DNA from: Palleronia salina
GTDB taxonomy: Bacteria > Pseudomonadota > Alphaproteobacteria > Rhodobacterales > Rhodobacteraceae
Direction of reading: 5' to 3'
DNA: 64,000 nt
Assembly (NCBI RefSeq): GCF_900141995.1
Contig: NZ_FQZA01000015.1
Location: 1 to 64,000, forward strand
Position numbers and translations under genes: made by a program. Below are positions 1-64,000 of the stretch, in pieces. Every line of letters starts with the position of its first letter. Position 1 is the first letter of the stretch. A model generated the notes under the pieces. The model ran no database searches, was not told the DNA's origin, and worked only from the letters and a program-made list of their open reading frames with translations.

Positions 1-1176
<1,176 letters not shown>

Positions 1177-1227
1177 TCGGAACGCATCCCGGCGCACCCC
1201 GCCGGGATGACCCGAGACCGAAAGCGC

Positions 1228-1252
1228 AAAGGCCCCGCGAGGGGCCTTTGTC
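1228..1252 (+). terminator. Intrinsic terminator of tuf
   Basis: A perfect 9-bp stem, AAAGGCCCC paired with GGGGCCTTT, encloses a GCGA loop 51 bases after the tuf stop. The stem ends in T residues and is followed by a short mixed T stretch, which fits a rho-independent terminator. Confidence 0.8.
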
Positions 1253-1418
1253 GTGCCGGCCCCCCTGCATCCCCACGGGCGCGGTGTCAGGGCATTCTTC
1301 GCCGTCCTGACGCGAAACGACCCGTGCCGTTGAACCGGCGCACCGCGCATTTCGTTGCAAGCGCAGGGACCGCGCCGGTAGAGGGTTCGGGACCGCGCGA
1401 CCGGAAAGGACCCCGCCC

Positions 1419-2387
1419 ATGGATCGACATATCGTCCTTGCCCACCGACTGGCCGGTGACGGCGCCGCGATCGACACCGACGAGGACATTTCCGAGGCGC
1501 TGGCCGCCGATGGCTGCGCCTGGGTTCACCTGTCATTCGACCGCCCCGAAACCGCGATCTGGATCGAGCGGCATCTGGACTATCTCGATCCGTCGATCCG
1601 GGCCGCCCTGACCGAACCGATGAGCCGACCGCGCGCGCTGCGGATCGGCGCGGGCCTGCTGCTGATCCTGCGGGGCATCAACCTGAACGAAGGCGCCGAC
1701 CCCGAGGACATGGTGTCGCTGCGCGTCTATATCGACCCCGCCCGGATCGTGTCGCTGTCGCGGCGCAAGCTGCGATCGGTGGGCGAGCTGTCGGATCGCA
1801 TCGCGCGCGGGCAGGGGCCCGAGGACGCGGGCGCGTTCCTGGCCGACCTGGTCGAGCTGCTGACCGACAGGATCGAGGCGCAGGTCGCCGACCTCGAGGC
1901 GCGGAGCGAGGCGCTCGAGGCGGCGGTCATCCAGGATCCGATGCCGAACCACGCCGCCGAGACAACCGATCAGCGGCTCGAGGTGGCCGACCTGCGCCGC
2001 TTCCTTCCCGCCCAGCGCGACGCCGTGCGCGACTGCCTGCGGGCTGGACTGGACTGGGTCGACGAGGCCGATCACGCGAAGCTGGGCGAACAGCTCGACC
2101 AGCTGACCCGCGTGACCGAGACGCTGGATGCCGTGCGCGAACAGCTGGCCACCATCCGCGCCGAGATCGACGGCGCCCGCGACGAGCGGCTCAACCGCAA
2201 TCTCTACGTGTTGTCGGTGATCTCGGCCGTGTTCCTGCCTTTGGGCTTCATGACGGGCCTGATGGGAATCAACCTCGCGGGCATGCCGGGCGCGTCATGG
2301 CCGCCCGCCTTCTGGGTGTTCAGCGGGTCGATGGTGGTCATGGCGGTGGCGGTGCTGGCGGTGCTGCGGCTGTTCCGCGTGCTTTGA
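1419..2387 (+). CDS. CorA-family divalent cation transporter, ZntB-like
   Basis: This 322-residue protein belongs to the CorA/ZntB superfamily of pentameric cation channels or transporters of the inner membrane. Residues 1-260 form the soluble, charged, helix-rich cytoplasmic funnel. Two membrane segments lie at the C-terminus. The signature after the first segment reads GLMGINLAG, so the pore loop has GIN where CorA has GMN, as in ZntB-type proteins. A GGAAAGGA ribosome-binding site sits at 1402-1409. It stands alone between the tuf terminator and a converging small gene. Zinc or other divalent transport is inferred from the family; the ion cannot be read from the sequence. Confidence 0.9.
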
Positions 2388-2406
2388 CGCGTCGCCGGCG
2401 CCCGGC

Positions 2407-2673
2407 CTAGTCGCCGCCGTCGCCGTCCCCGCACGCCCCCCAGTCGCCACCGTCGAAACTGTCGCCCGGTCTTTGGCCCAGGCCCGGATGCGTGTGCGAT
2501 CTGCGGGTGCGGCCCAGCGGGGTTTTCCAGCTATAGACGGGGCTGCCCAGGGGTGTCCTCGTCCGGCGAAGCGTGCGCACCTGCACCACGTGCGCGAGCC
2601 CCCGCCATGCGAGGCCGCCCACCAGCCAGGCCACCAGCAGCCATGCCAGCCATTCGAGATCGAGCGTGAGCAA
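2407..2673 (-). CDS. Small membrane-anchored protein with Gly/Asp-rich tail
   Basis: The predicted 88-residue protein has a hydrophobic N-terminal segment at about residues 8-25, a basic middle and an unusual tail (FDGGDWGACGDGDGGD). It starts with TTG, a choice supported by a strong GGAGGG Shine-Dalgarno sequence placed 4-5 bases upstream on the minus strand. I do not recognise a characterised family. Small proteins with one membrane helix and a Gly/Asp/Cys-rich end recur in Rhodobacteraceae annotations as hypothetical proteins. It converges with the ZntB-like gene, whose stop lies only 20 bases away. Confidence 0.6.
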   Translation of the reverse strand: MLTLDLEWLAWLLVAWLVGGLAWRGLAHVVQVRTLRRTRTPLGSPVYSWKTPLGRTRRSHTHPGLGQRPGDSFDGGDWGACGDGDGGD

Positions 2674-2758
2674 CCGACCCTCCGTTCTGCACCGGGCCAG
2701 TCATCGCACGCGATTGGGGCAGGAGATTGGCCGGACGGACCGGGCTTTCGCGCCATAC

Positions 2759-2790
2759 GAAAACACCCCCGCAGAGAACTGCGGGGGTGT
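2759..2790 (-). terminator. Terminator of the ferritin-like gene
   Basis: A 12-bp perfect stem (ACACCCCCGCAG with its complement) closes an AGAA loop. Read on the minus strand it is followed by TTTT, so it terminates the minus-strand gene at 2832-3329. Confidence 0.85.
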
Positions 2791-2831
2791 GTCGGGCGCG
2801 GCGGGTCAGGCCGCGCCGGAAAGATCGGGGA

Positions 2832-3329
2832 TCAGGCCGCGGCGGCGTTCACGCCGCCCTTGGTGGCGATCTCGGTCATGTGCCGGTCGCCATCGTAGGT
2901 CTGGTCGAGGCATTCCTGCAGGATCGCCGCGTCGCCGTCCAGCTTCAGCCGGTTGGCGAAGGCGACGAGGCAGCCATAGCCGGCCAGCGCATAATGCACC
3001 ATCCGCTGGTATTGGGTGATGATCATGGCATCGCGCACGTCGCTATCGCCGAACTCTTCGTCGAGCGCGTGGGCATGCGCCTCTTTCACGAGACCTTCCA
3101 TGCCCTTGCAGAACTCGCCATCGGGGTTCACGCCGTGGTCCGAGCAGATCTGTTCGAGCTTCTGCATGCCGTCGGCAATGCCGGCGCTGCCCGCGGCCAT
3201 GGCTTCGCCGAGTTCCTTGTCCTCGGTGGCCTGACCAAGGGCGGTCGTCGCCTCGATCGACTGTTTGCAGGCGCTATAGAGGTCCTGGATCTGGTCGATA
3301 TAGACGTCTTTGAGGCTGTTCATCGCCAT
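2832..3329 (-). CDS. Ferritin-like DUF892 (YciE/YciF-type) protein
   Basis: This 165-residue helical protein opens with LKDVYIDQIQDLYSA, the typical start of DUF892 proteins, a ferritin-like four-helix-bundle family related to YciE/YciF and often linked to stress responses. Acidic and histidine residues that could be metal ligands recur through the helices (for example HAHALDEE). I chose the ATG at 3329 because GGAAGGAGA lies 7-8 bases before it; the open frame upstream has no site. A terminator follows directly. Metal storage or oxidative-stress protection is inferred from the fold only. Confidence 0.85.
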   Translation of the reverse strand: MAMNSLKDVYIDQIQDLYSACKQSIEATTALGQATEDKELGEAMAAGSAGIADGMQKLEQICSDHGVNPDGEFCKGMEGLVKEAHAHALDEEFGDSDVRDAMIITQYQRMVHYALAGYGCLVAFANRLKLDGDAAILQECLDQTYDGDRHMTEIATKGGVNAAAA

Positions 3330-3410
3330 GGTGTTATCTCCTTCCGTCGAAGTAGGCATTCGTTGCGAAAACAACATTCGCAGCCGCCCATTGTTCCACA
3401 CGATCCGGCC

Positions 3411-3440
3411 TTGACGGGGGCCCGCGCCTGCCATACGCAA
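3411..3440 (+). promoter_or_regulatory. Probable sigma70 promoter of tRNA-Trp
   Basis: TTGACG at 3411-3416 is a good -35 match. A poor -10 (CATACGCAA region, 3432-3440) follows at near-standard spacing, 10-20 bases before the tRNA start at 3451. The -35 is convincing and the -10 is not. Confidence 0.4.
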
Positions 3441-3450
3441 CACGCGGCCT

Positions 3451-3526
3451 AGGGGTATAGCTCAGCTGGTAGAGCGACGGTCTCCAAAACCGTAGGTCGC
3501 GGGTTCGAGCCCTGCTGCCCCTGCCA
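3451..3526 (+). tRNA. trnW: tRNA-Trp (CCA anticodon)
   Basis: The 76-base gene folds into a standard cloverleaf. The acceptor stem pairs AGGGGTA with TGCCCCT with one G-T wobble, the T-arm is GGTTCGAGC, and the anticodon loop CTCCAAA carries CCA at 3484-3486. The 3' CCA is encoded at 3524-3526. It is not followed by secE-nusG, which is a common arrangement for this tRNA in related genomes. Confidence 0.97.
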
Positions 3527-3549
3527 ATCCACCAAAAGACCCGCGAACG

Positions 3550-3894
3550 TCACGACGCGCAGCCGTCGTCCTTCAGCGGGTCATGCCCCCAGTTCATCAG
3601 TGAATACCGCCACGTGCTGTCCTCGAGATCACCGTTGGGCACCTGCGCGCAGTGACGATTGATGTAACCCACCACCTTTTGCATATGGTCCCACTGGGCG
3701 TCGGTCAGGTCGTCCTTGTTGGTGCGCTTGATCTTCACGATCTTGCGGCCCGACTGGTGACCCGTGGACTCGCCGCCATCGTCATCGCCCACCGACTTGC
3801 TTTCCTCGGTCTCCAGCCAGTCCTCGAGCTCTTGCGGCGCCATGTTCACGCGGTCGCCCCATTCGTCCCAGATCTCGTCTTTCGATTTTGCCAT
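3550..3894 (-). CDS. DUF3140 domain protein
   Basis: The 114-residue product begins MAKSKDEIWDEWGDRVNM and matches my recollection of DUF3140, a small hydrophilic family of unknown function. Its middle is acidic (GDDDGGE), followed by a basic stretch (RKIVKIKRTNKDDLTDAQ) that looks like a nucleic-acid or partner contact, then a segment with HMQKVVGYINRH. The ATG at 3894 has AAAGGA upstream; the longer open frame does not. It lies just downstream of the tRNA on the opposite strand and is divergent from the acyl-CoA synthetase gene. No catalytic motif is visible. Confidence 0.75.
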   Translation of the reverse strand: MAKSKDEIWDEWGDRVNMAPQELEDWLETEESKSVGDDDGGESTGHQSGRKIVKIKRTNKDDLTDAQWDHMQKVVGYINRHCAQVPNGDLEDSTWRYSLMNWGHDPLKDDGCAS

Positions 3895-4016
3895 TGCGTC
3901 TATCCTTTCGTTGCAGCGGCAATCGACCGGGTGTCCGTCGGGTTCCGCGCGGGCTCTGGTCATTGGCGTCGGCTTGGTTAGGGTCGGACGGATCAACGCC
4001 GTTTGGGAGGACGCGC

Positions 4017-5570
4017 ATGGCCATCATCACAAGCCCGCACGACACGATTGCCATCCCCGAGATGTCGATCACGGAACGCCTGATCGCCGGCCTGGAGGGG
4101 CAGGGCGACGCCGTCGTTCTCACCGATGGTCCCACGGGGCGCAGCTTGACCGCGGCGGCTTTGGAGGATGCGGTCCGCCGGCTCGCGGGCGGCTTGATCG
4201 ACCGGGGGCTGAAGCGCGGCGACGTGCTGGCGCTGATGGCGCCCAACGTGCCGGAATACGCAGTGGTCTTCCACGGCACGGCCTTCGCGGGCGGCACCGT
4301 GACCACGGTCAACCCGACCTACACAGCCCACGAGGTGCGCAAGCAGCTGACCGACTCGGGCGCAACCTGGCTGGTGACGGTGCCCATGTTCCTCGACACC
4401 GCGCGCGCGGCGGCAGAAGGCACCAAGGTCAGCCAGATCGCGGTGATCGGCGAGGCGCCGGAGGCGACGCCGCTGACCGCGCTCATGGGCGACCCGCTGG
4501 GGGCGCAGGTGCCGGTGGACCTGGAGCGGGACATCGTGGTGCTGCCCTATTCCTCGGGCACCACGGGCCTGCCGAAGGGTGTCATGCTCAGCAATCGCAA
4601 CATGGTCGCCAACGTGGACCAGACGCTGGCGGCACTGCCCATCGAAAAGGGCGAAAGCACGGTCGCCTTCCTGCCGTTCTTCCACATCTACGGGATGAAC
4701 GTGCTGATGAACGCCTTCCTGGCGGGGGGCGGCGCGCTGGTGACCATGCCGCGTTTCGAGCTGGAGCTGTTCTTGCAGCTCATCCCGCGGCACGGTGTGA
4801 AGAAGCTATACCTCGTGCCGCCCGTGGTGCTGGCGCTGGCCAAGCACCCGATGGTGGACGAACACGACCTGTCGTCGGTCAAGCAGCTCATCAGCGGGGC
4901 GGCGCCCCTGGGCGGCGACGTGGCCGACGCGGCGGCCAAGCGGCTGGGCGCCGTGACCACGCAGGCCTACGGCATGACCGAGCTGTCGCCCGTCAGCCAC
5001 GCGACGCCCCTGGCGCGGCCCAAGTCGGGCGCCTCGGGCGTGGCGATCGCCAATACCGAGTGCCGGATCGTGGATCTCGAAACGGGCGAGGATTGCGCCC
5101 CGGGCGGCGAGGGCGAGCTGTGGGTGCGCGGGCCGCAGGTGATGCTGGGCTACCTGAACAACGCCGAGGCGACCGCCGCCACCATCACCGAGGATGGCTG
5201 GCTGCGCACCGGCGACCTGGCCGTGGCGGACGAGGACGGATACTTCTTCATGCGCGAGCGGGTGAAGGAGCTGATCAAGGTGAAGGGTTTCCAAGTGGCG
5301 CCCGCCGAGCTCGAGGCCGAGCTGCTGGCCCACGACGCCATCACCGACTGCGCCGTGCTGGGCAAGCCCGACGACGAGTCGGGCGAGGTGCCGGTGGCCT
5401 TCGTCGTCGCGCAGGACGGTGCCGGGCTGTCGGCCGAAGACGTCACCGCCTTCCTGGCCGGGCGACTGTCGTCCTACAAGGTGCCGCGGGACGTGCGGCT
5501 GGTGGACGAGATCCCGAAGTCCGCCTCTGGCAAGATCCTGCGCCGGGTGCTGCGGGACGGGCTGGCCTGA
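4017..5570 (+). CDS. Acyl-CoA synthetase, 4-coumarate-CoA ligase-like
   Basis: This 517-residue enzyme belongs to the ANL adenylating superfamily and should activate a carboxylic acid with ATP and attach CoA in the cytoplasm. The P-loop PYSSGTTGLPKGV lies at about residues 177-189, YGMTELSP near 325, the hinge GWLRTGD near 404, and the catalytic lysine motif SASGKILRR at the C-terminus. The order and length match 4-coumarate/medium-chain CoA ligases. The start at 4017 is set by GGGAGG at 4004-4009. The true acid substrate, aromatic or fatty, cannot be decided from sequence alone. It is followed 3 bases later by the DUF3253 gene, probably in one transcript. Confidence 0.92.
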   Translation: MAIITSPHDTIAIPEMSITERLIAGLEGQGDAVVLTDGPTGRSLTAAALEDAVRRLAGGLIDRGLKRGDVLALMAPNVPEYAVVFHGTAFAGGTVTTVNPTYTAHEVRKQLTDSGATWLVTVPMFLDTARAAAEGTKVSQIAVIGEAPEATPLTALMGDPLGAQVPVDLERDIVVLPYSSGTTGLPKGVMLSNRNMVANVDQTLAALPIEKGESTVAFLPFFHIYGMNVLMNAFLAGGGALVTMPRFELELFLQLIPRHGVKKLYLVPPVVLALAKHPMVDEHDLSSVKQLISGAAPLGGDVADAAAKRLGAVTTQAYGMTELSPVSHATPLARPKSGASGVAIANTECRIVDLETGEDCAPGGEGELWVRGPQVMLGYLNNAEATAATITEDGWLRTGDLAVADEDGYFFMRERVKELIKVKGFQVAPAELEAELLAHDAITDCAVLGKPDDESGEVPVAFVVAQDGAGLSAEDVTAFLAGRLSSYKVPRDVRLVDEIPKSASGKILRRVLRDGLA

Positions 5571-5573
5571 CCG

Positions 5574-5807
5574 GTGGCATCGGACGAGGAGGTGGCAGAG
5601 GTATTGATGGCGCTGGCCCGCAGCCGCGGGCCCGACAAGACCTTCTGCCCGTCCGAGGCCGCGCGCCGGCTTGCGGATGACTGGCGGCCACTGATGGACG
5701 ACGTGCGCCGCGTCGCCGCCACGCTACCGCTGCGGGCGACCCAGCGGGGCCGTCCGGTCGATCCGGTGGCAGCACGCGGCCCGATCCGTTTGCAGATCAC
5801 GGAATGA
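5574..5807 (+). CDS. DUF3253 small winged-helix-like protein
   Basis: The 77-residue protein starts with GTG immediately after the ligase stop and overlaps the start of the next gene by 4 bases (ATGA). It contains the DUF3253 pattern: a helical N-terminus, GPDKTFCPSEAARRL, then DDVRRVAATLPLRATQRGRPVD. The family is thought to have a winged-helix-like fold of unknown role. Tight coupling on both sides suggests co-translation with the ligase and the transporter. Confidence 0.75.
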   Translation: MASDEEVAEVLMALARSRGPDKTFCPSEAARRLADDWRPLMDDVRRVAATLPLRATQRGRPVDPVAARGPIRLQITE

Positions 5808-6640
5808 GCGCCGGTATCTTCGCCGCCGTGATGGCGGCGGCCTTCCTGCACGCGGCGTGGAACAGCCTGATCAAGTTCGGCGCGTCCAAGATCACCGGCA
5901 TGCTGATCCTCACCATCGTGCAGGGGGTGGCCGGGCTGGTGATCCTGCTCATGCGGGACCTGCCGGGGCTCGAGGTGGTGCCGTGGCTGGCCGCCAGCGG
6001 GCTGTTTCACGCGGGATACAAGCTGTTCCTGGCGCTGGCCTACGAACAGGGCGACCTGAGCCGGGTCTACCCCATCGCGCGCGGCACCGCGCCGCTGATC
6101 GTCATGGCGCTGAGCGGGCTGGTCCTGACCGATGCGCTGACGGGTTGGGAATACGCGGGCATCGCCGTGCTGGGCGCGGGGATCCTCGGCATGGCGCGGG
6201 GCGTGTTCTCGGGCGGCGAGGCGGTGCGCCTGCTGCCCTTCGCCCTGGGCTCGGCGGCCATGACGGCGGGCTATTCCATCGTCGACGGGCTGGGCGCCCG
6301 GGTGTCGGGCGACGCGGTGACCTTCGTCGCGTGGCTGTTCTTTCTCGACATGGTGCTGTTCACGCCGGTCTGCCTGGCGCTGCGGGGGCGGGACGTGTTG
6401 CGGGCCGACAGGCGGGCCTGGGGCCTGGGGGCGCTGGCCGCGGCGGCGTCCTACGGCGCCTATGCCATCGCGGTCTGGGCCATGACCGTTGCGCCCATTG
6501 CCCTGGTGGCGGCGCTGCGCGAAAGCTCGATCCTTTTCGCGGTGCTGATCGGCTGGCTGGTGCTGGGCGAACGGATGCACCGGGGCAAGGCGCTTTCGGC
6601 CCTGCTGATCGTGGCGGGCGTCGCGCTGACCCGGCTCTGA
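5804..6640 (+). CDS. DMT superfamily (EamA) permease
   Basis: The 278-residue protein has about ten hydrophobic segments arranged as two five-helix repeats, as in EamA-type drug/metabolite transporters of the inner membrane. Conserved points include HAAWNSLIKFG in helix 1, RVYPIARGTAPL and ALRESSILFAVLIG in the second half. A distant paralogue with the same YP-RGT pattern lies at 38717-39619. The substrate is unknown. It ends 7 bases from the converging pcs gene. Confidence 0.88.
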   Translation: MSAGIFAAVMAAAFLHAAWNSLIKFGASKITGMLILTIVQGVAGLVILLMRDLPGLEVVPWLAASGLFHAGYKLFLALAYEQGDLSRVYPIARGTAPLIVMALSGLVLTDALTGWEYAGIAVLGAGILGMARGVFSGGEAVRLLPFALGSAAMTAGYSIVDGLGARVSGDAVTFVAWLFFLDMVLFTPVCLALRGRDVLRADRRAWGLGALAAAASYGAYAIAVWAMTVAPIALVAALRESSILFAVLIGWLVLGERMHRGKALSALLIVAGVALTRL

Positions 6641-6647
6641 CCCAGGG

Positions 6648-7343
6648 TCAGAGCTTTTCGCGGTAGATCCACTGCTGCGCGATCCCGGCGAAGACCAGGT
6701 AGATCGACAGGACGATCAGCGCCAGGTGCAGCGCATCGGAGGTCTGGAAGTTCTGCCACGCCGCGACGCCCGCCAGGACCGTCCACGCCAGTGCGGCCGG
6801 CAGCGTCAGCACGCGCCAGCGTTGCGTGCGGGTCGGGTGCACGAATTTCAGCGGCAGGAACATCGCCGCGGCCAGAAGGACCGTGATGATGAGGATCGTC
6901 CACCATTCCGGCTGGACCGCGAAGAAGACCAGCACCGCCATGTTCCAGCAGCCCGGGAAGCCCTGGAACGAGTAGTCCCGCGTCTTCATCCGCGTGTCGG
7001 CGAAGTAGATGACCGAGGTGTAGGTGATGACGATGATGGCGATCCAGCCCGTCCAGCCCGGTAGAAGGTCCGACCGGAACAGCGCGTAGGCCGGGATGAA
7101 AACGTAGGTCAGGTAGTCGATGATCAGGTCCATCAACACCCCGTCGAGCTGCGGCGCGTTCGTTCCCACGTCGTAGCGTCGGGCCAGCGGGCCGTCGATG
7201 CCGTCGACGAAGAAGGCCACCACAAGCCACAGCCACATGATGTCCCATTTCTGGTCCACCGCGGCCAGCATCGCCAGCATGGCGAAGACGGCGCCGCTGG
7301 CGGTCAGCAGGTGGACGAAAAGGGCCTTGATGCGCAGGGTCAT
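6648..7343 (-). CDS. pcs: Phosphatidylcholine synthase
   Basis: Pcs condenses CDP-diacylglycerol with choline to give phosphatidylcholine and CMP at the inner membrane. The 231-residue protein is highly hydrophobic and carries the CDP-alcohol phosphotransferase motif DG-x2-AR with later aspartates (DGIDGPLARRYDVG, then LDGVLMDLIID) near residues 50-80; the spacing is the variant seen in Pcs rather than in PssA or PgsA. GGAGG precedes the ATG at 7343; the longer open frame is not needed. It is the last gene of a probable nudC-SRPBCC-pcs run. Presence of Pcs predicts choline uptake and phosphatidylcholine in the membrane. Confidence 0.93.
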   Translation of the reverse strand: MTLRIKALFVHLLTASGAVFAMLAMLAAVDQKWDIMWLWLVVAFFVDGIDGPLARRYDVGTNAPQLDGVLMDLIIDYLTYVFIPAYALFRSDLLPGWTGWIAIIVITYTSVIYFADTRMKTRDYSFQGFPGCWNMAVLVFFAVQPEWWTILIITVLLAAAMFLPLKFVHPTRTQRWRVLTLPAALAWTVLAGVAAWQNFQTSDALHLALIVLSIYLVFAGIAQQWIYREKL

Positions 7344-7378
7344 GGCTGCCTCCTGCCGGATGGTGCGGCCAAGTGCAA

Positions 7379-7840
7379 TCAGATGCCGCCGGCCGGGCGG
7401 CGTTCGATCTCGCGCGCGAACTGGTCCAGCCGGCGATCCAGCCGCCGCGTCATCGACGTCTTGGCCAGCTTCAGGGACTGCACCAGAAGGCGGCCCTTCA
7501 TGGTGGTGGGACGGATATCCAGCGATACGAACATCCGCGCGCAGTTGGGCGCGACCTCCATCACCTCGACATTGAAGAGGGTGTGTATGCCATCCAGCTC
7601 GGCCTTGATCGCCAGCTGTGTGTCGGGGTCGTAGGTGACCACGCGCAGGTCGGCCTTGCGCGATCGGCCGCGATAGTCGAACCGGACCCGCCATGCCGCC
7701 ATGCCGCGGCTTTCGCCGTTGGTCAGGTCGACCTGCGCGCCGGCGGCCCGCGCCTTCTGTTCGAAGCGCGTGAAGTCGGTCAGTGCGGCAAAGACCCGGT
7801 CCGGGGCCACATCCACATCTCGGCGGGTGGAAATCTTCAT
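7379..7840 (-). CDS. SRPBCC (START/Bet v1-fold) family protein
   Basis: The 153-residue protein opens MKISTRRDVDVAPDRVF, typical of polyketide-cyclase or coenzyme-Q-binding-like SRPBCC proteins that form a hydrophobic ligand cavity. The C-terminus is a basic helix (RRLDRRLDQFAREIERRP). No catalytic residues are evident. It lies 35 bases before pcs and 31 bases after nudC on the same strand, so co-expression is likely. A lipid or quinone ligand would fit the pcs neighbour but is only inference. Confidence 0.82.
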   Translation of the reverse strand: MKISTRRDVDVAPDRVFAALTDFTRFEQKARAAGAQVDLTNGESRGMAAWRVRFDYRGRSRKADLRVVTYDPDTQLAIKAELDGIHTLFNVEVMEVAPNCARMFVSLDIRPTTMKGRLLVQSLKLAKTSMTRRLDRRLDQFAREIERRPAGGI

Positions 7841-7871
7841 GGCGCGTTTGTTGCCCAGCCCGCGCGGCGCG

Positions 7872-8828
7872 TCAATCCAGCGTGTCGGCCAACCAGTGAC
7901 GGATCAGGAAATGCGCGATGGCGCCGGGGCGCGCGGGTGCGATGTCGGGATGCTCGCCCGAGACGGCGCGCATCAGTTCTTCGCGCGAGACCCACAGCGC
8001 GTCCTCGATCTCGGCCGGATCGATGCGGATCTCGCGGCTGGTGGCGGTGCCATGGCATCCCAGCATCAGCGATGCCGGGAAGGGCCAGGGCTGGCTGGCG
8101 AGATAGCGCACGGGCCCGACGCGGATGCCGGACTCTTCGAAGGTCTCGCGCCGCACGGCGGCCTCGATGGTCTCGCCCGGTTCGACGAAACCGGCCAGCA
8201 GCGAATACATCCGGTCCGGCCAGCCCGGCGAGCGACCCAGCAGCAGGTCGTTGCCGTGAGTGATCAGCATGATCGCCACCGGGTCGCAGCGGGGGAAATG
8301 ATGCGCCCCGCAGGCGGGGCAGTCGCGCTGCCATCCGGCCTGCGCCATTTCGCTTTCGGCGCCGCAACGCGCGCAGAAACGGTGGATGCGGTGCCATTCG
8401 AACAGCCCGCGCGCCGTCGCCGCCAGTTCGGCCTCGCGCGGGGTGAGCCGGGTCATCAGAGCGCGCAGTTCGTGGAACCCGTGATCGTCGGGCAGGGCCG
8501 GGTGACGCTGCACCGACGGGTCCAGGAAAGCGTTGAGGCTTTCGGGCATCTTGTCCGGCTGCCAGCGGTCCAGCGATGCGGCCAGCAGGGGGCCCGTGTC
8601 GTCGACGCCCAGCAGGATCAGCGGCCCGGCATCTTGAAGGGCCTTGCTGTCCGGGGCGATCTCGCCCAGGCGCGGCGCGGTCGCATCGCCGCGGACCAGC
8701 GGTTTCCCGCGCCAGAAGAGCAGCACACGCGCGCCGGCGGCCTTGCGCTGGTCCTCGACGTCCTTGCGCAGGTACGCCGCACGATCCAGCCCGGATCCGC
8801 CAAAGGTTACCAGTTCGGCACGTTGCAT
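7872..8828 (-). CDS. nudC: NAD+ diphosphatase (NADH pyrophosphatase)
   Basis: NudC hydrolyses NAD(H) to NMN(H) and AMP and can remove NAD caps from RNA. The protein has an N-terminal domain, a zinc ribbon with CARCG and CPACG, the Nudix box starting GFVEPGET with the RE and EE residues in place, and the family-specific SQPWPFPASLM motif just after it. I prefer the ATG at 8828 (318 residues), which has AAGGTGG 5 bases upstream, over the GTG at 8837. It appears to head the nudC-SRPBCC-pcs run. Confidence 0.93.
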   Translation of the reverse strand: MQRAELVTFGGSGLDRAAYLRKDVEDQRKAAGARVLLFWRGKPLVRGDATAPRLGEIAPDSKALQDAGPLILLGVDDTGPLLAASLDRWQPDKMPESLNAFLDPSVQRHPALPDDHGFHELRALMTRLTPREAELAATARGLFEWHRIHRFCARCGAESEMAQAGWQRDCPACGAHHFPRCDPVAIMLITHGNDLLLGRSPGWPDRMYSLLAGFVEPGETIEAAVRRETFEESGIRVGPVRYLASQPWPFPASLMLGCHGTATSREIRIDPAEIEDALWVSREELMRAVSGEHPDIAPARPGAIAHFLIRHWLADTLD

Positions 8829-8887
8829 TTTGGCCACCTTCCCCGCGACGCTACGTCGCCCTAATCGCCAAGCATGAGGAGGATTGC

Positions 8888-8913
8888 AAGTGTGTCAGAA
8901 AGGTTGCACACTT
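8888..8913. promoter_or_regulatory. Inverted repeat in the nudC/metallophosphatase intergenic region
   Basis: AAGTGTG and CACACTT form perfect 7-bp arms around a 12-base spacer. The site sits in a locally AT-richer stretch between two divergent genes, next to TTGCAA, which could act as a minus-strand -35. It has the look of an operator; no regulator is implied by context. Confidence 0.25.
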
Positions 8914-8983
8914 CAACTTTTGGAGGAAGGATCCGCGTTGTGGATCAACGCACTACGCGGTTTGAAGGGATTTTTCGAGTTCC

Positions 8984-10822
8984 ATGTACCGGTCTTCGCA
9001 GGGTCATGCGTTTTCCAGAGAAAATTTGTCGCGACAGAAGGGTGGACGGGCCATAAGGCTCCGGATTTTGGCCACCATCGACCTGCACGGTCATCTGCGG
9101 GCGTTCGACTATGTCGCCGGACGGACGAAAGAGTCCGGTGGCCTCACGTCCCTGGCGCCCGTGATCGAGGCGATGCGCGACGGTCCGTGGCCCAGCATCC
9201 TTGTCGATGCGGGCGATTTCCTGACCGGGACGTTCCTGGCCGACCAGGCGATGGAGCAACCGGATGACGAGGAGAACCCCGTCATCGCCGCGATGAACGC
9301 GTTGCAATATGACGCGGTCGCCCTGGGTAATCACGACATGGACTTCGGGTTGAGGAGCCTTCGGACGGCACTGCGCGAGGCCGATTTTCCAGTCCTCGGG
9401 ACCAACCTGATCGCAGATGAGCCAGCCGGGCCGGTCGTCCGCACGGCGATGGTGACCAGGACGATGCACGGGGACGACGACGGGGAGCGGTCCATTCGGA
9501 TCGGGATCCTGTCTGCTCTTCCGCCTCACACGGTGGCCGAGCTCCGCCATGCCCACACGGACATGGCGGATCTTCGCATGGAGCAGCCGATCGAGGCGCT
9601 GACGCAAGGCCTGGACGATCTCAGATCCATGGGGGCCGACATTTGTCTCGTCCTGTGTCACGAAGGTCCGTCCTATGGCACGTCGAACCGGTCGGATCTG
9701 GTCGAGAACATCGCGGCGCTGGACGGCGTGGACGCCATCGTCATGGGCCATCGGCACGCCGTCTTTCCGGCGGAGGGTGCCCCTTCGGATGGGGATATCG
9801 GCGGGGTGCCTGCGATCATGCCGGGGTGCTACGGTCGTCACCTTGGGTGCATTGACCTGTCGCTGGAATTCGAAGGGAACGGCTGGCGCGTGCTGGGGCA
9901 CCAATCCCGGGTGTACGCGGCCCGCGGCGCCGTCGATACCGATGTGTCGCCCGCATTGCGCGTTCACGCGGTAACCGCGGACGCTCACGCCCGGGCAGAA
10001 GCCTCGGCCGGTCGAATCCTCGGTCGGATGCCGCGACCGGCCACGTCCTACTTTGCCCGCCTCGGGCGCGATCCGGGCACCATGCTCGTGGCGCGCGTCA
10101 TGCGCGACGTGGTGGCCGATGCGTTCCCCGACCTGGACCCGGCATACCTGATCGGGCTGGCGGGGCCGCCCCACACGGGCTGGCAGGGGGGACGCGATTC
10201 CTGGACGAACCTGCCGGCGGGCGAGGTGCGGCTGGCCCAAATGGCCCGGCTTCATCCCTACGCGGAACGGATTTGCGCCGTGACGCTCAGCGGTGACGAC
10301 CTGCGCGCGATCCTGGTGCGCAGTGCGGCCGGGTTCCGGTTCCTGCCGGATCATGCCGACGGGCGGGAAATCGTGAACGACCGGGTCCCGGGGCTCGAAC
10401 TGAGCCTGAGCCCCGATATCGACGTGACCTTCGACCTTTCCAGCGAGCGTCCCAATGGGCGGGTCCGTGACATCCGCGTGCGCGGCCGCGCGCTCGACTT
10501 CGACGCCCGGTACACCGTCGCCATGTCGTTCTTCCGCGCCTGCGGCGGGCGGGCGTGGCCCGGCTGCAGCCAGCAGAAGGTCCGTTACGGCACATTGGGG
10601 ACCGTGCAGTCCGCGCTGGTCGAGCGCGGGCTGGACCTGGTGGACGAATCCCTGTGGCAGCCGTGCTTCACGCTACGCTGGCCCACCACGGTGCGGCCCG
10701 TCTTCACGACCGCGCCCGAGGCCGCGCATGTCCTGGACCTGATCGAGGATCTGGGTCCGGTGACACAGGTCGATGGCGCGGGCGCGCGGGCCCGGTTCCG
10801 GCTGGGCGCCGGCGCCGGTTGA
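8984..10822 (+). CDS. 5'-nucleotidase / cyclic phosphodiesterase-like metallophosphatase
   Basis: This protein has the UshA/CpdB architecture: an N-terminal calcineurin-like phosphoesterase domain with IDLHGH (D33, H35), DAGDFLTG (D78), GNHD (115-118), LCHEG and GHRH, then a C-terminal 5'-nucleotidase domain from about residue 330. It should hydrolyse nucleotides or cyclic nucleotides. Unlike typical periplasmic family members it has no signal peptide. The start is uncertain: the ATG at 8984 gives 612 residues with a poor ribosome-binding site, while homology begins at RLRILATIDLHGH and a TTG at 9068 has AAGG upstream. The stop codon overlaps the promoter of the 4.5S RNA gene. Confidence 0.85.
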   Translation: MYRSSQGHAFSRENLSRQKGGRAIRLRILATIDLHGHLRAFDYVAGRTKESGGLTSLAPVIEAMRDGPWPSILVDAGDFLTGTFLADQAMEQPDDEENPVIAAMNALQYDAVALGNHDMDFGLRSLRTALREADFPVLGTNLIADEPAGPVVRTAMVTRTMHGDDDGERSIRIGILSALPPHTVAELRHAHTDMADLRMEQPIEALTQGLDDLRSMGADICLVLCHEGPSYGTSNRSDLVENIAALDGVDAIVMGHRHAVFPAEGAPSDGDIGGVPAIMPGCYGRHLGCIDLSLEFEGNGWRVLGHQSRVYAARGAVDTDVSPALRVHAVTADAHARAEASAGRILGRMPRPATSYFARLGRDPGTMLVARVMRDVVADAFPDLDPAYLIGLAGPPHTGWQGGRDSWTNLPAGEVRLAQMARLHPYAERICAVTLSGDDLRAILVRSAAGFRFLPDHADGREIVNDRVPGLELSLSPDIDVTFDLSSERPNGRVRDIRVRGRALDFDARYTVAMSFFRACGGRAWPGCSQQKVRYGTLGTVQSALVERGLDLVDESLWQPCFTLRWPTTVRPVFTTAPEAAHVLDLIEDLGPVTQVDGAGARARFRLGAGAG

Positions 10823-10846
10823 ATTCCCCCGCGCGCGCGGTTATCT
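10819..10846 (+). promoter_or_regulatory. Promoter of the 4.5S RNA gene
   Basis: TTGAAT at 10819-10824 and TTATCT at 10841-10846 are separated by 16 bases, and the predicted RNA 5' end lies 5 bases further on. The -35 covers the stop codon of the preceding gene. Confidence 0.6.
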
Positions 10847-10850
10847 GCGG

Positions 10851-10951
10851 GGTCGAGAGGCTGGCGCGGGCAGGCGCCTCGCCAACCCGGTCAGATCCGG
10901 AAGGAAGCAGCCGCAACGAGCCCCGCTTGGGTCGCTGTCCAGCCTCTCACC
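10851..10951 (+). ncRNA. ffs: Signal recognition particle 4.5S RNA
   Basis: This RNA scaffolds Ffh and guides membrane-protein targeting through FtsY. The ends pair as GAGAGGCTGG (10855-10864) with CCAGCCTCTC (10939-10948), giving a long hairpin. The apical Ffh-binding region is present at about 10891-10910 as CAGATCCGGAAGGAAGCAGC, with the invariant GGAAG and AGCA elements. Its position upstream of dnaX is the usual one in alphaproteobacteria. The receptor gene ftsY is also in the window at 36694. Confidence 0.95.
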
Positions 10952-11095
10952 CACTTCTCCTGACAATATGGGCCGCATCGGCCGTCGCGGTCCCTGGTCC
11001 AATCGCTCGGCCCGCCAAGCCGGGAAGCTGGGCGTGCGTCGCGCAAATCGCCGGACCGCATGGCGTCGCGTCCCAACGGCGCTATCCTCCCTGCG

Positions 11096-11479
11096 ATGAG
11101 CGACAAGAACCAGATGGCGCGGGATCGGACCCAATGGGCCGAGGACCGGACGGACTGGGCCGAGGATCGGACTGTTCTGGCGGCCGAGCGGACTTATGCC
11201 GGCTGGGTGCGCACCGGGCTGACGACCATGGTGGTGGCCATCGCTCTGCAGGGAGTGTTCGGCCCGGCCGAGCCGACCTGGCTGCCGAAAGCTGTCGCGT
11301 CGGTCTTCATCTTCGCGGCGCTGTGCATCTTTTTGGCAGGATGGTCCGAAGCCCGGATCAACCACGGCAATTTCACGACCCGCGATGCCCGTTGCCAGCC
11401 GGTGTGGCGCTTGCACCTCCTGACCGTCGTGCTCTGCGCCGGGACGGTATTCACATGCGTCGTGCTCTGGCTGCTCTAG
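11096..11479 (+). CDS. DUF202 (YidH-type) membrane protein
   Basis: The 127-residue protein has a polar N-terminus with tandem RT-W heptads (DRTQWAEDRTDWAEDRT), the DUF202 signature LAAERTYAGWVRTGLT, and three hydrophobic segments. DUF202 proteins are small inner-membrane proteins of unknown function. The ATG at 11096 starts the family domain cleanly, though no strong ribosome-binding site is visible; an in-frame ATG at 11060 is an alternative. It sits between ffs and dnaX, interrupting the usual direct adjacency. Confidence 0.8.
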   Translation: MSDKNQMARDRTQWAEDRTDWAEDRTVLAAERTYAGWVRTGLTTMVVAIALQGVFGPAEPTWLPKAVASVFIFAALCIFLAGWSEARINHGNFTTRDARCQPVWRLHLLTVVLCAGTVFTCVVLWLL

Positions 11480-11528
11480 GCCAAGGGCGCTAGGCTGGCG
11501 GCTCACATCCCGACTCGACCGAGAGCCC

Positions 11529-13283
11529 ATGACCGACCAGCCCGCCTACCAGGTGCTTGCCCGCAAATACCGCCCCCAGACCTTCGCCGACCTGATCGGG
11601 CAGGATGCGATGGTGCGCACGCTGGAGAACGCGTTCAAGGCGGACCGCATCGCGCAGGCCTTCATGATGACGGGCATCCGCGGCACCGGGAAGACGACCA
11701 CCGCGCGGATCATCGCCAAGGGCATGAACTGCATCGGTCCCGAGGGGCAGGGCGGGCCGACCACCACCCCTTGTGGCCAATGCGAGCCCTGCATCGCCAT
11801 CGCGAAGGGCACCCACGTGGACGTGATGGAGATGGACGGCGCGTCGCAGACCGGCATCAACGACATCCGCGACAACGTGTTGAACTCGGTGCAGTACGCG
11901 CCCGCCTCGGCGCGCTACAAGATCTACATCATCGACGAGGTCCACATGCTGTCGAACAGCGCGTTCAACGCGCTGCTGAAGACGCTGGAAGAGCCGCCCG
12001 CCCACGTGAAGTTCATCTTCGCCACGACCGAGATCCGCAAGGTGCCGGTCACCGTCCTGTCGCGCTGTCAGCGGTTCGACCTGCGCCGGATCGAGCCAGA
12101 GGTCATGCTGGCGCACCTGCGCGGCATCGCCGACCGTGAGGGGGCCGAGATCGGCGCCGATGCGCTGGGCCTGATCGTGCGCGCCGCCGAAGGGTCGGTG
12201 CGCGATGCGCTGTCGCTGATGGACCAGGCGATCTCCCACGGGGCGGGCGAGACCACCGCCGAGGCGGTGCGCGCCATGCTGGGGCTGGCCGACAGGGGCC
12301 GGGTGCTCGACCTCTTCGACACGATCATGCGCGGCGACGCGGCCGGTGCGCTGGCCGAGATCGCGGGGCAATACGCCGACGGGGCCGACCCGCTGGCCGT
12401 GCTGCGCGACCTGGCCGAGATCACCCATTGGCTCAGCGTCATCAAGATCACGCCGGACGCGGCCGAGGATCCGACCGTGGGCCCCGACGAGCGTGACCGC
12501 GGCCGCCGCATGGCCGAAGCCCTGTCCATGCGGGTGCTGACCCGCAGCTGGCAGATGCTGCTGAAGGCGCTGGAAGAGGTCGCGGCCGCCCCCAACGCCA
12601 TGATGGCGGCCGAGATGGCGATCATTCGCCTGACCCACGTGTCCGACCTGCCGCCGCCCGAGGACCTGCTGAAGAAGTTGCAGGACGGCCCGCCCGCCGG
12701 TGCGCCCGCACCGGGCCCCGCGGCGCCCGCGCCGGCCCCCGCCGGGCCCTCGGCCTCGGCGCCGCACACGAACGGCGGATCGGCGCCGCGCGGCGGTGGC
12801 GGGTCCGGCGGCGCCGTCACGGCGCTGGCCGCCGACACGGACGCGCTGGCGCGGTTCGCCACGTTCGAACAGGTCGTCGCGCTGATCCGTTTCAACCGCG
12901 ACGCCAAGCTGCTGATCGATGTCGAAACCGGCGTGAGGCTGGTCCGCTACAGCCCCGGCCGGATCGAGGTCGCGCCCACCGACGCCGCGCCGCGAGACCT
13001 GGCCGCGCGGCTGTCGCAACGCCTGCAAACCTGGACCGGCGCGCGCTGGGCGGTGTCGGTCGTCGCCGAAGGCGGCGCGCCGACCATCGCCGAGGAGCGC
13101 GACCGCGAGCGGCTGGAGCTCGAGGCCAGGGCCGAGGCGCACCCCTTGATGCAGGCGGTGCGCGCGCGCTTTCCCGAGGCCAAGATCCTCGAGATCCGGT
13201 CGGCCGCGCAGATCGCGGCCGAGGCCGCAGCCGAGGCCCTGCCCGAGGTCGAGGACGAATGGGATCCCTTCGCCGAGGATTGA
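11529..13283 (+). CDS. dnaX: DNA polymerase III subunit gamma/tau
   Basis: DnaX is the clamp-loader ATPase subunit. The 584-residue protein carries Walker A GIRGTGKTTT at 49-58, a zinc module with C68, C82, C85 and C88, Walker B IIDEVHM, and the SRC sensor motif. Domain III follows, then a Pro/Ala/Gly-rich linker (about 390-430) and a C-terminal domain that would bind the polymerase and helicase in tau. I see no A-rich slippery site of the E. coli type, so a gamma form by frameshifting is not indicated. It leads the dnaX-ybaB-recR cluster. Confidence 0.97.
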   Translation: MTDQPAYQVLARKYRPQTFADLIGQDAMVRTLENAFKADRIAQAFMMTGIRGTGKTTTARIIAKGMNCIGPEGQGGPTTTPCGQCEPCIAIAKGTHVDVMEMDGASQTGINDIRDNVLNSVQYAPASARYKIYIIDEVHMLSNSAFNALLKTLEEPPAHVKFIFATTEIRKVPVTVLSRCQRFDLRRIEPEVMLAHLRGIADREGAEIGADALGLIVRAAEGSVRDALSLMDQAISHGAGETTAEAVRAMLGLADRGRVLDLFDTIMRGDAAGALAEIAGQYADGADPLAVLRDLAEITHWLSVIKITPDAAEDPTVGPDERDRGRRMAEALSMRVLTRSWQMLLKALEEVAAAPNAMMAAEMAIIRLTHVSDLPPPEDLLKKLQDGPPAGAPAPGPAAPAPAPAGPSASAPHTNGGSAPRGGGGSGGAVTALAADTDALARFATFEQVVALIRFNRDAKLLIDVETGVRLVRYSPGRIEVAPTDAAPRDLAARLSQRLQTWTGARWAVSVVAEGGAPTIAEERDRERLELEARAEAHPLMQAVRARFPEAKILEIRSAAQIAAEAAAEALPEVEDEWDPFAED

Positions 13284-13382
13284 GCGGCCGCGCGCCCGCT
13301 TTCGCGCGGCGCATGCCTTGCGATGCGGCAAGACGCTTCGTATCTGTGATTGAACGCAAGATCCCGAGGCAGGAGTGACAGG

Positions 13383-13727
13383 ATGTTCAAAGGCATGGGC
13401 GGATTGGGCGACATGGCCAAGATGATGGCCGCCGCCAAGGATATGCAGGGCAAGATGGAGAACCTGCAGGAAGAGCTTCGCACCATCACCATCACCGGCG
13501 AATCCGGCGCGGGCCTCGTCAAGGCGACCGCCACCGCCAAGGGCGAGCTGACGGCGCTGGACATCGATCCGTCGATCTTCAATCCCGACGAGAAAGAGGT
13601 CGTCGAGGACCTGATTCTCGCCGCCATCAAGGACGCGCAGCTGAAAGCCTCCGAGCGCAGCCAGCAGGAGATGCAGAAGCTGACCGAAGGCCTGGGCCTG
13701 CCGCCGGGCATGAAGCTGCCCTTCTGA
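13383..13727 (+). CDS. ybaB: YbaB/EbfC nucleoid-associated protein
   Basis: This 114-residue DNA-binding protein has the family layout: a Met/Gly-rich start, a helical region ending [13 protein letters not shown], the central sheet with ATAKGEL, and a C-terminal helix with [20 protein letters not shown]. It binds DNA as a dimer and is nearly always found between dnaX and recR, as here. The start at 13383 follows AGGAG; the longer frame is not supported. Confidence 0.95.
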
Positions 13728-13731
13728 TCAC

Positions 13732-14331
13732 GTGGCGGGCGCGGGCGAGGATGTTCAGGCTCTGATCGACCTGATGGCGCGGCTGCCGGGACTTGGGCCG
13801 CGCTCGGCCCGGCGTGCGGTGCTCCACCTCATCAAGAAGCGTGGCCAGCTCATGCGCCCGCTGGCGCAAAGCATGGCCGAGGTCGCCGACCGCGTGCGCC
13901 CCTGCATCAATTGCGGCAATATCGGCACCGAAGAGCTTTGCGCGATCTGCCAGTCCGAGAAGCGGACCACCGGCGAAATCTGCGTGGTCGAGGACGTGGC
14001 CGATCTGTGGGCGATGGAGCGGGGCGGCGCCTTTCGCGGCCGTTATCACGTCCTGGGTGGCACCCTGTCGGCGCTGGATGCCGTGGGCCCCGAGGATCTG
14101 CGCATTCCCCACCTCATGGACCGCATCGCGGCGGATGGCGTGACCGAGGTCATCCTGGCGCTGAACGCCACGGTCGACGGGCAGACGACGGCCCATTACA
14201 TCGCGGACCAGTTGCAGGGGCGCGGTGTCACCGTCACGTCGCTGGCCCAGGGCGTGCCCATCGGCGGCGAGCTGGACTACCTCGACGACGGCACGATTGG
14301 CGCGGCCCTGCGCGCGCGGAAGCAAATCTAG
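13732..14331 (+). CDS. recR: Recombination mediator RecR
   Basis: RecR works with RecF and RecO to load RecA at gaps. The 199-residue protein shows the N-terminal helix-hairpin-helix ([19 protein letters not shown]), a zinc finger (CINCGN and CAIC), and a Toprim domain with [14 protein letters not shown] and GGTLSALD. It begins with GTG 4 bases after ybaB, consistent with translational coupling; no separate strong ribosome-binding site is visible. Confidence 0.96.
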
Positions 14332-14438
14332 CGAAATTCGGCCATATCTTGGTGAATCTTCCCGCCTATCCACAAGAACCGTGGAATCAGGCCCCAGTTA
14401 GTCCTTTACAGGTGACCGCCCTTCCCACACCATGTTGT

Positions 14439-14470
14439 CAAGGACAGGCGAAAAAAAACCGCCGTCCTTG
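14439..14470. other. Hairpin with poly-A loop between recR and the YbjN gene
   Basis: CAAGGACAGGCG (14439-14450) pairs with CGCCGTCCTTG (14460-14470) through 11 bp with one bulged A, around a loop of eight A residues plus C. No T-run follows on either strand. It lies about 60 bases before the YbjN gene start in the only sizeable non-coding gap (199 bases) of this region. Confidence 0.35.
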
Positions 14471-14530
14471 CACAGGCACCAGCCAAAGCGGCCCGCAAGA
14501 GGCCCGCGGCATAATAAACATGAGGGCGCC

Positions 14531-15034
14531 ATGGCACTGAGCGAGCAGTATTTCCAGAGCGACGAGCTGGATCCGATCGATATCGTCGAACACCTTGCCG
14601 AGTATCACGAGTGGGAATTCGACCGCGTGGCCGATGACCAGATCGCGATGATGGTACAGGGGCAATGGCGCAGCTATTCGCTGACGCTGGCCTGGTCGCC
14701 GCAGGACGAGACGCTGCGCCTGATCTGCACCTTCGAGATGGAGCCGCCCGAGGATCGCCTGCCGGCAATCTACGAGGTGCTGAACGGCGCCAACGACAAC
14801 ATCTGGGCGGGCGCCTTCACCTACTGGCGCGAACCGCGCCTGATGGTCTTCCGCTACGGCCTGGTCCTGTCGGGCGGGCAATCGGCCACGCCCGAGCAGA
14901 TCGACCGCATGATCGGCGCCGCCGTCGCCGCTTCCGAGCGGTTCTACCCGGCGTTCCAGCTGGTGGGGTGGGGCGGCCGCGCGCCCGACGACGCGCTGCA
15001 GATCGCCATTGCCGAGGCGTTCGGCCGGGCCTGA
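14531..15034 (+). CDS. YbjN domain-containing protein
   Basis: The 167-residue protein matches the YbjN family, which is related to type III secretion chaperone folds. It contains a compact alpha/beta domain with SLTLAWSPQDETLRLICTFE and EVLNGANDNIWAGAFTYW. Family members affect motility and stress phenotypes in enterobacteria, but no molecular activity is settled. The ATG at 14531 follows GAGGG. A long stem-loop lies just downstream. Confidence 0.85.
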   Translation: MALSEQYFQSDELDPIDIVEHLAEYHEWEFDRVADDQIAMMVQGQWRSYSLTLAWSPQDETLRLICTFEMEPPEDRLPAIYEVLNGANDNIWAGAFTYWREPRLMVFRYGLVLSGGQSATPEQIDRMIGAAVAASERFYPAFQLVGWGGRAPDDALQIAIAEAFGRA

Positions 15035-15043
15035 TCCGCCAAC

Positions 15044-15076
15044 ACGGGCGGGCGCCGGGGCCGGCGCCGCGCCCGT
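15044..15076 (+). terminator. GC-rich hairpin, possible terminator of the YbjN gene
   Basis: ACGGGCG plus GGCGCCGG pair with CCGGCGCC plus CGCCCGT around a GG loop with one unpaired G, ten bases after the YbjN stop. There is no U-run, so termination would be weak or rho-assisted. Confidence 0.4.
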
Positions 15077-15154
15077 TCCGACCTGACTGTTCCCCGAAAC
15101 GACAGCCCCGCCGTTGCCCCGACCGGGCGCGCGGGGTTGATTGCGCTGACCGTC

Positions 15155-15189
15155 GCGGCATGTTCTGTCACGCAATGACAGAATGCCGC
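15155..15189 (+). promoter_or_regulatory. Long inverted repeat in the proC leader
   Basis: GCGGCA and TTCTGTCA, separated by two bulged bases, pair perfectly with TGACAGAA and TGCCGC around a CGCAA loop: 14 paired bases in 35. The repeat ends 2-3 bases before the AGGAAAGGGG ribosome-binding region and about 20 bases before the proC ATG. It could be an operator on DNA or a leader hairpin that affects translation. The sequence gives no T-run. Confidence 0.5.
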
Positions 15190-15208
15190 AGACAGGAAAG
15201 GGGCCGCC

Positions 15209-16012
15209 ATGAATCTGGACGATCTAAAGAAACGGGGACTGGTTCTGCTGGGCTGCGGCAAGATGGGGTCGGCCATGCTGGAAGGCTGGCTGGCGGGCAG
15301 CCTGTCGCCCTCGGATGTCTGGGTGATCGACCCCAAGCCGTCGGACTGGTTGCAATCGCTGGACGGGCTGCACCTGAACGAGGATCTTCCCGAAGCGCCC
15401 GCCATGGTCCTGGTGGCGGTGAAGCCGCAGATGATGGGCGACGCGCTGCCGCAGATGCGCGCGCTGGGCGACGGTGAAACCGTGTTCCTGTCGGTGGCGG
15501 CGGGCACCCCGATCAGCGCGTTCGAGGATGCGCTGGGCGCCGCGACGCCGGTGATCCGCGCCATGCCGAACACCCCCGCCGCCGTGGGCCGCGGGATCAC
15601 GGCGCTGGTCGCCAACGAGCGCGGAGAGCCCTCGCTGGCGCTGGCCGAGGACCTGTTGCAGGCGGTGGGCCAGACCGTCCGGCTCGACAGCGAGGACCAG
15701 ATGGATGCCGTGACCGGCGTGTCCGGCTCCGGCCCGGCCTACGTGTTCCACATGATCGAAAGCCTCGCCAAGGCGGGCGAGGCGCAGGGCCTGTCGCCCG
15801 ACCTGGCCATGGCGCTGGCCAAGGCGACCGTCGGCGGCGCCGGGCACCTGGCCGAGAACAGCCCCAAGGACCCCGGCCAGCTGCGCGTCGACGTGACCTC
15901 GCCCAACGGGACGACCCAGGCGGGTCTGGATGTGCTCATGGGCGAACTGCCCGACCTGATGGAGCGCACGGTGAAGGCGGCCGCCGACCGCTCGCGCGAG
16001 CTGAAGGGATGA
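15209..16012 (+). CDS. proC: Pyrroline-5-carboxylate reductase
   Basis: ProC makes proline from 1-pyrroline-5-carboxylate using NAD(P)H. The 267-residue protein has the N-terminal Rossmann motif LLGCGKMGSAM, VAVKPQMM, the MPNTPAAVG motif near residue 115, and the C-terminal signature VTGVSGSGPAYVF followed by the conserved QLRVDVTSPNGTTQAGL. Length is normal. The ATG overlaps no other gene and follows AGGAAAGGGG. It overlaps csaA by 4 bases, and csaA overlaps the dehydrogenase, so the three form a tight operon. Confidence 0.96.
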   Translation: MNLDDLKKRGLVLLGCGKMGSAMLEGWLAGSLSPSDVWVIDPKPSDWLQSLDGLHLNEDLPEAPAMVLVAVKPQMMGDALPQMRALGDGETVFLSVAAGTPISAFEDALGAATPVIRAMPNTPAAVGRGITALVANERGEPSLALAEDLLQAVGQTVRLDSEDQMDAVTGVSGSGPAYVFHMIESLAKAGEAQGLSPDLAMALAKATVGGAGHLAENSPKDPGQLRVDVTSPNGTTQAGLDVLMGELPDLMERTVKAAADRSRELKG

Positions 16013-16344
16013 CCGAGGCGAGCTTCGCCGATTTCCAGAAGCTCGACATCCGGGTGGGGCGCATCACCCGGGCCGAACCGTTCCCCGAGGCGCGGAAGCC
16101 GGCGATCAAGCTTTGGGTCGAATTCGGCGCGTTGGGTGAGCGCAAGAGCTCGGCGCAGCTCACCCGCCACTACACGCCCGAGGGGCTCGTCGGTCGGCAG
16201 GTGATGGCGGTCGTGAATTTTCCGCCGCGCCAGATCGGACCCGTCATGTCCGAGATCCTGGTGCTGGGCGTGCCGGATGAAGACGGCGAGGTCGTGTTGC
16301 TGGCCCCGGATCGGGATGTGCCATTGGGAGGGCGGATGTTTTGA
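16009..16344 (+). CDS. csaA: CsaA-like tRNA-binding protein
   Basis: The 111-residue protein is a free-standing OB-fold tRNA-binding domain of the EMAPII/CsaA type. It opens with FADFQKLDIRVGRITRAEPF and ends with VLLAPDRDVPLGGRMF, the standard CsaA termini. CsaA binds tRNA and has been reported as a chaperone-like factor. It overlaps proC by ATGA and the next gene through its stop codon. Confidence 0.93.
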   Translation: MTEASFADFQKLDIRVGRITRAEPFPEARKPAIKLWVEFGALGERKSSAQLTRHYTPEGLVGRQVMAVVNFPPRQIGPVMSEILVLGVPDEDGEVVLLAPDRDVPLGGRMF

Positions 16345-17285
16345 AAAAACTGTTCATTAGCAGATGGCTGCCGGACGAAACGCATGCAAAGCTTGAAGCC
16401 ATTTTCGACGTCACCCACGTGGACCGGCCGCTGACGCCCGAGGCCGCGCGCGAGCGGATGGCCGAGTTCGACGCCATGCTCTGCTGCATCGGCGACGACC
16501 TTTCCGAGGCGGCGTTCGAGGGCGATCCCCGCTGCCGGCTGATCGCGAATTACGGCGTCGGCTTCAACCACATCGCGGTCGAGGCGGCGCGGGCGAAGGG
16601 CATCACCGTCACGAACACCCCCGGCGCCGTCACGGACGGCACGGCCGACATCGCCATGACCCTGATCCTGATGACCCGCCGTCGCGCGGGCGAAGGCGAG
16701 CGGCTGCTCCGCCGCGGCGAGTGGGAGGGCTGGCACCCCGGCGCGCTGCTGGGCGAGAAGGTCACCGGTGCGCATCTGGGCATCGTTGGGATGGGCCGCA
16801 TCGGCAAGGCCATCGCCGCCCGCTGTCACCAAGGCTTCGGGATGGAGGTGTCGTTCTACAACCGCTCGCGCGTCGAAGATCCCGGGGTTCCCGCCACGCA
16901 GGTCGAGGACCTGAAGGACCTCGCGAGCCGCGTCGACATTCTCGTCCTGGCCGTGCCCGCGTCACCGCAGACGCATCACCTGATCGATGCCGAGGTGCTG
17001 GGTGCCATGCGCCCCGATGCCTGCCTGGTGAATATCGCCCGCGGCGACGTGGTGGACGAGTCCGCCCTGATCGAGGTGTTGGAACGCGGCGGCATCGCCG
17101 GTGCGGGGCTGGATGTCTACGAGCACGAACCGCACGTGCCGGACGCGCTGAAGTGCATGGAGCGGGTCACCCTGCTGCCGCATATGGGCACCTCGGTGAT
17201 GGACGTGCGGCTGATCATGGGCGAGGTGATCCTCGAGGATCTGCGCGCCTTCGCGGAAGGGCGCGAGCCGCCCCACGCGCTCTAG
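16341..17285 (+). CDS. D-isomer-specific 2-hydroxyacid dehydrogenase
   Basis: This 314-residue NAD(P)-dependent oxidoreductase probably reduces a 2-keto acid such as glyoxylate or hydroxypyruvate. The nucleotide fold is marked by GIVGMGRIGKAIAARCHQGF near residues 147-166. The catalytic residues are in NIARGD (Arg), GLDVYEHEP (Glu) and LLPHMGT (His). Translation starts at a TTG that overlaps the csaA stop, with GGGAGGG upstream. The exact substrate is open. Its stop codon shares a CTAG tetranucleotide with the converging tdk stop. Confidence 0.9.
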   Translation: MKKLFISRWLPDETHAKLEAIFDVTHVDRPLTPEAARERMAEFDAMLCCIGDDLSEAAFEGDPRCRLIANYGVGFNHIAVEAARAKGITVTNTPGAVTDGTADIAMTLILMTRRRAGEGERLLRRGEWEGWHPGALLGEKVTGAHLGIVGMGRIGKAIAARCHQGFGMEVSFYNRSRVEDPGVPATQVEDLKDLASRVDILVLAVPASPQTHHLIDAEVLGAMRPDACLVNIARGDVVDESALIEVLERGGIAGAGLDVYEHEPHVPDALKCMERVTLLPHMGTSVMDVRLIMGEVILEDLRAFAEGREPPHAL

Positions 17286-17872
17286 AGCGGGCTGGCCTCG
17301 CCCGTGGCCTCGCGCCAGTGGCGCCGGCAGAGCGACAGGTAGGTCTCGTTCCCGCCGACCTGCACCTGCGCGCCTTCAGTCAGCACGCGGCCCTTGGCGT
17401 CCTTGCGGACCACCATGGTCGCCTTGCGGCCGCAATGGCAGATGGTGCGAACTTCGCGCATGTCGTCGGCCCAGGCCAGGAGCGCGGCCGAGGCCGGGAA
17501 CAGCCGCCCCTGGAAGTCGACGCGCAGGCCATAGCACATGACCGGGACGCTCAGATCGTCGGCCACGCAGGCCAGTTGCCAGACCTGTTCGGGCGTCAGG
17601 AACTGCGCCTCGTCCACGAAGATGCAGGCAATCTCGGCCTCCGAGAGCCAGGCTTCGGCGCGCGCGAACAGGTCGTCGTCCGGCCCGCAGGTTTCGGCCG
17701 CGGCCGAAATGCCGATCCGGCTGCCGATCCGGCCAAGGCCCGCCCTGGTGTCGGTGCCGGTGGTCAGCAGCCGCGTCTCCATCCCCCGTTCGCGGTAGTT
17801 GTGCGCGGCTTGCAAGAGCAGCGTCGACTTGCCCGCGTTCATGGTCGAGTAGTTGAAGTATAGCTTGGCCAA
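17282..17872 (-). CDS. tdk: Thymidine kinase
   Basis: Type II thymidine kinase phosphorylates thymidine for salvage. The 196-residue protein has the P-loop STMNAGKST at about residues 9-17, the Walker B-like FVDEAQFL, the lasso/zinc region with CHCGRKA, and a C-terminal LCRRHW. Length is typical. It faces the hydroxyacid dehydrogenase with stop codons that overlap in CTAG, and lies 86 bases downstream of carB on the same strand, separated from it by three palindromes. Confidence 0.95.
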   Translation of the reverse strand: MAKLYFNYSTMNAGKSTLLLQAAHNYRERGMETRLLTTGTDTRAGLGRIGSRIGISAAAETCGPDDDLFARAEAWLSEAEIACIFVDEAQFLTPEQVWQLACVADDLSVPVMCYGLRVDFQGRLFPASAALLAWADDMREVRTICHCGRKATMVVRKDAKGRVLTEGAQVQVGGNETYLSLCRRHWREATGEASPL

Positions 17873-17891
17873 ATCCCCTCCATCCCGCGGT

Positions 17892-17958
17892 CAGATGATC
17901 TCGGATCATCTGCAAGAGACGATCCCAGATCGTCTGGTTGAGATCATCCCGGATGATC

Positions 17959-17961
<3 letters not shown>
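17892..17961. repeat. Three tandem palindromes at exact 24-bp spacing
   Basis: Three perfect inverted repeats with 3-base centres lie end to end: CAGATGATC-tcg-GATCATCTG (17892-17912), AGACGATC-cca-GATCGTCT (17917-17935), and TGAGATCATC-ccg-GATGATCTCA (17939-17961). The AGA start of each copy is at 17893, 17917 and 17941, a 24-base period. All share the core GATC-nnn-GATC; the flanking letters covary to keep pairing. The third includes the carB stop codon. They fill nearly all of the carB-tdk gap. Confidence 0.85.
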
Positions 17962-21252
<3,291 letters not shown>

Positions 21253-21340
21253 GGCTGTCCCCTGGCGCGTGTCGCGGTCGGGGCAGATCCCGGCGCGCAA
21301 ATCGTCCGGGGTTATAGTCGCGGGGCCGTTACGTGCAAGG

Positions 21341-22609
21341 TCAAAGGACGGCCGACCCCGAGCGTGGCGCGGAGCGCCGCGCGGCCGGGCGCACGACGCA
21401 GCCCAGCGCGAAGAGCGCCATGATCGCGGCACCCAGAACCGGCAGGGCCCGCAAGAGCGGTTCTGCCAGCGGTTCGATGCGGAGCAGACCGACCGTCAGC
21501 GGTACGAACAGCCCGAGCACCGGCAGCGCGCCCCAGCGCGGCATGAGCGCAGGCGCAAAGGCCAGCGCCGCAAGGAAGTGATAACCCCAAGCCAGCGGAG
21601 ACACGAGCGACACGCCGGCGATCATCGCGGGCCAGATCAGGACGTCTTCCTTCCGACGGCGGAACCCCAGCGCCGAGACCGCCAGCACCGCCAGAAGCGC
21701 CATCTGGCTGAGCAGGGACCAGAGCGGGGTCTTTTCGGCGATGCCGGTGGCGCCGAGGCTCGTGTCTAAGCCCGTCGTGCCGAGTTTCGGGATCGCGTGA
21801 CCCAGCCCAAGGACCTGCGCGATGGCCGAATCCAGCGAGAAGTTCAGCGGCAAGGCGATGACCGTGTTCGACACCGCCGCGACCTGCGCCAGGAAATTCG
21901 CGTGCAGCGCCGGTCCGCCCAGCATGATCGACAGGCCGCCAAGCGCGCCGCCGGTGATGGCGAAGCTCAGCAGCGCGCGCCAGTCGCCCCGCGCCACGAA
22001 GGCCACCGCGAAAACGGCCGGCGTCAGTTTCAGCGCGGCGGCCAGGGCCAGCGCGGCGCCGGCGCTGGCTTGCCGGCCGGCGCCCAGCCGTTCGATCGCG
22101 AGGACCGTCAGGAAGGCCACCCATATCTGGGGCTGCCCCACCGACACCGCCACGGCCCCGGCGAAGGTCAGGTGGATGATGCCAACGCCCGCCGCCAGGA
22201 ACACGGGCAGCGGCACGACCCGGCCGGTGGCCCGCCAGGCCAGCCAGACCGTCGCGCCGATCATGGCCACGTGGACCCCGTGCTGGATCGTGGAGAACGC
22301 GGCGAAAGACATCGCCTGCGTGATTGGCGCCAGCAAGACGGCCCAGAGCGGGGGATAGAGGTAGGGAAAGACCGGCCCCGAATATCCCGCGGCCAGGGCC
22401 ATGTCGGCCCATTCGGGATCCGGGCGCAGCGTGAACACCGCGCCATCCGCGTAGACCAACTGCGGCGCCCCCTCGGCAACGGCGGTCGCGGCAAGCCAGA
22501 GCGCCAGCAGGTCCTCGCCGGTCGGCGGCATCATGAGGGCCGACACGCACAACCATGCCACCCCGGCGAGCAGGACGAGATGAATCGCGGTGTGCGTGCC
22601 GTCCGCCAT
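21341..22609 (-). CDS. GT87 (DUF2029) membrane glycosyltransferase
   Basis: The 422-residue protein has about ten hydrophobic segments and an early acidic loop with GED ([11 protein letters not shown]), followed by [23 protein letters not shown] and a lysine in ALKLTPAVF. This pattern fits the DUF2029/GT87 family of polyprenyl-phosphate-sugar-dependent transferases in the GT-C class. The acceptor is unknown. GGAGGCGC precedes the ATG. It lies between cfa and carB on the same strand with gaps of about 90 bases each side. Confidence 0.8.
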
Positions 22610-22668
22610 GATGCGCCTCCCTGTAGATGAGGATGGCGGATGGCGGTGGCGACAGAATGGCGGCGCGC

Positions 22669-22684
22669 GGCCCCGATTGGGGCC
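22669..22684 (-). terminator. GGCCCC hairpin after cfa
   Basis: GGCCCC pairs with GGGGCC around a GATT loop, 17 bases beyond the cfa stop. There is no clear U-run, so this is only a possible terminator. Confidence 0.3.
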
Positions 22685-22700
22685 ATTTCGCGGACAATCG

Positions 22701-23897
22701 TCAGCCGGTGTAGAGATAGTCGCGCGTGATCGGCACGGCGTCCTTCCGGTGGGCCAGCTGCGCCTGGAAGACGACCTGCTGCCCGTGCACGAAGGTCAGT
22801 TCGGACGCGATCAGGTAATAGCGCCACATCCGGCAGAACCGCTCGTCGTAAAGCGACTTCGCCTTGTCCATGCCTGCCACGAAGCGCTGATCCCAGTGAT
22901 TGAGCGTTTTCGCGTAGTGATAGCGCCAGACCTCGAGATCGGTCAGCTCAAGCCGCTGACGCTCGAACGCGGATGACATCTCGGACAGGGCGGGGACATA
23001 GCCACCCGGGAAGATGTACTTCGCGATGAAGGGCGACGTGGCGCCGGGCGGGCTGGTCCGTCCGATGGTGTGGATCAGGGCCACGCCATCGGGCCGCAGC
23101 ATCTGGTTCACGTGGCGGAAATACTCGTCGTAATGGGGCACGCCCACATGTTCGAACATGCCCACCGACACGATCCGGTCGAAGCTCCGGTCCAGCGTGC
23201 GGTAATCGCGCAGCTCGAACGTCACACGGTCGTCCAACCCGTCCTCGGCCGCGCGGCGGGTGGCATAGGCGTGCTGTTCCTCGGACAGGGTCACACCGTG
23301 GACCCGCGCGCCGAACTCGCGCGCGAGGGTCAGCGCCATGCCGCCCCAGCCGCAGCCGATGTCGAGGATCTCCATCCCGGGTTCGATCAGCAGCTTGGCG
23401 GCGATGTGGCGTTTCTTCTGAAGCTGGGCCTGTTCGAGCGTATCGGACGGGTCGCGGAAATAGGCACAGCTGTATTGCCGGTCGTCGTCCAGGAAGATGT
23501 CGTATAGATCGGACGAAAGATCATAGTGGTGTGCCACGTTCTTGCGCGCACGGTCCATGGGGTTCCATTGCCCCAGGCTGCGCGAGTGGCGGCGCAGTCG
23601 GTTGTGCAGGTCGAGCACGCGCGACCGGTTGCCTTGTGCGAAGTTGCGCAGGGTCATGTCCAGCAGGCCGCGGATGTCGTCGTTCTCGATCACCAGCCCG
23701 CCATCCATGTAGCCCTCGCCAAGGCCCAGGTCGGGGTTCAGTACCAGGCGGCGGGGCAGGGTGGGATCGGTCAGGGTCACCGCGATCTCGGGGGCGCCCG
23801 ATCCGGCGGTGAAACGCCGGCCCCCCGGCAGCGTCACGCGCAGCGTGCCGTCATGAAAGATCTCACGAACCGTCCGTTCAAGCAGCGTTTCCCACAT
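22701..23897 (-). CDS. cfa: Cyclopropane-fatty-acyl-phospholipid synthase
   Basis: This 398-residue SAM-dependent methyltransferase adds a methylene bridge to unsaturated acyl chains of phospholipids. The N-terminal domain includes LGLGEGYMDGGL. The catalytic domain has VAHHYDLSSDLYDIFLD, the SAM motif ILDIGCGWGGMAL at about 176-188, and FEHVG, with the C-terminal HWDQRF and RMWRYYL motifs of the family. It is divergent from aspS. Together with pcs it is the second membrane-lipid gene in the window. Confidence 0.93.
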   Translation of the reverse strand: MWETLLERTVREIFHDGTLRVTLPGGRRFTAGSGAPEIAVTLTDPTLPRRLVLNPDLGLGEGYMDGGLVIENDDIRGLLDMTLRNFAQGNRSRVLDLHNRLRRHSRSLGQWNPMDRARKNVAHHYDLSSDLYDIFLDDDRQYSCAYFRDPSDTLEQAQLQKKRHIAAKLLIEPGMEILDIGCGWGGMALTLAREFGARVHGVTLSEEQHAYATRRAAEDGLDDRVTFELRDYRTLDRSFDRIVSVGMFEHVGVPHYDEYFRHVNQMLRPDGVALIHTIGRTSPPGATSPFIAKYIFPGGYVPALSEMSSAFERQRLELTDLEVWRYHYAKTLNHWDQRFVAGMDKAKSLYDERFCRMWRYYLIASELTFVHGQQVVFQAQLAHRKDAVPITRDYLYTG

Positions 23898-23995
23898 GCC
23901 CTCGTCCCGTTAATCCACCGTTCACCAAGGGAAAAATCTGCGACAATCTGTCCGGGCGTCAACCCCCCGCTCGGGGATCGGGGGTTCGCTGTCCC

Positions 23996-24024
23996 TTGAC
24001 TTCCGCCCGGGGGGCAGGTGTATC
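23996..24024 (+). promoter_or_regulatory. Possible aspS promoter
   Basis: TTGACT at 23996-24001 is followed after 17 bases by TGTATC, a weak -10, and the aspS ATG lies about 40 bases further on. Upstream, AACCCCC (23961-23967) and GGGGGTT (23980-23986) form an inverted repeat. Confidence 0.35.
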
Positions 24025-24065
24025 GCGCGCAGTTTCACCAAGACAGTCTTCCCGGGGGACACCTC

Positions 24066-25841
24066 ATGCACGCCTATCGCAGCCACACCTGCGCCGATCT
24101 CGACAAAAGCCACGTGGGCACCGAAGCCCGGCTTGCCGGCTGGGTGCACCGCGTGCGCGACCATGGCGGCGTGCTGTTCATCGACCTGCGCGACCACTAC
24201 GGCATCACCCAGGTGATCTGCGATCCGGACTCGGCCGCGTTCGCCGAGATGGAGAAGGTCCGCGCCGAGTGGTGCATCCGCATCGACGGCAGCGTGAAGG
24301 CCCGCGACGCCGCGCTGGTGAACCCCAAGATCCCCACGGGCGAGATCGAGGTCTATGCCCGCGGGATCGAGATCCTGGGCCGCGCGGGCGAGTTGCCGCT
24401 GCCGGTCTTCGGCGAGCAGGACTACCCCGAGGAGACGCGCCTGAAATACCGTTTCCTCGACCTGCGGCGTCAGGGGCTGCACGACAACATGGTGCTGCGC
24501 TCGGACGTGGTGCGCGACCTGCGTGAACGGATGTGGGGGCAGGGCTTCAACGAGTACCAGACGCCGATCATCACCGCGTCCAGCCCCGAGGGGGCGCGCG
24601 ACTTCCTCGTGCCCTCGCGCTTGCATCCGGGCAAGTTCTACGCGCTGCCGCAGGCGCCGCAGCAGTTCAAGCAGCTGATCATGGTGTCGGGCTTCGACAA
24701 GTATTTCCAGATCGCGCCCTGCTTCCGCGACGAGGACCCGCGCGCCGACCGCTCGCCCACCGATTTCTACCAGCTCGACATGGAGATGAGCTTCGTCGAG
24801 CAGGAGGACGTGTTCGCCACGATCGAGCCGGTGATCCGCGGCTGTTTCGAGCGGTTCGGCGGTGGCCGCAAGGTCGACGAGGCCTTCCCGCGCATCAGCT
24901 TCCGCGACGCGGCGCTGTGGTACGGCACCGACAAGCCCGACCTGCGCAACCCGATCAAGATGCAGGTGGTCAGCGACCATTTCCGCGGCTCGGGCTTCGC
25001 CATCTTCGCCAAGCTGCTCGAGAACGAGGGCACCGAGATCCGCGCCATCCCCGCGCCGGGCGGCGGGTCGCGCAAGTTCTGCGATCGCATGAACAAGTTC
25101 GCGCAGGAGCAGGGCCTGCCGGGCATGGGCTATATCTTCTGGCGCGACGGCAGCGACGGCATGGAAGCCGCCGGTCCGCTGGCCAAGAACATCGGACCCG
25201 AGCGGACCGAGGCCATCCGCCAGCAGCTGGGCCTCGGCACCGGGGACGCGGCGTTCTTCCTGGGCGGCAAGCCGTCCGAGTTCGAAGGTGTCGCGGGTCG
25301 CGCGCGCACCGTGATCGGCGACGAACTGGGGCTGACCGACACGGACCGTTTCGCGTTCTGCTGGATCGTCGATTTCCCTATGTACGAGCGGGACGACGAG
25401 GGCAAGATCGACTTCAGCCACAACCCGTTCTCGATGCCGCAGGGCGGGATGGACGCGCTGGATGGCGACCCGCTCGAGGTCATGGGCTACCAGTACGACC
25501 TGGCCTGCAACGGCTACGAACTGGTGTCGGGCGCCATCCGGAACCACCGCCCCGAGATCATGTTCAAGGCCTTCGAGATCGCGGGCTACGACGAATCCGA
25601 GGTGCGCAATCGCTTCGGCGGCATGGTCAACGCGTTCCAGTACGGCGCGCCGCCCCACGGGGGCTGTGCCGCCGGGATCGACCGCATGGTCATGCTGCTG
25701 GCGGACGAGCAGAACATCCGCGAGGTCATCATGTTCCCGATGAACCAGCAGGCGCAGGACCTGATGATGGGCGCCCCGTCCGAGCCGACGGCGGCCCAGC
25801 TGCGGGAACTGCGGCTGCGGGTGCTGCCGCCCGAGAGCTGA
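24066..25841 (+). CDS. aspS: Aspartate--tRNA ligase
   Basis: AspRS charges tRNA-Asp. The 591-residue bacterial-type enzyme has an N-terminal OB-fold ([11 protein letters not shown]), class II motif 2 around [13 protein letters not shown], a GAD domain insertion, and motif 3 in [13 protein letters not shown]. The histidine in RDHGG occupies the position that is usually leucine in E. coli-type discriminating enzymes, so this is probably a non-discriminating AspRS that also makes Asp-tRNA-Asn for GatCAB. The ATG at 24066 follows GGGGGACA. The stop overlaps the next start by one base. Confidence 0.96.
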
Positions 25842-26536
25842 TGGGACCGCTCGCGGGCTGGCGACCGCCGCAGTTGCCGTCCCGCGTGGCGCTGGACGGT
25901 CGCTATGTCCGGCTCGAGCCCTTCGCGCCGGGCCACGAGAGCGGGCTGTTCGACGCCTTTGCCGAGGACGCGGGCGGCGCCATGTGGCAGTATCTGCCGG
26001 TCGGGCCATTCGCATCCGTGGACGACTACCTGCCGTGGTTCGACGCCGCCCGCACCACCCATGATCCGCTGCATTTCGCCGTGCGGGGCGAGGACGGGCG
26101 GCTGGGCGGGTCGCTTTCGCTGCTGCGGATCGATCCGTGTGCGGGCAGCGTCGAGACCGGCTGGCTGACCTTCGCACCACGTCTGCAACGCACCCGCGCG
26201 GCCAGCGAGGCGGTGATCCTGCTGGCGCGCTGGGCGTTCGGCGCCGGGTATCGCCGGTTCGAGTGGAAATGCAACGCCGCCAACATGGCGTCGCGGCGCG
26301 CGGCGCAGCGATTCGGGTTCGGCTTCGAAGGTGTGTTTCGGCAGGCGGGCGTCGTAAAGGGCGCGAACCGCGATACTGCATGGTTCGCGATCACAGATGG
26401 CGACGCGGCCACGCTCGACAAGGCGTGGTCCACCTGGCTCGATCCCGCGAATTTCGACGCGGACGGACGGCAGAAGCAGCGGTTCTCGGACCTGACGCGG
26501 CCGTGTCTCGCGGCCATCGATCCCGCGCTGGGCTAG
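25841..26536 (+). CDS. GNAT acetyltransferase, RimJ/RimL-like
   Basis: The 231-residue protein has the layout of RimJ/RimL-type N-acetyltransferases: an N-terminal RYVRLEPFAPGHESGL strand-helix, the central sheet with GSLSLLRIDP and VETGWLTFAP, and CNAANMASRRAAQRFGF near the acetyl-CoA site. The canonical Q/RxxGxG/A loop is replaced by QRTRAASEA, common in this subgroup. It is translationally coupled to aspS through TGATG. The acceptor is unknown. Confidence 0.87.
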   Translation: MGPLAGWRPPQLPSRVALDGRYVRLEPFAPGHESGLFDAFAEDAGGAMWQYLPVGPFASVDDYLPWFDAARTTHDPLHFAVRGEDGRLGGSLSLLRIDPCAGSVETGWLTFAPRLQRTRAASEAVILLARWAFGAGYRRFEWKCNAANMASRRAAQRFGFGFEGVFRQAGVVKGANRDTAWFAITDGDAATLDKAWSTWLDPANFDADGRQKQRFSDLTRPCLAAIDPALG

Positions 26537-26592
26537 GCTGTTCGGCGACCTTGGGGGCCGCCAGCAGACCGTCCGTCCCCGCGTTGCGGCGA

Positions 26593-26724
26593 TCAGGTGT
26601 AGAGCAGAACCGTCCCCGCCAGCGACAAGGTGATCGAAAAGGCGCCAAGCGCCAGCACGGCCCGGTCCAGGAACGGGGTCTCGTGCTCCAGCCGCAGAAC
26701 GCGGTCCACAAGTCGGTCCATCAT
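26593..26724 (-). CDS. 43-residue single-helix membrane protein
   Basis: A short frame begins with ATGATG and is preceded by GGAAGGAGC at ideal distance, one of the best ribosome-binding sites in this region. The product has a charged N-terminal helix (MMDRLVDRVLRLEHETPFLD) and one hydrophobic segment to the C-terminus. No family is recognised. The strong start site and membrane profile support a real microprotein. It lies between the acetyltransferase gene and a response regulator. Confidence 0.6.
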   Translation of the reverse strand: MMDRLVDRVLRLEHETPFLDRAVLALGAFSITLSLAGTVLLYT

Positions 26725-26866
26725 GGCGTGCTCCTTCCCATTGCGGGGCGCTGTCGGGGCGGATCCCGGCAGCGTGCTGTATCGCGTGCGATTGCGGCGG
26801 CAGAGTGCCTTCAATCGTGAAGTTTCGCGGCGCGCGTGCGTCCGCGCGACGGATCCTTTGCTTGCC

Positions 26867-27589
26867 TCAGACGGCGATGGCGCCCCGGGCCAGCCGGCTC
26901 TGGACGAGACCGGCCAGATGCGCGAGCGATCCACGATGGCCACGGCCGTCAGTCACGTCCTCGCGCAGCGCGGTCACGGCCGCGTCCAGCGCCCCGTCTT
27001 CGAGGTTGCGCGCCAGGTTCGCGCCGAAATTGATGGCATAAAGCAAATCCTCGGGCCCTTGAGGCGAGTCGAGCAGATCGAGGATCAGCGCATAGTCGTC
27101 GCCCAGCGCGCCCGCATCGGCATGGACCACCTCGTCGCTCAGGGGGCGCGGCCTCCGCGGCTGCGCCTCGGTCGGAAGATGGGCGAGGATCTTGCTTTGA
27201 AACCCTGCGACCGAGCCGAAGGGCTTCGAGATAAAGCCGTTCGCCCCGGCGTTCAACGCCGCCTCTTCGAGCGCGGGATCACCCGAGAGGGCCAGCAGCA
27301 CTGGCACACGGGGCACCGCGTCGTCCAACTGTCGGATCAGGTCCAGACCCGAGCCGTCGGGCAGACCCAGATCCACCAGGATGACCGACGGGCGGTATGT
27401 CGACAGGTGCCGCGCCGCCGCGCGCAGGCTGTCGGCCCGGCGGATGCGCGCGCCGCCGCGCAGGCACATGAGGCGAATGGTCTCGCCCGCGAAGCGACTG
27501 TCTTCGACCACCAGCACCGTCTGCCCCAGCAGCGGCCGTTCGGCCGTCGGGCGCCTAGGATACAGGAAATCGTCGAGAATGTCGGTCAT
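26867..27589 (-). CDS. Stand-alone response regulator (CheY-like receiver plus helical tail)
   Basis: Residues 20-140 form a receiver domain with VVEDS (E29, D30), the phospho-acceptor D73 in LVDLGLPDGSG, S102 and K122 in ISKPFG. The remaining 100 residues are predicted helical, with no DNA-binding, GGDEF, EAL or HATPase motif I can recognise. No histidine kinase is adjacent. Output is therefore likely protein-protein, or the tail is an uncharacterised effector. Confidence 0.87.
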   Translation of the reverse strand: MTDILDDFLYPRRPTAERPLLGQTVLVVEDSRFAGETIRLMCLRGGARIRRADSLRAAARHLSTYRPSVILVDLGLPDGSGLDLIRQLDDAVPRVPVLLALSGDPALEEAALNAGANGFISKPFGSVAGFQSKILAHLPTEAQPRRPRPLSDEVVHADAGALGDDYALILDLLDSPQGPEDLLYAINFGANLARNLEDGALDAAVTALREDVTDGRGHRGSLAHLAGLVQSRLARGAIAV

Positions 27590-27652
27590 GGCGGCTCTCC
27601 GAATCTGGTGTCTCCAGTAGGGACCGACGATCCTAAAGTAGGGTTAACACCA

Positions 27653-27674
27653 CCGCGCCGCGACCACGGCGCGG
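27653..27674. other. Perfect hairpin in the response regulator/mce intergenic region
   Basis: CCGCGCCG and CGGCGCGG pair around CGACCA, midway between two divergent genes. It could be an operator, but GC-rich palindromes of this kind are frequent by chance here. Confidence 0.25.
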
Positions 27675-27739
27675 CTTGCGTGCCCTGCGCCTCGGGCCTA
27701 TCTCGGGTCCCGGACACCAGAAGGACAAGGACAGACAGC

Positions 27740-28144
27740 GTGATCGGACGCCTGAACCACATCGCCATCGCCGTGCCCGACCTCGAGGCCGCGTCGGCGC
27801 AATACCGCGACATGCTGGGCGCCGAGGTGGGCGCGCCGCAGGACGAACCCGACCACGGGGTCACGGTCGTGTTCATCACGCTGCCCAACACCAAGGTCGA
27901 GCTGCTCTATCCGCTGGGCGAGGGCTCGCCCATCGCCGGGTTTCTCGACAAGAACCCGTCCGGCGGCATCCACCACATGTGCTATGAGGTCGATGATATC
28001 CTCGCCGCCCGCGACCGCCTGGTCGATCAGGGCGCCCGCATCCTCGGCAATGGCGAGCCCAAGATCGGTGCCCACGGAAAGCCGGTCCTGTTCCTGCATC
28101 CCAAGGATTTCAACGGCTGCCTGATCGAGCTGGAGGAAACATGA
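27740..28144 (+). CDS. mce: Methylmalonyl-CoA epimerase
   Basis: The 134-residue VOC-fold protein interconverts (2R)- and (2S)-methylmalonyl-CoA in the propionyl-CoA to succinyl-CoA route. It begins with GTG at LNHIAIAVPDLEAA, contains the metal ligands in NHIAIAV (His), VELLYPLGE and GGIHHMCYEVDD (His), and ends with CLIELEE (Glu). AAGGACAAGG upstream supports the start. It overlaps DUF1467 by ATGA, an adjacency I recall in this family of bacteria. No mutase gene is nearby. Confidence 0.93.
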   Translation: MIGRLNHIAIAVPDLEAASAQYRDMLGAEVGAPQDEPDHGVTVVFITLPNTKVELLYPLGEGSPIAGFLDKNPSGGIHHMCYEVDDILAARDRLVDQGARILGNGEPKIGAHGKPVLFLHPKDFNGCLIELEET

Positions 28145-28437
28145 GCATCACCTCGGCCATCGTGCTTTTCGCTGTGATCTGGTTCATGGTGCTGTTCATC
28201 CTGCTGCCCGTGGGCCTGCGCACGCAGGGCGACGAGGGCGAGATCGTGCCGGGCACCCACGCGGGCAGCCCCGCGCGCACCGACATGTGGCGCAAGGCGC
28301 GCACGGTGACCTGGGTGTCGGCGATCCTGTGGGCGCTGATCGCCGGCTTCATCCTGTTCTCGGGCTACGGCGTGCGCGACATCGACTGGTTCAACCGAAT
28401 GGATCCGGTTTCGGAAGCCGGTGAAACAGATGGGTGA
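28141..28437 (+). CDS. DUF1467 family membrane protein
   Basis: The 98-residue protein has two hydrophobic segments (about 5-23 and 57-80) linked by a conserved polar loop with PVGLRTQGDEGEIVPGTHAGSP, the DUF1467 signature. Function is unknown. It is translationally coupled to mce and its 3' end overlaps the converging EI24 gene by 47 bases. Confidence 0.88.
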   Translation: MSITSAIVLFAVIWFMVLFILLPVGLRTQGDEGEIVPGTHAGSPARTDMWRKARTVTWVSAILWALIAGFILFSGYGVRDIDWFNRMDPVSEAGETDG

Positions 28438-29095
28438 AGGTGGCCGCGCCCAACACCGGCACCACTAGGCCCAGCAGGGGCACCACCAGCGGGACCGCCA
28501 TCAGGCAACCCGCGATCCAGATGCGCATGCCGTGCCGGCGCCGCATCCGCCGCGCGCCCTTCGGCCCCAGCCGCCGCGCCGCGATCAGCTGGAAATACTC
28601 GCGCCCGAGCAGGAAGCCGTTCAGCCCGAAGAAGATCAGCGGCGCGAAGGGCGGCACCATCAGGTAGAGCGCAAAGGCCGCGATATTGGCCCCCGCGATC
28701 ACGCCCAGGAATTTCAGCGAATCGCTCAGCCCCCGCCCGAAGGACAGCCGCGGTGCCGGGGGCAGGGCGGGGTAGTGCCGCGCCTCGACCGCGTCGGTCA
28801 CGTCGTCCAGGAACAGCGACGTGAAGGCCGAGGCCACCGGCACCATCAGGAAGGTCGACAGGAACAGCAGCACGGGCACCGACGACCAGGAAACCGCGTC
28901 GTCCACCCAGCTTATGTCGCCCACGAAGGGCAGGGACAGCGTGTCGGGTATGAGCCAGCCCAGCCCCCACACGACCAGGCCAATGAAACCGGCCAGCAGC
29001 GCCAGCGTCAGCCCCACGCCCTTCAGCAGCGTTCCGCGAAAGGCCGGGTCGCCCATCTGGCCGATGGCCCGGGACGCGTCGCCGATGACGGTCAT
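28391..29095 (-). CDS. EI24 domain (CysZ-like) membrane protein
   Basis: The 234-residue protein has about four to six hydrophobic segments and the EI24 pattern: an N-terminal AFRGTLLKGVGLTL, VPVASAFTSLFLDDVTDAVE, and GLNGFLLGREYFQLIAARR, ending ATFTHLFHRL. CysZ in this family transports sulfate, but sequence does not show sulfate binding here. The ATG at 29095 overlaps the nitroreductase stop by 4 bases. The 3' end overlaps DUF1467 on the opposite strand. Confidence 0.85.
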   Translation of the reverse strand: MTVIGDASRAIGQMGDPAFRGTLLKGVGLTLALLAGFIGLVVWGLGWLIPDTLSLPFVGDISWVDDAVSWSSVPVLLFLSTFLMVPVASAFTSLFLDDVTDAVEARHYPALPPAPRLSFGRGLSDSLKFLGVIAGANIAAFALYLMVPPFAPLIFFGLNGFLLGREYFQLIAARRLGPKGARRMRRRHGMRIWIAGCLMAVPLVVPLLGLVVPVLGAATFTHLFHRLPKPDPFG

Positions 29096-29670
29096 GCGCC
29101 CAGCCAGCTGACTTTCGCCGCGAGGTCGGGGCGGGGCCGCTCGGGCGGGGCCGAGGTCTCGGTGCCGATATGGATAAGCCCGGCGATCCATTCGCCCTCG
29201 GCCAGGTCCAGACCCTGCCGCGCGAAGTCCGCGTCATGCGAGGCCCATCCGCTCAGCCAATTGGCCCCCCAGCCTGCCGCCAGCGCCGCGTTCAGCAGTT
29301 GCAGGCAGACGGCGCCGGCGGAAAGGGTCTGTTCCACCTGCGGGATCTTGGGGCTTTCCACCGGGCTCGCGATCACCGCGACGGCCAGGTCTGCGTCGGC
29401 GTATTGCGCCGTTTGCTTGGCGATGTCCTCGGGCTGGCGCGACAGGCGCTCTCCACAGGCGGGGATCAGCCCCGCCAGCCGGTCCAGCGCGGCGCGCTCC
29501 AGCACGACCAGGCGCCACGGTTCCAGCTTGCCGTGGTCCGGCGTGCGCAGCGCGGCGCGCAGGATCGGCTCAAGCTGGTCGCGATCCGGCACCGGCCGGC
29601 CGAGGGTCTTGGCGGGCCGCGACCGGCGGCTCAGAAGGAAATCCAGCGCGACGGGGTTGGGATCGGGCAT
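29092..29670 (-). CDS. Nitroreductase family protein
   Basis: The 192-residue flavoprotein opens with DFLLSRRSRPAKTLG (FMN-phosphate-binding arginines) and has AALRTPDHGKLEPWRLVVLE and GWGANWLSGW, typical of the YdjA-like small nitroreductase group. It should reduce nitro, quinone or similar substrates with NAD(P)H. AAGGAGCC precedes the ATG. It is the upstream partner of the EI24 gene. Confidence 0.9.
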   Translation of the reverse strand: MPDPNPVALDFLLSRRSRPAKTLGRPVPDRDQLEPILRAALRTPDHGKLEPWRLVVLERAALDRLAGLIPACGERLSRQPEDIAKQTAQYADADLAVAVIASPVESPKIPQVEQTLSAGAVCLQLLNAALAAGWGANWLSGWASHDADFARQGLDLAEGEWIAGLIHIGTETSAPPERPRPDLAAKVSWLGA

Positions 29671-29762
29671 CGTGGCTCCTTGAGGGGTAGGCAGGCGTTT
29701 TCCATGTCGGCGCGGCGCGCCGGGCCGTCAAGGGCGGACGCCGAACCACAGGGTCATACGCC

Positions 29763-31031
29763 TCAATCGCCCAGCGCGCGCCAGCCGATATCGCTGCGAA
29801 AGAAGCCCTCGGGCCAATCCACCGCCTCGCACATGGCATAGGCGCGCGAGCGGGCCTGCAACAGGTCGTCGCCCCGTGCCGTCACCGACAGGACCCGCCC
29901 ACCATTGGCGACAAGCTGCCCGTCCACGAGCGCGGTGCCGGCGTGAAACACCATCTGGGACGAGGTGCCGGTCAGCGCCTCGAGCCCGCGGATGGCGCTG
30001 CCCTTCTCATAGCGGCCGGGATAGCCTTCGGCGGCCATCACCACGGTCAGGGCGTGGTCGTCGGCCCAGTTCACCCGCGCCTCCGCCAACCGGCCCTCGG
30101 CGCAGGCGAGCATCAGGTCCAGCGCCTGCGCCCCCAGCCGCATCATCAGCACCTGGCATTCCGGATCGCCGAACCGGGCGTTGAATTCCACGAGCCGGGG
30201 CTGCCCGTCCTCGATCATCAGGCCCACGTAAAGCACGCCGGAATAGGGCGTGCCGCGGCGGGCGAGCTCGGCCACCACGGGGCGCACGATCCGCGCCAGC
30301 GCGGCCTCGGTCACCGCATCGGTCATCACGGGGGCGGGGGAATAGGCGCCCATGCCGCCGGTATTGGGGCCGGTATCGCCGTCGCCCACGCGCTTGTGGT
30401 CCTGCGCGGTCCCGATGGGCAGCACGTCCTCGCCGTCGACCAGCACGAAGAACGATGCCTCTTCGCCGGCCATGAACTCCTCGATCACCACGGACGCGCC
30501 CGCCGCGCCGAAGGCGCCACCCAGCATGTCGTCGATGGCCGCGTGCGCCTGGGCCACGGTCTCGGCCACCACGACGCCCTTGCCCGCCGCCAGGCCGTCG
30601 GCCTTGACCACGATGGGTGCGCCGGTGGCCTCGACATGGGCGCGCGCGGCCGCGGCGTCCTCGAACCGCGCCCAGCCGGCCGTGGGGGCCCCGGCGGCGT
30701 CGCAGATCTCCTTGGTGAAGGTCTTCGAGGTCTCCAGCATCGCCGCGGCGCGGTTCGGCCCAAACACGAGGAGACCCGCGTCCCGCAACCGGTCGGCCAC
30801 CCCGGCGGCAAGCGGCGCCTCGGGGCCGATGATGACCAGGTCCACCGCGTTCTCGCCCGCGAACTGCGCCACGGCGGCGCCGTCCTCGATATCCAGCCGC
30901 GCGGTCTCGGCGATGCCCGCGATGCCGGCATTGCCGGGCGCCACGATCAGCCGGTCGCAGCGCGGGTTCTGCAGCGCGGCCCAGGCCAGGGCATGTTCGC
31001 GCCCGCCGCCGCCCAGGATCAGGATGTTCAT
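29763..31031 (-). CDS. purD: Phosphoribosylamine--glycine ligase
   Basis: PurD (GAR synthetase) joins glycine to phosphoribosylamine in purine synthesis. The 422-residue ATP-grasp protein starts MNILILGGGGREHALAW, shows VKADGLAAGKGVVV, GEEASFFVLVDG, the family motif AQDHKRVGDGDTGPNTGGMG, and EFNARFGDPECQ. The ATG at 31031 follows GGGGG; the longer frame upstream is spurious. Length is standard. Confidence 0.96.
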   Translation of the reverse strand: MNILILGGGGREHALAWAALQNPRCDRLIVAPGNAGIAGIAETARLDIEDGAAVAQFAGENAVDLVIIGPEAPLAAGVADRLRDAGLLVFGPNRAAAMLETSKTFTKEICDAAGAPTAGWARFEDAAAARAHVEATGAPIVVKADGLAAGKGVVVAETVAQAHAAIDDMLGGAFGAAGASVVIEEFMAGEEASFFVLVDGEDVLPIGTAQDHKRVGDGDTGPNTGGMGAYSPAPVMTDAVTEAALARIVRPVVAELARRGTPYSGVLYVGLMIEDGQPRLVEFNARFGDPECQVLMMRLGAQALDLMLACAEGRLAEARVNWADDHALTVVMAAEGYPGRYEKGSAIRGLEALTGTSSQMVFHAGTALVDGQLVANGGRVLSVTARGDDLLQARSRAYAMCEAVDWPEGFFRSDIGWRALGD

Positions 31032-31105
31032 CGCGTGGCCCCCTTGTCCGGTCGCGCAACCGCATACAACCGCGCCTGCCGGATGGGAAGTGCGCCGGCC
31101 CCCGG

Positions 31106-31129
31106 CTTCATCTTTCCACAAATACCTCA
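31106..31129 (-). repeat. Dispersed GGTATTT..GGAAAGATGAAG motif, copy B
   Basis: On the minus strand this reads TGAGGTATTTGTGGAAAG followed by ATGAAG, 21 of 24 bases identical to copy A at 62463-62486. It lies between purD and the 66-residue protein gene. Confidence 0.7.
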
Positions 31130-31199
31130 GGTGCCCGGCCCATCGCGGGCGAAACCCCTGCAGTGGCGCGCGCGTTCTCGGGCGAAAGAGGAGAGCCGC

Positions 31200-31400
31200 A
31201 TGAAATACTACGTCAACACCGAGGCGCGCGACGACGGCACACACGTGATGCATGCCGAGACCTGCCAGTTCCTGCCCAATGCCGACAAGCGCAAGGCCCT
31301 GGGGGACTACGCCAATTGCGATACCGGGCTGAAGCACGCGCGGGACGCGTTCGACACCGTCACGCCCTGCAACACCTGCTGTTCCGACTGTTCCGGATGA
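31200..31400 (+). CDS. 66-residue His/Cys-containing protein
   Basis: A strong AAGAGGAGAGCC site precedes this small gene. The product contains HVMHAETCQFLPN, YANCDTG, then PCNTCCSDCSG at the C-terminus: six cysteines and a His-Glu-x-Cys element that could bind metal. It resembles a widespread family of about 65-residue hypothetical proteins starting with a YYVN motif, of unknown function. A CCCCC-ggc-GGGGG hairpin follows the stop at once (31401-31413). Confidence 0.75.
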   Translation: MKYYVNTEARDDGTHVMHAETCQFLPNADKRKALGDYANCDTGLKHARDAFDTVTPCNTCCSDCSG

Positions 31401-31471
31401 CCCCCGGCGGGGGTCACGGCCCTGTCACACGAGCCTGCCATACAAGCGGTCATGGAACCGAGGGACATAGC

Positions 31472-31675
31472 ATGCTTGGACTGTCACTGACCCGCCTGGG
31501 CGAAATCCGGCTGTCCCGTCCGCGGCTTTTGCGCGGGCGCGCCGACCCGTTCAGACCCCCGACCGGTGCGCAGGCCCGGCTGGAGGACGCCGCAAGGCGC
31601 GCGCTGGTGCTCGACGACACCGGCCCGTCGCCGGACGACCCCGAGGCCGCTCCCGCACCGCGCTTCCCCGGTTGA
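31472..31675 (+). CDS. Possible small hypothetical protein
   Basis: A 67-residue frame starts MLGLSLTRLGEIRLSRPRLL after GAGGGA and ends 32 bases before xseA. The sequence is basic then acidic and low in complexity, with no recognised domain. It could be a real xseA leader gene or chance coding in GC-rich DNA. Confidence 0.4.
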   Translation: MLGLSLTRLGEIRLSRPRLLRGRADPFRPPTGAQARLEDAARRALVLDDTGPSPDDPEAAPAPRFPG

Positions 31676-31706
31676 GCCCGCCCCGGCGCCGCAGTAGCGT
31701 CGCGCC

Positions 31707-33254
31707 ATGGACCTGATCGACGATCCGCAGCCGGGCGAAAACGCCCACGAATATACCGTCTCCGAGATCTCGGGCGCGGTGAAACGCGTGCTCGAGGGCG
31801 AGTTCGGCCGCGTCCGCGTCAAGGGCGAGGTGGGGCGCGTCTTCGTGGCGCGCTCGGGGCATCTCTATTTCGATATCAAGGACGACCGTGCCGTGCTGGC
31901 CTCGGTCGCGTGGAAGGGGCAGGTGGCGGCGCTCGCCACCCGGCCGGAAGAGGGGATGGAGGTCGTCGCAACCGGTCGGCTGACCACCTTTGGCTCGCAA
32001 TCGAAATACCAGCTGAACGTGGATGACCTGCGCCCGGCGGGCGTCGGCGCCCTGATGGCGATGCTGGAGAAGCGCAAGAAGGCGCTCGAGGCCGAGGGGC
32101 TTTTCGACCCCGCGCGCAAGCGGCCCACGCCGTTCCTGCCCGAGGTCATCGGCGTTGTCACCTCGCCCTCGGGCGCCGTGATCCGCGACATCCTGCACCG
32201 GCTGCGCGACCGCTTCCCGCGCAAGGTGCTGGTCTGGCCCGTGGCGGTGCAGGGCCGGGATTGCGCGCCGCAGGTGGCCCGCGCGATCGAGGGCTTCAAC
32301 GCGCTGACGCCCGGCGGGGCCCTGCCGCGTCCGGACCTGTTGATCGTCGCCCGCGGCGGCGGGTCGATCGAGGATCTGTGGGGCTTCAACGAAGAGATCG
32401 TCGCCCGCGCGGCGGCGGCCAGCGGCATCCCCCTGATCTCGGCCGTGGGGCACGAGACCGACACCACGCTGATCGACTACGTCTCGGACCGCCGCGCGCC
32501 GACGCCCACCGCCGCCGCCGAAATGGCCGTGCCGGTGCGGTTGGAGCTTCAGGCCATGTTGGACGACCAGGGCGCGCGGCTGTCGCGGGCCCTGCATCGC
32601 GGCGTCAGCGACCGGCGGCGGCGGCTGGACGACCTGGGCCGCGCCCTGCCGCGACCCGATTCGCTCCTGTCGCCGGCGCGGCAGCGGCTCGACCTGGCCG
32701 AAACCCGGCTGGACGCCGCGCTCGCCGCACGGGTGTCGCGCGCCCGCGCCCGGCTGGTCGAGGCGGCGGCCGACCTGCGGCCCGGCAACCTGCGCCGCGC
32801 CATCGAGAACCGCCGCGCGCGGATCGACCTGCTGGCGGGGCGGCTGGCGCCCGCGCTGGCGCGCTCGGTGCGGCAGGGGCAGGGGCGGCTGGACCAGGTG
32901 GCCGCACGCTTGCCGTCGCTCGCGCCGCCGCGCGACGCGGCGGGCCTGCGCCGCAAGCTCGACGACCTGGGCGCGCGCATGGCGCGCGGTTGGACGGCCC
33001 GACAGCGCACCGACCGGGATCGGCTCGCCGCGCTCGAACGCCTGCGCCAGTCCCTGGGCTACGAGGCGACGCTGTCGCGCGGTTATGCCGTGGTGCGCGG
33101 TGGCGGTGCCGTCGTGACCACGGCCAAGGCCGCCCGCGCGGCGCCGGAATTGGAGATCGAGTTCCGGGACGGCCGGATGAAACCGGTTGCCAAACCGGCG
33201 CGCGGCACGAAGAAGCCCAAGGACGATCCGCCCCAGCAGGGCAGCCTGCTCTGA
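31707..33254 (+). CDS. xseA: Exodeoxyribonuclease VII large subunit
   Basis: XseA is the catalytic subunit of exonuclease VII, which degrades single-stranded DNA. The 515-residue protein has the N-terminal OB-fold ([19 protein letters not shown] and GHLYFDIKD), the catalytic domain with [30 protein letters not shown] and [16 protein letters not shown], a long Arg/Ala-rich coiled-coil, and the C-terminal LSRGYAVVR strand. xseB is not in the window. Confidence 0.96.
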
Positions 33255-33261
33255 CGGCCGA

Positions 33262-33660
33262 TCAGACGCCCAGGTTGGGCGCGGGGCATTTCAGCGGCTC
33301 GTCGCTGGCGCGCGTCTCGTAAAGCTCGGATCCCGGCGGGTCGCCCGCGAAGCGCGCCGTCAGGCCGCTGGACGTCAGGAAGAACGTCCAGCATTGCGGG
33401 CCTGTCCCGTCGGTGTACTCGAAGCAGATCTGTTCGCCCTGGGGGTACCAGAAGCCTTCCTTGCATTCGTCATCGAGGAACGACCAACTGACCGTGCGGC
33501 CCGGATGATATTCCTCGATCCCGTAGGAGATTCCGTTCGACGCGTAGTAGAGCGTGCGGCCCTCGGTATAGGCCTCGAATTCCTCGGCGGTCATGGGCGT
33601 CTGGGCCAGGGCCGGACCGATGGAAGCGAGCAGGGCGAGGGTGGCGGCGATGCGTTTCAT
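33262..33660 (-). CDS. Secreted small protein coupled to alkB
   Basis: The 132-residue product has a clear Sec signal peptide (MKRIAATLALLASIGPALAQ, cleavage near A19). The mature part is Tyr/Trp-rich with four cysteines (CKEGFWYPQGEQICFEY and later CWTFF, LKCP), suggesting disulfides. AGAAGGGG precedes the ATG, which overlaps the alkB stop by ATGA. No family name is certain. Co-translation with AlkB hints at a periplasmic accessory role, which is inference. Confidence 0.8.
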   Translation of the reverse strand: MKRIAATLALLASIGPALAQTPMTAEEFEAYTEGRTLYYASNGISYGIEEYHPGRTVSWSFLDDECKEGFWYPQGEQICFEYTDGTGPQCWTFFLTSSGLTARFAGDPPGSELYETRASDEPLKCPAPNLGV

Positions 33661-34739
33661 GCGGCCCCTTCTGCCACGGGTCGCGCGGCGTCGCCAGCGG
33701 CAGACTGTTGCCACGCGCGGGCCCGCGGATCCATCAGCCGACGCCAGAGCGGCGGCACGCAGGCCACCGCCGCCATGATCGGCAGCGACCGGGGCAGGCG
33801 CGGCGCCGTATCGGCGTCGGGCAGGCGCAGCTGCGGAAAGGGGCGCGCGGGGTGGGCGTGGTGGTCGGAGTGGCGCGGCGCCTGCAACATCATCGCGCCC
33901 GAATACGCCTGCGGCGCGTTCCAGCTGTGGGCCGGTCCGACCGGCGCATAGCGGCCCGGCGCGATCTCGGCCCGGGCCAGACCATAGTGCTGCACGTAAT
34001 CCGACAGCAGGATCTGCGCCTGCGCGCCGACGCAGATCAGCACGTACCACGCCACGCCCGCGATACCGCCGACGGCGGCGGTTAGCGTGAGGCAGGCGAT
34101 GGCCCCGCCGACATAGACGAGATACGGGTCATGCCGACGCCACGCGTCGCCGTGGCGCGCGCGCAGCATCCGCGTCTCGGCCGCGTGGCCCGCACGGAAT
34201 CCGCCCCACCAGGCGCGTGGCGCGTAGGCGAAGAACGTCTCGCCCAGCCGCGCGGTGGCCGGGTCCAGCGGCGTCGCGACCCAGCGGTGATGCACCTTCG
34301 GATGGGCCGAGGCATGGTGTCCGTACAGCAGCGCGATGAAGGCCGCGCGTCCCAGCCAGGCCAGTGCGCGCCGGGGCCGGTGGATCAGCTCGTGCGCGTT
34401 GGCATTCCCGATCTGGCCCAGCCACAGGATCGCGGCATAGGCCGACAGCGCCTTTTCGACCGGGCTCAGCGCCGGGCCGGACAGCGCCGCCACCAGCAGC
34501 GGCACCAGCGCCAGGTGCGCCACCGCCAGGGCCACCGACAGGCCCGTTTCGACCGGGAATTCCTGCGCAGCGTCGTCCGGCATCTCGAGCTCGGCGATCA
34601 TGCGGTCGAGCAGGAAGACCACGCCGGTCATGCTCAGGACGGCAACCAGCGTCCAGGGACCGCCCAGCGCCAGCCCCGCCAGCAGGCAGGCCAGCGGCCC
34701 CAGCGTGGCCGCGAAGAACAGCGTGCGTGCGCCCGTCAT
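33657..34739 (-). CDS. alkB: Alkane 1-monooxygenase (AlkB-type)
   Basis: AlkB is a membrane di-iron hydroxylase that oxidises alkanes with rubredoxin as electron donor. The 360-residue protein has the three histidine clusters: HELIH at 116-120, HHASAHPKVHH at 141-151, and LQAPRHSDHHAHP near residue 290, plus QHYGLARAEI and several membrane helices. GGAGGAGG precedes the ATG at 34739. No rubredoxin gene is adjacent. Its start faces the diaphorase gene across a 184-base gap with a palindrome. Confidence 0.93.
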   Translation of the reverse strand: MTGARTLFFAATLGPLACLLAGLALGGPWTLVAVLSMTGVVFLLDRMIAELEMPDDAAQEFPVETGLSVALAVAHLALVPLLVAALSGPALSPVEKALSAYAAILWLGQIGNANAHELIHRPRRALAWLGRAAFIALLYGHHASAHPKVHHRWVATPLDPATARLGETFFAYAPRAWWGGFRAGHAAETRMLRARHGDAWRRHDPYLVYVGGAIACLTLTAAVGGIAGVAWYVLICVGAQAQILLSDYVQHYGLARAEIAPGRYAPVGPAHSWNAPQAYSGAMMLQAPRHSDHHAHPARPFPQLRLPDADTAPRLPRSLPIMAAVACVPPLWRRLMDPRARAWQQSAAGDAARPVAEGAA

Positions 34740-34793
34740 GGGCCTCCTCCTTGGTGGTCGGCCCCAGTGTCGGGGCGGCATGGTCCGAGTAAA

Positions 34794-34818
34794 ATCATAA
34801 GCGCGTGACCCGGTCACG
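34794..34818. promoter_or_regulatory. Palindrome beside the alkB -10 element
   Basis: CGTGACC-C-GGTCACG (34804-34818) is a perfect palindrome. On the minus strand it lies directly upstream of TATGAT (34794-34799), a candidate -10 for alkB, so a repressor bound here would block the promoter. A second half-like TGTGACCC occurs at 34845-34852. Confidence 0.4.
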
Positions 34819-34923
34819 GCGGGCCGTGGGCGAAATCACGCCTTTTGTGACCCGAAAGGCGTCGCTTTTGGCTTGGGCGCGCGCGCGGCGCCGGGCTAGG
34901 ACGGGCGGGCAGGAGGGGCGCAC

Positions 34924-36606
34924 ATGCTGGATCAACGCGACGGTATCGGGAAGGCCCGGAAGGGCCGGGGACGGGCCACGCCGAAGGGGCGGCAGCTGGA
35001 CGACGCGGCATTGGCCGAGGTGCAGCGTCTGCTGGGTGACAGGCCCCGGCGCCGCGACCTTCTGATCGAGCATCTGCACCTGATTCAGGACGCCCACTGC
35101 CACCTGTCCGCCGCCCACATGCGCGCGCTGGCCCACGAGATGCGCCTGTCGCAGGCCGAGATCTGGGAAGTGGCGAGCTTCTACGCCCATTTCGACCTGG
35201 TGAAGGAAGGTGAGACGCCGCCGCCCGCGCTGACCGTGCGGGTCTGCGACTCGCTCGCCTGTGAACTGGCGGGGGCGCAGGCGCTGAAGCAGGCGCTGGA
35301 GGACGGCATGGACCCGGCGGCGGTGCGCGTTGTGCGCGCGCCCTGCATGGGCCGCTGCGACACGGCCCCGGTGGTCGAGCTGGGGCACAACCATATCGAC
35401 TTCGCCACGCCCGAAATGATCCGCGACGCCATCAATACCGGCGACACGGAAGTGCACATTCCCGACTACCAGGGGTTTGAGTCCTACCGCGAGGACGGTG
35501 GTTACAGCACTTTTGCGACATTGCGCGACGGCGGCGACTGGGAAGCGGTGCAGCAGACCGTGCTGGATGCCGGGGTCCGGGGTCTCGGCGGTGCCGGTTT
35601 CCCGTCGGGCAAGAAGTGGGGCTTCGTGCGCGCCAACGAGGGTCCGCGTTATCTTGCGGTGAACGCCGACGAGGGCGAGCCGGGGACCTTCAAGGACCGC
35701 GCGCTGATGGAGACGGCGCCGCACCTGATGCTGGAAGGCATGCTGATCGCCGCCTGGGCCGTCGAGGCCGAACGCTGCTTCATCTACATGCGCGACGAGT
35801 ATCCGGCGTCCCTGGAAATCCTGCGGCGCGAGATCGCGGCATTGGAGGACGCTGGTCTCATCGCCCCGGGATATGTCGATCTGCGCCGCGGCGCGGGGGC
35901 CTATATCTGCGGCGAAGAGTCGGCGATGCTGGAATCCATCGAGGGCAAGCGCGGCATTCCGCGTCACCGCCCGCCCTACGTGGCGCAGGTGGGGCTGTGG
36001 GGGCGTCCCACGCTGGTCCACAATGTCGAAACCCTGGCCTGGATCACCCGCGTGCTGCGCGAAGGCCCCGAGGTCCTCACATCGGTTGAGCGCAATGGCC
36101 GAAAGGGGTTGCGCAGCTACTCGGTCTCGGGCCGGGTCGCCGCGCCGGGCGTCTACCTGCTGCCCGCCGGGTCGACCATCGCCGATATCATCGAGGCCGC
36201 CGGCGGCATGGCCGAGGGCCACGTGTTCAAGGCCTACCAGCCGGGCGGACCGTCCTCGGGGCTGCTGCCCGCATCGATGGACGACATCCCCATGGATTTC
36301 GACATGCTGCAGGAACACGGCAGCTTCATCGGCTCGGGCGCCGTGGTCGTCCTGTCCGACCGGGGCAGCGCCCGGGCGGCGGCGCTGAACATGATGCGGT
36401 TCTTCGAGGACGAAAGCTGCGGCCAATGCACCCCGTGCCGGGTGGGCTGCGAGAAGGCGGTCAAGCTGATGCAGGCCGACGCGTGGGACCGCGACCTTCT
36501 TGGCGATCTCTGCACCGTCATGGCCGACGCGTCGATCTGCGGGCTGGGGCAGGCCGCGCAGAACCCCATCAAGCTGGTGCTGAAGCATTTCCCCGACGAG
36601 GTCTGA
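34924..36606 (+). CDS. Fused NuoE/NuoF-type NAD(H) diaphorase (FdsGB/HoxF-like)
   Basis: This 560-residue flavo-iron-sulfur protein combines a NuoE-like [2Fe-2S] domain (C108, C113, C141, C145 in VCDSLAC and APCMGRC) with a complete NuoF-like domain: GLGGAGFPSGKKW at about 220-232, NADEGEPGTFKDR near 247, GAGAYICGEESAM, and the [4Fe-4S] ligands ESCGQCTPCRVGC and SICGLG. Such fusions serve as NAD-reducing modules of soluble formate dehydrogenases or hydrogenases. Here neither a formate dehydrogenase alpha subunit nor other nuo genes are adjacent; ftsY follows. GGAGGGG precedes the ATG. Confidence 0.9.
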   Translation: MLDQRDGIGKARKGRGRATPKGRQLDDAALAEVQRLLGDRPRRRDLLIEHLHLIQDAHCHLSAAHMRALAHEMRLSQAEIWEVASFYAHFDLVKEGETPPPALTVRVCDSLACELAGAQALKQALEDGMDPAAVRVVRAPCMGRCDTAPVVELGHNHIDFATPEMIRDAINTGDTEVHIPDYQGFESYREDGGYSTFATLRDGGDWEAVQQTVLDAGVRGLGGAGFPSGKKWGFVRANEGPRYLAVNADEGEPGTFKDRALMETAPHLMLEGMLIAAWAVEAERCFIYMRDEYPASLEILRREIAALEDAGLIAPGYVDLRRGAGAYICGEESAMLESIEGKRGIPRHRPPYVAQVGLWGRPTLVHNVETLAWITRVLREGPEVLTSVERNGRKGLRSYSVSGRVAAPGVYLLPAGSTIADIIEAAGGMAEGHVFKAYQPGGPSSGLLPASMDDIPMDFDMLQEHGSFIGSGAVVVLSDRGSARAAALNMMRFFEDESCGQCTPCRVGCEKAVKLMQADAWDRDLLGDLCTVMADASICGLGQAAQNPIKLVLKHFPDEV

Positions 36607-36693
36607 CCGCGTCCCCGCGCGGTCGCCCGGCCTTTCAAATCACGCGGATCCGGCCTAGGTGAAGGGACGTACACCACAGGCGGGGTCCCATTC

Positions 36694-38142
36694 GTGTCGT
36701 TCTTCAACAAGCTGAAATCCAAGCTCTTCAAGTCGTCCTCGAAGCTGGACGAGGGGATCGACGCGATCGTCGAGGATGGCGGCGAGGTGGCCGAGGCCGA
36801 GGCCGAGCCGCAACCCCCTGTCGAGGAGGTCGCCAGCACGCCCCTGCAAACGGCGACCGAGCCCGCGCCGGAGCCGTCCGAGCCCGAGGAGACGCCCGAA
36901 CTCGACCCCGTGCCGGACCATCCGCCCGCAGCGGTGCCCGACCCGGTTCCCGACATTGAGCCGGAGCCCGAGCCCGAGCCGACGCCAGAACTCGAGCCCA
37001 CGCCAGAACCTGCGCCGCAGCCCGACCCTCAGCCGGAGCCGGAACCGCAGCCTGAACCAAAGCCGGAGCCCGAGCCGGAACCGCGCCCCGCGCCCACGCC
37101 GCCGCCCGCGCCGGACCCGTTCCCGCGGCCGCAGGACCCGCGCCCCGCCGATGCGCCGCCCGAGGTGCCCGCGCCGCAGGCCCCGCCCGAGGCGCCAGCC
37201 CAGCCGACCCCGATCGAGATTCCCGATGACACGCCGCCGCGCGCCGAGGCCCGCCAGTCCGGCCTGCTGGGCCGCCTGTTCGGGCGCCGCGACGCGGCCC
37301 CCGTCATGCGCCGCCCGCTGGACGACGACATGCTGGAGCAGCTGGAAGACCTGCTGATCACCGCCGACATGGGGGTCGAGACCGCCGCGCGCGTGACGTC
37401 CAACATGGCCGAGGGGCGGTTCGGCAAGCGGCTGTCCACCGCCGAGATCAAGGCGCTGCTGGCGCAGGAGATCGCGCGAATCATGGAGCCGGTGGCCAAG
37501 CCCCTGCCGATCTATTCCAAGCGCCCGCAGGTGGTGCTGGTCGTGGGCGTGAACGGGTCGGGCAAGACCACGACCATCGGCAAGCTCGCCTCGCAGTTTC
37601 GCGCCGCCGGGAAGAAGGTCGTGATCGCCGCCGGCGACACCTTCAGGGCCGCGGCGGTCGAGCAGCTCCAGGTCTGGGGTGACCGCGCGGGCGTGCCGGT
37701 GATGACGGCGCCGCAGGGCAGCGACCCGGCCAGCCTGGCCTTCGACGCCATGACCAAGGCCGAGGCCGACGGCGCCGATCTGCTGATGATCGACACCGCC
37801 GGGCGGCTTCAGAACCGGGCCGACCTCATGGAAGAGCTGGCCAAGATCGTCCGCGTCATCCGCAAGAAGGACCCCGAGGCGCCGCACAACACGGTTCTGG
37901 TCCTGGATGCGACCACCGGCCAGAACGCGCTGAGCCAGGTGGAGATCTTCCAGAAACTCGCCGATGTCTCGGGGCTGGTGATGACCAAGCTGGACGGGAC
38001 CGCGCGCGGCGGCGTGCTGGTGGCGCTGGCCGACCGGTTCGGCCTGCCGATCCACGCCATCGGTGTGGGCGAGCAACTCGACGACCTGGCGCCGTTCGAC
38101 CCCGAGGAATTCGCCGCCGCCCTGACCGGGGCGGATGCGTGA
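36694..38142 (+). CDS. ftsY: Signal recognition particle receptor FtsY
   Basis: FtsY is the SRP receptor GTPase at the inner membrane. It begins with GTG; the N-terminus [18 protein letters not shown] is a short membrane-binding amphipathic helix. Residues about 45-195 form a long Pro/Glu-rich linker with many PEPEPEP and PEPQPEP units. The NG domain follows: helical N domain, [31 protein letters not shown] and the closing [17 protein letters not shown]. Total 482 residues, long for the family because of the linker. It pairs functionally with the 4.5S RNA at 10851. Confidence 0.96.
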
Positions 38143-38152
38143 GGACCGCCGG

Positions 38153-38647
38153 TCAGTCCGATGACCGAGCGTCCTCGATCCGGCCGATGACCCCCACAAC
38201 GACAGACACGATGACCGTCGCCATGGCGGCGAGCGGGATCTGCCCCGCGCCGCAGGCAAGCCCGATGGCGCCGCACAGCCACAGCGACGCGCCGGTGGTG
38301 ATGTTTCGAACCTGTCCGCCCGACGTGAAGATGATGCCCGCGGCCAGGAACGCGACGCCGGCGGTGACCGCCTCGATCAGGCGCAGCGGATCGACCCGCA
38401 ACTCGCCGTCGCCGCCGCCCGCCGACAGGAAATCGATGGTCGACAGCTGCGCGCCGACGACGATGAACAGGCACGCGGCGATGGACACCAGCATGTGGGT
38501 GCGCAGGCCGGCGGGCTTGTCGCTGCGCTCGCGCTCCCAACCGACGATGCCGCCAAGGATCGCCGCCAGCATCAGGCGGATGAAGGCGACGACCGGCGGC
38601 ACGGTGCTGAAGGATCCGTTCAGCTCATCGACGATGGTGGCCCACAT
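38153..38647 (-). CDS. MgtC/SapB family membrane protein
   Basis: The 164-residue protein has about five hydrophobic segments and the family pattern RLMLAAILGGIVGWERE, RSDKPAGLRTHMLVSIAAC and FLAAGIIFTSGG. MgtC-type proteins affect magnesium homeostasis and ATP synthase, but many members are uncharacterised. GGAGCGG precedes the ATG. It converges with ftsY and is divergent from the DMT permease. Confidence 0.9.
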   Translation of the reverse strand: MWATIVDELNGSFSTVPPVVAFIRLMLAAILGGIVGWERERSDKPAGLRTHMLVSIAACLFIVVGAQLSTIDFLSAGGGDGELRVDPLRLIEAVTAGVAFLAAGIIFTSGGQVRNITTGASLWLCGAIGLACGAGQIPLAAMATVIVSVVVGVIGRIEDARSSD

Positions 38648-38716
38648 GGTCCGCTCCTCCGGCTTGCTCTCGGGTCACAACGATGCGGCGCGGCGCCCGT
38701 TCCAGCGGAGCCCTGC

Positions 38717-39619
38717 ATGGACGCACTGACAGGGCTGGAAGGGACCGACGCCGGGCACGGTCTTGCGCTGGTCCTCGCGCTGACGGCCGCATTGCTGCAC
38801 GCGATCTTCGGGGCGCTTCAGAAGGGGCGGCATGACCCGTGGCTGAGCCGCATGGTCATCGACGCGAGCTACGGCCTCATGGCGCTGCCCATCGCGCTGT
38901 TCCCGGTGCCGTGGCCCGAGCCGCATATGTGGCCGATCTTCGCCGGCGCCTTCGTCATCCACGCGACCTACAAGCTGCTGCAGGGGCTGTGCTATACCAA
39001 GGGGGCCTACACGGTGGTCTATCCGGTGGTGCGCGGCACCGGGCCGCTTTTCGCCGTGATCGGCGCCAGCATCGTCTTCGGCGAGCGGTTCACGGCCCTG
39101 CAATGGGCTGGTGTGGCGACCCTGCTGGCGGGGATCTATGGGCTGGCCGCCTACAACCTGCGGCACTGGACGGTGGACCGCGAGACGATGCCGCTGGCGC
39201 TGGGCCTGGCCGTGGTCACCGGGCTGTTCGTCGCGCTCTACACGACCTACGACGCCTACGGCATCCGCGCGACGGCGAACCCGTTCACCTTCCTCGCCTG
39301 GTTCTTCCTGATCGACGGGCTGGGCTTCGCGCCGCTGGTCGCGTGGTTCCACCGCCGCAAGGTGGCCGAGGTGACCGACTGGGCCAGCCTGGCCCGGCGC
39401 GGCGTGATCGGCGGGCTGGTGGCCTTCGGCAGCTTCGGGTCGATCATGCTGGCCACGAGGCTCGACAAGGTGGGCGAGGCGGCGGTGCTGCGCGAGACCT
39501 CGACCGTTTTTGCCGCATTGATCGGCTGGCTGATGCTGGGTGAAAAAACCGGGCCGCGGCGGCTGGCGCTCATGGCGCTGATCGCGATAGGTGCGGTCAT
39601 CGTGGAATTCAGCGGATAG
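38717..39619 (+). CDS. DMT superfamily permease
   Basis: The 300-residue protein has about ten hydrophobic segments in two repeats. HATYKLLQGLCYTKGAYT and VYPVVRGTGPLFAV match the pattern of the permease at 5804-6640 (GYK..., VYPIARGTAPL), so the two are distant paralogues. The ATG at 38717 follows GCGGAG. It ends 7 bases before yciB. The substrate is unknown. Confidence 0.87.
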   Translation: MDALTGLEGTDAGHGLALVLALTAALLHAIFGALQKGRHDPWLSRMVIDASYGLMALPIALFPVPWPEPHMWPIFAGAFVIHATYKLLQGLCYTKGAYTVVYPVVRGTGPLFAVIGASIVFGERFTALQWAGVATLLAGIYGLAAYNLRHWTVDRETMPLALGLAVVTGLFVALYTTYDAYGIRATANPFTFLAWFFLIDGLGFAPLVAWFHRRKVAEVTDWASLARRGVIGGLVAFGSFGSIMLATRLDKVGEAAVLRETSTVFAALIGWLMLGEKTGPRRLALMALIAIGAVIVEFSG

Positions 39620-39626
39620 GGAAACC

Positions 39627-40223
39627 ATGGCGGAAGATTCGAAAAAGGGCTTGGTGACGGCGCTGGAGCTGGGCCCCGTGGCCCTGTTCTTCGTGGGCTA
39701 CCTGCTGCTGCGCGACCGGACGTTCACTGTGCTGGGGCAGGAATACACCGGCTTCATCCTCATGACCGCGCTCTTCATCCCGATCCTGATCGTGTCCATG
39801 GCGCTGATCCGTCGGATCACCGGGCATCTGTCGAAAATGCAGGTGATGACGCTGGTTCTGGTGGTGGTCTTCGGCGGCCTGACCGTGTGGCTGAACGACG
39901 AGCGGTTCTTCAAGATGAAGCCCACGCTCATCTACCTGATCTTCGGGGTGATCCTGCTGGTGGGCCTGCTGCGCGGCCAGAGCTACCTGCGGATGCTGAT
40001 GGAGGGCATGGTCCCGCTGGACGACACCGGTTGGATGATCCTGACCCGCCGGTTCTGCGCCTTCTTCTTCGCGCTCGCCGTGGCGAACGAGCTGGTCTGG
40101 CGGCTCATGTCCACGGACGCCTGGGTGAACTTCAAGACCTTCGGGCTGACGGGCGCGATCTTCGTGTTCTTCATCTTCCAGGGGAAGCTGTTCCAGGAAC
40201 ACGGGACGGGCGAGGGCGACTAG
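39627..40223 (+). CDS. yciB: YciB/IspZ septation-type inner membrane protein
   Basis: The 198-residue protein has five to six membrane segments and the YciB/IspZ pattern: LELGPVALFFVGYLL, FKMKPTLIYLIFGVILL, and a LTRRFCAFFFALAVANELVWR segment. The family has been linked to septation and envelope integrity. GGATAGGGAAACC supports the start. Its stop TAG overlaps the GST stop on the other strand in CTAG. Confidence 0.9.
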   Translation: MAEDSKKGLVTALELGPVALFFVGYLLLRDRTFTVLGQEYTGFILMTALFIPILIVSMALIRRITGHLSKMQVMTLVLVVVFGGLTVWLNDERFFKMKPTLIYLIFGVILLVGLLRGQSYLRMLMEGMVPLDDTGWMILTRRFCAFFFALAVANELVWRLMSTDAWVNFKTFGLTGAIFVFFIFQGKLFQEHGTGEGD

Positions 40224-40909
40224 CCCTTGCGCTGAAACAGCCGGTCCTGCGCGTCCGCGTCCTTCTGGAACGCCTTCCGCTTGTCCAGATGCAGCCCCGT
40301 CCCGGTCTTGACCGCCGGGCGGGCGGCGACCGTTTCGAGCCAGCGGGCAAGGTGGGGCTTGTCGTCCAGCGTCTGCTCCTGTCCCTCCCACAGCGATGCC
40401 CAGGGATAGATCGCCATGTCGGCGATTGTGTAGTCGTCGCCGGCCACGTACTCCCGGTCCGCCAGCCGCCGGTCCAGCACGCCGTAAAGCCGCGCGACCT
40501 CGCCGCGATAGCGGTCCTTGGCGTAAGCGATATCCTCGGGCGCGTATTTCAGGAAATGGTGCGCCTGGCCCGCCATGGGACCCACGCCGCCCATCTGCCA
40601 CATGAGCCACTGGTCCACCTCGGTCCGCGCCCGCTCGGTCGCGCCGCCGAAGCTGCCCGTTTTGCGGGCGAGGTATTGCAGGATGGCGCCCGACTCGAAG
40701 ATCGAGATGGGCTGCCCGTCCGGGCCGTCGGGGTCGGTGATCGCGGGGATGCGTCCGTTGGGCGACACGGCCAGGTAGGCGTCGGTCCGCTGGTCGCCCG
40801 CGCCGATGTCGATAAGCTCGACCCGGTAGGGCAGGCCGAATTCCTCCAGCGCGATGGACGTTTTCCAGCCATTCGGCGTGGGCCAGTAATACAGCGTGAT
40901 CTCGGACAT
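40220..40909 (-). CDS. Glutathione S-transferase family (YfcG/YghU-like)
   Basis: The 229-residue protein has an N-terminal thioredoxin-like domain (TLYYWPTPNGWKTSIALEE, with N in place of the usual catalytic Ser/Tyr as in YfcG/Ure2p types), the conserved IPAI-D and FESGAILQYLA motifs, and a helical C-terminal domain with DYTIADMAIYPW. Such proteins act as disulfide-bond oxidoreductases on glutathione. GGGAAAG precedes the ATG at 40909. Confidence 0.92.
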   Translation of the reverse strand: MSEITLYYWPTPNGWKTSIALEEFGLPYRVELIDIGAGDQRTDAYLAVSPNGRIPAITDPDGPDGQPISIFESGAILQYLARKTGSFGGATERARTEVDQWLMWQMGGVGPMAGQAHHFLKYAPEDIAYAKDRYRGEVARLYGVLDRRLADREYVAGDDYTIADMAIYPWASLWEGQEQTLDDKPHLARWLETVAARPAVKTGTGLHLDKRKAFQKDADAQDRLFQRKG

Positions 40910-40965
40910 GGCGTGCTTTCCCCTCGGCCGTCTTGACCGTTCCCCGGCGCCGCAGTATCGGATGC

Positions 40966-41022
40966 AGCGTGGCGATTTGTACACCGGATTGCGGGCCACG
41001 TTAAACATGCCGCTAAAGAGGT
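40966..41022 (+). promoter_or_regulatory. SAM-II riboswitch
   Basis: The leader of metZ contains the class II S-adenosylmethionine riboswitch. P1 pairs CGTGG (40968-40972) with CCACG (40996-41000). The conserved words GCGATTTG, ATTGC, CCACGTTAAA and GCTAAAG follow in the known order, and the last pairs back to the loop as an H-type pseudoknot just upstream of the ribosome-binding site. Binding SAM should reduce translation of metZ. Confidence 0.93.
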
Positions 41023-41074
41023 CGGGATGTTTCCCCGCTTCGTGATCGGTGGGGCAAACGTCGAAAGGGACCCC

Positions 41075-42256
41075 ATGAGTGACAGTTGGAACCACCGGAC
41101 CCGCGCGGTCCATGCAGGCACGCGCCGCAGCCAGTACGGCGAGGTGAGCGAGGCGATCTTCCTGACCCAGGGCTTCGTCTATGACAGCGCCGAGGCCGCC
41201 GCCCAGCGGTTCGAGAGCCTGGGCGAGGACGAATTCATCTACGCCCGCTACGGCAACCCGACCGTGGCCATGTTCGAGGAACGCATCGCCTCCATCGAGG
41301 GCGCCGAGGATGCCTTCGCCACCGCCAGCGGCATGGCGGCGGTGAACGGCGCGATGATGTCGATGCTGAAGGCGGGCGACCACGTGGTGTCGTCGCGCGC
41401 GCTGTTCGGGTCGTGCCTCTACATCCTCGAAGAGATCCTGACCCGCTTCGGGGTCGAGGTCACCTTCGTCGACGGCACCGATCTGGACCAGTGGCGCGAC
41501 GCGATCCGGCCCGACACCAAGGCCGTGTTCCTGGAGACGATCAGCAACCCCACGCTCGAGGTGATCGACCTGCGGGCGGTGGCCCGGCTGGCCCACGCGG
41601 CCGGGGCGACGGTGGTGGTCGACAACGTCTTCGCCACGCCGATCTTCAGCCGGGCCTTCGAGATGGGGGCCGACGTGGTGATCTATTCGGCGACCAAGCA
41701 TATCGACGGCCAGGGCAGGGGCCTTGGTGGCGTCATCCTTGGCAGCCGCGAGTTCATCCGCAAGACGGTCGAGCCGTACCTGAAGCACACGGGTGGGGCG
41801 ATGTCGCCCTTCAACGCCTGGATGATGCTCAAGGGCCTCGAGACGCTGGAGCTGCGCGTGCGCGAACAGGAACGCACGGCGCGGCATCTGGCCGCAGCGC
41901 TGCAGGGCCACAAGGGCCTGTCGCGGGTGATCTACCCGGGGCTTCCGGACCATGCCCAGGCGCAGGTCGTGGCCGAGCAGATGGGCGGCGCGGGCACGGT
42001 CATCGCGCTGGACGTGACGGGGGGACGCGACGCCGCCTTCCGGGTGCTGAACGCGCTGAAACTGGTCACGATCTCCAATAATCTCGGGGATGCGAAGTCC
42101 ATCGTGACCCATCCGGCCACCACCACGCACCAGCGGCTGAGCGAGGCGCAGCGCGCGCATCTGGGCATCACCGACGGGCTGCTGCGGCTGTCCGTGGGGC
42201 TGGAGGATGCGGGCGATCTGATGGCCGACCTGACCGCCGCGCTGGACGTCATTTGA
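41075..42256 (+). CDS. metZ: O-succinylhomoserine sulfhydrylase
   Basis: MetZ makes homocysteine from O-succinyl- (or O-acetyl-) homoserine and sulfide. The 393-residue PLP enzyme of the Cys/Met metabolism family begins with TRAVHAGTRRSQYGE, has YARYGNPT, the SGMAAV segment, the PLP-lysine motif YSATKHIDGQGR, and a C-terminal ISNNLGDAKSIVTHPATTTH. The ATG at 41075 follows AAAGGGA. The SAM-II riboswitch controls it, which agrees with the methionine-pathway role. Confidence 0.95.
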   Translation: MSDSWNHRTRAVHAGTRRSQYGEVSEAIFLTQGFVYDSAEAAAQRFESLGEDEFIYARYGNPTVAMFEERIASIEGAEDAFATASGMAAVNGAMMSMLKAGDHVVSSRALFGSCLYILEEILTRFGVEVTFVDGTDLDQWRDAIRPDTKAVFLETISNPTLEVIDLRAVARLAHAAGATVVVDNVFATPIFSRAFEMGADVVIYSATKHIDGQGRGLGGVILGSREFIRKTVEPYLKHTGGAMSPFNAWMMLKGLETLELRVREQERTARHLAAALQGHKGLSRVIYPGLPDHAQAQVVAEQMGGAGTVIALDVTGGRDAAFRVLNALKLVTISNNLGDAKSIVTHPATTTHQRLSEAQRAHLGITDGLLRLSVGLEDAGDLMADLTAALDVI

Positions 42257-42338
42257 CATCCTGATGGCGCGGCGCGTCTGGATTTCGGGACGCCCGCGCC
42301 TACATGCCCGTTGCTCGGAACGGGGCGAGGACAAGGGC

Positions 42339-43439
42339 ATGAACATACATCTTCACGACCACGACGGGGACATGTCACGGCAGGAGGCGCAGCGCCTGAT
42401 GGCACGGCTGCGCGCCTGGGCCCGATCAGCGGACCCGGATGATCTTGCAACGCTCGACCCGGCGATTCGATCCCTCGCCGGTGGCCTGGGCGACGATTAC
42501 CCGGCGCTGGACGATGTCTACGACGATACCTTCCGCGCCGATGCCGCGTATCGCGCGACGATGCCCGACCTGCAGAACGGCCCCGCCTCGCTGATCGAGG
42601 GCGCACCGCGCCAGATCCAGCACGTCGGCATAAGCAATTTCCGTCTGCCCATTCGGTTTCGCACCCGCGACAACGGCGACCTGACGCTCGAAACCTCGGT
42701 GACGGGCACCGTGAGCCTGGAGGCCGAGAAGAAGGGCATCAACATGTCGCGCATCATGCGCACCTTCTATCGCCGCGCCGAGGAAACCTTCAGCTTCGCG
42801 GTGATCGAGGCGGCGCTGGACGACTACAAGGCTGACCTCGAGAGCTTCGATGCGCGCATCCAGATGCGGTTTTCCTTCCCGATGAAGGTGGAAAGCCTGC
42901 GCTCGGGGCTGACGGGATACCAGTATTACGACTTCGCGCTCGAACTGGTCGAGAAGGCCGGGGTGCGCCGCAAGATCGTCCATCTCGATTACGTCTACTC
43001 GTCGACCTGCCCCTGTTCGCTGGAACTGAGCGAGCACGCCCGGCGCGAGCGGGGCCAGCTGGCCACCCCGCATTCCCAGCGTTCCGTCGCGCGAGTGTCG
43101 GTGGTGCTGGACGAGGGCGACGATACCCTGTGGTTCGAGGACCTGATCGACCTGTGCCGCGCCGCCGTGCCGACCGAGACGCAGGTGATGGTCAAGCGCG
43201 AGGACGAACAGGCCTTCGCCGAGCTGAACGCCGCCAACCCGATCTTCGTCGAGGACGCCGCGCGGCTTTTCGCGTTGCAATTGCAGGACGAGCCACGCGT
43301 CGGTGATTTCCGCGTTGTCGCCTCGCACCAGGAAAGCCTGCACAGTCACGATGCCGTCAGCGTCCTGACCGAGGGCCCGACCTTCGACCACGACAGCCTT
43401 GACCCGCGGCTGTTCGCGACGCTGTTCCACGTGGGGTGA
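42339..43439 (+). CDS. folE2: GTP cyclohydrolase FolE2
   Basis: FolE2 (type IB) converts GTP to dihydroneopterin triphosphate at the start of folate synthesis. The 366-residue protein has the family landmarks HVGISNFRLPIRF, the active-site cysteine in SSTCPCSLELSEHARR, TPHSQRS, and SHQESLHSHDA near the C-terminus. The ATG at 42339 is preceded by GAGG and AAGGG. FolE2 is less dependent on zinc than FolE1; no zinc-regulator site is obvious upstream. It overlaps the following acetyltransferase gene by GTGA. Confidence 0.95.
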   Translation: MNIHLHDHDGDMSRQEAQRLMARLRAWARSADPDDLATLDPAIRSLAGGLGDDYPALDDVYDDTFRADAAYRATMPDLQNGPASLIEGAPRQIQHVGISNFRLPIRFRTRDNGDLTLETSVTGTVSLEAEKKGINMSRIMRTFYRRAEETFSFAVIEAALDDYKADLESFDARIQMRFSFPMKVESLRSGLTGYQYYDFALELVEKAGVRRKIVHLDYVYSSTCPCSLELSEHARRERGQLATPHSQRSVARVSVVLDEGDDTLWFEDLIDLCRAAVPTETQVMVKREDEQAFAELNAANPIFVEDAARLFALQLQDEPRVGDFRVVASHQESLHSHDAVSVLTEGPTFDHDSLDPRLFATLFHVG

Positions 43440-44068
43440 GCCAGGGCAACGCGCGCTGGGCCGGCGCCGACGACCGCACGGCGCTGGACCTGACGTTGCC
43501 CGATGGCGGACGGGCGCGGTTCCGGCCGCTGGTCCCCGACGATGCGCAAAGCCTCGAGCGCGGGTTCGAGCTGCTGTCGCAGCAGTCGCGCTACATGCGG
43601 TTCCTGCGCGACAAGCCCGAATTGAGCGGCCCCGAGATCACCGCCTTCACCACGCCCGACGGGACCGAGCACGAGGCGATCGGCGTGGCGCTGCTGGATG
43701 CCGATGGCGGCGAAACGCCGGCCGGGGTCGCGCGCTACTATCGCACACGGGACGCGAAGGCGGCCGAATTCGCCCTGACCGTGATCGACCACGCCCAGTC
43801 GCGACGGCTGGGCGCGCTGCTTCTGGGCTTCATCGCGGGTGTCGCGCGGGATAGGGGGATCGCTCGGTTCCTCGCGTTGGTGCATCGCGACAACCACGTG
43901 ATGCGCCATATCCTGTCGGATCTCGGCGCTGTCACGGGCTCGCGGCTGGGCGATGACGTGGAGATCGTCCTGCCATTGCAGCAGGACGCGGCCGATTACC
44001 CGGCCACGCCCTCGGGCGATGCGATGCGGATGGCACAGAATGCGCGGCAGCGGCGCGATGTGCCCTGA
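43436..44068 (+). CDS. GNAT family acetyltransferase
   Basis: This 210-residue protein has a single GNAT domain: RARFRPLVPDDAQSLERGF at the start, AEFALTVIDHAQSRRLGALL over the acetyl-CoA site (Q-x-x-R-x-x-G/A form), and RFLALVHRDNHVMRHILSDLG. It resembles the Gcn5-like domain of Pat-type protein acetyltransferases but lacks the large ligase-like part. It begins with GTG and is coupled to folE2. The acceptor is unknown. Confidence 0.85.
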   Translation: MSQGNARWAGADDRTALDLTLPDGGRARFRPLVPDDAQSLERGFELLSQQSRYMRFLRDKPELSGPEITAFTTPDGTEHEAIGVALLDADGGETPAGVARYYRTRDAKAAEFALTVIDHAQSRRLGALLLGFIAGVARDRGIARFLALVHRDNHVMRHILSDLGAVTGSRLGDDVEIVLPLQQDAADYPATPSGDAMRMAQNARQRRDVP

Positions 44069-44125
44069 CAGCCGCGCGCCGGGCGTGTTAAGCAGCACTT
44101 CGGCGAACGGGCGAAAGGCGCATCC

Positions 44126-44701
44126 ATGAGCGACCGGATTTGGCGATGCCGCTGCGGCGCGGTCGAGGCGACGGTCGCCCAGGTGCCGCAAAGCGGTGTG
44201 CCCGCCGTTTGCTATTGCACCGATTGCCGCGCCTTCGCCCGCCTGCATAGCGCTGCGGATACCCTTGATACGGCGGGTGGCGTCGCCCTCTATTCCACCA
44301 CGTCCGACCGGCTGCGCATCCTGCAAGGGGCCGAGCACCTCGGGTGCCAGCGTCTGACCCGTCGCGGGCCGTTGCGCTGGTTCACGACCTGCTGCGACAC
44401 GCCGCTGGGCAACACCGCACCGTTCCGCGGCGTGCCGTTCTTCAGCCTGATGACCGCGGGTCTTGAGGACGCGCCCAAACCGCGCGTCCGGCTGCATCGC
44501 GGATCGGCGACCGGCCGGGTGCCGCGCCCCCATGGCAGCCTTTACGCGCTGGCACTGGGCGTCGCGCGCCGCGTTCTCGCCTCCCGCCTGTCGGGCCGTT
44601 GGCGTGACACGCCGTTCTTCGACGCGGACGGCCGCCCGGTGTCCAAGCCGGGCCGTCCGGACGGGGATGACCTGCGTCTCGCCTACGGGGCCCGGACATG
44701 A
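44126..44701 (+). CDS. DUF6151/GFA-like Cys-rich protein
   Basis: The 191-residue protein starts with CRCGAVEATV and continues VCYCTDCRAFARL, the zinc-type CxCG..CxxC pattern of the GFA/CENP-V fold, then has CQRL and TTCCDTPLGNTAP. DUF6151 is the nearest family I recognise. A catalytic role with a glutathione-like substrate is possible but unsupported. AAAGG precedes the ATG. It overlaps trkH by ATGA. Confidence 0.75.
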   Translation: MSDRIWRCRCGAVEATVAQVPQSGVPAVCYCTDCRAFARLHSAADTLDTAGGVALYSTTSDRLRILQGAEHLGCQRLTRRGPLRWFTTCCDTPLGNTAPFRGVPFFSLMTAGLEDAPKPRVRLHRGSATGRVPRPHGSLYALALGVARRVLASRLSGRWRDTPFFDADGRPVSKPGRPDGDDLRLAYGART

Positions 44702-46179
44702 GCGGCACCGCGGCGACCCCCTCTGCCCACACCTTCGACCTGCGGCCCGTCGGCTACCTGATCGGGCTTCTCGTCACCTGCCTTGGCGCGACCATGCTGG
44801 TGCCCTTCGCCGTCGACCTGGTGGTGGGCAACGGGCAGTGGCCGGTCTTCCTGCAATCCGCCGTGCTGACCATGCTGGTGGGCGGGCTTGCCGCGCTGGC
44901 CTGCGCGTCGGGCAACACGGGTCGGCTGGGCCTGCAACAGACCTTCCTGCTGACCACGGGCGTCTGGGTGGCGCTGCCCATCTTCGGTGCGATTCCGTTC
45001 GTGCTGGGGCCGCCCGATGCCACGGTGACCGACGCGTTCTTCGAGGCGATGTCGGGCATGACCACGACGGGCAGCACCGTTTTCTCGGGGCTCGACAGCC
45101 TGCCGGCGGGCGTCCTGCTGTGGCGGTCGATGATGCAGTGGTTCGGCGGCATCGGCATCGTCGTCGTGGCCATGGTGTTCCTGCCCGAGCTGCGCATCGG
45201 CGGCATGCAGATCTTCCGGACCGAGGCCTTCGACACGCTGGGCAAGATCCTGCCCCGCGCGGCCGAGATCGCCAGCCAGATCAGCTGGATCTACGTCATC
45301 ATCACCTTCGCCTGCTTCCTGACATATATCGCCGTCGGGATGAGCGGCTTCGACGCGATCAACCACGCGCTGACCACCGTTTCGACGGGGGGCTTCTCGA
45401 CCACCGATGCCTCGTTCGGGGCGTTCCAGGGGGCGCCTGAATACGTTGCGTCGGTGTTCATGTTGCTGGCGAGCCTGCCGTTCGTTCGCTACGTCCAGCT
45501 GATCGCGGGGCAGGCGCGCCCGATTTTCCGCGACAGCCAGATCCACGCCTATCTGGCCATCATCGCGAGCTTCACGATTGTCCTGGCCGTGTTCCAGATG
45601 TGGGTGGACGAGTTCGCGGTCGAGCCGTCCCTGCGCGAGGCCGTGTTCAACGTCACCTCGATCATCTCGGGCACGGGATACGCGTCGGTCAACTACCAGC
45701 TCTGGGGCGGCTTCGCGATGGTCGCCTTCTTCGTGCTGGGGCTGATCGGCGGTTGCGCCGGGTCGACCAGCTGTTCGGTGAAGGTCTTTCGCTACCAGAT
45801 CCTGCTGTCGGCGATCGCGGTCCAGATCCGCCGCATCCACGCGCCCCACGGTGTCTTCGCCCCCCGGTTCGAGGACCGGCGCGTGACGCCCGAGGTGCTG
45901 AGCTCGGTCATGGCCTTCTTCGTGCTGTTCATCGTGTCCATGGGCGTGCTGGCCGTCGCGCTGGGCCTGACGGGGCTGGACATGGTCACGTCGCTGTCGG
46001 GCGCGGCCACGGCCATCGGCAACGTGGGGCCGGGTCTTGGCCCGATCATCGGCCCCTCGGGGTATTTCGGCCCGCTGAACGACACCGCGAAATGGCTGCT
46101 GATCGCCGGGATGCTCGTGGGCCGGCTGGAGCTGATGGCGGTCTACGTGCTGTTCACCAGCGCGTTCTGGAAGATCTGA
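44698..46179 (+). CDS. trkH: TrkH-type potassium uptake channel subunit
   Basis: The 493-residue protein is the membrane pore of the Trk potassium uptake system. It has four M1-P-M2 repeats, with selectivity-filter segments at TTTGSTVFSG, STGGFST, SGTGYAS and IGNVGPGLG. Characteristic KCGSTSCS-like GGCAGSTSCSVKVFRY links repeats three and four. The regulatory TrkA subunit gene is not adjacent, as is usual in this group. It starts in the 3' end of the DUF6151 gene. Confidence 0.94.
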   Translation: MSGTAATPSAHTFDLRPVGYLIGLLVTCLGATMLVPFAVDLVVGNGQWPVFLQSAVLTMLVGGLAALACASGNTGRLGLQQTFLLTTGVWVALPIFGAIPFVLGPPDATVTDAFFEAMSGMTTTGSTVFSGLDSLPAGVLLWRSMMQWFGGIGIVVVAMVFLPELRIGGMQIFRTEAFDTLGKILPRAAEIASQISWIYVIITFACFLTYIAVGMSGFDAINHALTTVSTGGFSTTDASFGAFQGAPEYVASVFMLLASLPFVRYVQLIAGQARPIFRDSQIHAYLAIIASFTIVLAVFQMWVDEFAVEPSLREAVFNVTSIISGTGYASVNYQLWGGFAMVAFFVLGLIGGCAGSTSCSVKVFRYQILLSAIAVQIRRIHAPHGVFAPRFEDRRVTPEVLSSVMAFFVLFIVSMGVLAVALGLTGLDMVTSLSGAATAIGNVGPGLGPIIGPSGYFGPLNDTAKWLLIAGMLVGRLELMAVYVLFTSAFWKI

Positions 46180-46186
46180 GGCGCGC

Positions 46187-47179
46187 CTACCCGTATCTGT
46201 CGAACCAGCTCGGGACCGTGTCGCCGGGTGCGGAGCGCGCATGATAGACCGCCCGCGCGATGGCGCGTGACAGGCACAGCGCGGCGGCGTGCCCCAGCGT
46301 CAGGAGGCCCGCGGCGTCCGGCGCGTCGCGCAGCCCGGTCGCGGCAGCGAAGACCAGGTCCCCGTCGAAGGGCGTGTGCGACGGCAGGATCGCGCGGGCC
46401 ATGCCGTCATGGGCGACCATGGCCAGCCGCGTGGCCTGCGCCTTGTCGAGCCGCGCATCGGTGGCCACCACGGCGATGGTCGTGTTGGCCCCCTTCACCA
46501 GCGAGGGCAGGTCCATCCCGCCGGGTGCCGGGGGTAGGCCACGTGCGCCGAACTCGTCTCCCTGCTCGAAAGCGGCGGCCCAGAACTGGCCGGTGTCGGG
46601 GTGCACAACGCTGCCCACCGGGTTCGCCGCGACCAGCGCGCCCACGGTGGTGCCGTCCGGCAAGACCGCCGAGGCCGAGCCGATCCCGCCCTTGATCTTG
46701 CCCGCCACGGCCCCCGTTCCTGCGCCGACGCTGCCAAGTTCCACGTCGGGGCCCGCGCTTTCCACCGCGCGGCGGCCGAGGTCGGGATAGGGGCTCTCGG
46801 TCCAGCCGTGATCGCCGCCAGCGGCCAGGTCGAACAGGATCGCCGCCGGCACGATGGGCACGCGCACGTCGCCCACGGCGAAGCCGCGCCCGCGTTCACG
46901 CAGCGCGGCCATCACGCCGTCCGCCGCCGACAGACCGAAGGCCGAGCCGCCCGACAGGACCAGCGCGTCGACGGCCTGGACCGTGTTCTCGGGCGCCAGG
47001 AGGTCGCAGTCCCGCGTGCCCGGGGCGCCGCCCATCACGTGGACCCCCGCGACCATGGGCGCGTCGCCCAGCACCACGCTCACGCCGGATTTCAGCGTCT
47101 CGTCCCGGGCCTGCCCGACACTCAGGCCAGCCACGTCGGTGATCGCGTTGCGCGGTCCGGGGGCGAAAGGATGCTCCAT
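46187..47179 (-). CDS. P1-family peptidase / NylC-like N-terminal nucleophile hydrolase
   Basis: The 330-residue protein begins GPRNAITDVAGLSVGQA and has LSGGSAFGLSAADGVM, GKIKGGIGSAS, and GANTTIAVVATDARL. The N232-T233 pair in the last motif matches the self-cleavage site of NylC-type enzymes, in which Thr becomes the nucleophile. The family hydrolyses aminopeptide or amide bonds of varied substrates. I take the ATG at 47179 because homology starts there; a longer frame reaches 47323. It is divergent from the creatinase gene. Confidence 0.85.
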   Translation of the reverse strand: MEHPFAPGPRNAITDVAGLSVGQARDETLKSGVSVVLGDAPMVAGVHVMGGAPGTRDCDLLAPENTVQAVDALVLSGGSAFGLSAADGVMAALRERGRGFAVGDVRVPIVPAAILFDLAAGGDHGWTESPYPDLGRRAVESAGPDVELGSVGAGTGAVAGKIKGGIGSASAVLPDGTTVGALVAANPVGSVVHPDTGQFWAAAFEQGDEFGARGLPPAPGGMDLPSLVKGANTTIAVVATDARLDKAQATRLAMVAHDGMARAILPSHTPFDGDLVFAAATGLRDAPDAAGLLTLGHAAALCLSRAIARAVYHARSAPGDTVPSWFDRYG

Positions 47180-47328
47180 GGGGCCGATGGTGGCGCCGCG
47201 CGGCAGGGCTTGCAAGGCCGGCGTCGCGCGGGCAGTAATCGGGTCACGAGCGCGGGCGATGGCGTCGCCCGCCGATGGCTCCGATCCGTCCTGAACGCCG
47301 GGACGCATTTGGTCAGGAGGCATGCGAC

Positions 47329-48540
47329 ATGACCGACACCCGACAGGATTTCTATCGCTTCCACAACGGCGAGAAGGCGCCTTTGCCCTTCGCGTCCGAG
47401 GAATATGACGCGCGGCTGACGGGGCTGCGCGGCATCATGGCGGCGCGCGGCGTCACGGCGGCGGTGCTGACCTCGATGCACAACATCGCCTACTATTCAG
47501 GCTTTCTCTACTGCGCGTTCGGGCGGCCCTACGCCCTGGTGGTGACGGCCACCGACAGCGTGGTGATCGGCGCGGGCATCGACGCGGGCCAGCCGTGGCG
47601 GCGCTGTCACGGCGACGCGATCACCTATAGCGACTGGCGGGGCGACAACTTCTGGCGCGCGGTGGTCCACGTCGCGGGGCGGGGCGCCCATGTGGGGGTC
47701 GAGGGCGATCACCTGACACTGGTGCAGCGCGGCAAGCTGGACGGGTTTCTCAGCCCCGCCCAGGTCACCGATATCGCCCCGGACACCATGGCCCAGCGGA
47801 TGGTCAAGTCAGCAGCCGAGATCGAGCTGATCCGCGCGGGCGCGGCGGTGGCCGATATCGGCGGCTATGCCATCCGCGACGCGGTGCGCGAAGGCGCGCG
47901 CGAGATCGATATCGCCATGGCGGGCCGCGACGCCATGGAGACCGAGATCGCCCGCCGTTTCCCGCAGGCCGAGTATCGTGACACCTGGGTCTGGTTCCAG
48001 TCGGGCCTGAACACCGACGGCGCGCACAATCCGGTCACCGCGCGCCAGCTGCGCCGCGGCGATATCCTGTCGCTGAACTGCTTTCCCATGATCTCGGGCT
48101 ACTACACGGCGCTGGAGCGCACGCTCTTCGTGGGCGAGGTCGACGACGCGTCGCTGAAGATATGGGAGGCCAACGTCGCGCTGCACGAATACGGGCTGTC
48201 GCTGATCCGGCCCGGTCTCTCCTGCGCCGAGATCGCCCACAAGCTCAACGATTTCCTGGCCGAGCGCGACCTGCTGCAATACCGCACCTTTGGCTACGGC
48301 CATTCGTTCGGGGTGTTGTCGCATTACTACGGCCGCGAAGCGGGGCTTGAGCTGCGCGAGGATATCGACACGGTGCTGGCCCCCGGGATGGTGGTCAGCA
48401 TGGAGCCGATGCTGACCCTGCCCGAGGGCACGCCTGGCGCGGGCGGCTACCGCGAGCACGATATCCTCGTCGTGGGGGAAGATGGTGCTGAAAACATCAC
48501 CGGCTATCCCTACGGCCCGGGGTTCAACGTGGTGGGCTGA
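47329..48540 (+). CDS. Creatinase (creatine amidinohydrolase)
   Basis: This M24-fold hydrolase splits creatine into sarcosine and urea. The 403-residue length equals the characterised Pseudomonas creatinase, and long stretches agree with it as I remember that sequence: SFGRPYALVV-like AFGRPYALVV, FQSGLNTDGAHNPVT with the catalytic His at 233, ILSLNCFPMISGYYTALERT, YRTFGYGHSFGVLSHYYGRE, and EDIDTVLAPGMVVSMEPM. AGGAGG lies 8 bases before the ATG. No creatininase, sarcosine dehydrogenase or urease gene is nearby. A close methylated-guanidino substrate is the main alternative. Confidence 0.9.
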   Translation: MTDTRQDFYRFHNGEKAPLPFASEEYDARLTGLRGIMAARGVTAAVLTSMHNIAYYSGFLYCAFGRPYALVVTATDSVVIGAGIDAGQPWRRCHGDAITYSDWRGDNFWRAVVHVAGRGAHVGVEGDHLTLVQRGKLDGFLSPAQVTDIAPDTMAQRMVKSAAEIELIRAGAAVADIGGYAIRDAVREGAREIDIAMAGRDAMETEIARRFPQAEYRDTWVWFQSGLNTDGAHNPVTARQLRRGDILSLNCFPMISGYYTALERTLFVGEVDDASLKIWEANVALHEYGLSLIRPGLSCAEIAHKLNDFLAERDLLQYRTFGYGHSFGVLSHYYGREAGLELREDIDTVLAPGMVVSMEPMLTLPEGTPGAGGYREHDILVVGEDGAENITGYPYGPGFNVVG

Positions 48541-48647
48541 CGCCCGGCGGCGTGACGGGCGGAACAGGGGCTGTTAGGGTCGGCAGGACGTTTCATGACG
48601 GGGACGACCTTGCCTGCCCGAGTTTTCAGCCCCCAAGGGGCCCGCCC

Positions 48648-48965
48648 GTGACGCTGCATCTCGTCCTGCCCGCCATCCTGATCGCGGCGCTGGGCTGGGC
48701 CGTGCCGCGCGTGCTGGCGCGGTTCTTTCCCGAGGGTGTGAAGCCGCTCCTGCTGCTGGCGGCCGTCGCCGTCCTGCTGATGTGGCTGATCGCCGCCGCC
48801 GGCTTCGCGGTGCTCTACGCTCTGACCCCGCCGACACTGCCCGATGGCTTTGCCGCGGTTCTCTATTGCCTGCGCCTCGGCCTGATCTCGGCGCTGATCT
48901 GGTTGCCGGTGCTGGTGCTCAGCGTTGCGGGGTTGCCCCGCCGCTGGACCAAGGCCACATGGTAG
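48648..48965 (+). CDS. Small three-helix membrane protein
   Basis: The 105-residue product starts with GTG after AAGGGG and contains three hydrophobic segments (about 3-20, 27-52 and 64-92) ending in RRWTKATW. I do not recognise a family. It is followed 19 bases later by the DUF1523 gene on the same strand and probably shares its transcript. Confidence 0.65.
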   Translation: MTLHLVLPAILIAALGWAVPRVLARFFPEGVKPLLLLAAVAVLLMWLIAAAGFAVLYALTPPTLPDGFAAVLYCLRLGLISALIWLPVLVLSVAGLPRRWTKATW

Positions 48966-48984
48966 CCGGACAAGGGGGGCGATC

Positions 48985-49638
48985 ATGCGCTACGTGAAAT
49001 GGACGTTGATCCTGGGCTGGCTGCTCGCGGTGTTCGCCGTGCTGCACTACACCCTGCCGCAGCGCGACATCGTGCGGATCGTCAATACCGAGATCCGGCG
49101 CATGGATTTCGGCACCAACTCGATCTTCTGGGCGGGCGGCGACACCGGCAGCGGCGAGGCGGGGGTGAACCGCGACATCCGCTTCATCGAGGCCGTGAAC
49201 CCCGACGGCAGCCCGCAAGTCTATCGCAACGAGGATACCGGCTGGGGCTGGCCGCCGTATTTCAAGCTGGACAGCTCGGACCTGCAGGCGCAGGCGGCGG
49301 ATCTGATCTCGACCCGCGACGCGCCAGTCTGGGTGGCGGTGACCCACTACGGCTGGCGGTCGCAGTTGCTGACGACCTTTCCCAACGCGGTGAAGGTGCG
49401 GCAGGTGAGTGGGCCGGATGCCAGCTTCGTGCCGTGGTTCAACATCGTGTTCCTGGTCGTGCTGGCGCTGATCGTCGCGATCCTGTGGCGCACATGGCTG
49501 AATTTCCGCCGTCGCCGGATCGACCCGCTGGTCGAGGACGCGTCCGAGACCTGGGACCAGGTCGAACTGCGCGCCGCCGACAAGCGCCGGATCTGGCGCC
49601 GCTGGGTGGATCGCTGGACCGGCAGGGACAAGGGCTGA
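48985..49638 (+). CDS. DUF1523 family membrane protein
   Basis: The 217-residue protein has an N-terminal membrane segment, a large soluble, probably periplasmic, region with PQRDIVRIVNTEIRRMD, WGWPPYFKLDSSDLQAQA and THYGWRSQLLTTFPNAV, and a second membrane segment near residues 153-170 followed by a charged cytoplasmic tail. This is the DUF1523 layout; function is unknown. AAGGGGGGC precedes the ATG. Confidence 0.87.
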   Translation: MRYVKWTLILGWLLAVFAVLHYTLPQRDIVRIVNTEIRRMDFGTNSIFWAGGDTGSGEAGVNRDIRFIEAVNPDGSPQVYRNEDTGWGWPPYFKLDSSDLQAQAADLISTRDAPVWVAVTHYGWRSQLLTTFPNAVKVRQVSGPDASFVPWFNIVFLVVLALIVAILWRTWLNFRRRRIDPLVEDASETWDQVELRAADKRRIWRRWVDRWTGRDKG

Positions 49639-49666
49639 ACGCGGGGGCGTCGCGTGCGGCGTTGGA

Positions 49667-50347
49667 TCAGGCCCAGGTGCCGGAGACGGCGTCGCGGATC
49701 GCCTTGATGTTCTTCGCATAAGGTTCAGGATCGTCCACCGACCCGCCCCGGAACACGGCCGAGCCCGCCACCAGCACGTCGGCCCCGGCCTGCACGACCT
49801 TCGGCGCGGTCTTGGGATCGATCCCGCCGTCGATCTCGATATGCAGGGGGCGGTCACCGGCCATGGCGCGCAGCTCGGCGATCTTGCCGGTCATGTCCAG
49901 GAAGCTCTGGCCGCCGAAGCCGGGGTTCACGGTCATCACGCAGACGAGGTCCACGAGGTCGAGCACGTGGGCCACGGCGCTGGCCGGCGTGCCGGGGTTC
50001 AGCGCCACGCCCGGCCGCATGCCGGCCGCGCGGATGGCCTGCAACGTCCGGTGGATATGCGGTCCGGCTTCCACGTGCGCGGTCAGGATGTCGGCGCCCG
50101 CGTCGGCGAAGGCGTCGATATAGGGATCGACCGGCGCGATCATAAGGTGCACGTCCATCACGCCCTTGATATGCGGGCGGATCGCCTTGGCCATGGCCGG
50201 ACCGAAGGTCAGGTTCGGCACGAAATGCCCGTCCATCACGTCCACGTGGATCCAGTCGGCGCCCGCCTGCTCGACCGCGCGGCATTCGGCGCCGAAATTG
50301 GCGAAATCGGCGGCGAGGATCGACGGAGCGATGAGGGTCTGGGACAT
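49667..50347 (-). CDS. rpe: Ribulose-phosphate 3-epimerase
   Basis: Rpe interconverts ribulose-5-phosphate and xylulose-5-phosphate in the pentose phosphate and Calvin routes. The 226-residue TIM barrel has IAPSILAADFANFG, WIHVDVMDGHFVPNLTFGP, VHLMI, MTVNPGFGGQSF and IEIDGGI, with the metal-binding Asp and His residues in place. AAGGAAGG precedes the ATG at 50347; the much longer upstream frame is spurious. It is divergent from deoC, with which it shares sugar-phosphate metabolism. Confidence 0.96.
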   Translation of the reverse strand: MSQTLIAPSILAADFANFGAECRAVEQAGADWIHVDVMDGHFVPNLTFGPAMAKAIRPHIKGVMDVHLMIAPVDPYIDAFADAGADILTAHVEAGPHIHRTLQAIRAAGMRPGVALNPGTPASAVAHVLDLVDLVCVMTVNPGFGGQSFLDMTGKIAELRAMAGDRPLHIEIDGGIDPKTAPKVVQAGADVLVAGSAVFRGGSVDDPEPYAKNIKAIRDAVSGTWA

Positions 50348-50497
50348 GGCGGCCTTCCTTCGATGGGCGCGCGCCGCACCGGGCGCGTTCGGTGCCGCCT
50401 GCATAGCGCCAAGCGTCCGCCGCCGGTAGCCCACCGTGGGGGAAAGCTTGCGGCGTGGGGGGACATTTGGCACAAGGGCTGCCTGAAAGGATTGACC

Positions 50498-51475
50498 ATG
50501 TCCGACCCTGCCATCCAGCTGAACGCCCACGCCCACGCGCGCAACCCGGGATTGCCCTTCGATCTCGACCGGGTGCGCGCCGTGCAGGCCAACACCTCGG
50601 CGATCGAGCGTCGCGCGGCGTCGCTGCCCGGACGCCGGTCGGTCAAGAAGGACTGGCAGGCGGCGTGGCTGCTGCGCGCGATCACCTGCATCGACCTGAC
50701 CACGCTGGCCGGTGACGACACCGCCGGCCGTGTGCGCCGCCTGTGTGCCAAGGCGCGCCAGCCGGTGCGCGCGGACCTGCTCGAGGCGCTGGGCATGGGG
50801 CCGATCACCGTGGGCGCCGTCTGCGTCTATCACGACATGATTGAACCGGCGATCGAGGCCCTTCAGGGCAGCGGGATCCCCGTCGCGGCCGTCTCCACCG
50901 GCTTTCCGGCGGGCCTGTCGCCGCTGGACCTGCGCATCGCCGAGATCGAGCGCAGCGTACAGGCCGGCGCGTCCGAGATCGACATCGTCATTTCGCGCCG
51001 CCACGTGCTGACCGGGAACTGGCAGGCGCTCTATGATGAAATGCGCGCCTTCCGTGCGGCGTGCGGACCGGCGCACGTCAAGGCGATCCTCGCCACGGGC
51101 GAGTTGGGCTCGCTGCGCAACGTGGCCCGCGCGTCGCACGTGTGCATGATGGCGGGGGCCGATTTCATCAAGACGTCGACCGGCAAGGAGTCGGTGAACG
51201 CGACCCTGCCGGTGAGCCTGGTAATGGTCCGCGCGATCCGCGAATACCAGCGCCAGACCGGCGTGAAGGTCGGCTACAAGCCCGCGGGCGGCATCTCGAA
51301 GGCGAAGGACGCGCTGACCTATCTCGCTCTGATGAAGGACGAACTGGGCGACGACTGGCTGCGGAACGATCTTTTCCGCTTCGGCGCCTCGTCGCTTCTG
51401 GGCGATATCGAGCGGCAGCTCGAACACCATGTCACCGGGCGCTATTCGGCCGGGCACCGTCACGCGCTGTCGTAG
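50498..51475 (+). CDS. deoC: Deoxyribose-phosphate aldolase
   Basis: DeoC cleaves 2-deoxyribose-5-phosphate to acetaldehyde and glyceraldehyde-3-phosphate. The 325-residue protein is of the longer form and has CIDLTTLAGDDT, VCVYHDMI, the Schiff-base lysine in GADFIKTSTGK, and VGYKPAGGISKAKDAL with the second active-site lysine. AAAGGA precedes the ATG. The next gene on the same strand is an aldehyde dehydrogenase that could oxidise the acetaldehyde released. Confidence 0.95.
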   Translation: MSDPAIQLNAHAHARNPGLPFDLDRVRAVQANTSAIERRAASLPGRRSVKKDWQAAWLLRAITCIDLTTLAGDDTAGRVRRLCAKARQPVRADLLEALGMGPITVGAVCVYHDMIEPAIEALQGSGIPVAAVSTGFPAGLSPLDLRIAEIERSVQAGASEIDIVISRRHVLTGNWQALYDEMRAFRAACGPAHVKAILATGELGSLRNVARASHVCMMAGADFIKTSTGKESVNATLPVSLVMVRAIREYQRQTGVKVGYKPAGGISKAKDALTYLALMKDELGDDWLRNDLFRFGASSLLGDIERQLEHHVTGRYSAGHRHALS

Positions 51476-51485
51476 GCGGCGCTTT

Positions 51486-51509
51486 CAAGGTATTTTCGGA
51501 AAGGTGAAG
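51486..51509 (+). repeat. Dispersed GGTATTT..GGAAAGRTGAAG motif, copy C
   Basis: CAAGGTATTTTCGGAAAGGT followed by GAAG matches copy A at 20 of 24 positions. It ends 2 bases before the ALDH16 ATG, so its GGAAAG supplies the ribosome-binding site of that gene. Confidence 0.65.
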
Positions 51510-51511
51510 CC

Positions 51512-53845
51512 ATGACAGTGGCCGAGATCTTCGAAACGATGGACTACGGCCCCGCGCCGGAAAGCAGCGCCGAGGCGATGGCGTGGATCGACGGCCATGG
51601 CGGCCGGTTCGGCCTGTTCATCGACGGCGCGTTCACCGACCCGGGCAGCAGCTTCGACACGCGCAACCCGGCGACCGGCAAGACGCTGGCGCAGGTGACA
51701 CAGGCCACGTCCGAGGACGTCACGGCGGCGGTGACGGCGGCCCGCAAGGCCCAGCCGGGCTGGGAGAAGCTGGGCGGACCGGGCCGGGCGCGGATCCTCT
51801 ACGCGCTGGCGCGGATCATCCAGAAACAGTCGCGGCTGTTCGCGGTTCTCGAAAGCCTCGACAGCGGCAAGCCGATCCGCGAAGCGCGCGACATCGACGT
51901 GTCGCTGGTGGCGCGGCATTTCTATTACCACGCGGGCATGGCGCAGCTCATGGAAGACGAGTTGCCGGGCGCGCGGGCGCTGGGCGTCTGCGGCCAGGTG
52001 ATCCCGTGGAACTTCCCCTTGCTGATGCTGGCCTGGAAGGTCGCGCCGGCGCTGGCCATGGGCAACACCGTCGTGCTGAAACCCGCCGAGTGGACGCCGC
52101 TGACGGCGCTGGCCTTCGCCGACCTCGCGCGCGAGGCGGGGCTGCCAAAGGGCGTTCTGAACATCGTGACCGGCGACGGCGCGGTGGGCGAGGCCGTGGT
52201 GGCCGCGGACGTGGACAAGGTCGCCTTCACCGGCTCGACCGAGGTGGGCAAGGCCATTCGCCGCGCCACCGCCGGCAGCGGCAAGGCGCTGACGCTGGAA
52301 CTGGGCGGCAAGTCGCCCTTCATCGTGTTCGACGACGCCGATCTCGACTCGGCGGTCGAAGGCATCGTCGACGCCATCTGGTTCAACGGCGGGCAGGTCT
52401 GCTGCGCCGGATCGCGGCTGATCGTGCAGGAAGGCATCGCCGAGGATTTCCACGAGCGTCTGCGCACCCGCATGGCCAAGCTGCGCGTGGGTGATCCGCT
52501 GGACAAATGCATCGACATGGGCGCCATCGTCGACCCGGTGCAGCGCGACCGCATCGCGGCCATGGTCGACGGGACGACGGGCCAGGTGCATCGCGGGGAC
52601 GCGCCCGAGGGCTGTTTCTACCCGCCGACGCTGATCACCGGGCTCGACCCCGCCGATCCGCTGATGCAGGACGAGATCTTCGGCCCGGTCCTGGTCGGCA
52701 CCACCTTCCGCACCCCGGCCGAGGCGGTGAGCCTCGCCAACAACACGCGCTACGGCCTGGCGGCGACGGTCTGGACCGAGAACGTGAACCTGGCGCTCGA
52801 CATCGCGCCCAAGCTCGCCTCGGGCATCGTCTGGGTGAACGGCACCAACATGATGGACGCGGCGGCCGGTTTCGGCGGCGTGCGTGAAAGCGGCTTCGGC
52901 CGCGAAGGCGGTTGGGAAGGGCTGCGCGCCTACGTGAAGGGCCCCGAGGGCAAGGCGCTGAAGCCCGTCGCGCCGGTGGCCGCGCCGAAGGAGGCGAAGG
53001 TCACGGGGCTGGACCGGACGGCGAAACTTTACGTCGGCGGCAAGCAGGCGCGGCCCGATGGCGGCTATTCGCGCGCCGTGTGGTCGCCCAGGGGCGCGCT
53101 TCTGGGGCATGTGGGCCTTGCCAATCGCAAGGACCTGCGCAACGCGGTCGAAGCGGCGCGCGGGGCAGGGGCGTGGTCGAAGACCACGGGGCATCAACGC
53201 GCGCAGATCCTGTATTACATGGGCGAGAACCTGTCGGCCCGCGCGGGGGAATTCGCCGCCCGGATCAGCGACATGACCGGGGCCACCGCCAAGCAGGCCG
53301 AGACCGAGGTCGCGGCCAGCGTCGACCGGCTGTTCACCTGGGCGGCCTGGGCCGACAAGTACGACGGTCGCGCCAAGGGCGTGCCGATCCGCGGCGTCGC
53401 GCTTGCCATGAACGAGCCGGTGGGCGTCATCGGCCAGTTCGCCCCGGACGAGATGCCGCTTCTGGGCCTGATCTCGGTCATCGCGCCGGCCATGGCCATG
53501 GGCAATCGCACGGTGACCGTCGCCTCGACGGCCTATCCGCTGGCGGCCACGGATTTCTACCAGGTGCTCGAGACGTCCGACGTGCCCGGCGGGGTGGTGA
53601 ACATCCTGACCGGCGACGCGACCGAGCTGGCCGCGCAGATGGGCGGGCACATGGACGTGGACGCGGTCTGGTCGTTCTCGTCGTCGGATATCTCGGCCAC
53701 GATCGAGGCCGAGTCGGCGCACAACCTGAAACGCACCTGGGTCAACAATGGCCGTGCGCGGGACTGGTCGGTGACCGACGCGCACACCTTCCTCGCGCAG
53801 GCGACCGAGGTGAAGACGGTCTGGATTCCCTACGGCGAGGGCTGA
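51512..53845 (+). CDS. ALDH16-type double-domain aldehyde dehydrogenase
   Basis: The 777-residue protein joins two aldehyde dehydrogenase domains. The first (about 1-480) is complete: IPWNFPLLMLAWK with catalytic Asn167, FTGSTEVGK, ELGGKSPF with E263, and GQVCCAGSR with C297. The second (about 495-777) keeps the fold but lacks the motifs: FAPDEMPLLGL replaces the Asn loop and no catalytic Cys region is left. This is the bacterial ALDH16 layout, in which the second domain serves dimerisation. Location after deoC suggests acetaldehyde or another sugar-derived aldehyde as substrate. Confidence 0.92.
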   Translation: MTVAEIFETMDYGPAPESSAEAMAWIDGHGGRFGLFIDGAFTDPGSSFDTRNPATGKTLAQVTQATSEDVTAAVTAARKAQPGWEKLGGPGRARILYALARIIQKQSRLFAVLESLDSGKPIREARDIDVSLVARHFYYHAGMAQLMEDELPGARALGVCGQVIPWNFPLLMLAWKVAPALAMGNTVVLKPAEWTPLTALAFADLAREAGLPKGVLNIVTGDGAVGEAVVAADVDKVAFTGSTEVGKAIRRATAGSGKALTLELGGKSPFIVFDDADLDSAVEGIVDAIWFNGGQVCCAGSRLIVQEGIAEDFHERLRTRMAKLRVGDPLDKCIDMGAIVDPVQRDRIAAMVDGTTGQVHRGDAPEGCFYPPTLITGLDPADPLMQDEIFGPVLVGTTFRTPAEAVSLANNTRYGLAATVWTENVNLALDIAPKLASGIVWVNGTNMMDAAAGFGGVRESGFGREGGWEGLRAYVKGPEGKALKPVAPVAAPKEAKVTGLDRTAKLYVGGKQARPDGGYSRAVWSPRGALLGHVGLANRKDLRNAVEAARGAGAWSKTTGHQRAQILYYMGENLSARAGEFAARISDMTGATAKQAETEVAASVDRLFTWAAWADKYDGRAKGVPIRGVALAMNEPVGVIGQFAPDEMPLLGLISVIAPAMAMGNRTVTVASTAYPLAATDFYQVLETSDVPGGVVNILTGDATELAAQMGGHMDVDAVWSFSSSDISATIEAESAHNLKRTWVNNGRARDWSVTDAHTFLAQATEVKTVWIPYGEG

Positions 53846-53872
53846 CCCGGGTCGCCTTCGACATTCCGGGGA

Positions 53873-54628
53873 TCAGAAGCGTTTGATGGTCACGCCGTCG
53901 GATTCGAGCCGCGCGCGCAGGGTGCGGGCGGCGGCGACCGCCGACGGCTCGTCCCCGTGCAGGCAGATCGTGTCGATCCGCGCCTCGATCTCGCGGCCCG
54001 AGGCGGCGATGATGGCGCCCTGTCGCACCATGGCGCTGATCCGCTCGGCCGCCTCGTCGGCATCGGTGATCATCGCGCCGGGCGTGCCGCGCTGGATCAG
54101 CGTGCCGTCGTCGTTGTAGCCGCGATCGGCGAAGATTTCGCAGGCCATGTTGGCGCCAAGGGCCTCGGCCGCCTCCTGCATGGGGGTCGCGGCCAGCACC
54201 ATGATGATGAGATCCGGGTCCACCTGCAGCGCCGCGTCATAGGCGCGCCGCGCCAGTTCGCCGTCCACCATGGCCATGTTCGACAAGGCGCCGTGCAGCT
54301 TGAGGTGTCGCACCGCGCCGCCGGCGGCCTTCGCCATCGCCTGCGCGGCGCCCAGCTGGTACTGCACCAGGTGGGCGACCTCGTCGGGGCGCATGGTCAT
54401 CTTGCGCCGCCCGAAGCCCTGGAGGTCGGGAAAGCCCGGATGCGCGCCGATGCCCACGTCGTTCTTCACCGCCCGCGCCATGGTCGCGGCCATCATGTCC
54501 GGATCACCCGCGTGGAACCCGCAGGCGATGTTGGCCGAGCTGATGATGTCCAGAAGCGCGGTGTCGTCGCCCATCTTCCAGGGGCCGAAGCTTTCGCCCA
54601 TGTCGGCGTTCAGATCGACGGTGGTCAT
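53873..54628 (-). CDS. pxpA: 5-oxoprolinase subunit A
   Basis: PxpA is the LamB/YcsF subunit of the ATP-dependent prokaryotic 5-oxoprolinase, which opens pyroglutamate to glutamate with PxpB and PxpC. The 251-residue protein has DLNADMGESFGPW, SANIACGFHAGDP, IGAHPGFPDLQGFGRR, VRHLKLHGALSN and CLHGDEPSAV, all standard. AGGAGACAC precedes the ATG, which overlaps the pxpC stop by ATGA. Gene order on the minus strand is pxpB-pxpC-pxpA, each coupled. Confidence 0.95.
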   Translation of the reverse strand: MTTVDLNADMGESFGPWKMGDDTALLDIISSANIACGFHAGDPDMMAATMARAVKNDVGIGAHPGFPDLQGFGRRKMTMRPDEVAHLVQYQLGAAQAMAKAAGGAVRHLKLHGALSNMAMVDGELARRAYDAALQVDPDLIIMVLAATPMQEAAEALGANMACEIFADRGYNDDGTLIQRGTPGAMITDADEAAERISAMVRQGAIIAASGREIEARIDTICLHGDEPSAVAAARTLRARLESDGVTIKRF

Positions 54629-55647
54629 TGCGTGTCTCCTGTCTCGGGGCGGCCGGCGGTGACGCCGGAGATGAGTTGATAGCTCAGCAGGTCGCGCATC
54701 TTGGCCGGGTCGCGCACCAGCGGGCGCACCGCCTTCTTCAGCGCGGTCAGCTGCGCGTCTTCGGACTGGTGAGCGGCGAGCGCGGCGTCGCGGTCGACGA
54801 AGGCAAAGCGCAGCTTCGCGCCCGGCGCGGCCTGCGCGGCCTTCGGCAGGTCCACGGGCAGGACGCTGCCGATGCGGGGATAGCCGCCGGTGGTCTGGCA
54901 CTCGGGCAGCAGGATGTAGGGCGTGCCCTCACCGGTCATCTGGATGTCGCCCGGCACGATGACCTCGGACACGAGACCCAGCTGGTCACGGGTGGCGAAG
55001 GGCGCGCCGTCGTGTTTCAGGCGCACGCCCTGCCGGTTGCCGCGCTGGTCCCGGGTGAAGGTCGTCTCGGTGAACCGCTCCAGGTCCTCGCGCGCGAACA
55101 GCGCCGTGTGGGTCGATGGCAGGATTCGGATGTCGCCGCCCTTGAACCGGTCCGAAACCTCGAGGATCTGCTCGACCGGGCCGCCCTTGTCCTTGCCCAT
55201 GGGCAGTTCTGTGCCGGTCTCCAGCTTCGGTCCCAACCCGAGGGCAAGGTGGGCCGCGCGGCTGCCGAGGATTGGCGCCGTGTCGATACCGCCGCCGACG
55301 CTCAGGTAGGACCACACGCCCGACGTCGCGGGGCCGAGCGCAAGGGTCTGTCCCGGCTTCACCAGGTGCGATGCCGACCAGCGCAGCGGCTCGCCGTCGA
55401 GGCTGGCGCGCATGGGCGCACCGGTCAGCGCGATGCGCGTCGGGGCATCGACGGTGAAGCTTCCGCCCATGGCCGACAGCTCCAGCGCGGCGAGATCGGG
55501 CGACTGCTCCAGCAGCGCGGCGCCCTCAAGCAACGCGAGCCGGTCGGCCGCGCCGCCGCGCGACAGGCCCTGGCTCAGCCAGCCGCGGCGGCCGAGATCC
55601 TGCACCGACGCGCCGGGTCCGATCTTGTGCACCGTAAGCTTGGTCAT
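54625..55647 (-). CDS. pxpC: 5-oxoprolinase subunit C
   Basis: The 340-residue protein matches PxpC (KipA/urea-carboxylase-like biotin-dependent carboxylase family): it begins LTVHKIGPGASVQDLGRRGW and has GGAADRLAL, SYLSVGGGID, LGSRAAHLALGLGP, FTRDQRGNRQGVRL and QMTGEGTPYILLPECQTTGG. It works with PxpB and PxpA. Start and stop overlap its neighbours by 4 bases, so translation is coupled. Confidence 0.95.
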   Translation of the reverse strand: MTKLTVHKIGPGASVQDLGRRGWLSQGLSRGGAADRLALLEGAALLEQSPDLAALELSAMGGSFTVDAPTRIALTGAPMRASLDGEPLRWSASHLVKPGQTLALGPATSGVWSYLSVGGGIDTAPILGSRAAHLALGLGPKLETGTELPMGKDKGGPVEQILEVSDRFKGGDIRILPSTHTALFAREDLERFTETTFTRDQRGNRQGVRLKHDGAPFATRDQLGLVSEVIVPGDIQMTGEGTPYILLPECQTTGGYPRIGSVLPVDLPKAAQAAPGAKLRFAFVDRDAALAAHQSEDAQLTALKKAVRPLVRDPAKMRDLLSYQLISGVTAGRPETGDTQ

Positions 55648-56402
55648 CGGATCGCCTCGTGGGTGGCGCCCGCGAGCGGTTTTTCGGCCAGGCGCTCCAG
55701 TTCGTCGGCAGAGACGGCCCGCAGCTGCACCTCGTCGCCGGGTGCGAAGGCGATGGGGCGGTCGGAATCGTCGGGCCGGAACGCCTTGAAGCGCGTCATG
55801 CCCACCTGACGCCAGCCCGTGGGTCCCGAGGTGGCGAAGATGATGAGCTGGCGCACAGCGGTGACCACGGCGCCTTCCTTGACGGTCGGGGTCAAGTCTT
55901 TCTGGCGGGCGAGATCCCAGTGGTCGTCCATCTGCCCGAGATAGGCCTGGCCCGGCGCGTATCCCAGCGCCAGCGCGCGCAGGGGCCGCGCGCAGATCTC
56001 GCGCACCGCGGCCTCGACGCTCAGACCGGCGAGCTCGGCCGCGTCGGCCAGCTGCGGGGCGTGGTCCCCCTCGAAGCTGGCCGGGACGGTCCAGAGCGTG
56101 CGGTTCGCCGGAAGATCCGCGGCCAGCCAGTCGCGATCCGCAAGGATTTCGCGCAGCCGCGCCTGCAAATCCGCCGGCGGCAAGGTCGCGGGGTCGAACG
56201 AGACATAGGCCGAGCACAGCGACGTTGCCGTTTCGCGCAGGCCGGGCCACCCTTCGGCATCGATCCGATCCCGGAAGGCGAGTGCCGCGCGATTCGCGGC
56301 GTCGTCCATCCGGTCGGAAAAGGTGATGAGCATCCCGTCCAGCCCCAGGGGCGTCAGGCGGGGCGGGTCGGAGCGGTCGAAAAGAGTATCCGGCAGGCTC
56401 AT
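55644..56402 (-). CDS. pxpB: 5-oxoprolinase subunit B
   Basis: The 252-residue KipI-like subunit is the first gene of the pxp operon. It contains GMLITFSDRMDDAANRAAL, CSAYVSFDPATL, ALGYAPGQAYLGQMDDHW with the conserved GF/GYxPGxxYL motif, and TGWRQVGMTRFKAF. The ATG at 56402 is preceded by CAGGGAA; the ORF extends further but into the promoter region. It is divergent from the TRAP genes. Confidence 0.93.
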   Translation of the reverse strand: MSLPDTLFDRSDPPRLTPLGLDGMLITFSDRMDDAANRAALAFRDRIDAEGWPGLRETATSLCSAYVSFDPATLPPADLQARLREILADRDWLAADLPANRTLWTVPASFEGDHAPQLADAAELAGLSVEAAVREICARPLRALALGYAPGQAYLGQMDDHWDLARQKDLTPTVKEGAVVTAVRQLIIFATSGPTGWRQVGMTRFKAFRPDDSDRPIAFAPGDEVQLRAVSADELERLAEKPLAGATHEAIR

Positions 56403-56432
56403 TTCCCTGGCGCCTCGTGTTACCTCAATCGA

Positions 56433-56466
56433 AACATTGACGATATGATGATAAAGTGTCAACGTT
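56433..56466. promoter_or_regulatory. Divergent pxpB/dctP operator-promoter region
   Basis: AACATTGAC (56433-56441) and GTCAACGTT (56458-56466) form an inverted repeat with one mismatch and a 16-base AT-rich centre (46 bases before the dctP start). The arms contain TTGACG toward dctP and TTGACA toward pxpB, both -35-like. The word TTGACGATA also occurs inside the marR operator at 59919-59927. Confidence 0.5.
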
Positions 56467-56503
56467 CCGCCAATAAAAACCGACACCAACAGGAGAGAGA
56501 CAC

Positions 56504-57472
56504 ATGACCAAGCTTCACCACAGCCTTTTCGCCGCCGGCCTTGCCGTGGCCGCCACGCCCGTGTTGGGCGACACGTGGGATTTCCCCACGCCCTACGGCG
56601 ACGGCATCTTCCACACCGCCAACATCCAGCAATTCGCCGAAGAGGTGGAGGCCGCGACCGATGGCGGGCTGGATTTCACCATCCACTCGGCCGGTTCGCT
56701 GTTCCCCCACGCCGAGATCAAGGGCGCGGTTCGGTCGATGCAGGTGCCGATCGGTGAGTTCTTCCTGTCGCGCCTGTCGAACGAAGACGCGGCCTACGGG
56801 CTCGACTCGCAGCCCTTCGTCGCCACCTCCTACGAGGACGCGCGCAAGCTGTGGGAGGCGCAGGAGCCCGTCATCACCGAGCTTCTGGCCGCCGAGGGGC
56901 TGATGCCGCTCTTCTCGGTCCCGTGGCCGGCGCAGGGTCTCTATACCACCGGCGAGATCGAGACGGTGGACGACCTGAACGGTCTGCGTTTCCGCGCCTA
57001 CAACGCCCAGCTCGAGGAATTCGCCGCGCTGGCCGGCGCCGCCCCGGTGCAGGTCGAGGCGCCGGATATCCCGCAGGCCTTCAGCACCGGCCAGGTCGAG
57101 GCGATGATCACCTCGCCCTCGACCGGCGCGAACTCGAAGGCGTGGGACTTCCTCAGCCACTACTCGCCCATCAACGCCTGGGTGCCGAAGAACCTCGTCG
57201 TCGTGAACCAGCGCGCCTTCGACCGGCTGCCCGAAGATCAGCAGCAGGCCATCATGGACGCCGCCGAAGCCGCCGAGCAGCGCGGTTGGGAGATGTCCAT
57301 GGCCGAGGCCGAGGAGAAGACGCAGGAACTGGCCGATAACGGCATCACCGTCTACGAGCCGTCGGAAGAGCTGGTCGCCGGTCTCCAGGCCATCGGGCAG
57401 GACATGCTCGAGACCTGGAACGAGAACGCCAGCGACGAGGCGAAGGAAATCCTCGACGCCTACAGGAACTGA
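56504..57472 (+). CDS. TRAP transporter substrate-binding protein (DctP family)
   Basis: The 322-residue periplasmic protein has a signal peptide (cleavage near residue 22, after AATPVLG) and the DctP fold: ANIQQFAEEVEAATDGGLDF, a central GLRFRAYN whose arginine (R164) normally binds the substrate carboxylate, and QAFSTGQVEAMITSP. AGGAGAGAG precedes the ATG. Placement opposite pxpBCA points to 5-oxoproline (pyroglutamate) as ligand, in line with characterised pyroglutamate-binding DctP proteins of Bordetella. A terminator separates it from the permease genes. Confidence 0.92.
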   Translation: MTKLHHSLFAAGLAVAATPVLGDTWDFPTPYGDGIFHTANIQQFAEEVEAATDGGLDFTIHSAGSLFPHAEIKGAVRSMQVPIGEFFLSRLSNEDAAYGLDSQPFVATSYEDARKLWEAQEPVITELLAAEGLMPLFSVPWPAQGLYTTGEIETVDDLNGLRFRAYNAQLEEFAALAGAAPVQVEAPDIPQAFSTGQVEAMITSPSTGANSKAWDFLSHYSPINAWVPKNLVVVNQRAFDRLPEDQQQAIMDAAEAAEQRGWEMSMAEAEEKTQELADNGITVYEPSEELVAGLQAIGQDMLETWNENASDEAKEILDAYRN

Positions 57473-57488
57473 TACCACGGTTCTCACC

Positions 57489-57518
57489 GCCCCCGGCCTG
57501 ATCGCCGGGGGCTTTTTT
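57489..57518 (+). terminator. Intercistronic terminator between dctP and dctQ
   Basis: GCCCCCGGC pairs with GCCGGGGGC around CTGATC, followed by six T residues. As an attenuator it would give more binding protein than permease, usual for such operons. Confidence 0.9.
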
Positions 57519-57537
57519 CTATCCAAGGGGGCAGGGG

Positions 57538-58062
57538 ATGCGACGGTTTCTTGATACGCTTTACTGGGGGGCGGGCTGGCTGGCCGCGCTGTCCATTCTC
57601 GGGATCTGCGCCGTGGTGACCCTTCAGGTGGCGCTGAACGTGATCTCGCGGCTGGGCGGCACGGGCGTGAACTTCACCATTCCCTCTTACGCCGATTTCG
57701 CCGGCTTCGCGCTGGCGGCGGCGACGTTCCTTGCCGCGGCTTCGACCCTGCGCCACGGCGTCCATATCCGGGTGAACCTGCTGGTGCAGCGGTTTCCGCC
57801 GCGGCTGACCTGGCTGTCCGAGGTCGCCGTCCTGGCGGTGGGGGCGGGCATGATCGCCATCGCCACCTACTGGACCGCCATGCTGGTGGGCGAAAGCTGG
57901 CACTACGGTGACCAGTCCACGGGGATCATCGCCGTGCCGCTGTGGATCCCGCAGATCCCCATGGTGGCTGGGCTGGGTCTTCTATGCGTGGCGCTGGTCG
58001 ATACGCTGGTCGAGGCCATCCGCACGGGCCGCCCCGTCCTGATCGACGAGGGGGATGCGTGA
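57538..58062 (+). CDS. TRAP transporter small permease (DctQ)
   Basis: The 174-residue protein has four membrane segments and the DctQ pattern (VALNVISRL, SYADFAGFALAAATFLAAASTLRHG, IRVNLL, STGIIAVPLWIPQ). It supports the large permease in sodium-driven uptake. It follows the terminator by 20 bases, with a GGGGGCAGGGG site before the ATG, and its stop overlaps the dctM start by one base (TGATG). Confidence 0.92.
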   Translation: MRRFLDTLYWGAGWLAALSILGICAVVTLQVALNVISRLGGTGVNFTIPSYADFAGFALAAATFLAAASTLRHGVHIRVNLLVQRFPPRLTWLSEVAVLAVGAGMIAIATYWTAMLVGESWHYGDQSTGIIAVPLWIPQIPMVAGLGLLCVALVDTLVEAIRTGRPVLIDEGDA

Positions 58063-59363
58063 TGAGCGACCCCGCCACGTTTGCCGTCCTGTTCGGGCTG
58101 CTGATCGCGCTGCTGGCCATGGGGCTGTGGGTCGCGCTGTCCCTCATGGTCATGGCCTTCGTCGCGATGGCTTTCTTCACCAACGCGCCCGAGGGCCTGG
58201 TGCTGGCCACCACGTTGTGGGGGCATTCGCACAGCTGGCCGCTGGCGGCGCTGCCGCTGTTCATCCTGATGGGTGAGATCCTCCTGCGATCGAGGCTGTC
58301 CGAGGACATGTTCAGCGGGCTCGCGCCATGGCTCGGCCGGGCGCCGGGGCGGCTGCTGCACGTCAACATCCTGGGCTGCGCGATCTTCGCCGCCGTCTCG
58401 GGCTCGTCCGCAGCCACCGCCGCCACCATCGGCAAGATGAGCGTGCCCGAGCTGAAATCGCGCGGTTACCCCGAAAGCCTGATCCTCGGCACGCTGGCCG
58501 GGTCGGCGACGCTGGGCCTGCTGATCCCGCCATCGATCATCCTGATCGTCTACGGCGTCGCGACCGAGCAGAGCATCGCGCGTCTGTTCGTGGCCGGTAT
58601 CCTTCCGGGCCTGCTGCTGGTCGGGCTGTTCGCGGGCTATGTCGCCACGCGCGCGCTGATGAACCGCGATCTCATCCCGGTCGAGGCGGGTAACTTTTCG
58701 CTGATGGAGAAGCTCAAGGCCTCGCGCCGGTTGGTGCCGGTGGTGTTGCTGATCGCGGGCGTGATCGGCTCGATCTACACCGGCATCGCGTCGCCCACCG
58801 ACGCGGCGGCGGTGGGGGTGTTCCTGTCGCTGATCCTGGCGTCCATGTCGTCGTCCTTCGGCTGGGCCGAGTTCAAGGCGGCGCTGATGGGGGCGACGCG
58901 AACCTCGTGCATGATCGCCTTCATCCTGCTGGGCGCCGCGTTCCTGTCCATCGCCATGGGCTTCACCGGGATCCCGCGCAACCTGGCGGCCTGGATCGGG
59001 TCGTTCGAGCTTCCGACCTACGCGCTGCTGGCGGCGCTGACGGTCTTCTTCATCATCCTGGGCTGCTTCCTCGACGGCATTTCCATCGTGGTGCTGACCA
59101 CGTCGATCATCCTGCCCATGGTCGAGGCGGCGGGGATCGACCGGCTGTGGTTCGGCATCTACCTGGTGCTGGTGGTCGAGATGAGCCAGATCACGCCGCC
59201 TGTGGGGTTCAACCTGTTCGTCATCCAGGGACTGACGGGGATCAACATCCTGCGCGTGGCGAAGGCGGCCTTGCCGTTCTTCCTGCTGCTGCTGCTGGGT
59301 GCCGCGCTGATCACCCTGTTCCCGGGCATCGTCACCGTGCTGCCCAACGCCATGGGCAACTGA
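58062..59363 (+). CDS. TRAP transporter large permease (DctM)
   Basis: The 433-residue protein has about twelve hydrophobic segments with the DctM motifs ALPLFILMGEILLRSRLSED, GSSAATAATIGKMSVPEL, GSATLGLLIPPSIILIVYG, SPTDAAAVGVF and the C-terminal EMSQITPPVGFNLFV. It is the transport channel of the system. It is coupled to dctQ and ends 18 bases before the converging marR gene. Confidence 0.94.
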   Translation: MSDPATFAVLFGLLIALLAMGLWVALSLMVMAFVAMAFFTNAPEGLVLATTLWGHSHSWPLAALPLFILMGEILLRSRLSEDMFSGLAPWLGRAPGRLLHVNILGCAIFAAVSGSSAATAATIGKMSVPELKSRGYPESLILGTLAGSATLGLLIPPSIILIVYGVATEQSIARLFVAGILPGLLLVGLFAGYVATRALMNRDLIPVEAGNFSLMEKLKASRRLVPVVLLIAGVIGSIYTGIASPTDAAAVGVFLSLILASMSSSFGWAEFKAALMGATRTSCMIAFILLGAAFLSIAMGFTGIPRNLAAWIGSFELPTYALLAALTVFFIILGCFLDGISIVVLTTSIILPMVEAAGIDRLWFGIYLVLVVEMSQITPPVGFNLFVIQGLTGINILRVAKAALPFFLLLLLGAALITLFPGIVTVLPNAMGN

Positions 59364-59381
59364 CGGCGACGGTGCCGCGGC

Positions 59382-59897
59382 TCAGAGCGACGCGGCGGCG
59401 CGGCTGGCCTGGTCGTATTGGCCGGACAATCCGCGCAACAGCGCCGCGGCCTCGCGCAGGGCCTGGCCGTCGACTCCGGCGCCGGGCAGCCCCTGCAACA
59501 GGCATTGCTGCCGTAGCGTGCGATAGCGGTCGCACAGGTCCCGGCCCGCGTCCGACGTCGTGTAGAACACCTCTTTGCCGCGCTTCTCGGCGGTCAGCAG
59601 GTCCAGCTTGACCAGCTTGCGCAGGGCGTAGGTGACGGTGTGGGTGTCCTCGATGTTTAGCAGGAAGCAGATGTCGCCCACGCGCTTTTCGCGGTCGCGG
59701 TGGTTGGCATTGTGCAGAACCAGGATTTCCAGCGGTCCCAGCTCGGGCATGCCGCTGGCCGCCATGCATTTCGTCATCCACCGGTAGAAGGCGTTGTGGG
59801 CCACGATCAGCCCGTATTCCAGCTCGGACATTTCCCAGGAATCGCCCTCGGCCAGGTGGCGGGACGACACGATGCGGCGGGTTGGCTGGTCGCTCAT
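59382..59897 (-). CDS. MarR-type winged-helix transcriptional regulator
   Basis: The 171-residue protein has a MarR-like winged helix: ELGPLEILVLHNANHRDREK, then the recognition region INIEDTHTVTYALRKLVKL-like LNIEDTHTVTYALRKLVKL and the wing AEKRGKEVFYTTSDAGRDL. The ATG at 59897 follows GGAAGGG. A perfect 10-bp inverted repeat lies just upstream, consistent with autoregulation, and a related word appears at the pxpB/dctP promoter, so the TRAP/pxp cluster is the likely target. Confidence 0.88.
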   Translation of the reverse strand: MSDQPTRRIVSSRHLAEGDSWEMSELEYGLIVAHNAFYRWMTKCMAASGMPELGPLEILVLHNANHRDREKRVGDICFLLNIEDTHTVTYALRKLVKLDLLTAEKRGKEVFYTTSDAGRDLCDRYRTLRQQCLLQGLPGAGVDGQALREAAALLRGLSGQYDQASRAAASL

Positions 59898-59910
59898 AAG
59901 CTGCCCTTCC

Positions 59911-59936
59911 TTGATAACTTGACGATAAGTTATCAA
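59911..59936. promoter_or_regulatory. marR operator
   Basis: TTGATAACTT (59911-59920) and AAGTTATCAA (59927-59936) are perfect inverted arms around GACGAT, 14 bases upstream of the marR ATG. Placement and symmetry fit a dimeric repressor site. Confidence 0.75.
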
Positions 59937-60041
59937 TAAGAGCGGGCCCTGGCGAGGCCGCGTCTCCACGACCGCGCATCGAGCGCGTGCGTCACGGTGC
60001 CGCCGGCGACCTAGGCCGGTCTCCGTCCGCGACGTGGGTGA

Positions 60042-60227
60042 CTATTCCGCAGGGGATGCGTCGACCTTTGCAAGTTGCCAAGCGGGCAGGGCGGCCGTGC
60101 CGATCTGCTGGTCAAGGTCGTCCGCAAGCCCGTCCAGTGCATCGGCCAGGCCGGAAAATCCGTTCCACCGTGCCAAGCGGGCGCTCAGCTTTATCCGATC
60201 ACGTTCGGTGGAAAGTTCGTTTCGCAT
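60042..60227 (-). CDS. Small basic/helical hypothetical protein
   Basis: A 61-residue frame reads MRNELSTERDRIKLSARLAR then FSGLADALDGLADDLDQQ, an amphipathic helical pattern. The ATG at 60227 has GAGAGC upstream; a TTG at 60260 would add 11 residues. No family is recognised. Codon use is less GC-rich than its neighbours. It could be a real small gene or chance. Confidence 0.45.
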   Translation of the reverse strand: MRNELSTERDRIKLSARLARWNGFSGLADALDGLADDLDQQIGTAALPAWQLAKVDASPAE

Positions 60228-60370
60228 CAGAGCTCTCGCTGTCAATTTCACTTGTGTCAACTTATGCTGACATTGGTGAATCCGGCTTTAACGAGACCGG
60301 TAAAACTTGACTCAGAGACGCCAAAGAGGCCGGGCGGCCAGAAAACGGGAATTTTCGGGATGGGGGGATT

Positions 60371-60446
60371 TGGTGGACCCTAGCGGGATCGAACCGCTGA
60401 CCTCCTGCATGCCATGCAGGCGCTCTCCCAGCTGAGCTAAGGGCCC
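60371..60446 (-). tRNA. trnA: tRNA-Ala (GGC anticodon)
   Basis: The minus-strand gene folds into a cloverleaf with acceptor stem GGGCCCT/AGGGTCC, including the G3-U70 pair that identifies alanine tRNAs, a GGTTCGATC T-arm, and an ATGGCAT anticodon loop (GGC; complement at 60411-60413). The 3' CCA is encoded (60371-60373). Confidence 0.97.
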
Positions 60447-60479
60447 TTGGTGCAGGGCCTCGACCCTGCGATGTGCGCC

Positions 60480-60508
60480 GTCTTAGAGACGGATCCGGGG
60501 GGGTTCAA
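60480..60508 (-). promoter_or_regulatory. Promoter of tRNA-Ala
   Basis: On the minus strand TTGAAC (60503-60508) and TAAGAC (60480-60485) are 17 bases apart, 34 bases before the tRNA 5' end, a good sigma70-type arrangement. Confidence 0.6.
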
Positions 60509-60544
60509 GCAGAAAAACGCGCCGATCCCCCCAAGTTCTCTGCA

Positions 60545-60877
60545 TCAGCTGTCGTCGTCGTTCGACGCCACGTCAGCGATGTCATCCAGCGAGACATCAT
60601 CGTCATCGTCGTCGTCTTCCAGGACGTCATCGCCCAGATCGACATCGGACGATTCGCTGTCGTCGTCCAGGATGACGTCCTCGTCGTCCTCGACCTGGTC
60701 CTTCTTCTTCGATTCCTTGTCGGCCTTGTCGGCCACCATGGTGCGGCCGCCCTTGCCGGTATCCAGCTGGACCACCTCGCCCGTGTAGGGGCTGACGACA
60801 GGGTTGGCGTTCAGATCATAGAACCGCTTGCCGGTCGTTGGGCAGACCCGCTTGGTTCCCCATTCTTCCTTGGGCAT
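60545..60877 (-). CDS. TIGR02300 (FYDLN acid) family protein
   Basis: The 110-residue protein has the TIGR02300 motif WGTKRVCPTTGKRFYDLNAN and PVVSPYTGE, followed by a lysine patch and an extremely acidic tail with runs such as DDDDDDD. The family is found in alphaproteobacteria and has no assigned function. The ATG at 60877 follows AAGGGG. It is divergent from the YgjP-like gene. Confidence 0.92.
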   Translation of the reverse strand: MPKEEWGTKRVCPTTGKRFYDLNANPVVSPYTGEVVQLDTGKGGRTMVADKADKESKKKDQVEDDEDVILDDDSESSDVDLGDDVLEDDDDDDDVSLDDIADVASNDDDS

Positions 60878-60995
60878 GAGAGACCCCTTCTTGCGTATGT
60901 CCGTGAAATCAGGCCGCCACCTGCCACAGGTGCGCAAGGCTGTCAAAGCCTTTCGCGGGCTGGTCTGGACCGTTGGTGAAAGCTATGCCGAGGAT

Positions 60996-61694
60996 ATGGG
61001 AGCACGCGATGAAGATGTGAAGGTCCTGCCCGGCGATCCGCCGGTCACCGTCGTGCTGCGCCGGTCGGGTCGCGCGCGCCGGATCAGCCTGCGGGTGTCG
61101 GGGCTGGACGGGCGCGTGACGCTGAGCCTGCCGCCGGGCGTCTCCGACAGCAGCGGCCTGGCCTTCGCGCAGGAGCGGTCGGACTGGATCCGGCAGCACC
61201 TGGCGAAACGCGTGACGCAATCCCCGGTCGTTCTGGGCGCGCATCTGCCCGTCCTGGGCCGGCCCCGCCGGGTCGAGGCGGGGCTCCGGGCGAAGATGTC
61301 GAGCGATTGCCTGACGGTGAACCGCGCACGCCCGGCCGGGCCGCAGGTGCAGAAGCTGGTGATGGACGCCGCGCGCGACGCGCTGGACGAGGCGAGCCAC
61401 CGTTATGCCCGCGCGGTGGAGCGCAAGGCCGGACGCATCACCCTGCGCGATACGCGGTCGCGCTGGGGGTCGTGCTCGTGGCAGGGCAATCTCATGTATT
61501 CGTGGCGCCTGGCGTTGGCGCCGCCCGACGTGCTGGATTACGTCGCGGCGCACGAGGTCGCGCATCTGGTCCACATGGATCATTCGCTCGCATTCTGGTC
61601 GGTGGTCGCGCGGTTGCGGCCCGACTGGAAGGTTCAGCGCGACTGGCTGCGCGCCCATGGCGCGACCCTTCACGCGTGGCGCTTCGACGATTGA
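60996..61694 (+). CDS. YgjP-like zinc metallopeptidase (DUF45, M48-related)
   Basis: The 232-residue protein has the DUF45 layout: a beta-rich N-terminus (RARRISLRVS), a linker with LGAHLPVLG, TRSRWGSCS, MYSWRLALAPPDVLDYVAAHE and the zinc motif HEVAHLVHMDHSLAFW with a third ligand. Members are thought to be metal-dependent proteases acting on unknown targets. The ATG at 60996 fits homology best, although its AGG ribosome-binding site is close; longer in-frame starts exist in the divergent promoter region. Confidence 0.87.
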   Translation: MGARDEDVKVLPGDPPVTVVLRRSGRARRISLRVSGLDGRVTLSLPPGVSDSSGLAFAQERSDWIRQHLAKRVTQSPVVLGAHLPVLGRPRRVEAGLRAKMSSDCLTVNRARPAGPQVQKLVMDAARDALDEASHRYARAVERKAGRITLRDTRSRWGSCSWQGNLMYSWRLALAPPDVLDYVAAHEVAHLVHMDHSLAFWSVVARLRPDWKVQRDWLRAHGATLHAWRFDD

Positions 61695-61717
61695 CGCCGC
61701 CCGGGCGCGGGACAATC

Positions 61718-62398
61718 ATGCCGCCCATGTTGATGCAGAACCGGCCCGAGCCGCCCCAGACCCAATCGGCCCATGACCGGGTTTACCGCGCGCTGCGGCT
61801 GCAGATCATGCATGGCGAGATCGCGCCGGGCGCGGCGCTGACCCTGCGCGGGATCGGCCGGCAGTTCGACGTGTCCATGACCCCCGCGCGCGAGGCCGTG
61901 CGCCGCCTCGTGGCCGAGGGCGCGCTGACGCTGTCGAGCTCCGGGCGCGTCACCACGCCCGAGCTTTCGCCCGACCGGATCGAGGAGCTGGCCGCCCTGC
62001 GCGCGCTGATCGAGGTGGAATTGGCCAGCCGCGCCCTGCCGCGGGCCCATATCGCCATGATCGACCGGATGCGCGTGGTGAACGAGTCGATCAGCCAGGT
62101 GATCGTGAAGCGAGATGCCGTGGGCTACCTGCGCCTGAACCTGGAATTTCACCGGATGCTCTACCTGCGCGCGCAGGCGCCCGCGATGCTGGCCATGGCC
62201 GAAACCGTCTGGCTGCAGCTGGGACCGACCATGCGCAGTCTCTACGGCCGGATGGGGCGCACCCAGGCGCCGCAGGGACACCGCGCGATCCTGGCCGCGC
62301 TCGAGGCCGGGGACGAGCCCGGGCTGCGGCTGGCCGTACGCAGCGACGTGACCCACGGGTTGCGCATGATCCTGTCGGGCGAGGGCGCCGCGCGCTGA
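61718..62398 (+). CDS. GntR family regulator with FCD domain
   Basis: The 226-residue protein has an N-terminal winged helix (RVYRALRLQIMHGEIAPGAA, LRGIGRQFDVSMTPAREAVRRL) and an all-helical FCD ligand domain with RALIEVELASRALPRAHIA, LNLEFHRMLY and GHRAILAALEAGD, including His ligands that bind metal and a carboxylate effector in this group. It converges with the aidB-like gene. Target genes cannot be deduced. Methionines at 61727 and 61733 are alternative starts. Confidence 0.9.
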   Translation: MPPMLMQNRPEPPQTQSAHDRVYRALRLQIMHGEIAPGAALTLRGIGRQFDVSMTPAREAVRRLVAEGALTLSSSGRVTTPELSPDRIEELAALRALIEVELASRALPRAHIAMIDRMRVVNESISQVIVKRDAVGYLRLNLEFHRMLYLRAQAPAMLAMAETVWLQLGPTMRSLYGRMGRTQAPQGHRAILAALEAGDEPGLRLAVRSDVTHGLRMILSGEGAAR

Positions 62399-62426
62399 GG
62401 GACCGGCGCGGGTGGGCCATTGTCGA

Positions 62427-62486
62427 GGGGGCGCCGCCCCCGTCCGCTGCGCGGACTCCCCCGGAGGTATTTACGGAAAGATGAAG
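62427..62486 (+). repeat. Hairpin pair plus dispersed motif, copy A
   Basis: Two adjoining perfect hairpins, GGGGGC-gcc-GCCCCC (62427-62441) and GTCCGC-tgc-GCGGAC (62442-62456), are followed by CCCCCGGAGGTATTTACGGA and then AAGATGAAG. I recall similar hairpin-plus-GGTATTT blocks in Rhodobacteraceae intergenic regions. It lies between gntR and aidB, which converge. Confidence 0.75.
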
Positions 62487-62502
62487 TCGGGTGGCGCGGC
62501 TC

Positions 62503-63913
62503 TTAGTCCGAGGTGAACAGGTGGGCATGCGCGCCGCGTCCTGCGCCGTCGGGCAGCGCCCCGCGCGTCCGGCCCCGCCCGGGGTCCAGGCGTGTCGCGC
62601 AGAAGGCCGGGGCCAACGGGTGTCCGGCCTCGATCAGTGCCGCGGCCGAGAGGAGCGTGGCCGCGCTTTCGGCGAACCAGCGCGCCTCGGGCTCGGGCAC
62701 CGCGCCCGGCCATTGCGCGCGATGCGCCGCCAGCCCCGCGTCGTAGAGGCCGTCATTGCCGCGCGCGGCGTCGAGCGTGGCGTCCAGCGCTTCGGCCGCG
62801 CCGGGCGCCCGCGCGAGGCTGCGCAGGATGTCGAGACAGATGACGTTGGCCGAGCCTTCCCAGATCCCGTTCAGCGGCGCCTCGCGGTAGAGCAGGGGCA
62901 GGGCGGTATCCTCGACGTAACCCATCCCGCCGAGCGCCTCCATGCATTCGCCCACCACCAGGGGGCAGAGCTTGTTGTTCAGGAACTTGGCCAGCGCGAC
63001 GCCGACCCGGGCGAAGGCGCGGTCCTGCGGATCGTCGCCGTCGAAGGCGCGCGCCACCCGCAGCGCCAGGGCGAGGCCGCCCGCCACGTCCAGCGCGAGG
63101 TCGTCCAGCAGCGCGGCCATGAGCGGCTGGTCGATCAGCCGCCGCTGGAACGTCGTGCGGTGGACGGCCCAATGATGCGCCTCGGCCAGCGCGGCGCGCA
63201 TGAGCCCCACGGGCGCCATCGCGGTGTCGAGCCGCGTGTGGTGCACCATCTCGACAATGGTGCGCACGCCGTCGCCCGGATCGCCCAGCGGCAGGGCCAG
63301 CGCGTCGCGGTAGACGATCTCGGCCGAGGCGTTCGACCGGTTGCCGAGCTTGTCCTTCAGGCGCTGGATCTCGATCCCGTTGCGCGCGTCCTCGAGCCAG
63401 CGCGGGACGAGGAAACAGCCGAGCCCCGAATCGGTCTGCGCGAGGGTCAGGAAGGCATCGGACATGGGCGCCGAGCAAAACCACTTGTGCCCGGTCAGCC
63501 GCCAGTGGTCGCCGTCGCGCGCGGCCCGGGTGCTGTTGGCGCGCACGTCCGATCCGCCCTGCTTCTCGGTCATGGCCATGCCGATGGTAGCGCCGCGCTT
63601 GGCGGTGACCGGCGCCACGGACGGGTCGTAGTCGCGGGACAGTGCCGCCTGTTCCCATGAGCCCATGCCCGGAGCGGCGGCCCTCAGCACCGGTTGCGCG
63701 GTGTAGGTCATGGTCAGCGGGCAGCAATGCCCGGGCTCGACCTGGCTGGCGAGGTAAACGCAGGCGGCATGGGCCTGGTGGCTTCCCCCGGGCTCCCACG
63801 CGCGGCTGTGGTAGCCCGCGCCGGCGGAGAGGGCCATGAACGCATGATAGGCCGGGTGGAAGGCGACTTCGTCCAGGCGGCGCCCGGCCGGGTCGAAGAG
63901 GCGCCTTGAAATG
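62503..63913 (-). pseudogene. aidB: AidB-like acyl-CoA dehydrogenase, 5' end lost to an insertion sequence
   Basis: About 470 codons match AidB (isovaleryl-CoA-dehydrogenase-related, alkylation response) to the stop at 62503: the frame upstream of the internal ATG reads LFDPAGRRLDEVAFHPAYHA, followed by GMAMTEKQGGSDVR, TGHKWFCSAPMSDAFL, RLKDKLGNRSNASAEI, GGMGYVEDTALPLLYRE and NGIWEGSANVICLD. Native AidB has 70-80 more N-terminal residues. Upstream of about 63914 the sequence turns into the end of an IS element, so the gene is broken unless rescued by an internal start such as 63837, which would lack part of the fold. Confidence 0.85.
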
Positions 63914-64000
63914 CCCCCTCTGAAGTGGTCCGCCCACTGGGATAGAATGATCCCGTCATGGAGAGGACCAGAGAATGGCTGGGAAGCGAGAGAAGCCCGA
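63914..64000 (+). mobile_element. Left end of an IS3-family insertion sequence (partial)
   Basis: The sequence after about 63914-63921 no longer encodes AidB on the minus strand. It begins TGAAGTGGTCCGCCCACTGG and continues into a transposase OrfA start at 63975. The end and the ORF spacing are those of IS3-family elements of the IS407-like type, as I recall them. The exact junction and any target duplication cannot be set because the right end is beyond the window. Confidence 0.65.
63975..64000 (+). CDS. IS3-family transposase OrfA (5' fragment)
   Basis: The first eight codons, MAGKREKP, match the start of OrfA helix-turn-helix proteins of IS3-family elements common in this group. GAGAGGA (63961-63967) is a suitable ribosome-binding site. 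The gene runs off the window. Confidence 0.6.

Follow-up and report, generated by a model that had tools for sequence, protein, structure and literature searches.

An IS3-family element adjoins a broken aidB-type gene at a contig end in Palleronia salina

AidB of Escherichia coli binds FAD and DNA and protects the cell from alkylation damage. We compared its known structure (3djl) and that of the acyl-CoA dehydrogenase 5ez3 with an aidB-type sequence at the end of the window, i.e. the whole stretch of 64,000 nucleotides analysed here, which corresponds to bases 1-64000 of contig C20 in the 30 contigs (3.57 Mb, estimated completeness 99.86%) of the Palleronia salina genome, denoted as G000. The alignment with 3djl begins at residue 72 of E. 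coli AidB, which matches residue 6 of the sequence studied, and covers residues 6-447 of the latter (E 1.4e-104). The alignment with 5ez3 begins at residue 98 and covers residues 4-450 (E 2.4e-122). The residues before 72 and before 98, respectively, have no counterpart in the sequence studied. The preliminary description, made from the sequence alone, had placed aidB homology on the minus strand with 70-80 N-terminal residues gone, and the start at residue 72 of 3djl, leaving about 70 missing, agrees with this. Our preferred reading, to which we assign a probability of about 0.9, is that an IS3-family element was inserted in an aidB-type gene or adjoins a deletion ending there, that the start of the gene was lost on this side and that the remnant is a pseudogene. 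The element would be a recently multiplied one, the loss would include both the start and the promoter, and we infer that the leftover sequence is inactive. Coordinates are given in Table 1.

Table 1. Features at the aidB-type remnant and the adjoining element. Positions are those of the window; a strand of "." denotes none assigned.
Feature	Position	Strand	Remark
aidB-type acyl-CoA dehydrogenase gene remnant	62503..63904	-	Without the first ~70-80 codons; AidB_N 61-156, ACAD domains; 97% identical protein in G006
First ATG/GTG/TTG (ATG) in the remnant frame	63837	-	A start here gives 444 aa
Two bases between G006-like DNA and element	63905..63906	.	Both differ from G006
Left end of IS3-family element	63907..64000	+	Runs on to 64232, the end of C20; 100% identical to 11 other left ends
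OrfA start (HTH_Tnp_1)	63975..64000	+	Continues to the contig end

The remnant comprises the last ~466 codons of the gene. Its match to the Pfam AidB_N profile (PF18158; 156 positions) covers just positions 61-156 (E 1e-31), and the ACAD middle and C-terminal domains (PF02770 and PF00441), both over their cut-offs, follow. Since the complete AidB N-terminal domain is lacking, we classed the remnant as a broken aidB-type gene and not as AidB. The named loci that match it best are mostly from Rhodobacterales. A profile search of the whole genome for a second AidB_N gene found none, the remnant being the sole match; because just one such gene was found, the IS event would most likely have cost G000 the activity of its only AidB-type enzyme, as far as the sequence can tell.

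The closest relative searched, denoted as G006, is 97.6% identical over window positions 53951-63904 (~10 kb). Its aidB gene (L093, frame 9800-11446, 548 residues) is full length and, from the position of the junction to the stop codon, encodes a protein 97% identical to that of the remnant. In contrast to the remnant, it has the whole AidB_N domain (1-156) and no element at the aidB site. The best matches to the left end of the element in G006 reach just 45.5 and 42.8 bits. Because aidB is full length in G006 and the left end has no close match there, the insertion is probably recent on the G000 lineage. Of the 80 best homologous loci retained from genome_contigs, 79 have alignments that start no later than residue 60 of the 548-residue G006 frame. 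The single locus without the N-terminal part, L170, begins at the end of its own contig, and a repeat may have broken this contig too. Nine of 13 other genomes of the genus have a close AidB relative (53-97% identity), and in all 8 of the genus loci other than that of G006 the aligned part starts between residues 9 and 19 of the same frame. Since the remaining 4 of the 13 have no close AidB relative, doing without AidB seems to be tolerated in the genus.

Over 467 codons the remnant differs from G006 by 48 bases and 14 residues, with no frameshift and a dN/dS of 0.18. For neighbour genes the corresponding values are 0.18 for one and 0.56 for another having very few changes. The residue differences of the remnant are unevenly spread, with 8 of the 14 lying in 17 codons of a dense patch (63652-63702) and 9 of the 14 in 63631-63702.

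At the junction, the last G006-like base is 63904 and the element starts at 63907 with TGAAATGCCCC. The switch from aidB to IS sequence in the preliminary description was thus real, but it had been put at about 63914, and the true junction (63904/63907) lies 7-10 bases before. The IS end and the OrfA start that had been described beyond the aidB homology are both present. After a simple insertion the expected 4-bp repeat would be GCCT (63903-63906). The mismatch to G006 at both 63905 and 63906 is a weak hint only, since nearby divergence is also high.

The OrfA start scores 49.9 bits against HTH_Tnp_1 (cut-off 24.1). Against NF033516 transpos_IS3, an 86-aa OrfA piece scores 45.5 bits (6.1e-12) and an 85-aa piece from a right-end contig 92 bits (4.2e-26); both are fragments and stay below the whole-protein cut-off of 160. 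The latter piece, the OrfB C-terminus, sits on another contig and is tied to the C20 copy through common repeats. These matches bear out the IS3-family identity proposed earlier. The ends of the element read TGAAATGCCCC and TGAGCTGCCCC, with TG...CA terminal inverted repeats (left TGAAATGCCCCCTCTGAAGTGGTCC; right, reversed, TGAGCTGCCCCAACCGAGTGGTCC). Contig C20 stops at 64232, i.e. 326 bases into the element and just 232 bases past the window, and the element accounts for the contig stopping where it does. Full-length relatives of the element measure 1218-1324 bp, 13 of the 15 being between 1227 and 1234 bp. As the middle is unassembled in G000, we took the length of ~1.2-1.3 kb solely from these relatives, and it falls within the 1.2-1.4 kb expected beforehand. 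The search of the window for mobile DNA was confined to PF01527.

Other copies in the genome, which the preliminary description had proposed to look for, are numerous. Copies of the 326-base left end lie at 12 places, far more than chance would give. They are 100% identical to it over 91-326 bases, and each stands beside unrelated DNA, at most 531 bases from a contig end. There are 11 right ends, and each stops no more than a few bases short of a contig end; 10 are identical over their common length and that of C22 is slightly different (99%), and two weaker matches on C13 (73% and 87%, short stretches) were left out of this count. A second scan of the window and of the contig ends, in which as many as 3 mismatches were allowed, again gave 12 left and 11 right ends. 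The assembly thus lacks one right end or more. From the identical copies and the lack of a close match in G006 we infer a recent IS3 burst in the G000 lineage. When G006 was used as an empty-site reference for the other copies, 2 of 23 flanks were searched and gave nothing beyond 54 and 43 bits. One right end, at 3255 of L028 (C2), adjoins DNA that by eye looks like the last part of a different transposase gene, and this copy may be nested inside another element; its flank has 6 bp (GTCGGG) in common with the left flank on C15.

In order to pair left and right ends by their target repeats, we compared all 132 left-right pairs. Repeats of 3, 4, 5 and 6 bp were matched in 1, 2, 0 and 1 pairs, respectively (2.1, 0.5, 0.1 and 0.03 expected). 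None of the matching pairs among the 132 involves C20, and the pairing was inconsistent and was dropped. In related full-length copies a 4-bp target repeat is found in 4 of 15 (0.06 expected), which indicates that the IS subgroup does make a target repeat. This count rests on a strict end pattern. A looser scan gave 4 bp in 6 of 27, with some ends off by a base or on the reverse strand; some of the copies with a 4-bp repeat in that scan have different end letters and so fall outside the strict pattern. An initial impression that the subgroup makes no target repeat, from four plasmid copies in which none was seen by eye, was abandoned in view of the 4 of 15. In the other 11 of the 15 strictly defined relatives (L204-L258) the 4-bp repeat is missing, which suggests that rearrangement is frequent around this subgroup.

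Beyond the IS, a short target duplication followed by the aidB 5' part had been anticipated, and neither was recovered. Not one of the 11 right ends begins with GCCT, and searches of the whole assembly with the AidB_N profile and with G006 DNA found no aidB 5' part beyond the remnant. Nor does G000 have a counterpart of the G006 sequence that starts ~6.7 kb upstream and includes the aidB 5' part, matches being at most 62 bits. The missing 5' part and the right ends without GCCT mean that the flank was deleted or rearranged, or that its partner piece is unassembled. We lean slightly toward the former, in which the DNA beside the C20 copy was deleted or rearranged, by adjacent deletion or recombination between copies, and the 5' part is truly lost. 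The missing G006 counterpart speaks for this, as does the missing GCCT in a subgroup that makes a 4-bp repeat, absence of the repeat being common there. PMC11708052 reports that target repeats are often missing because of adjacent deletions or because copies have recombined with each other. On the other hand, at least one right end is unassembled, and the genes upstream in G006 were not found beside aidB in any of the 8 other relatives' loci, so that no deletion is needed to explain their absence. A block of xylose genes lies ~6.7 kb from aidB in G006 (L093:1-3311) and on C14 in G000 (L189:12504-16601), 92-97% identical; by their sequences, G000 and G006 differ here by a rearrangement. A simple insertion, with the 5' part and the right end of the element on an unassembled or dropped piece, is a tentative second choice. 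It would explain why right ends are one fewer than left ends, and short pieces may have been removed, since the shortest contig has 2394 bases; however, it has to be set against the high estimated completeness and the absence of both the 5' part and the preceding G006 genes from the assembly.

There are two further explanations. A misjoined contig end is very improbable: C20 does end within a repeated element, but the junction is the exact element end, common to 12 copies beside different DNA. It is about as doubtful that a functional enzyme, shortened or chimeric, is still produced from the remnant. As had been noted, the reverse frame stays open through the IS end (526 aa); from the stop at 64086 to the ATG at 63837 it runs for 82 codons without interruption, and non-standard candidate starts occur in it (CTG 63876, ATT 63912, ATT 63948, ATC 63951). 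There is a slim chance that translation begins at the ATG, or at a non-standard codon at the element end, and that the resulting shortened acyl-CoA dehydrogenase has taken on another role. The 444-aa product would keep the ACAD middle and C-terminal domains, and the intact frame and dN/dS of 0.18 fit a remnant under selection as well as the recent break that we prefer. Nevertheless, a start at 63837 would lose ~95-104 residues in the G006 frame, depending on the G006 start codon. Because none of the 82 upstream codons is ATG, GTG or TTG, a chimeric protein, which the preliminary description had thought conceivable, appears unlikely. A promoter and terminator scan of L017:3700-4233 found nothing, including, by this simple scan, no sigma-70-like promoter near the junction. 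The broken gene is further favoured by the identical left end beside unrelated DNA at 12 places, the intact G006 gene in a genome without a close left-end match, and the single AidB_N match in G000 set beside N-terminal parts in 79 of the 80 best homologous loci.

Thus, the single AidB_N gene found in G000 would have been broken by an IS3 burst in one lineage. Gene breakage of this kind is ordinary and leaves the general understanding unchanged. A plasmid search for records more than 90% identical to the 531-base left part returned none. Among the plasmid records, the nearest elements are those of Rhodobacterales plasmids (NZ_CP018078.1, NZ_CP136707.1 and NZ_CP072995.1), annotated as IS3 family transposase, which are 77.6-78.3% identical to the left part over 99-100% of its 531 bases and 78.1-79.1% identical to the right part over 97-98% of its 348 bases. 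Their full copies are ~1.23 kb long and have GCCCC...GTGGTCC ends, whereas the G000 element reads TGAAATGCCCC and TGAGCTGCCCC.
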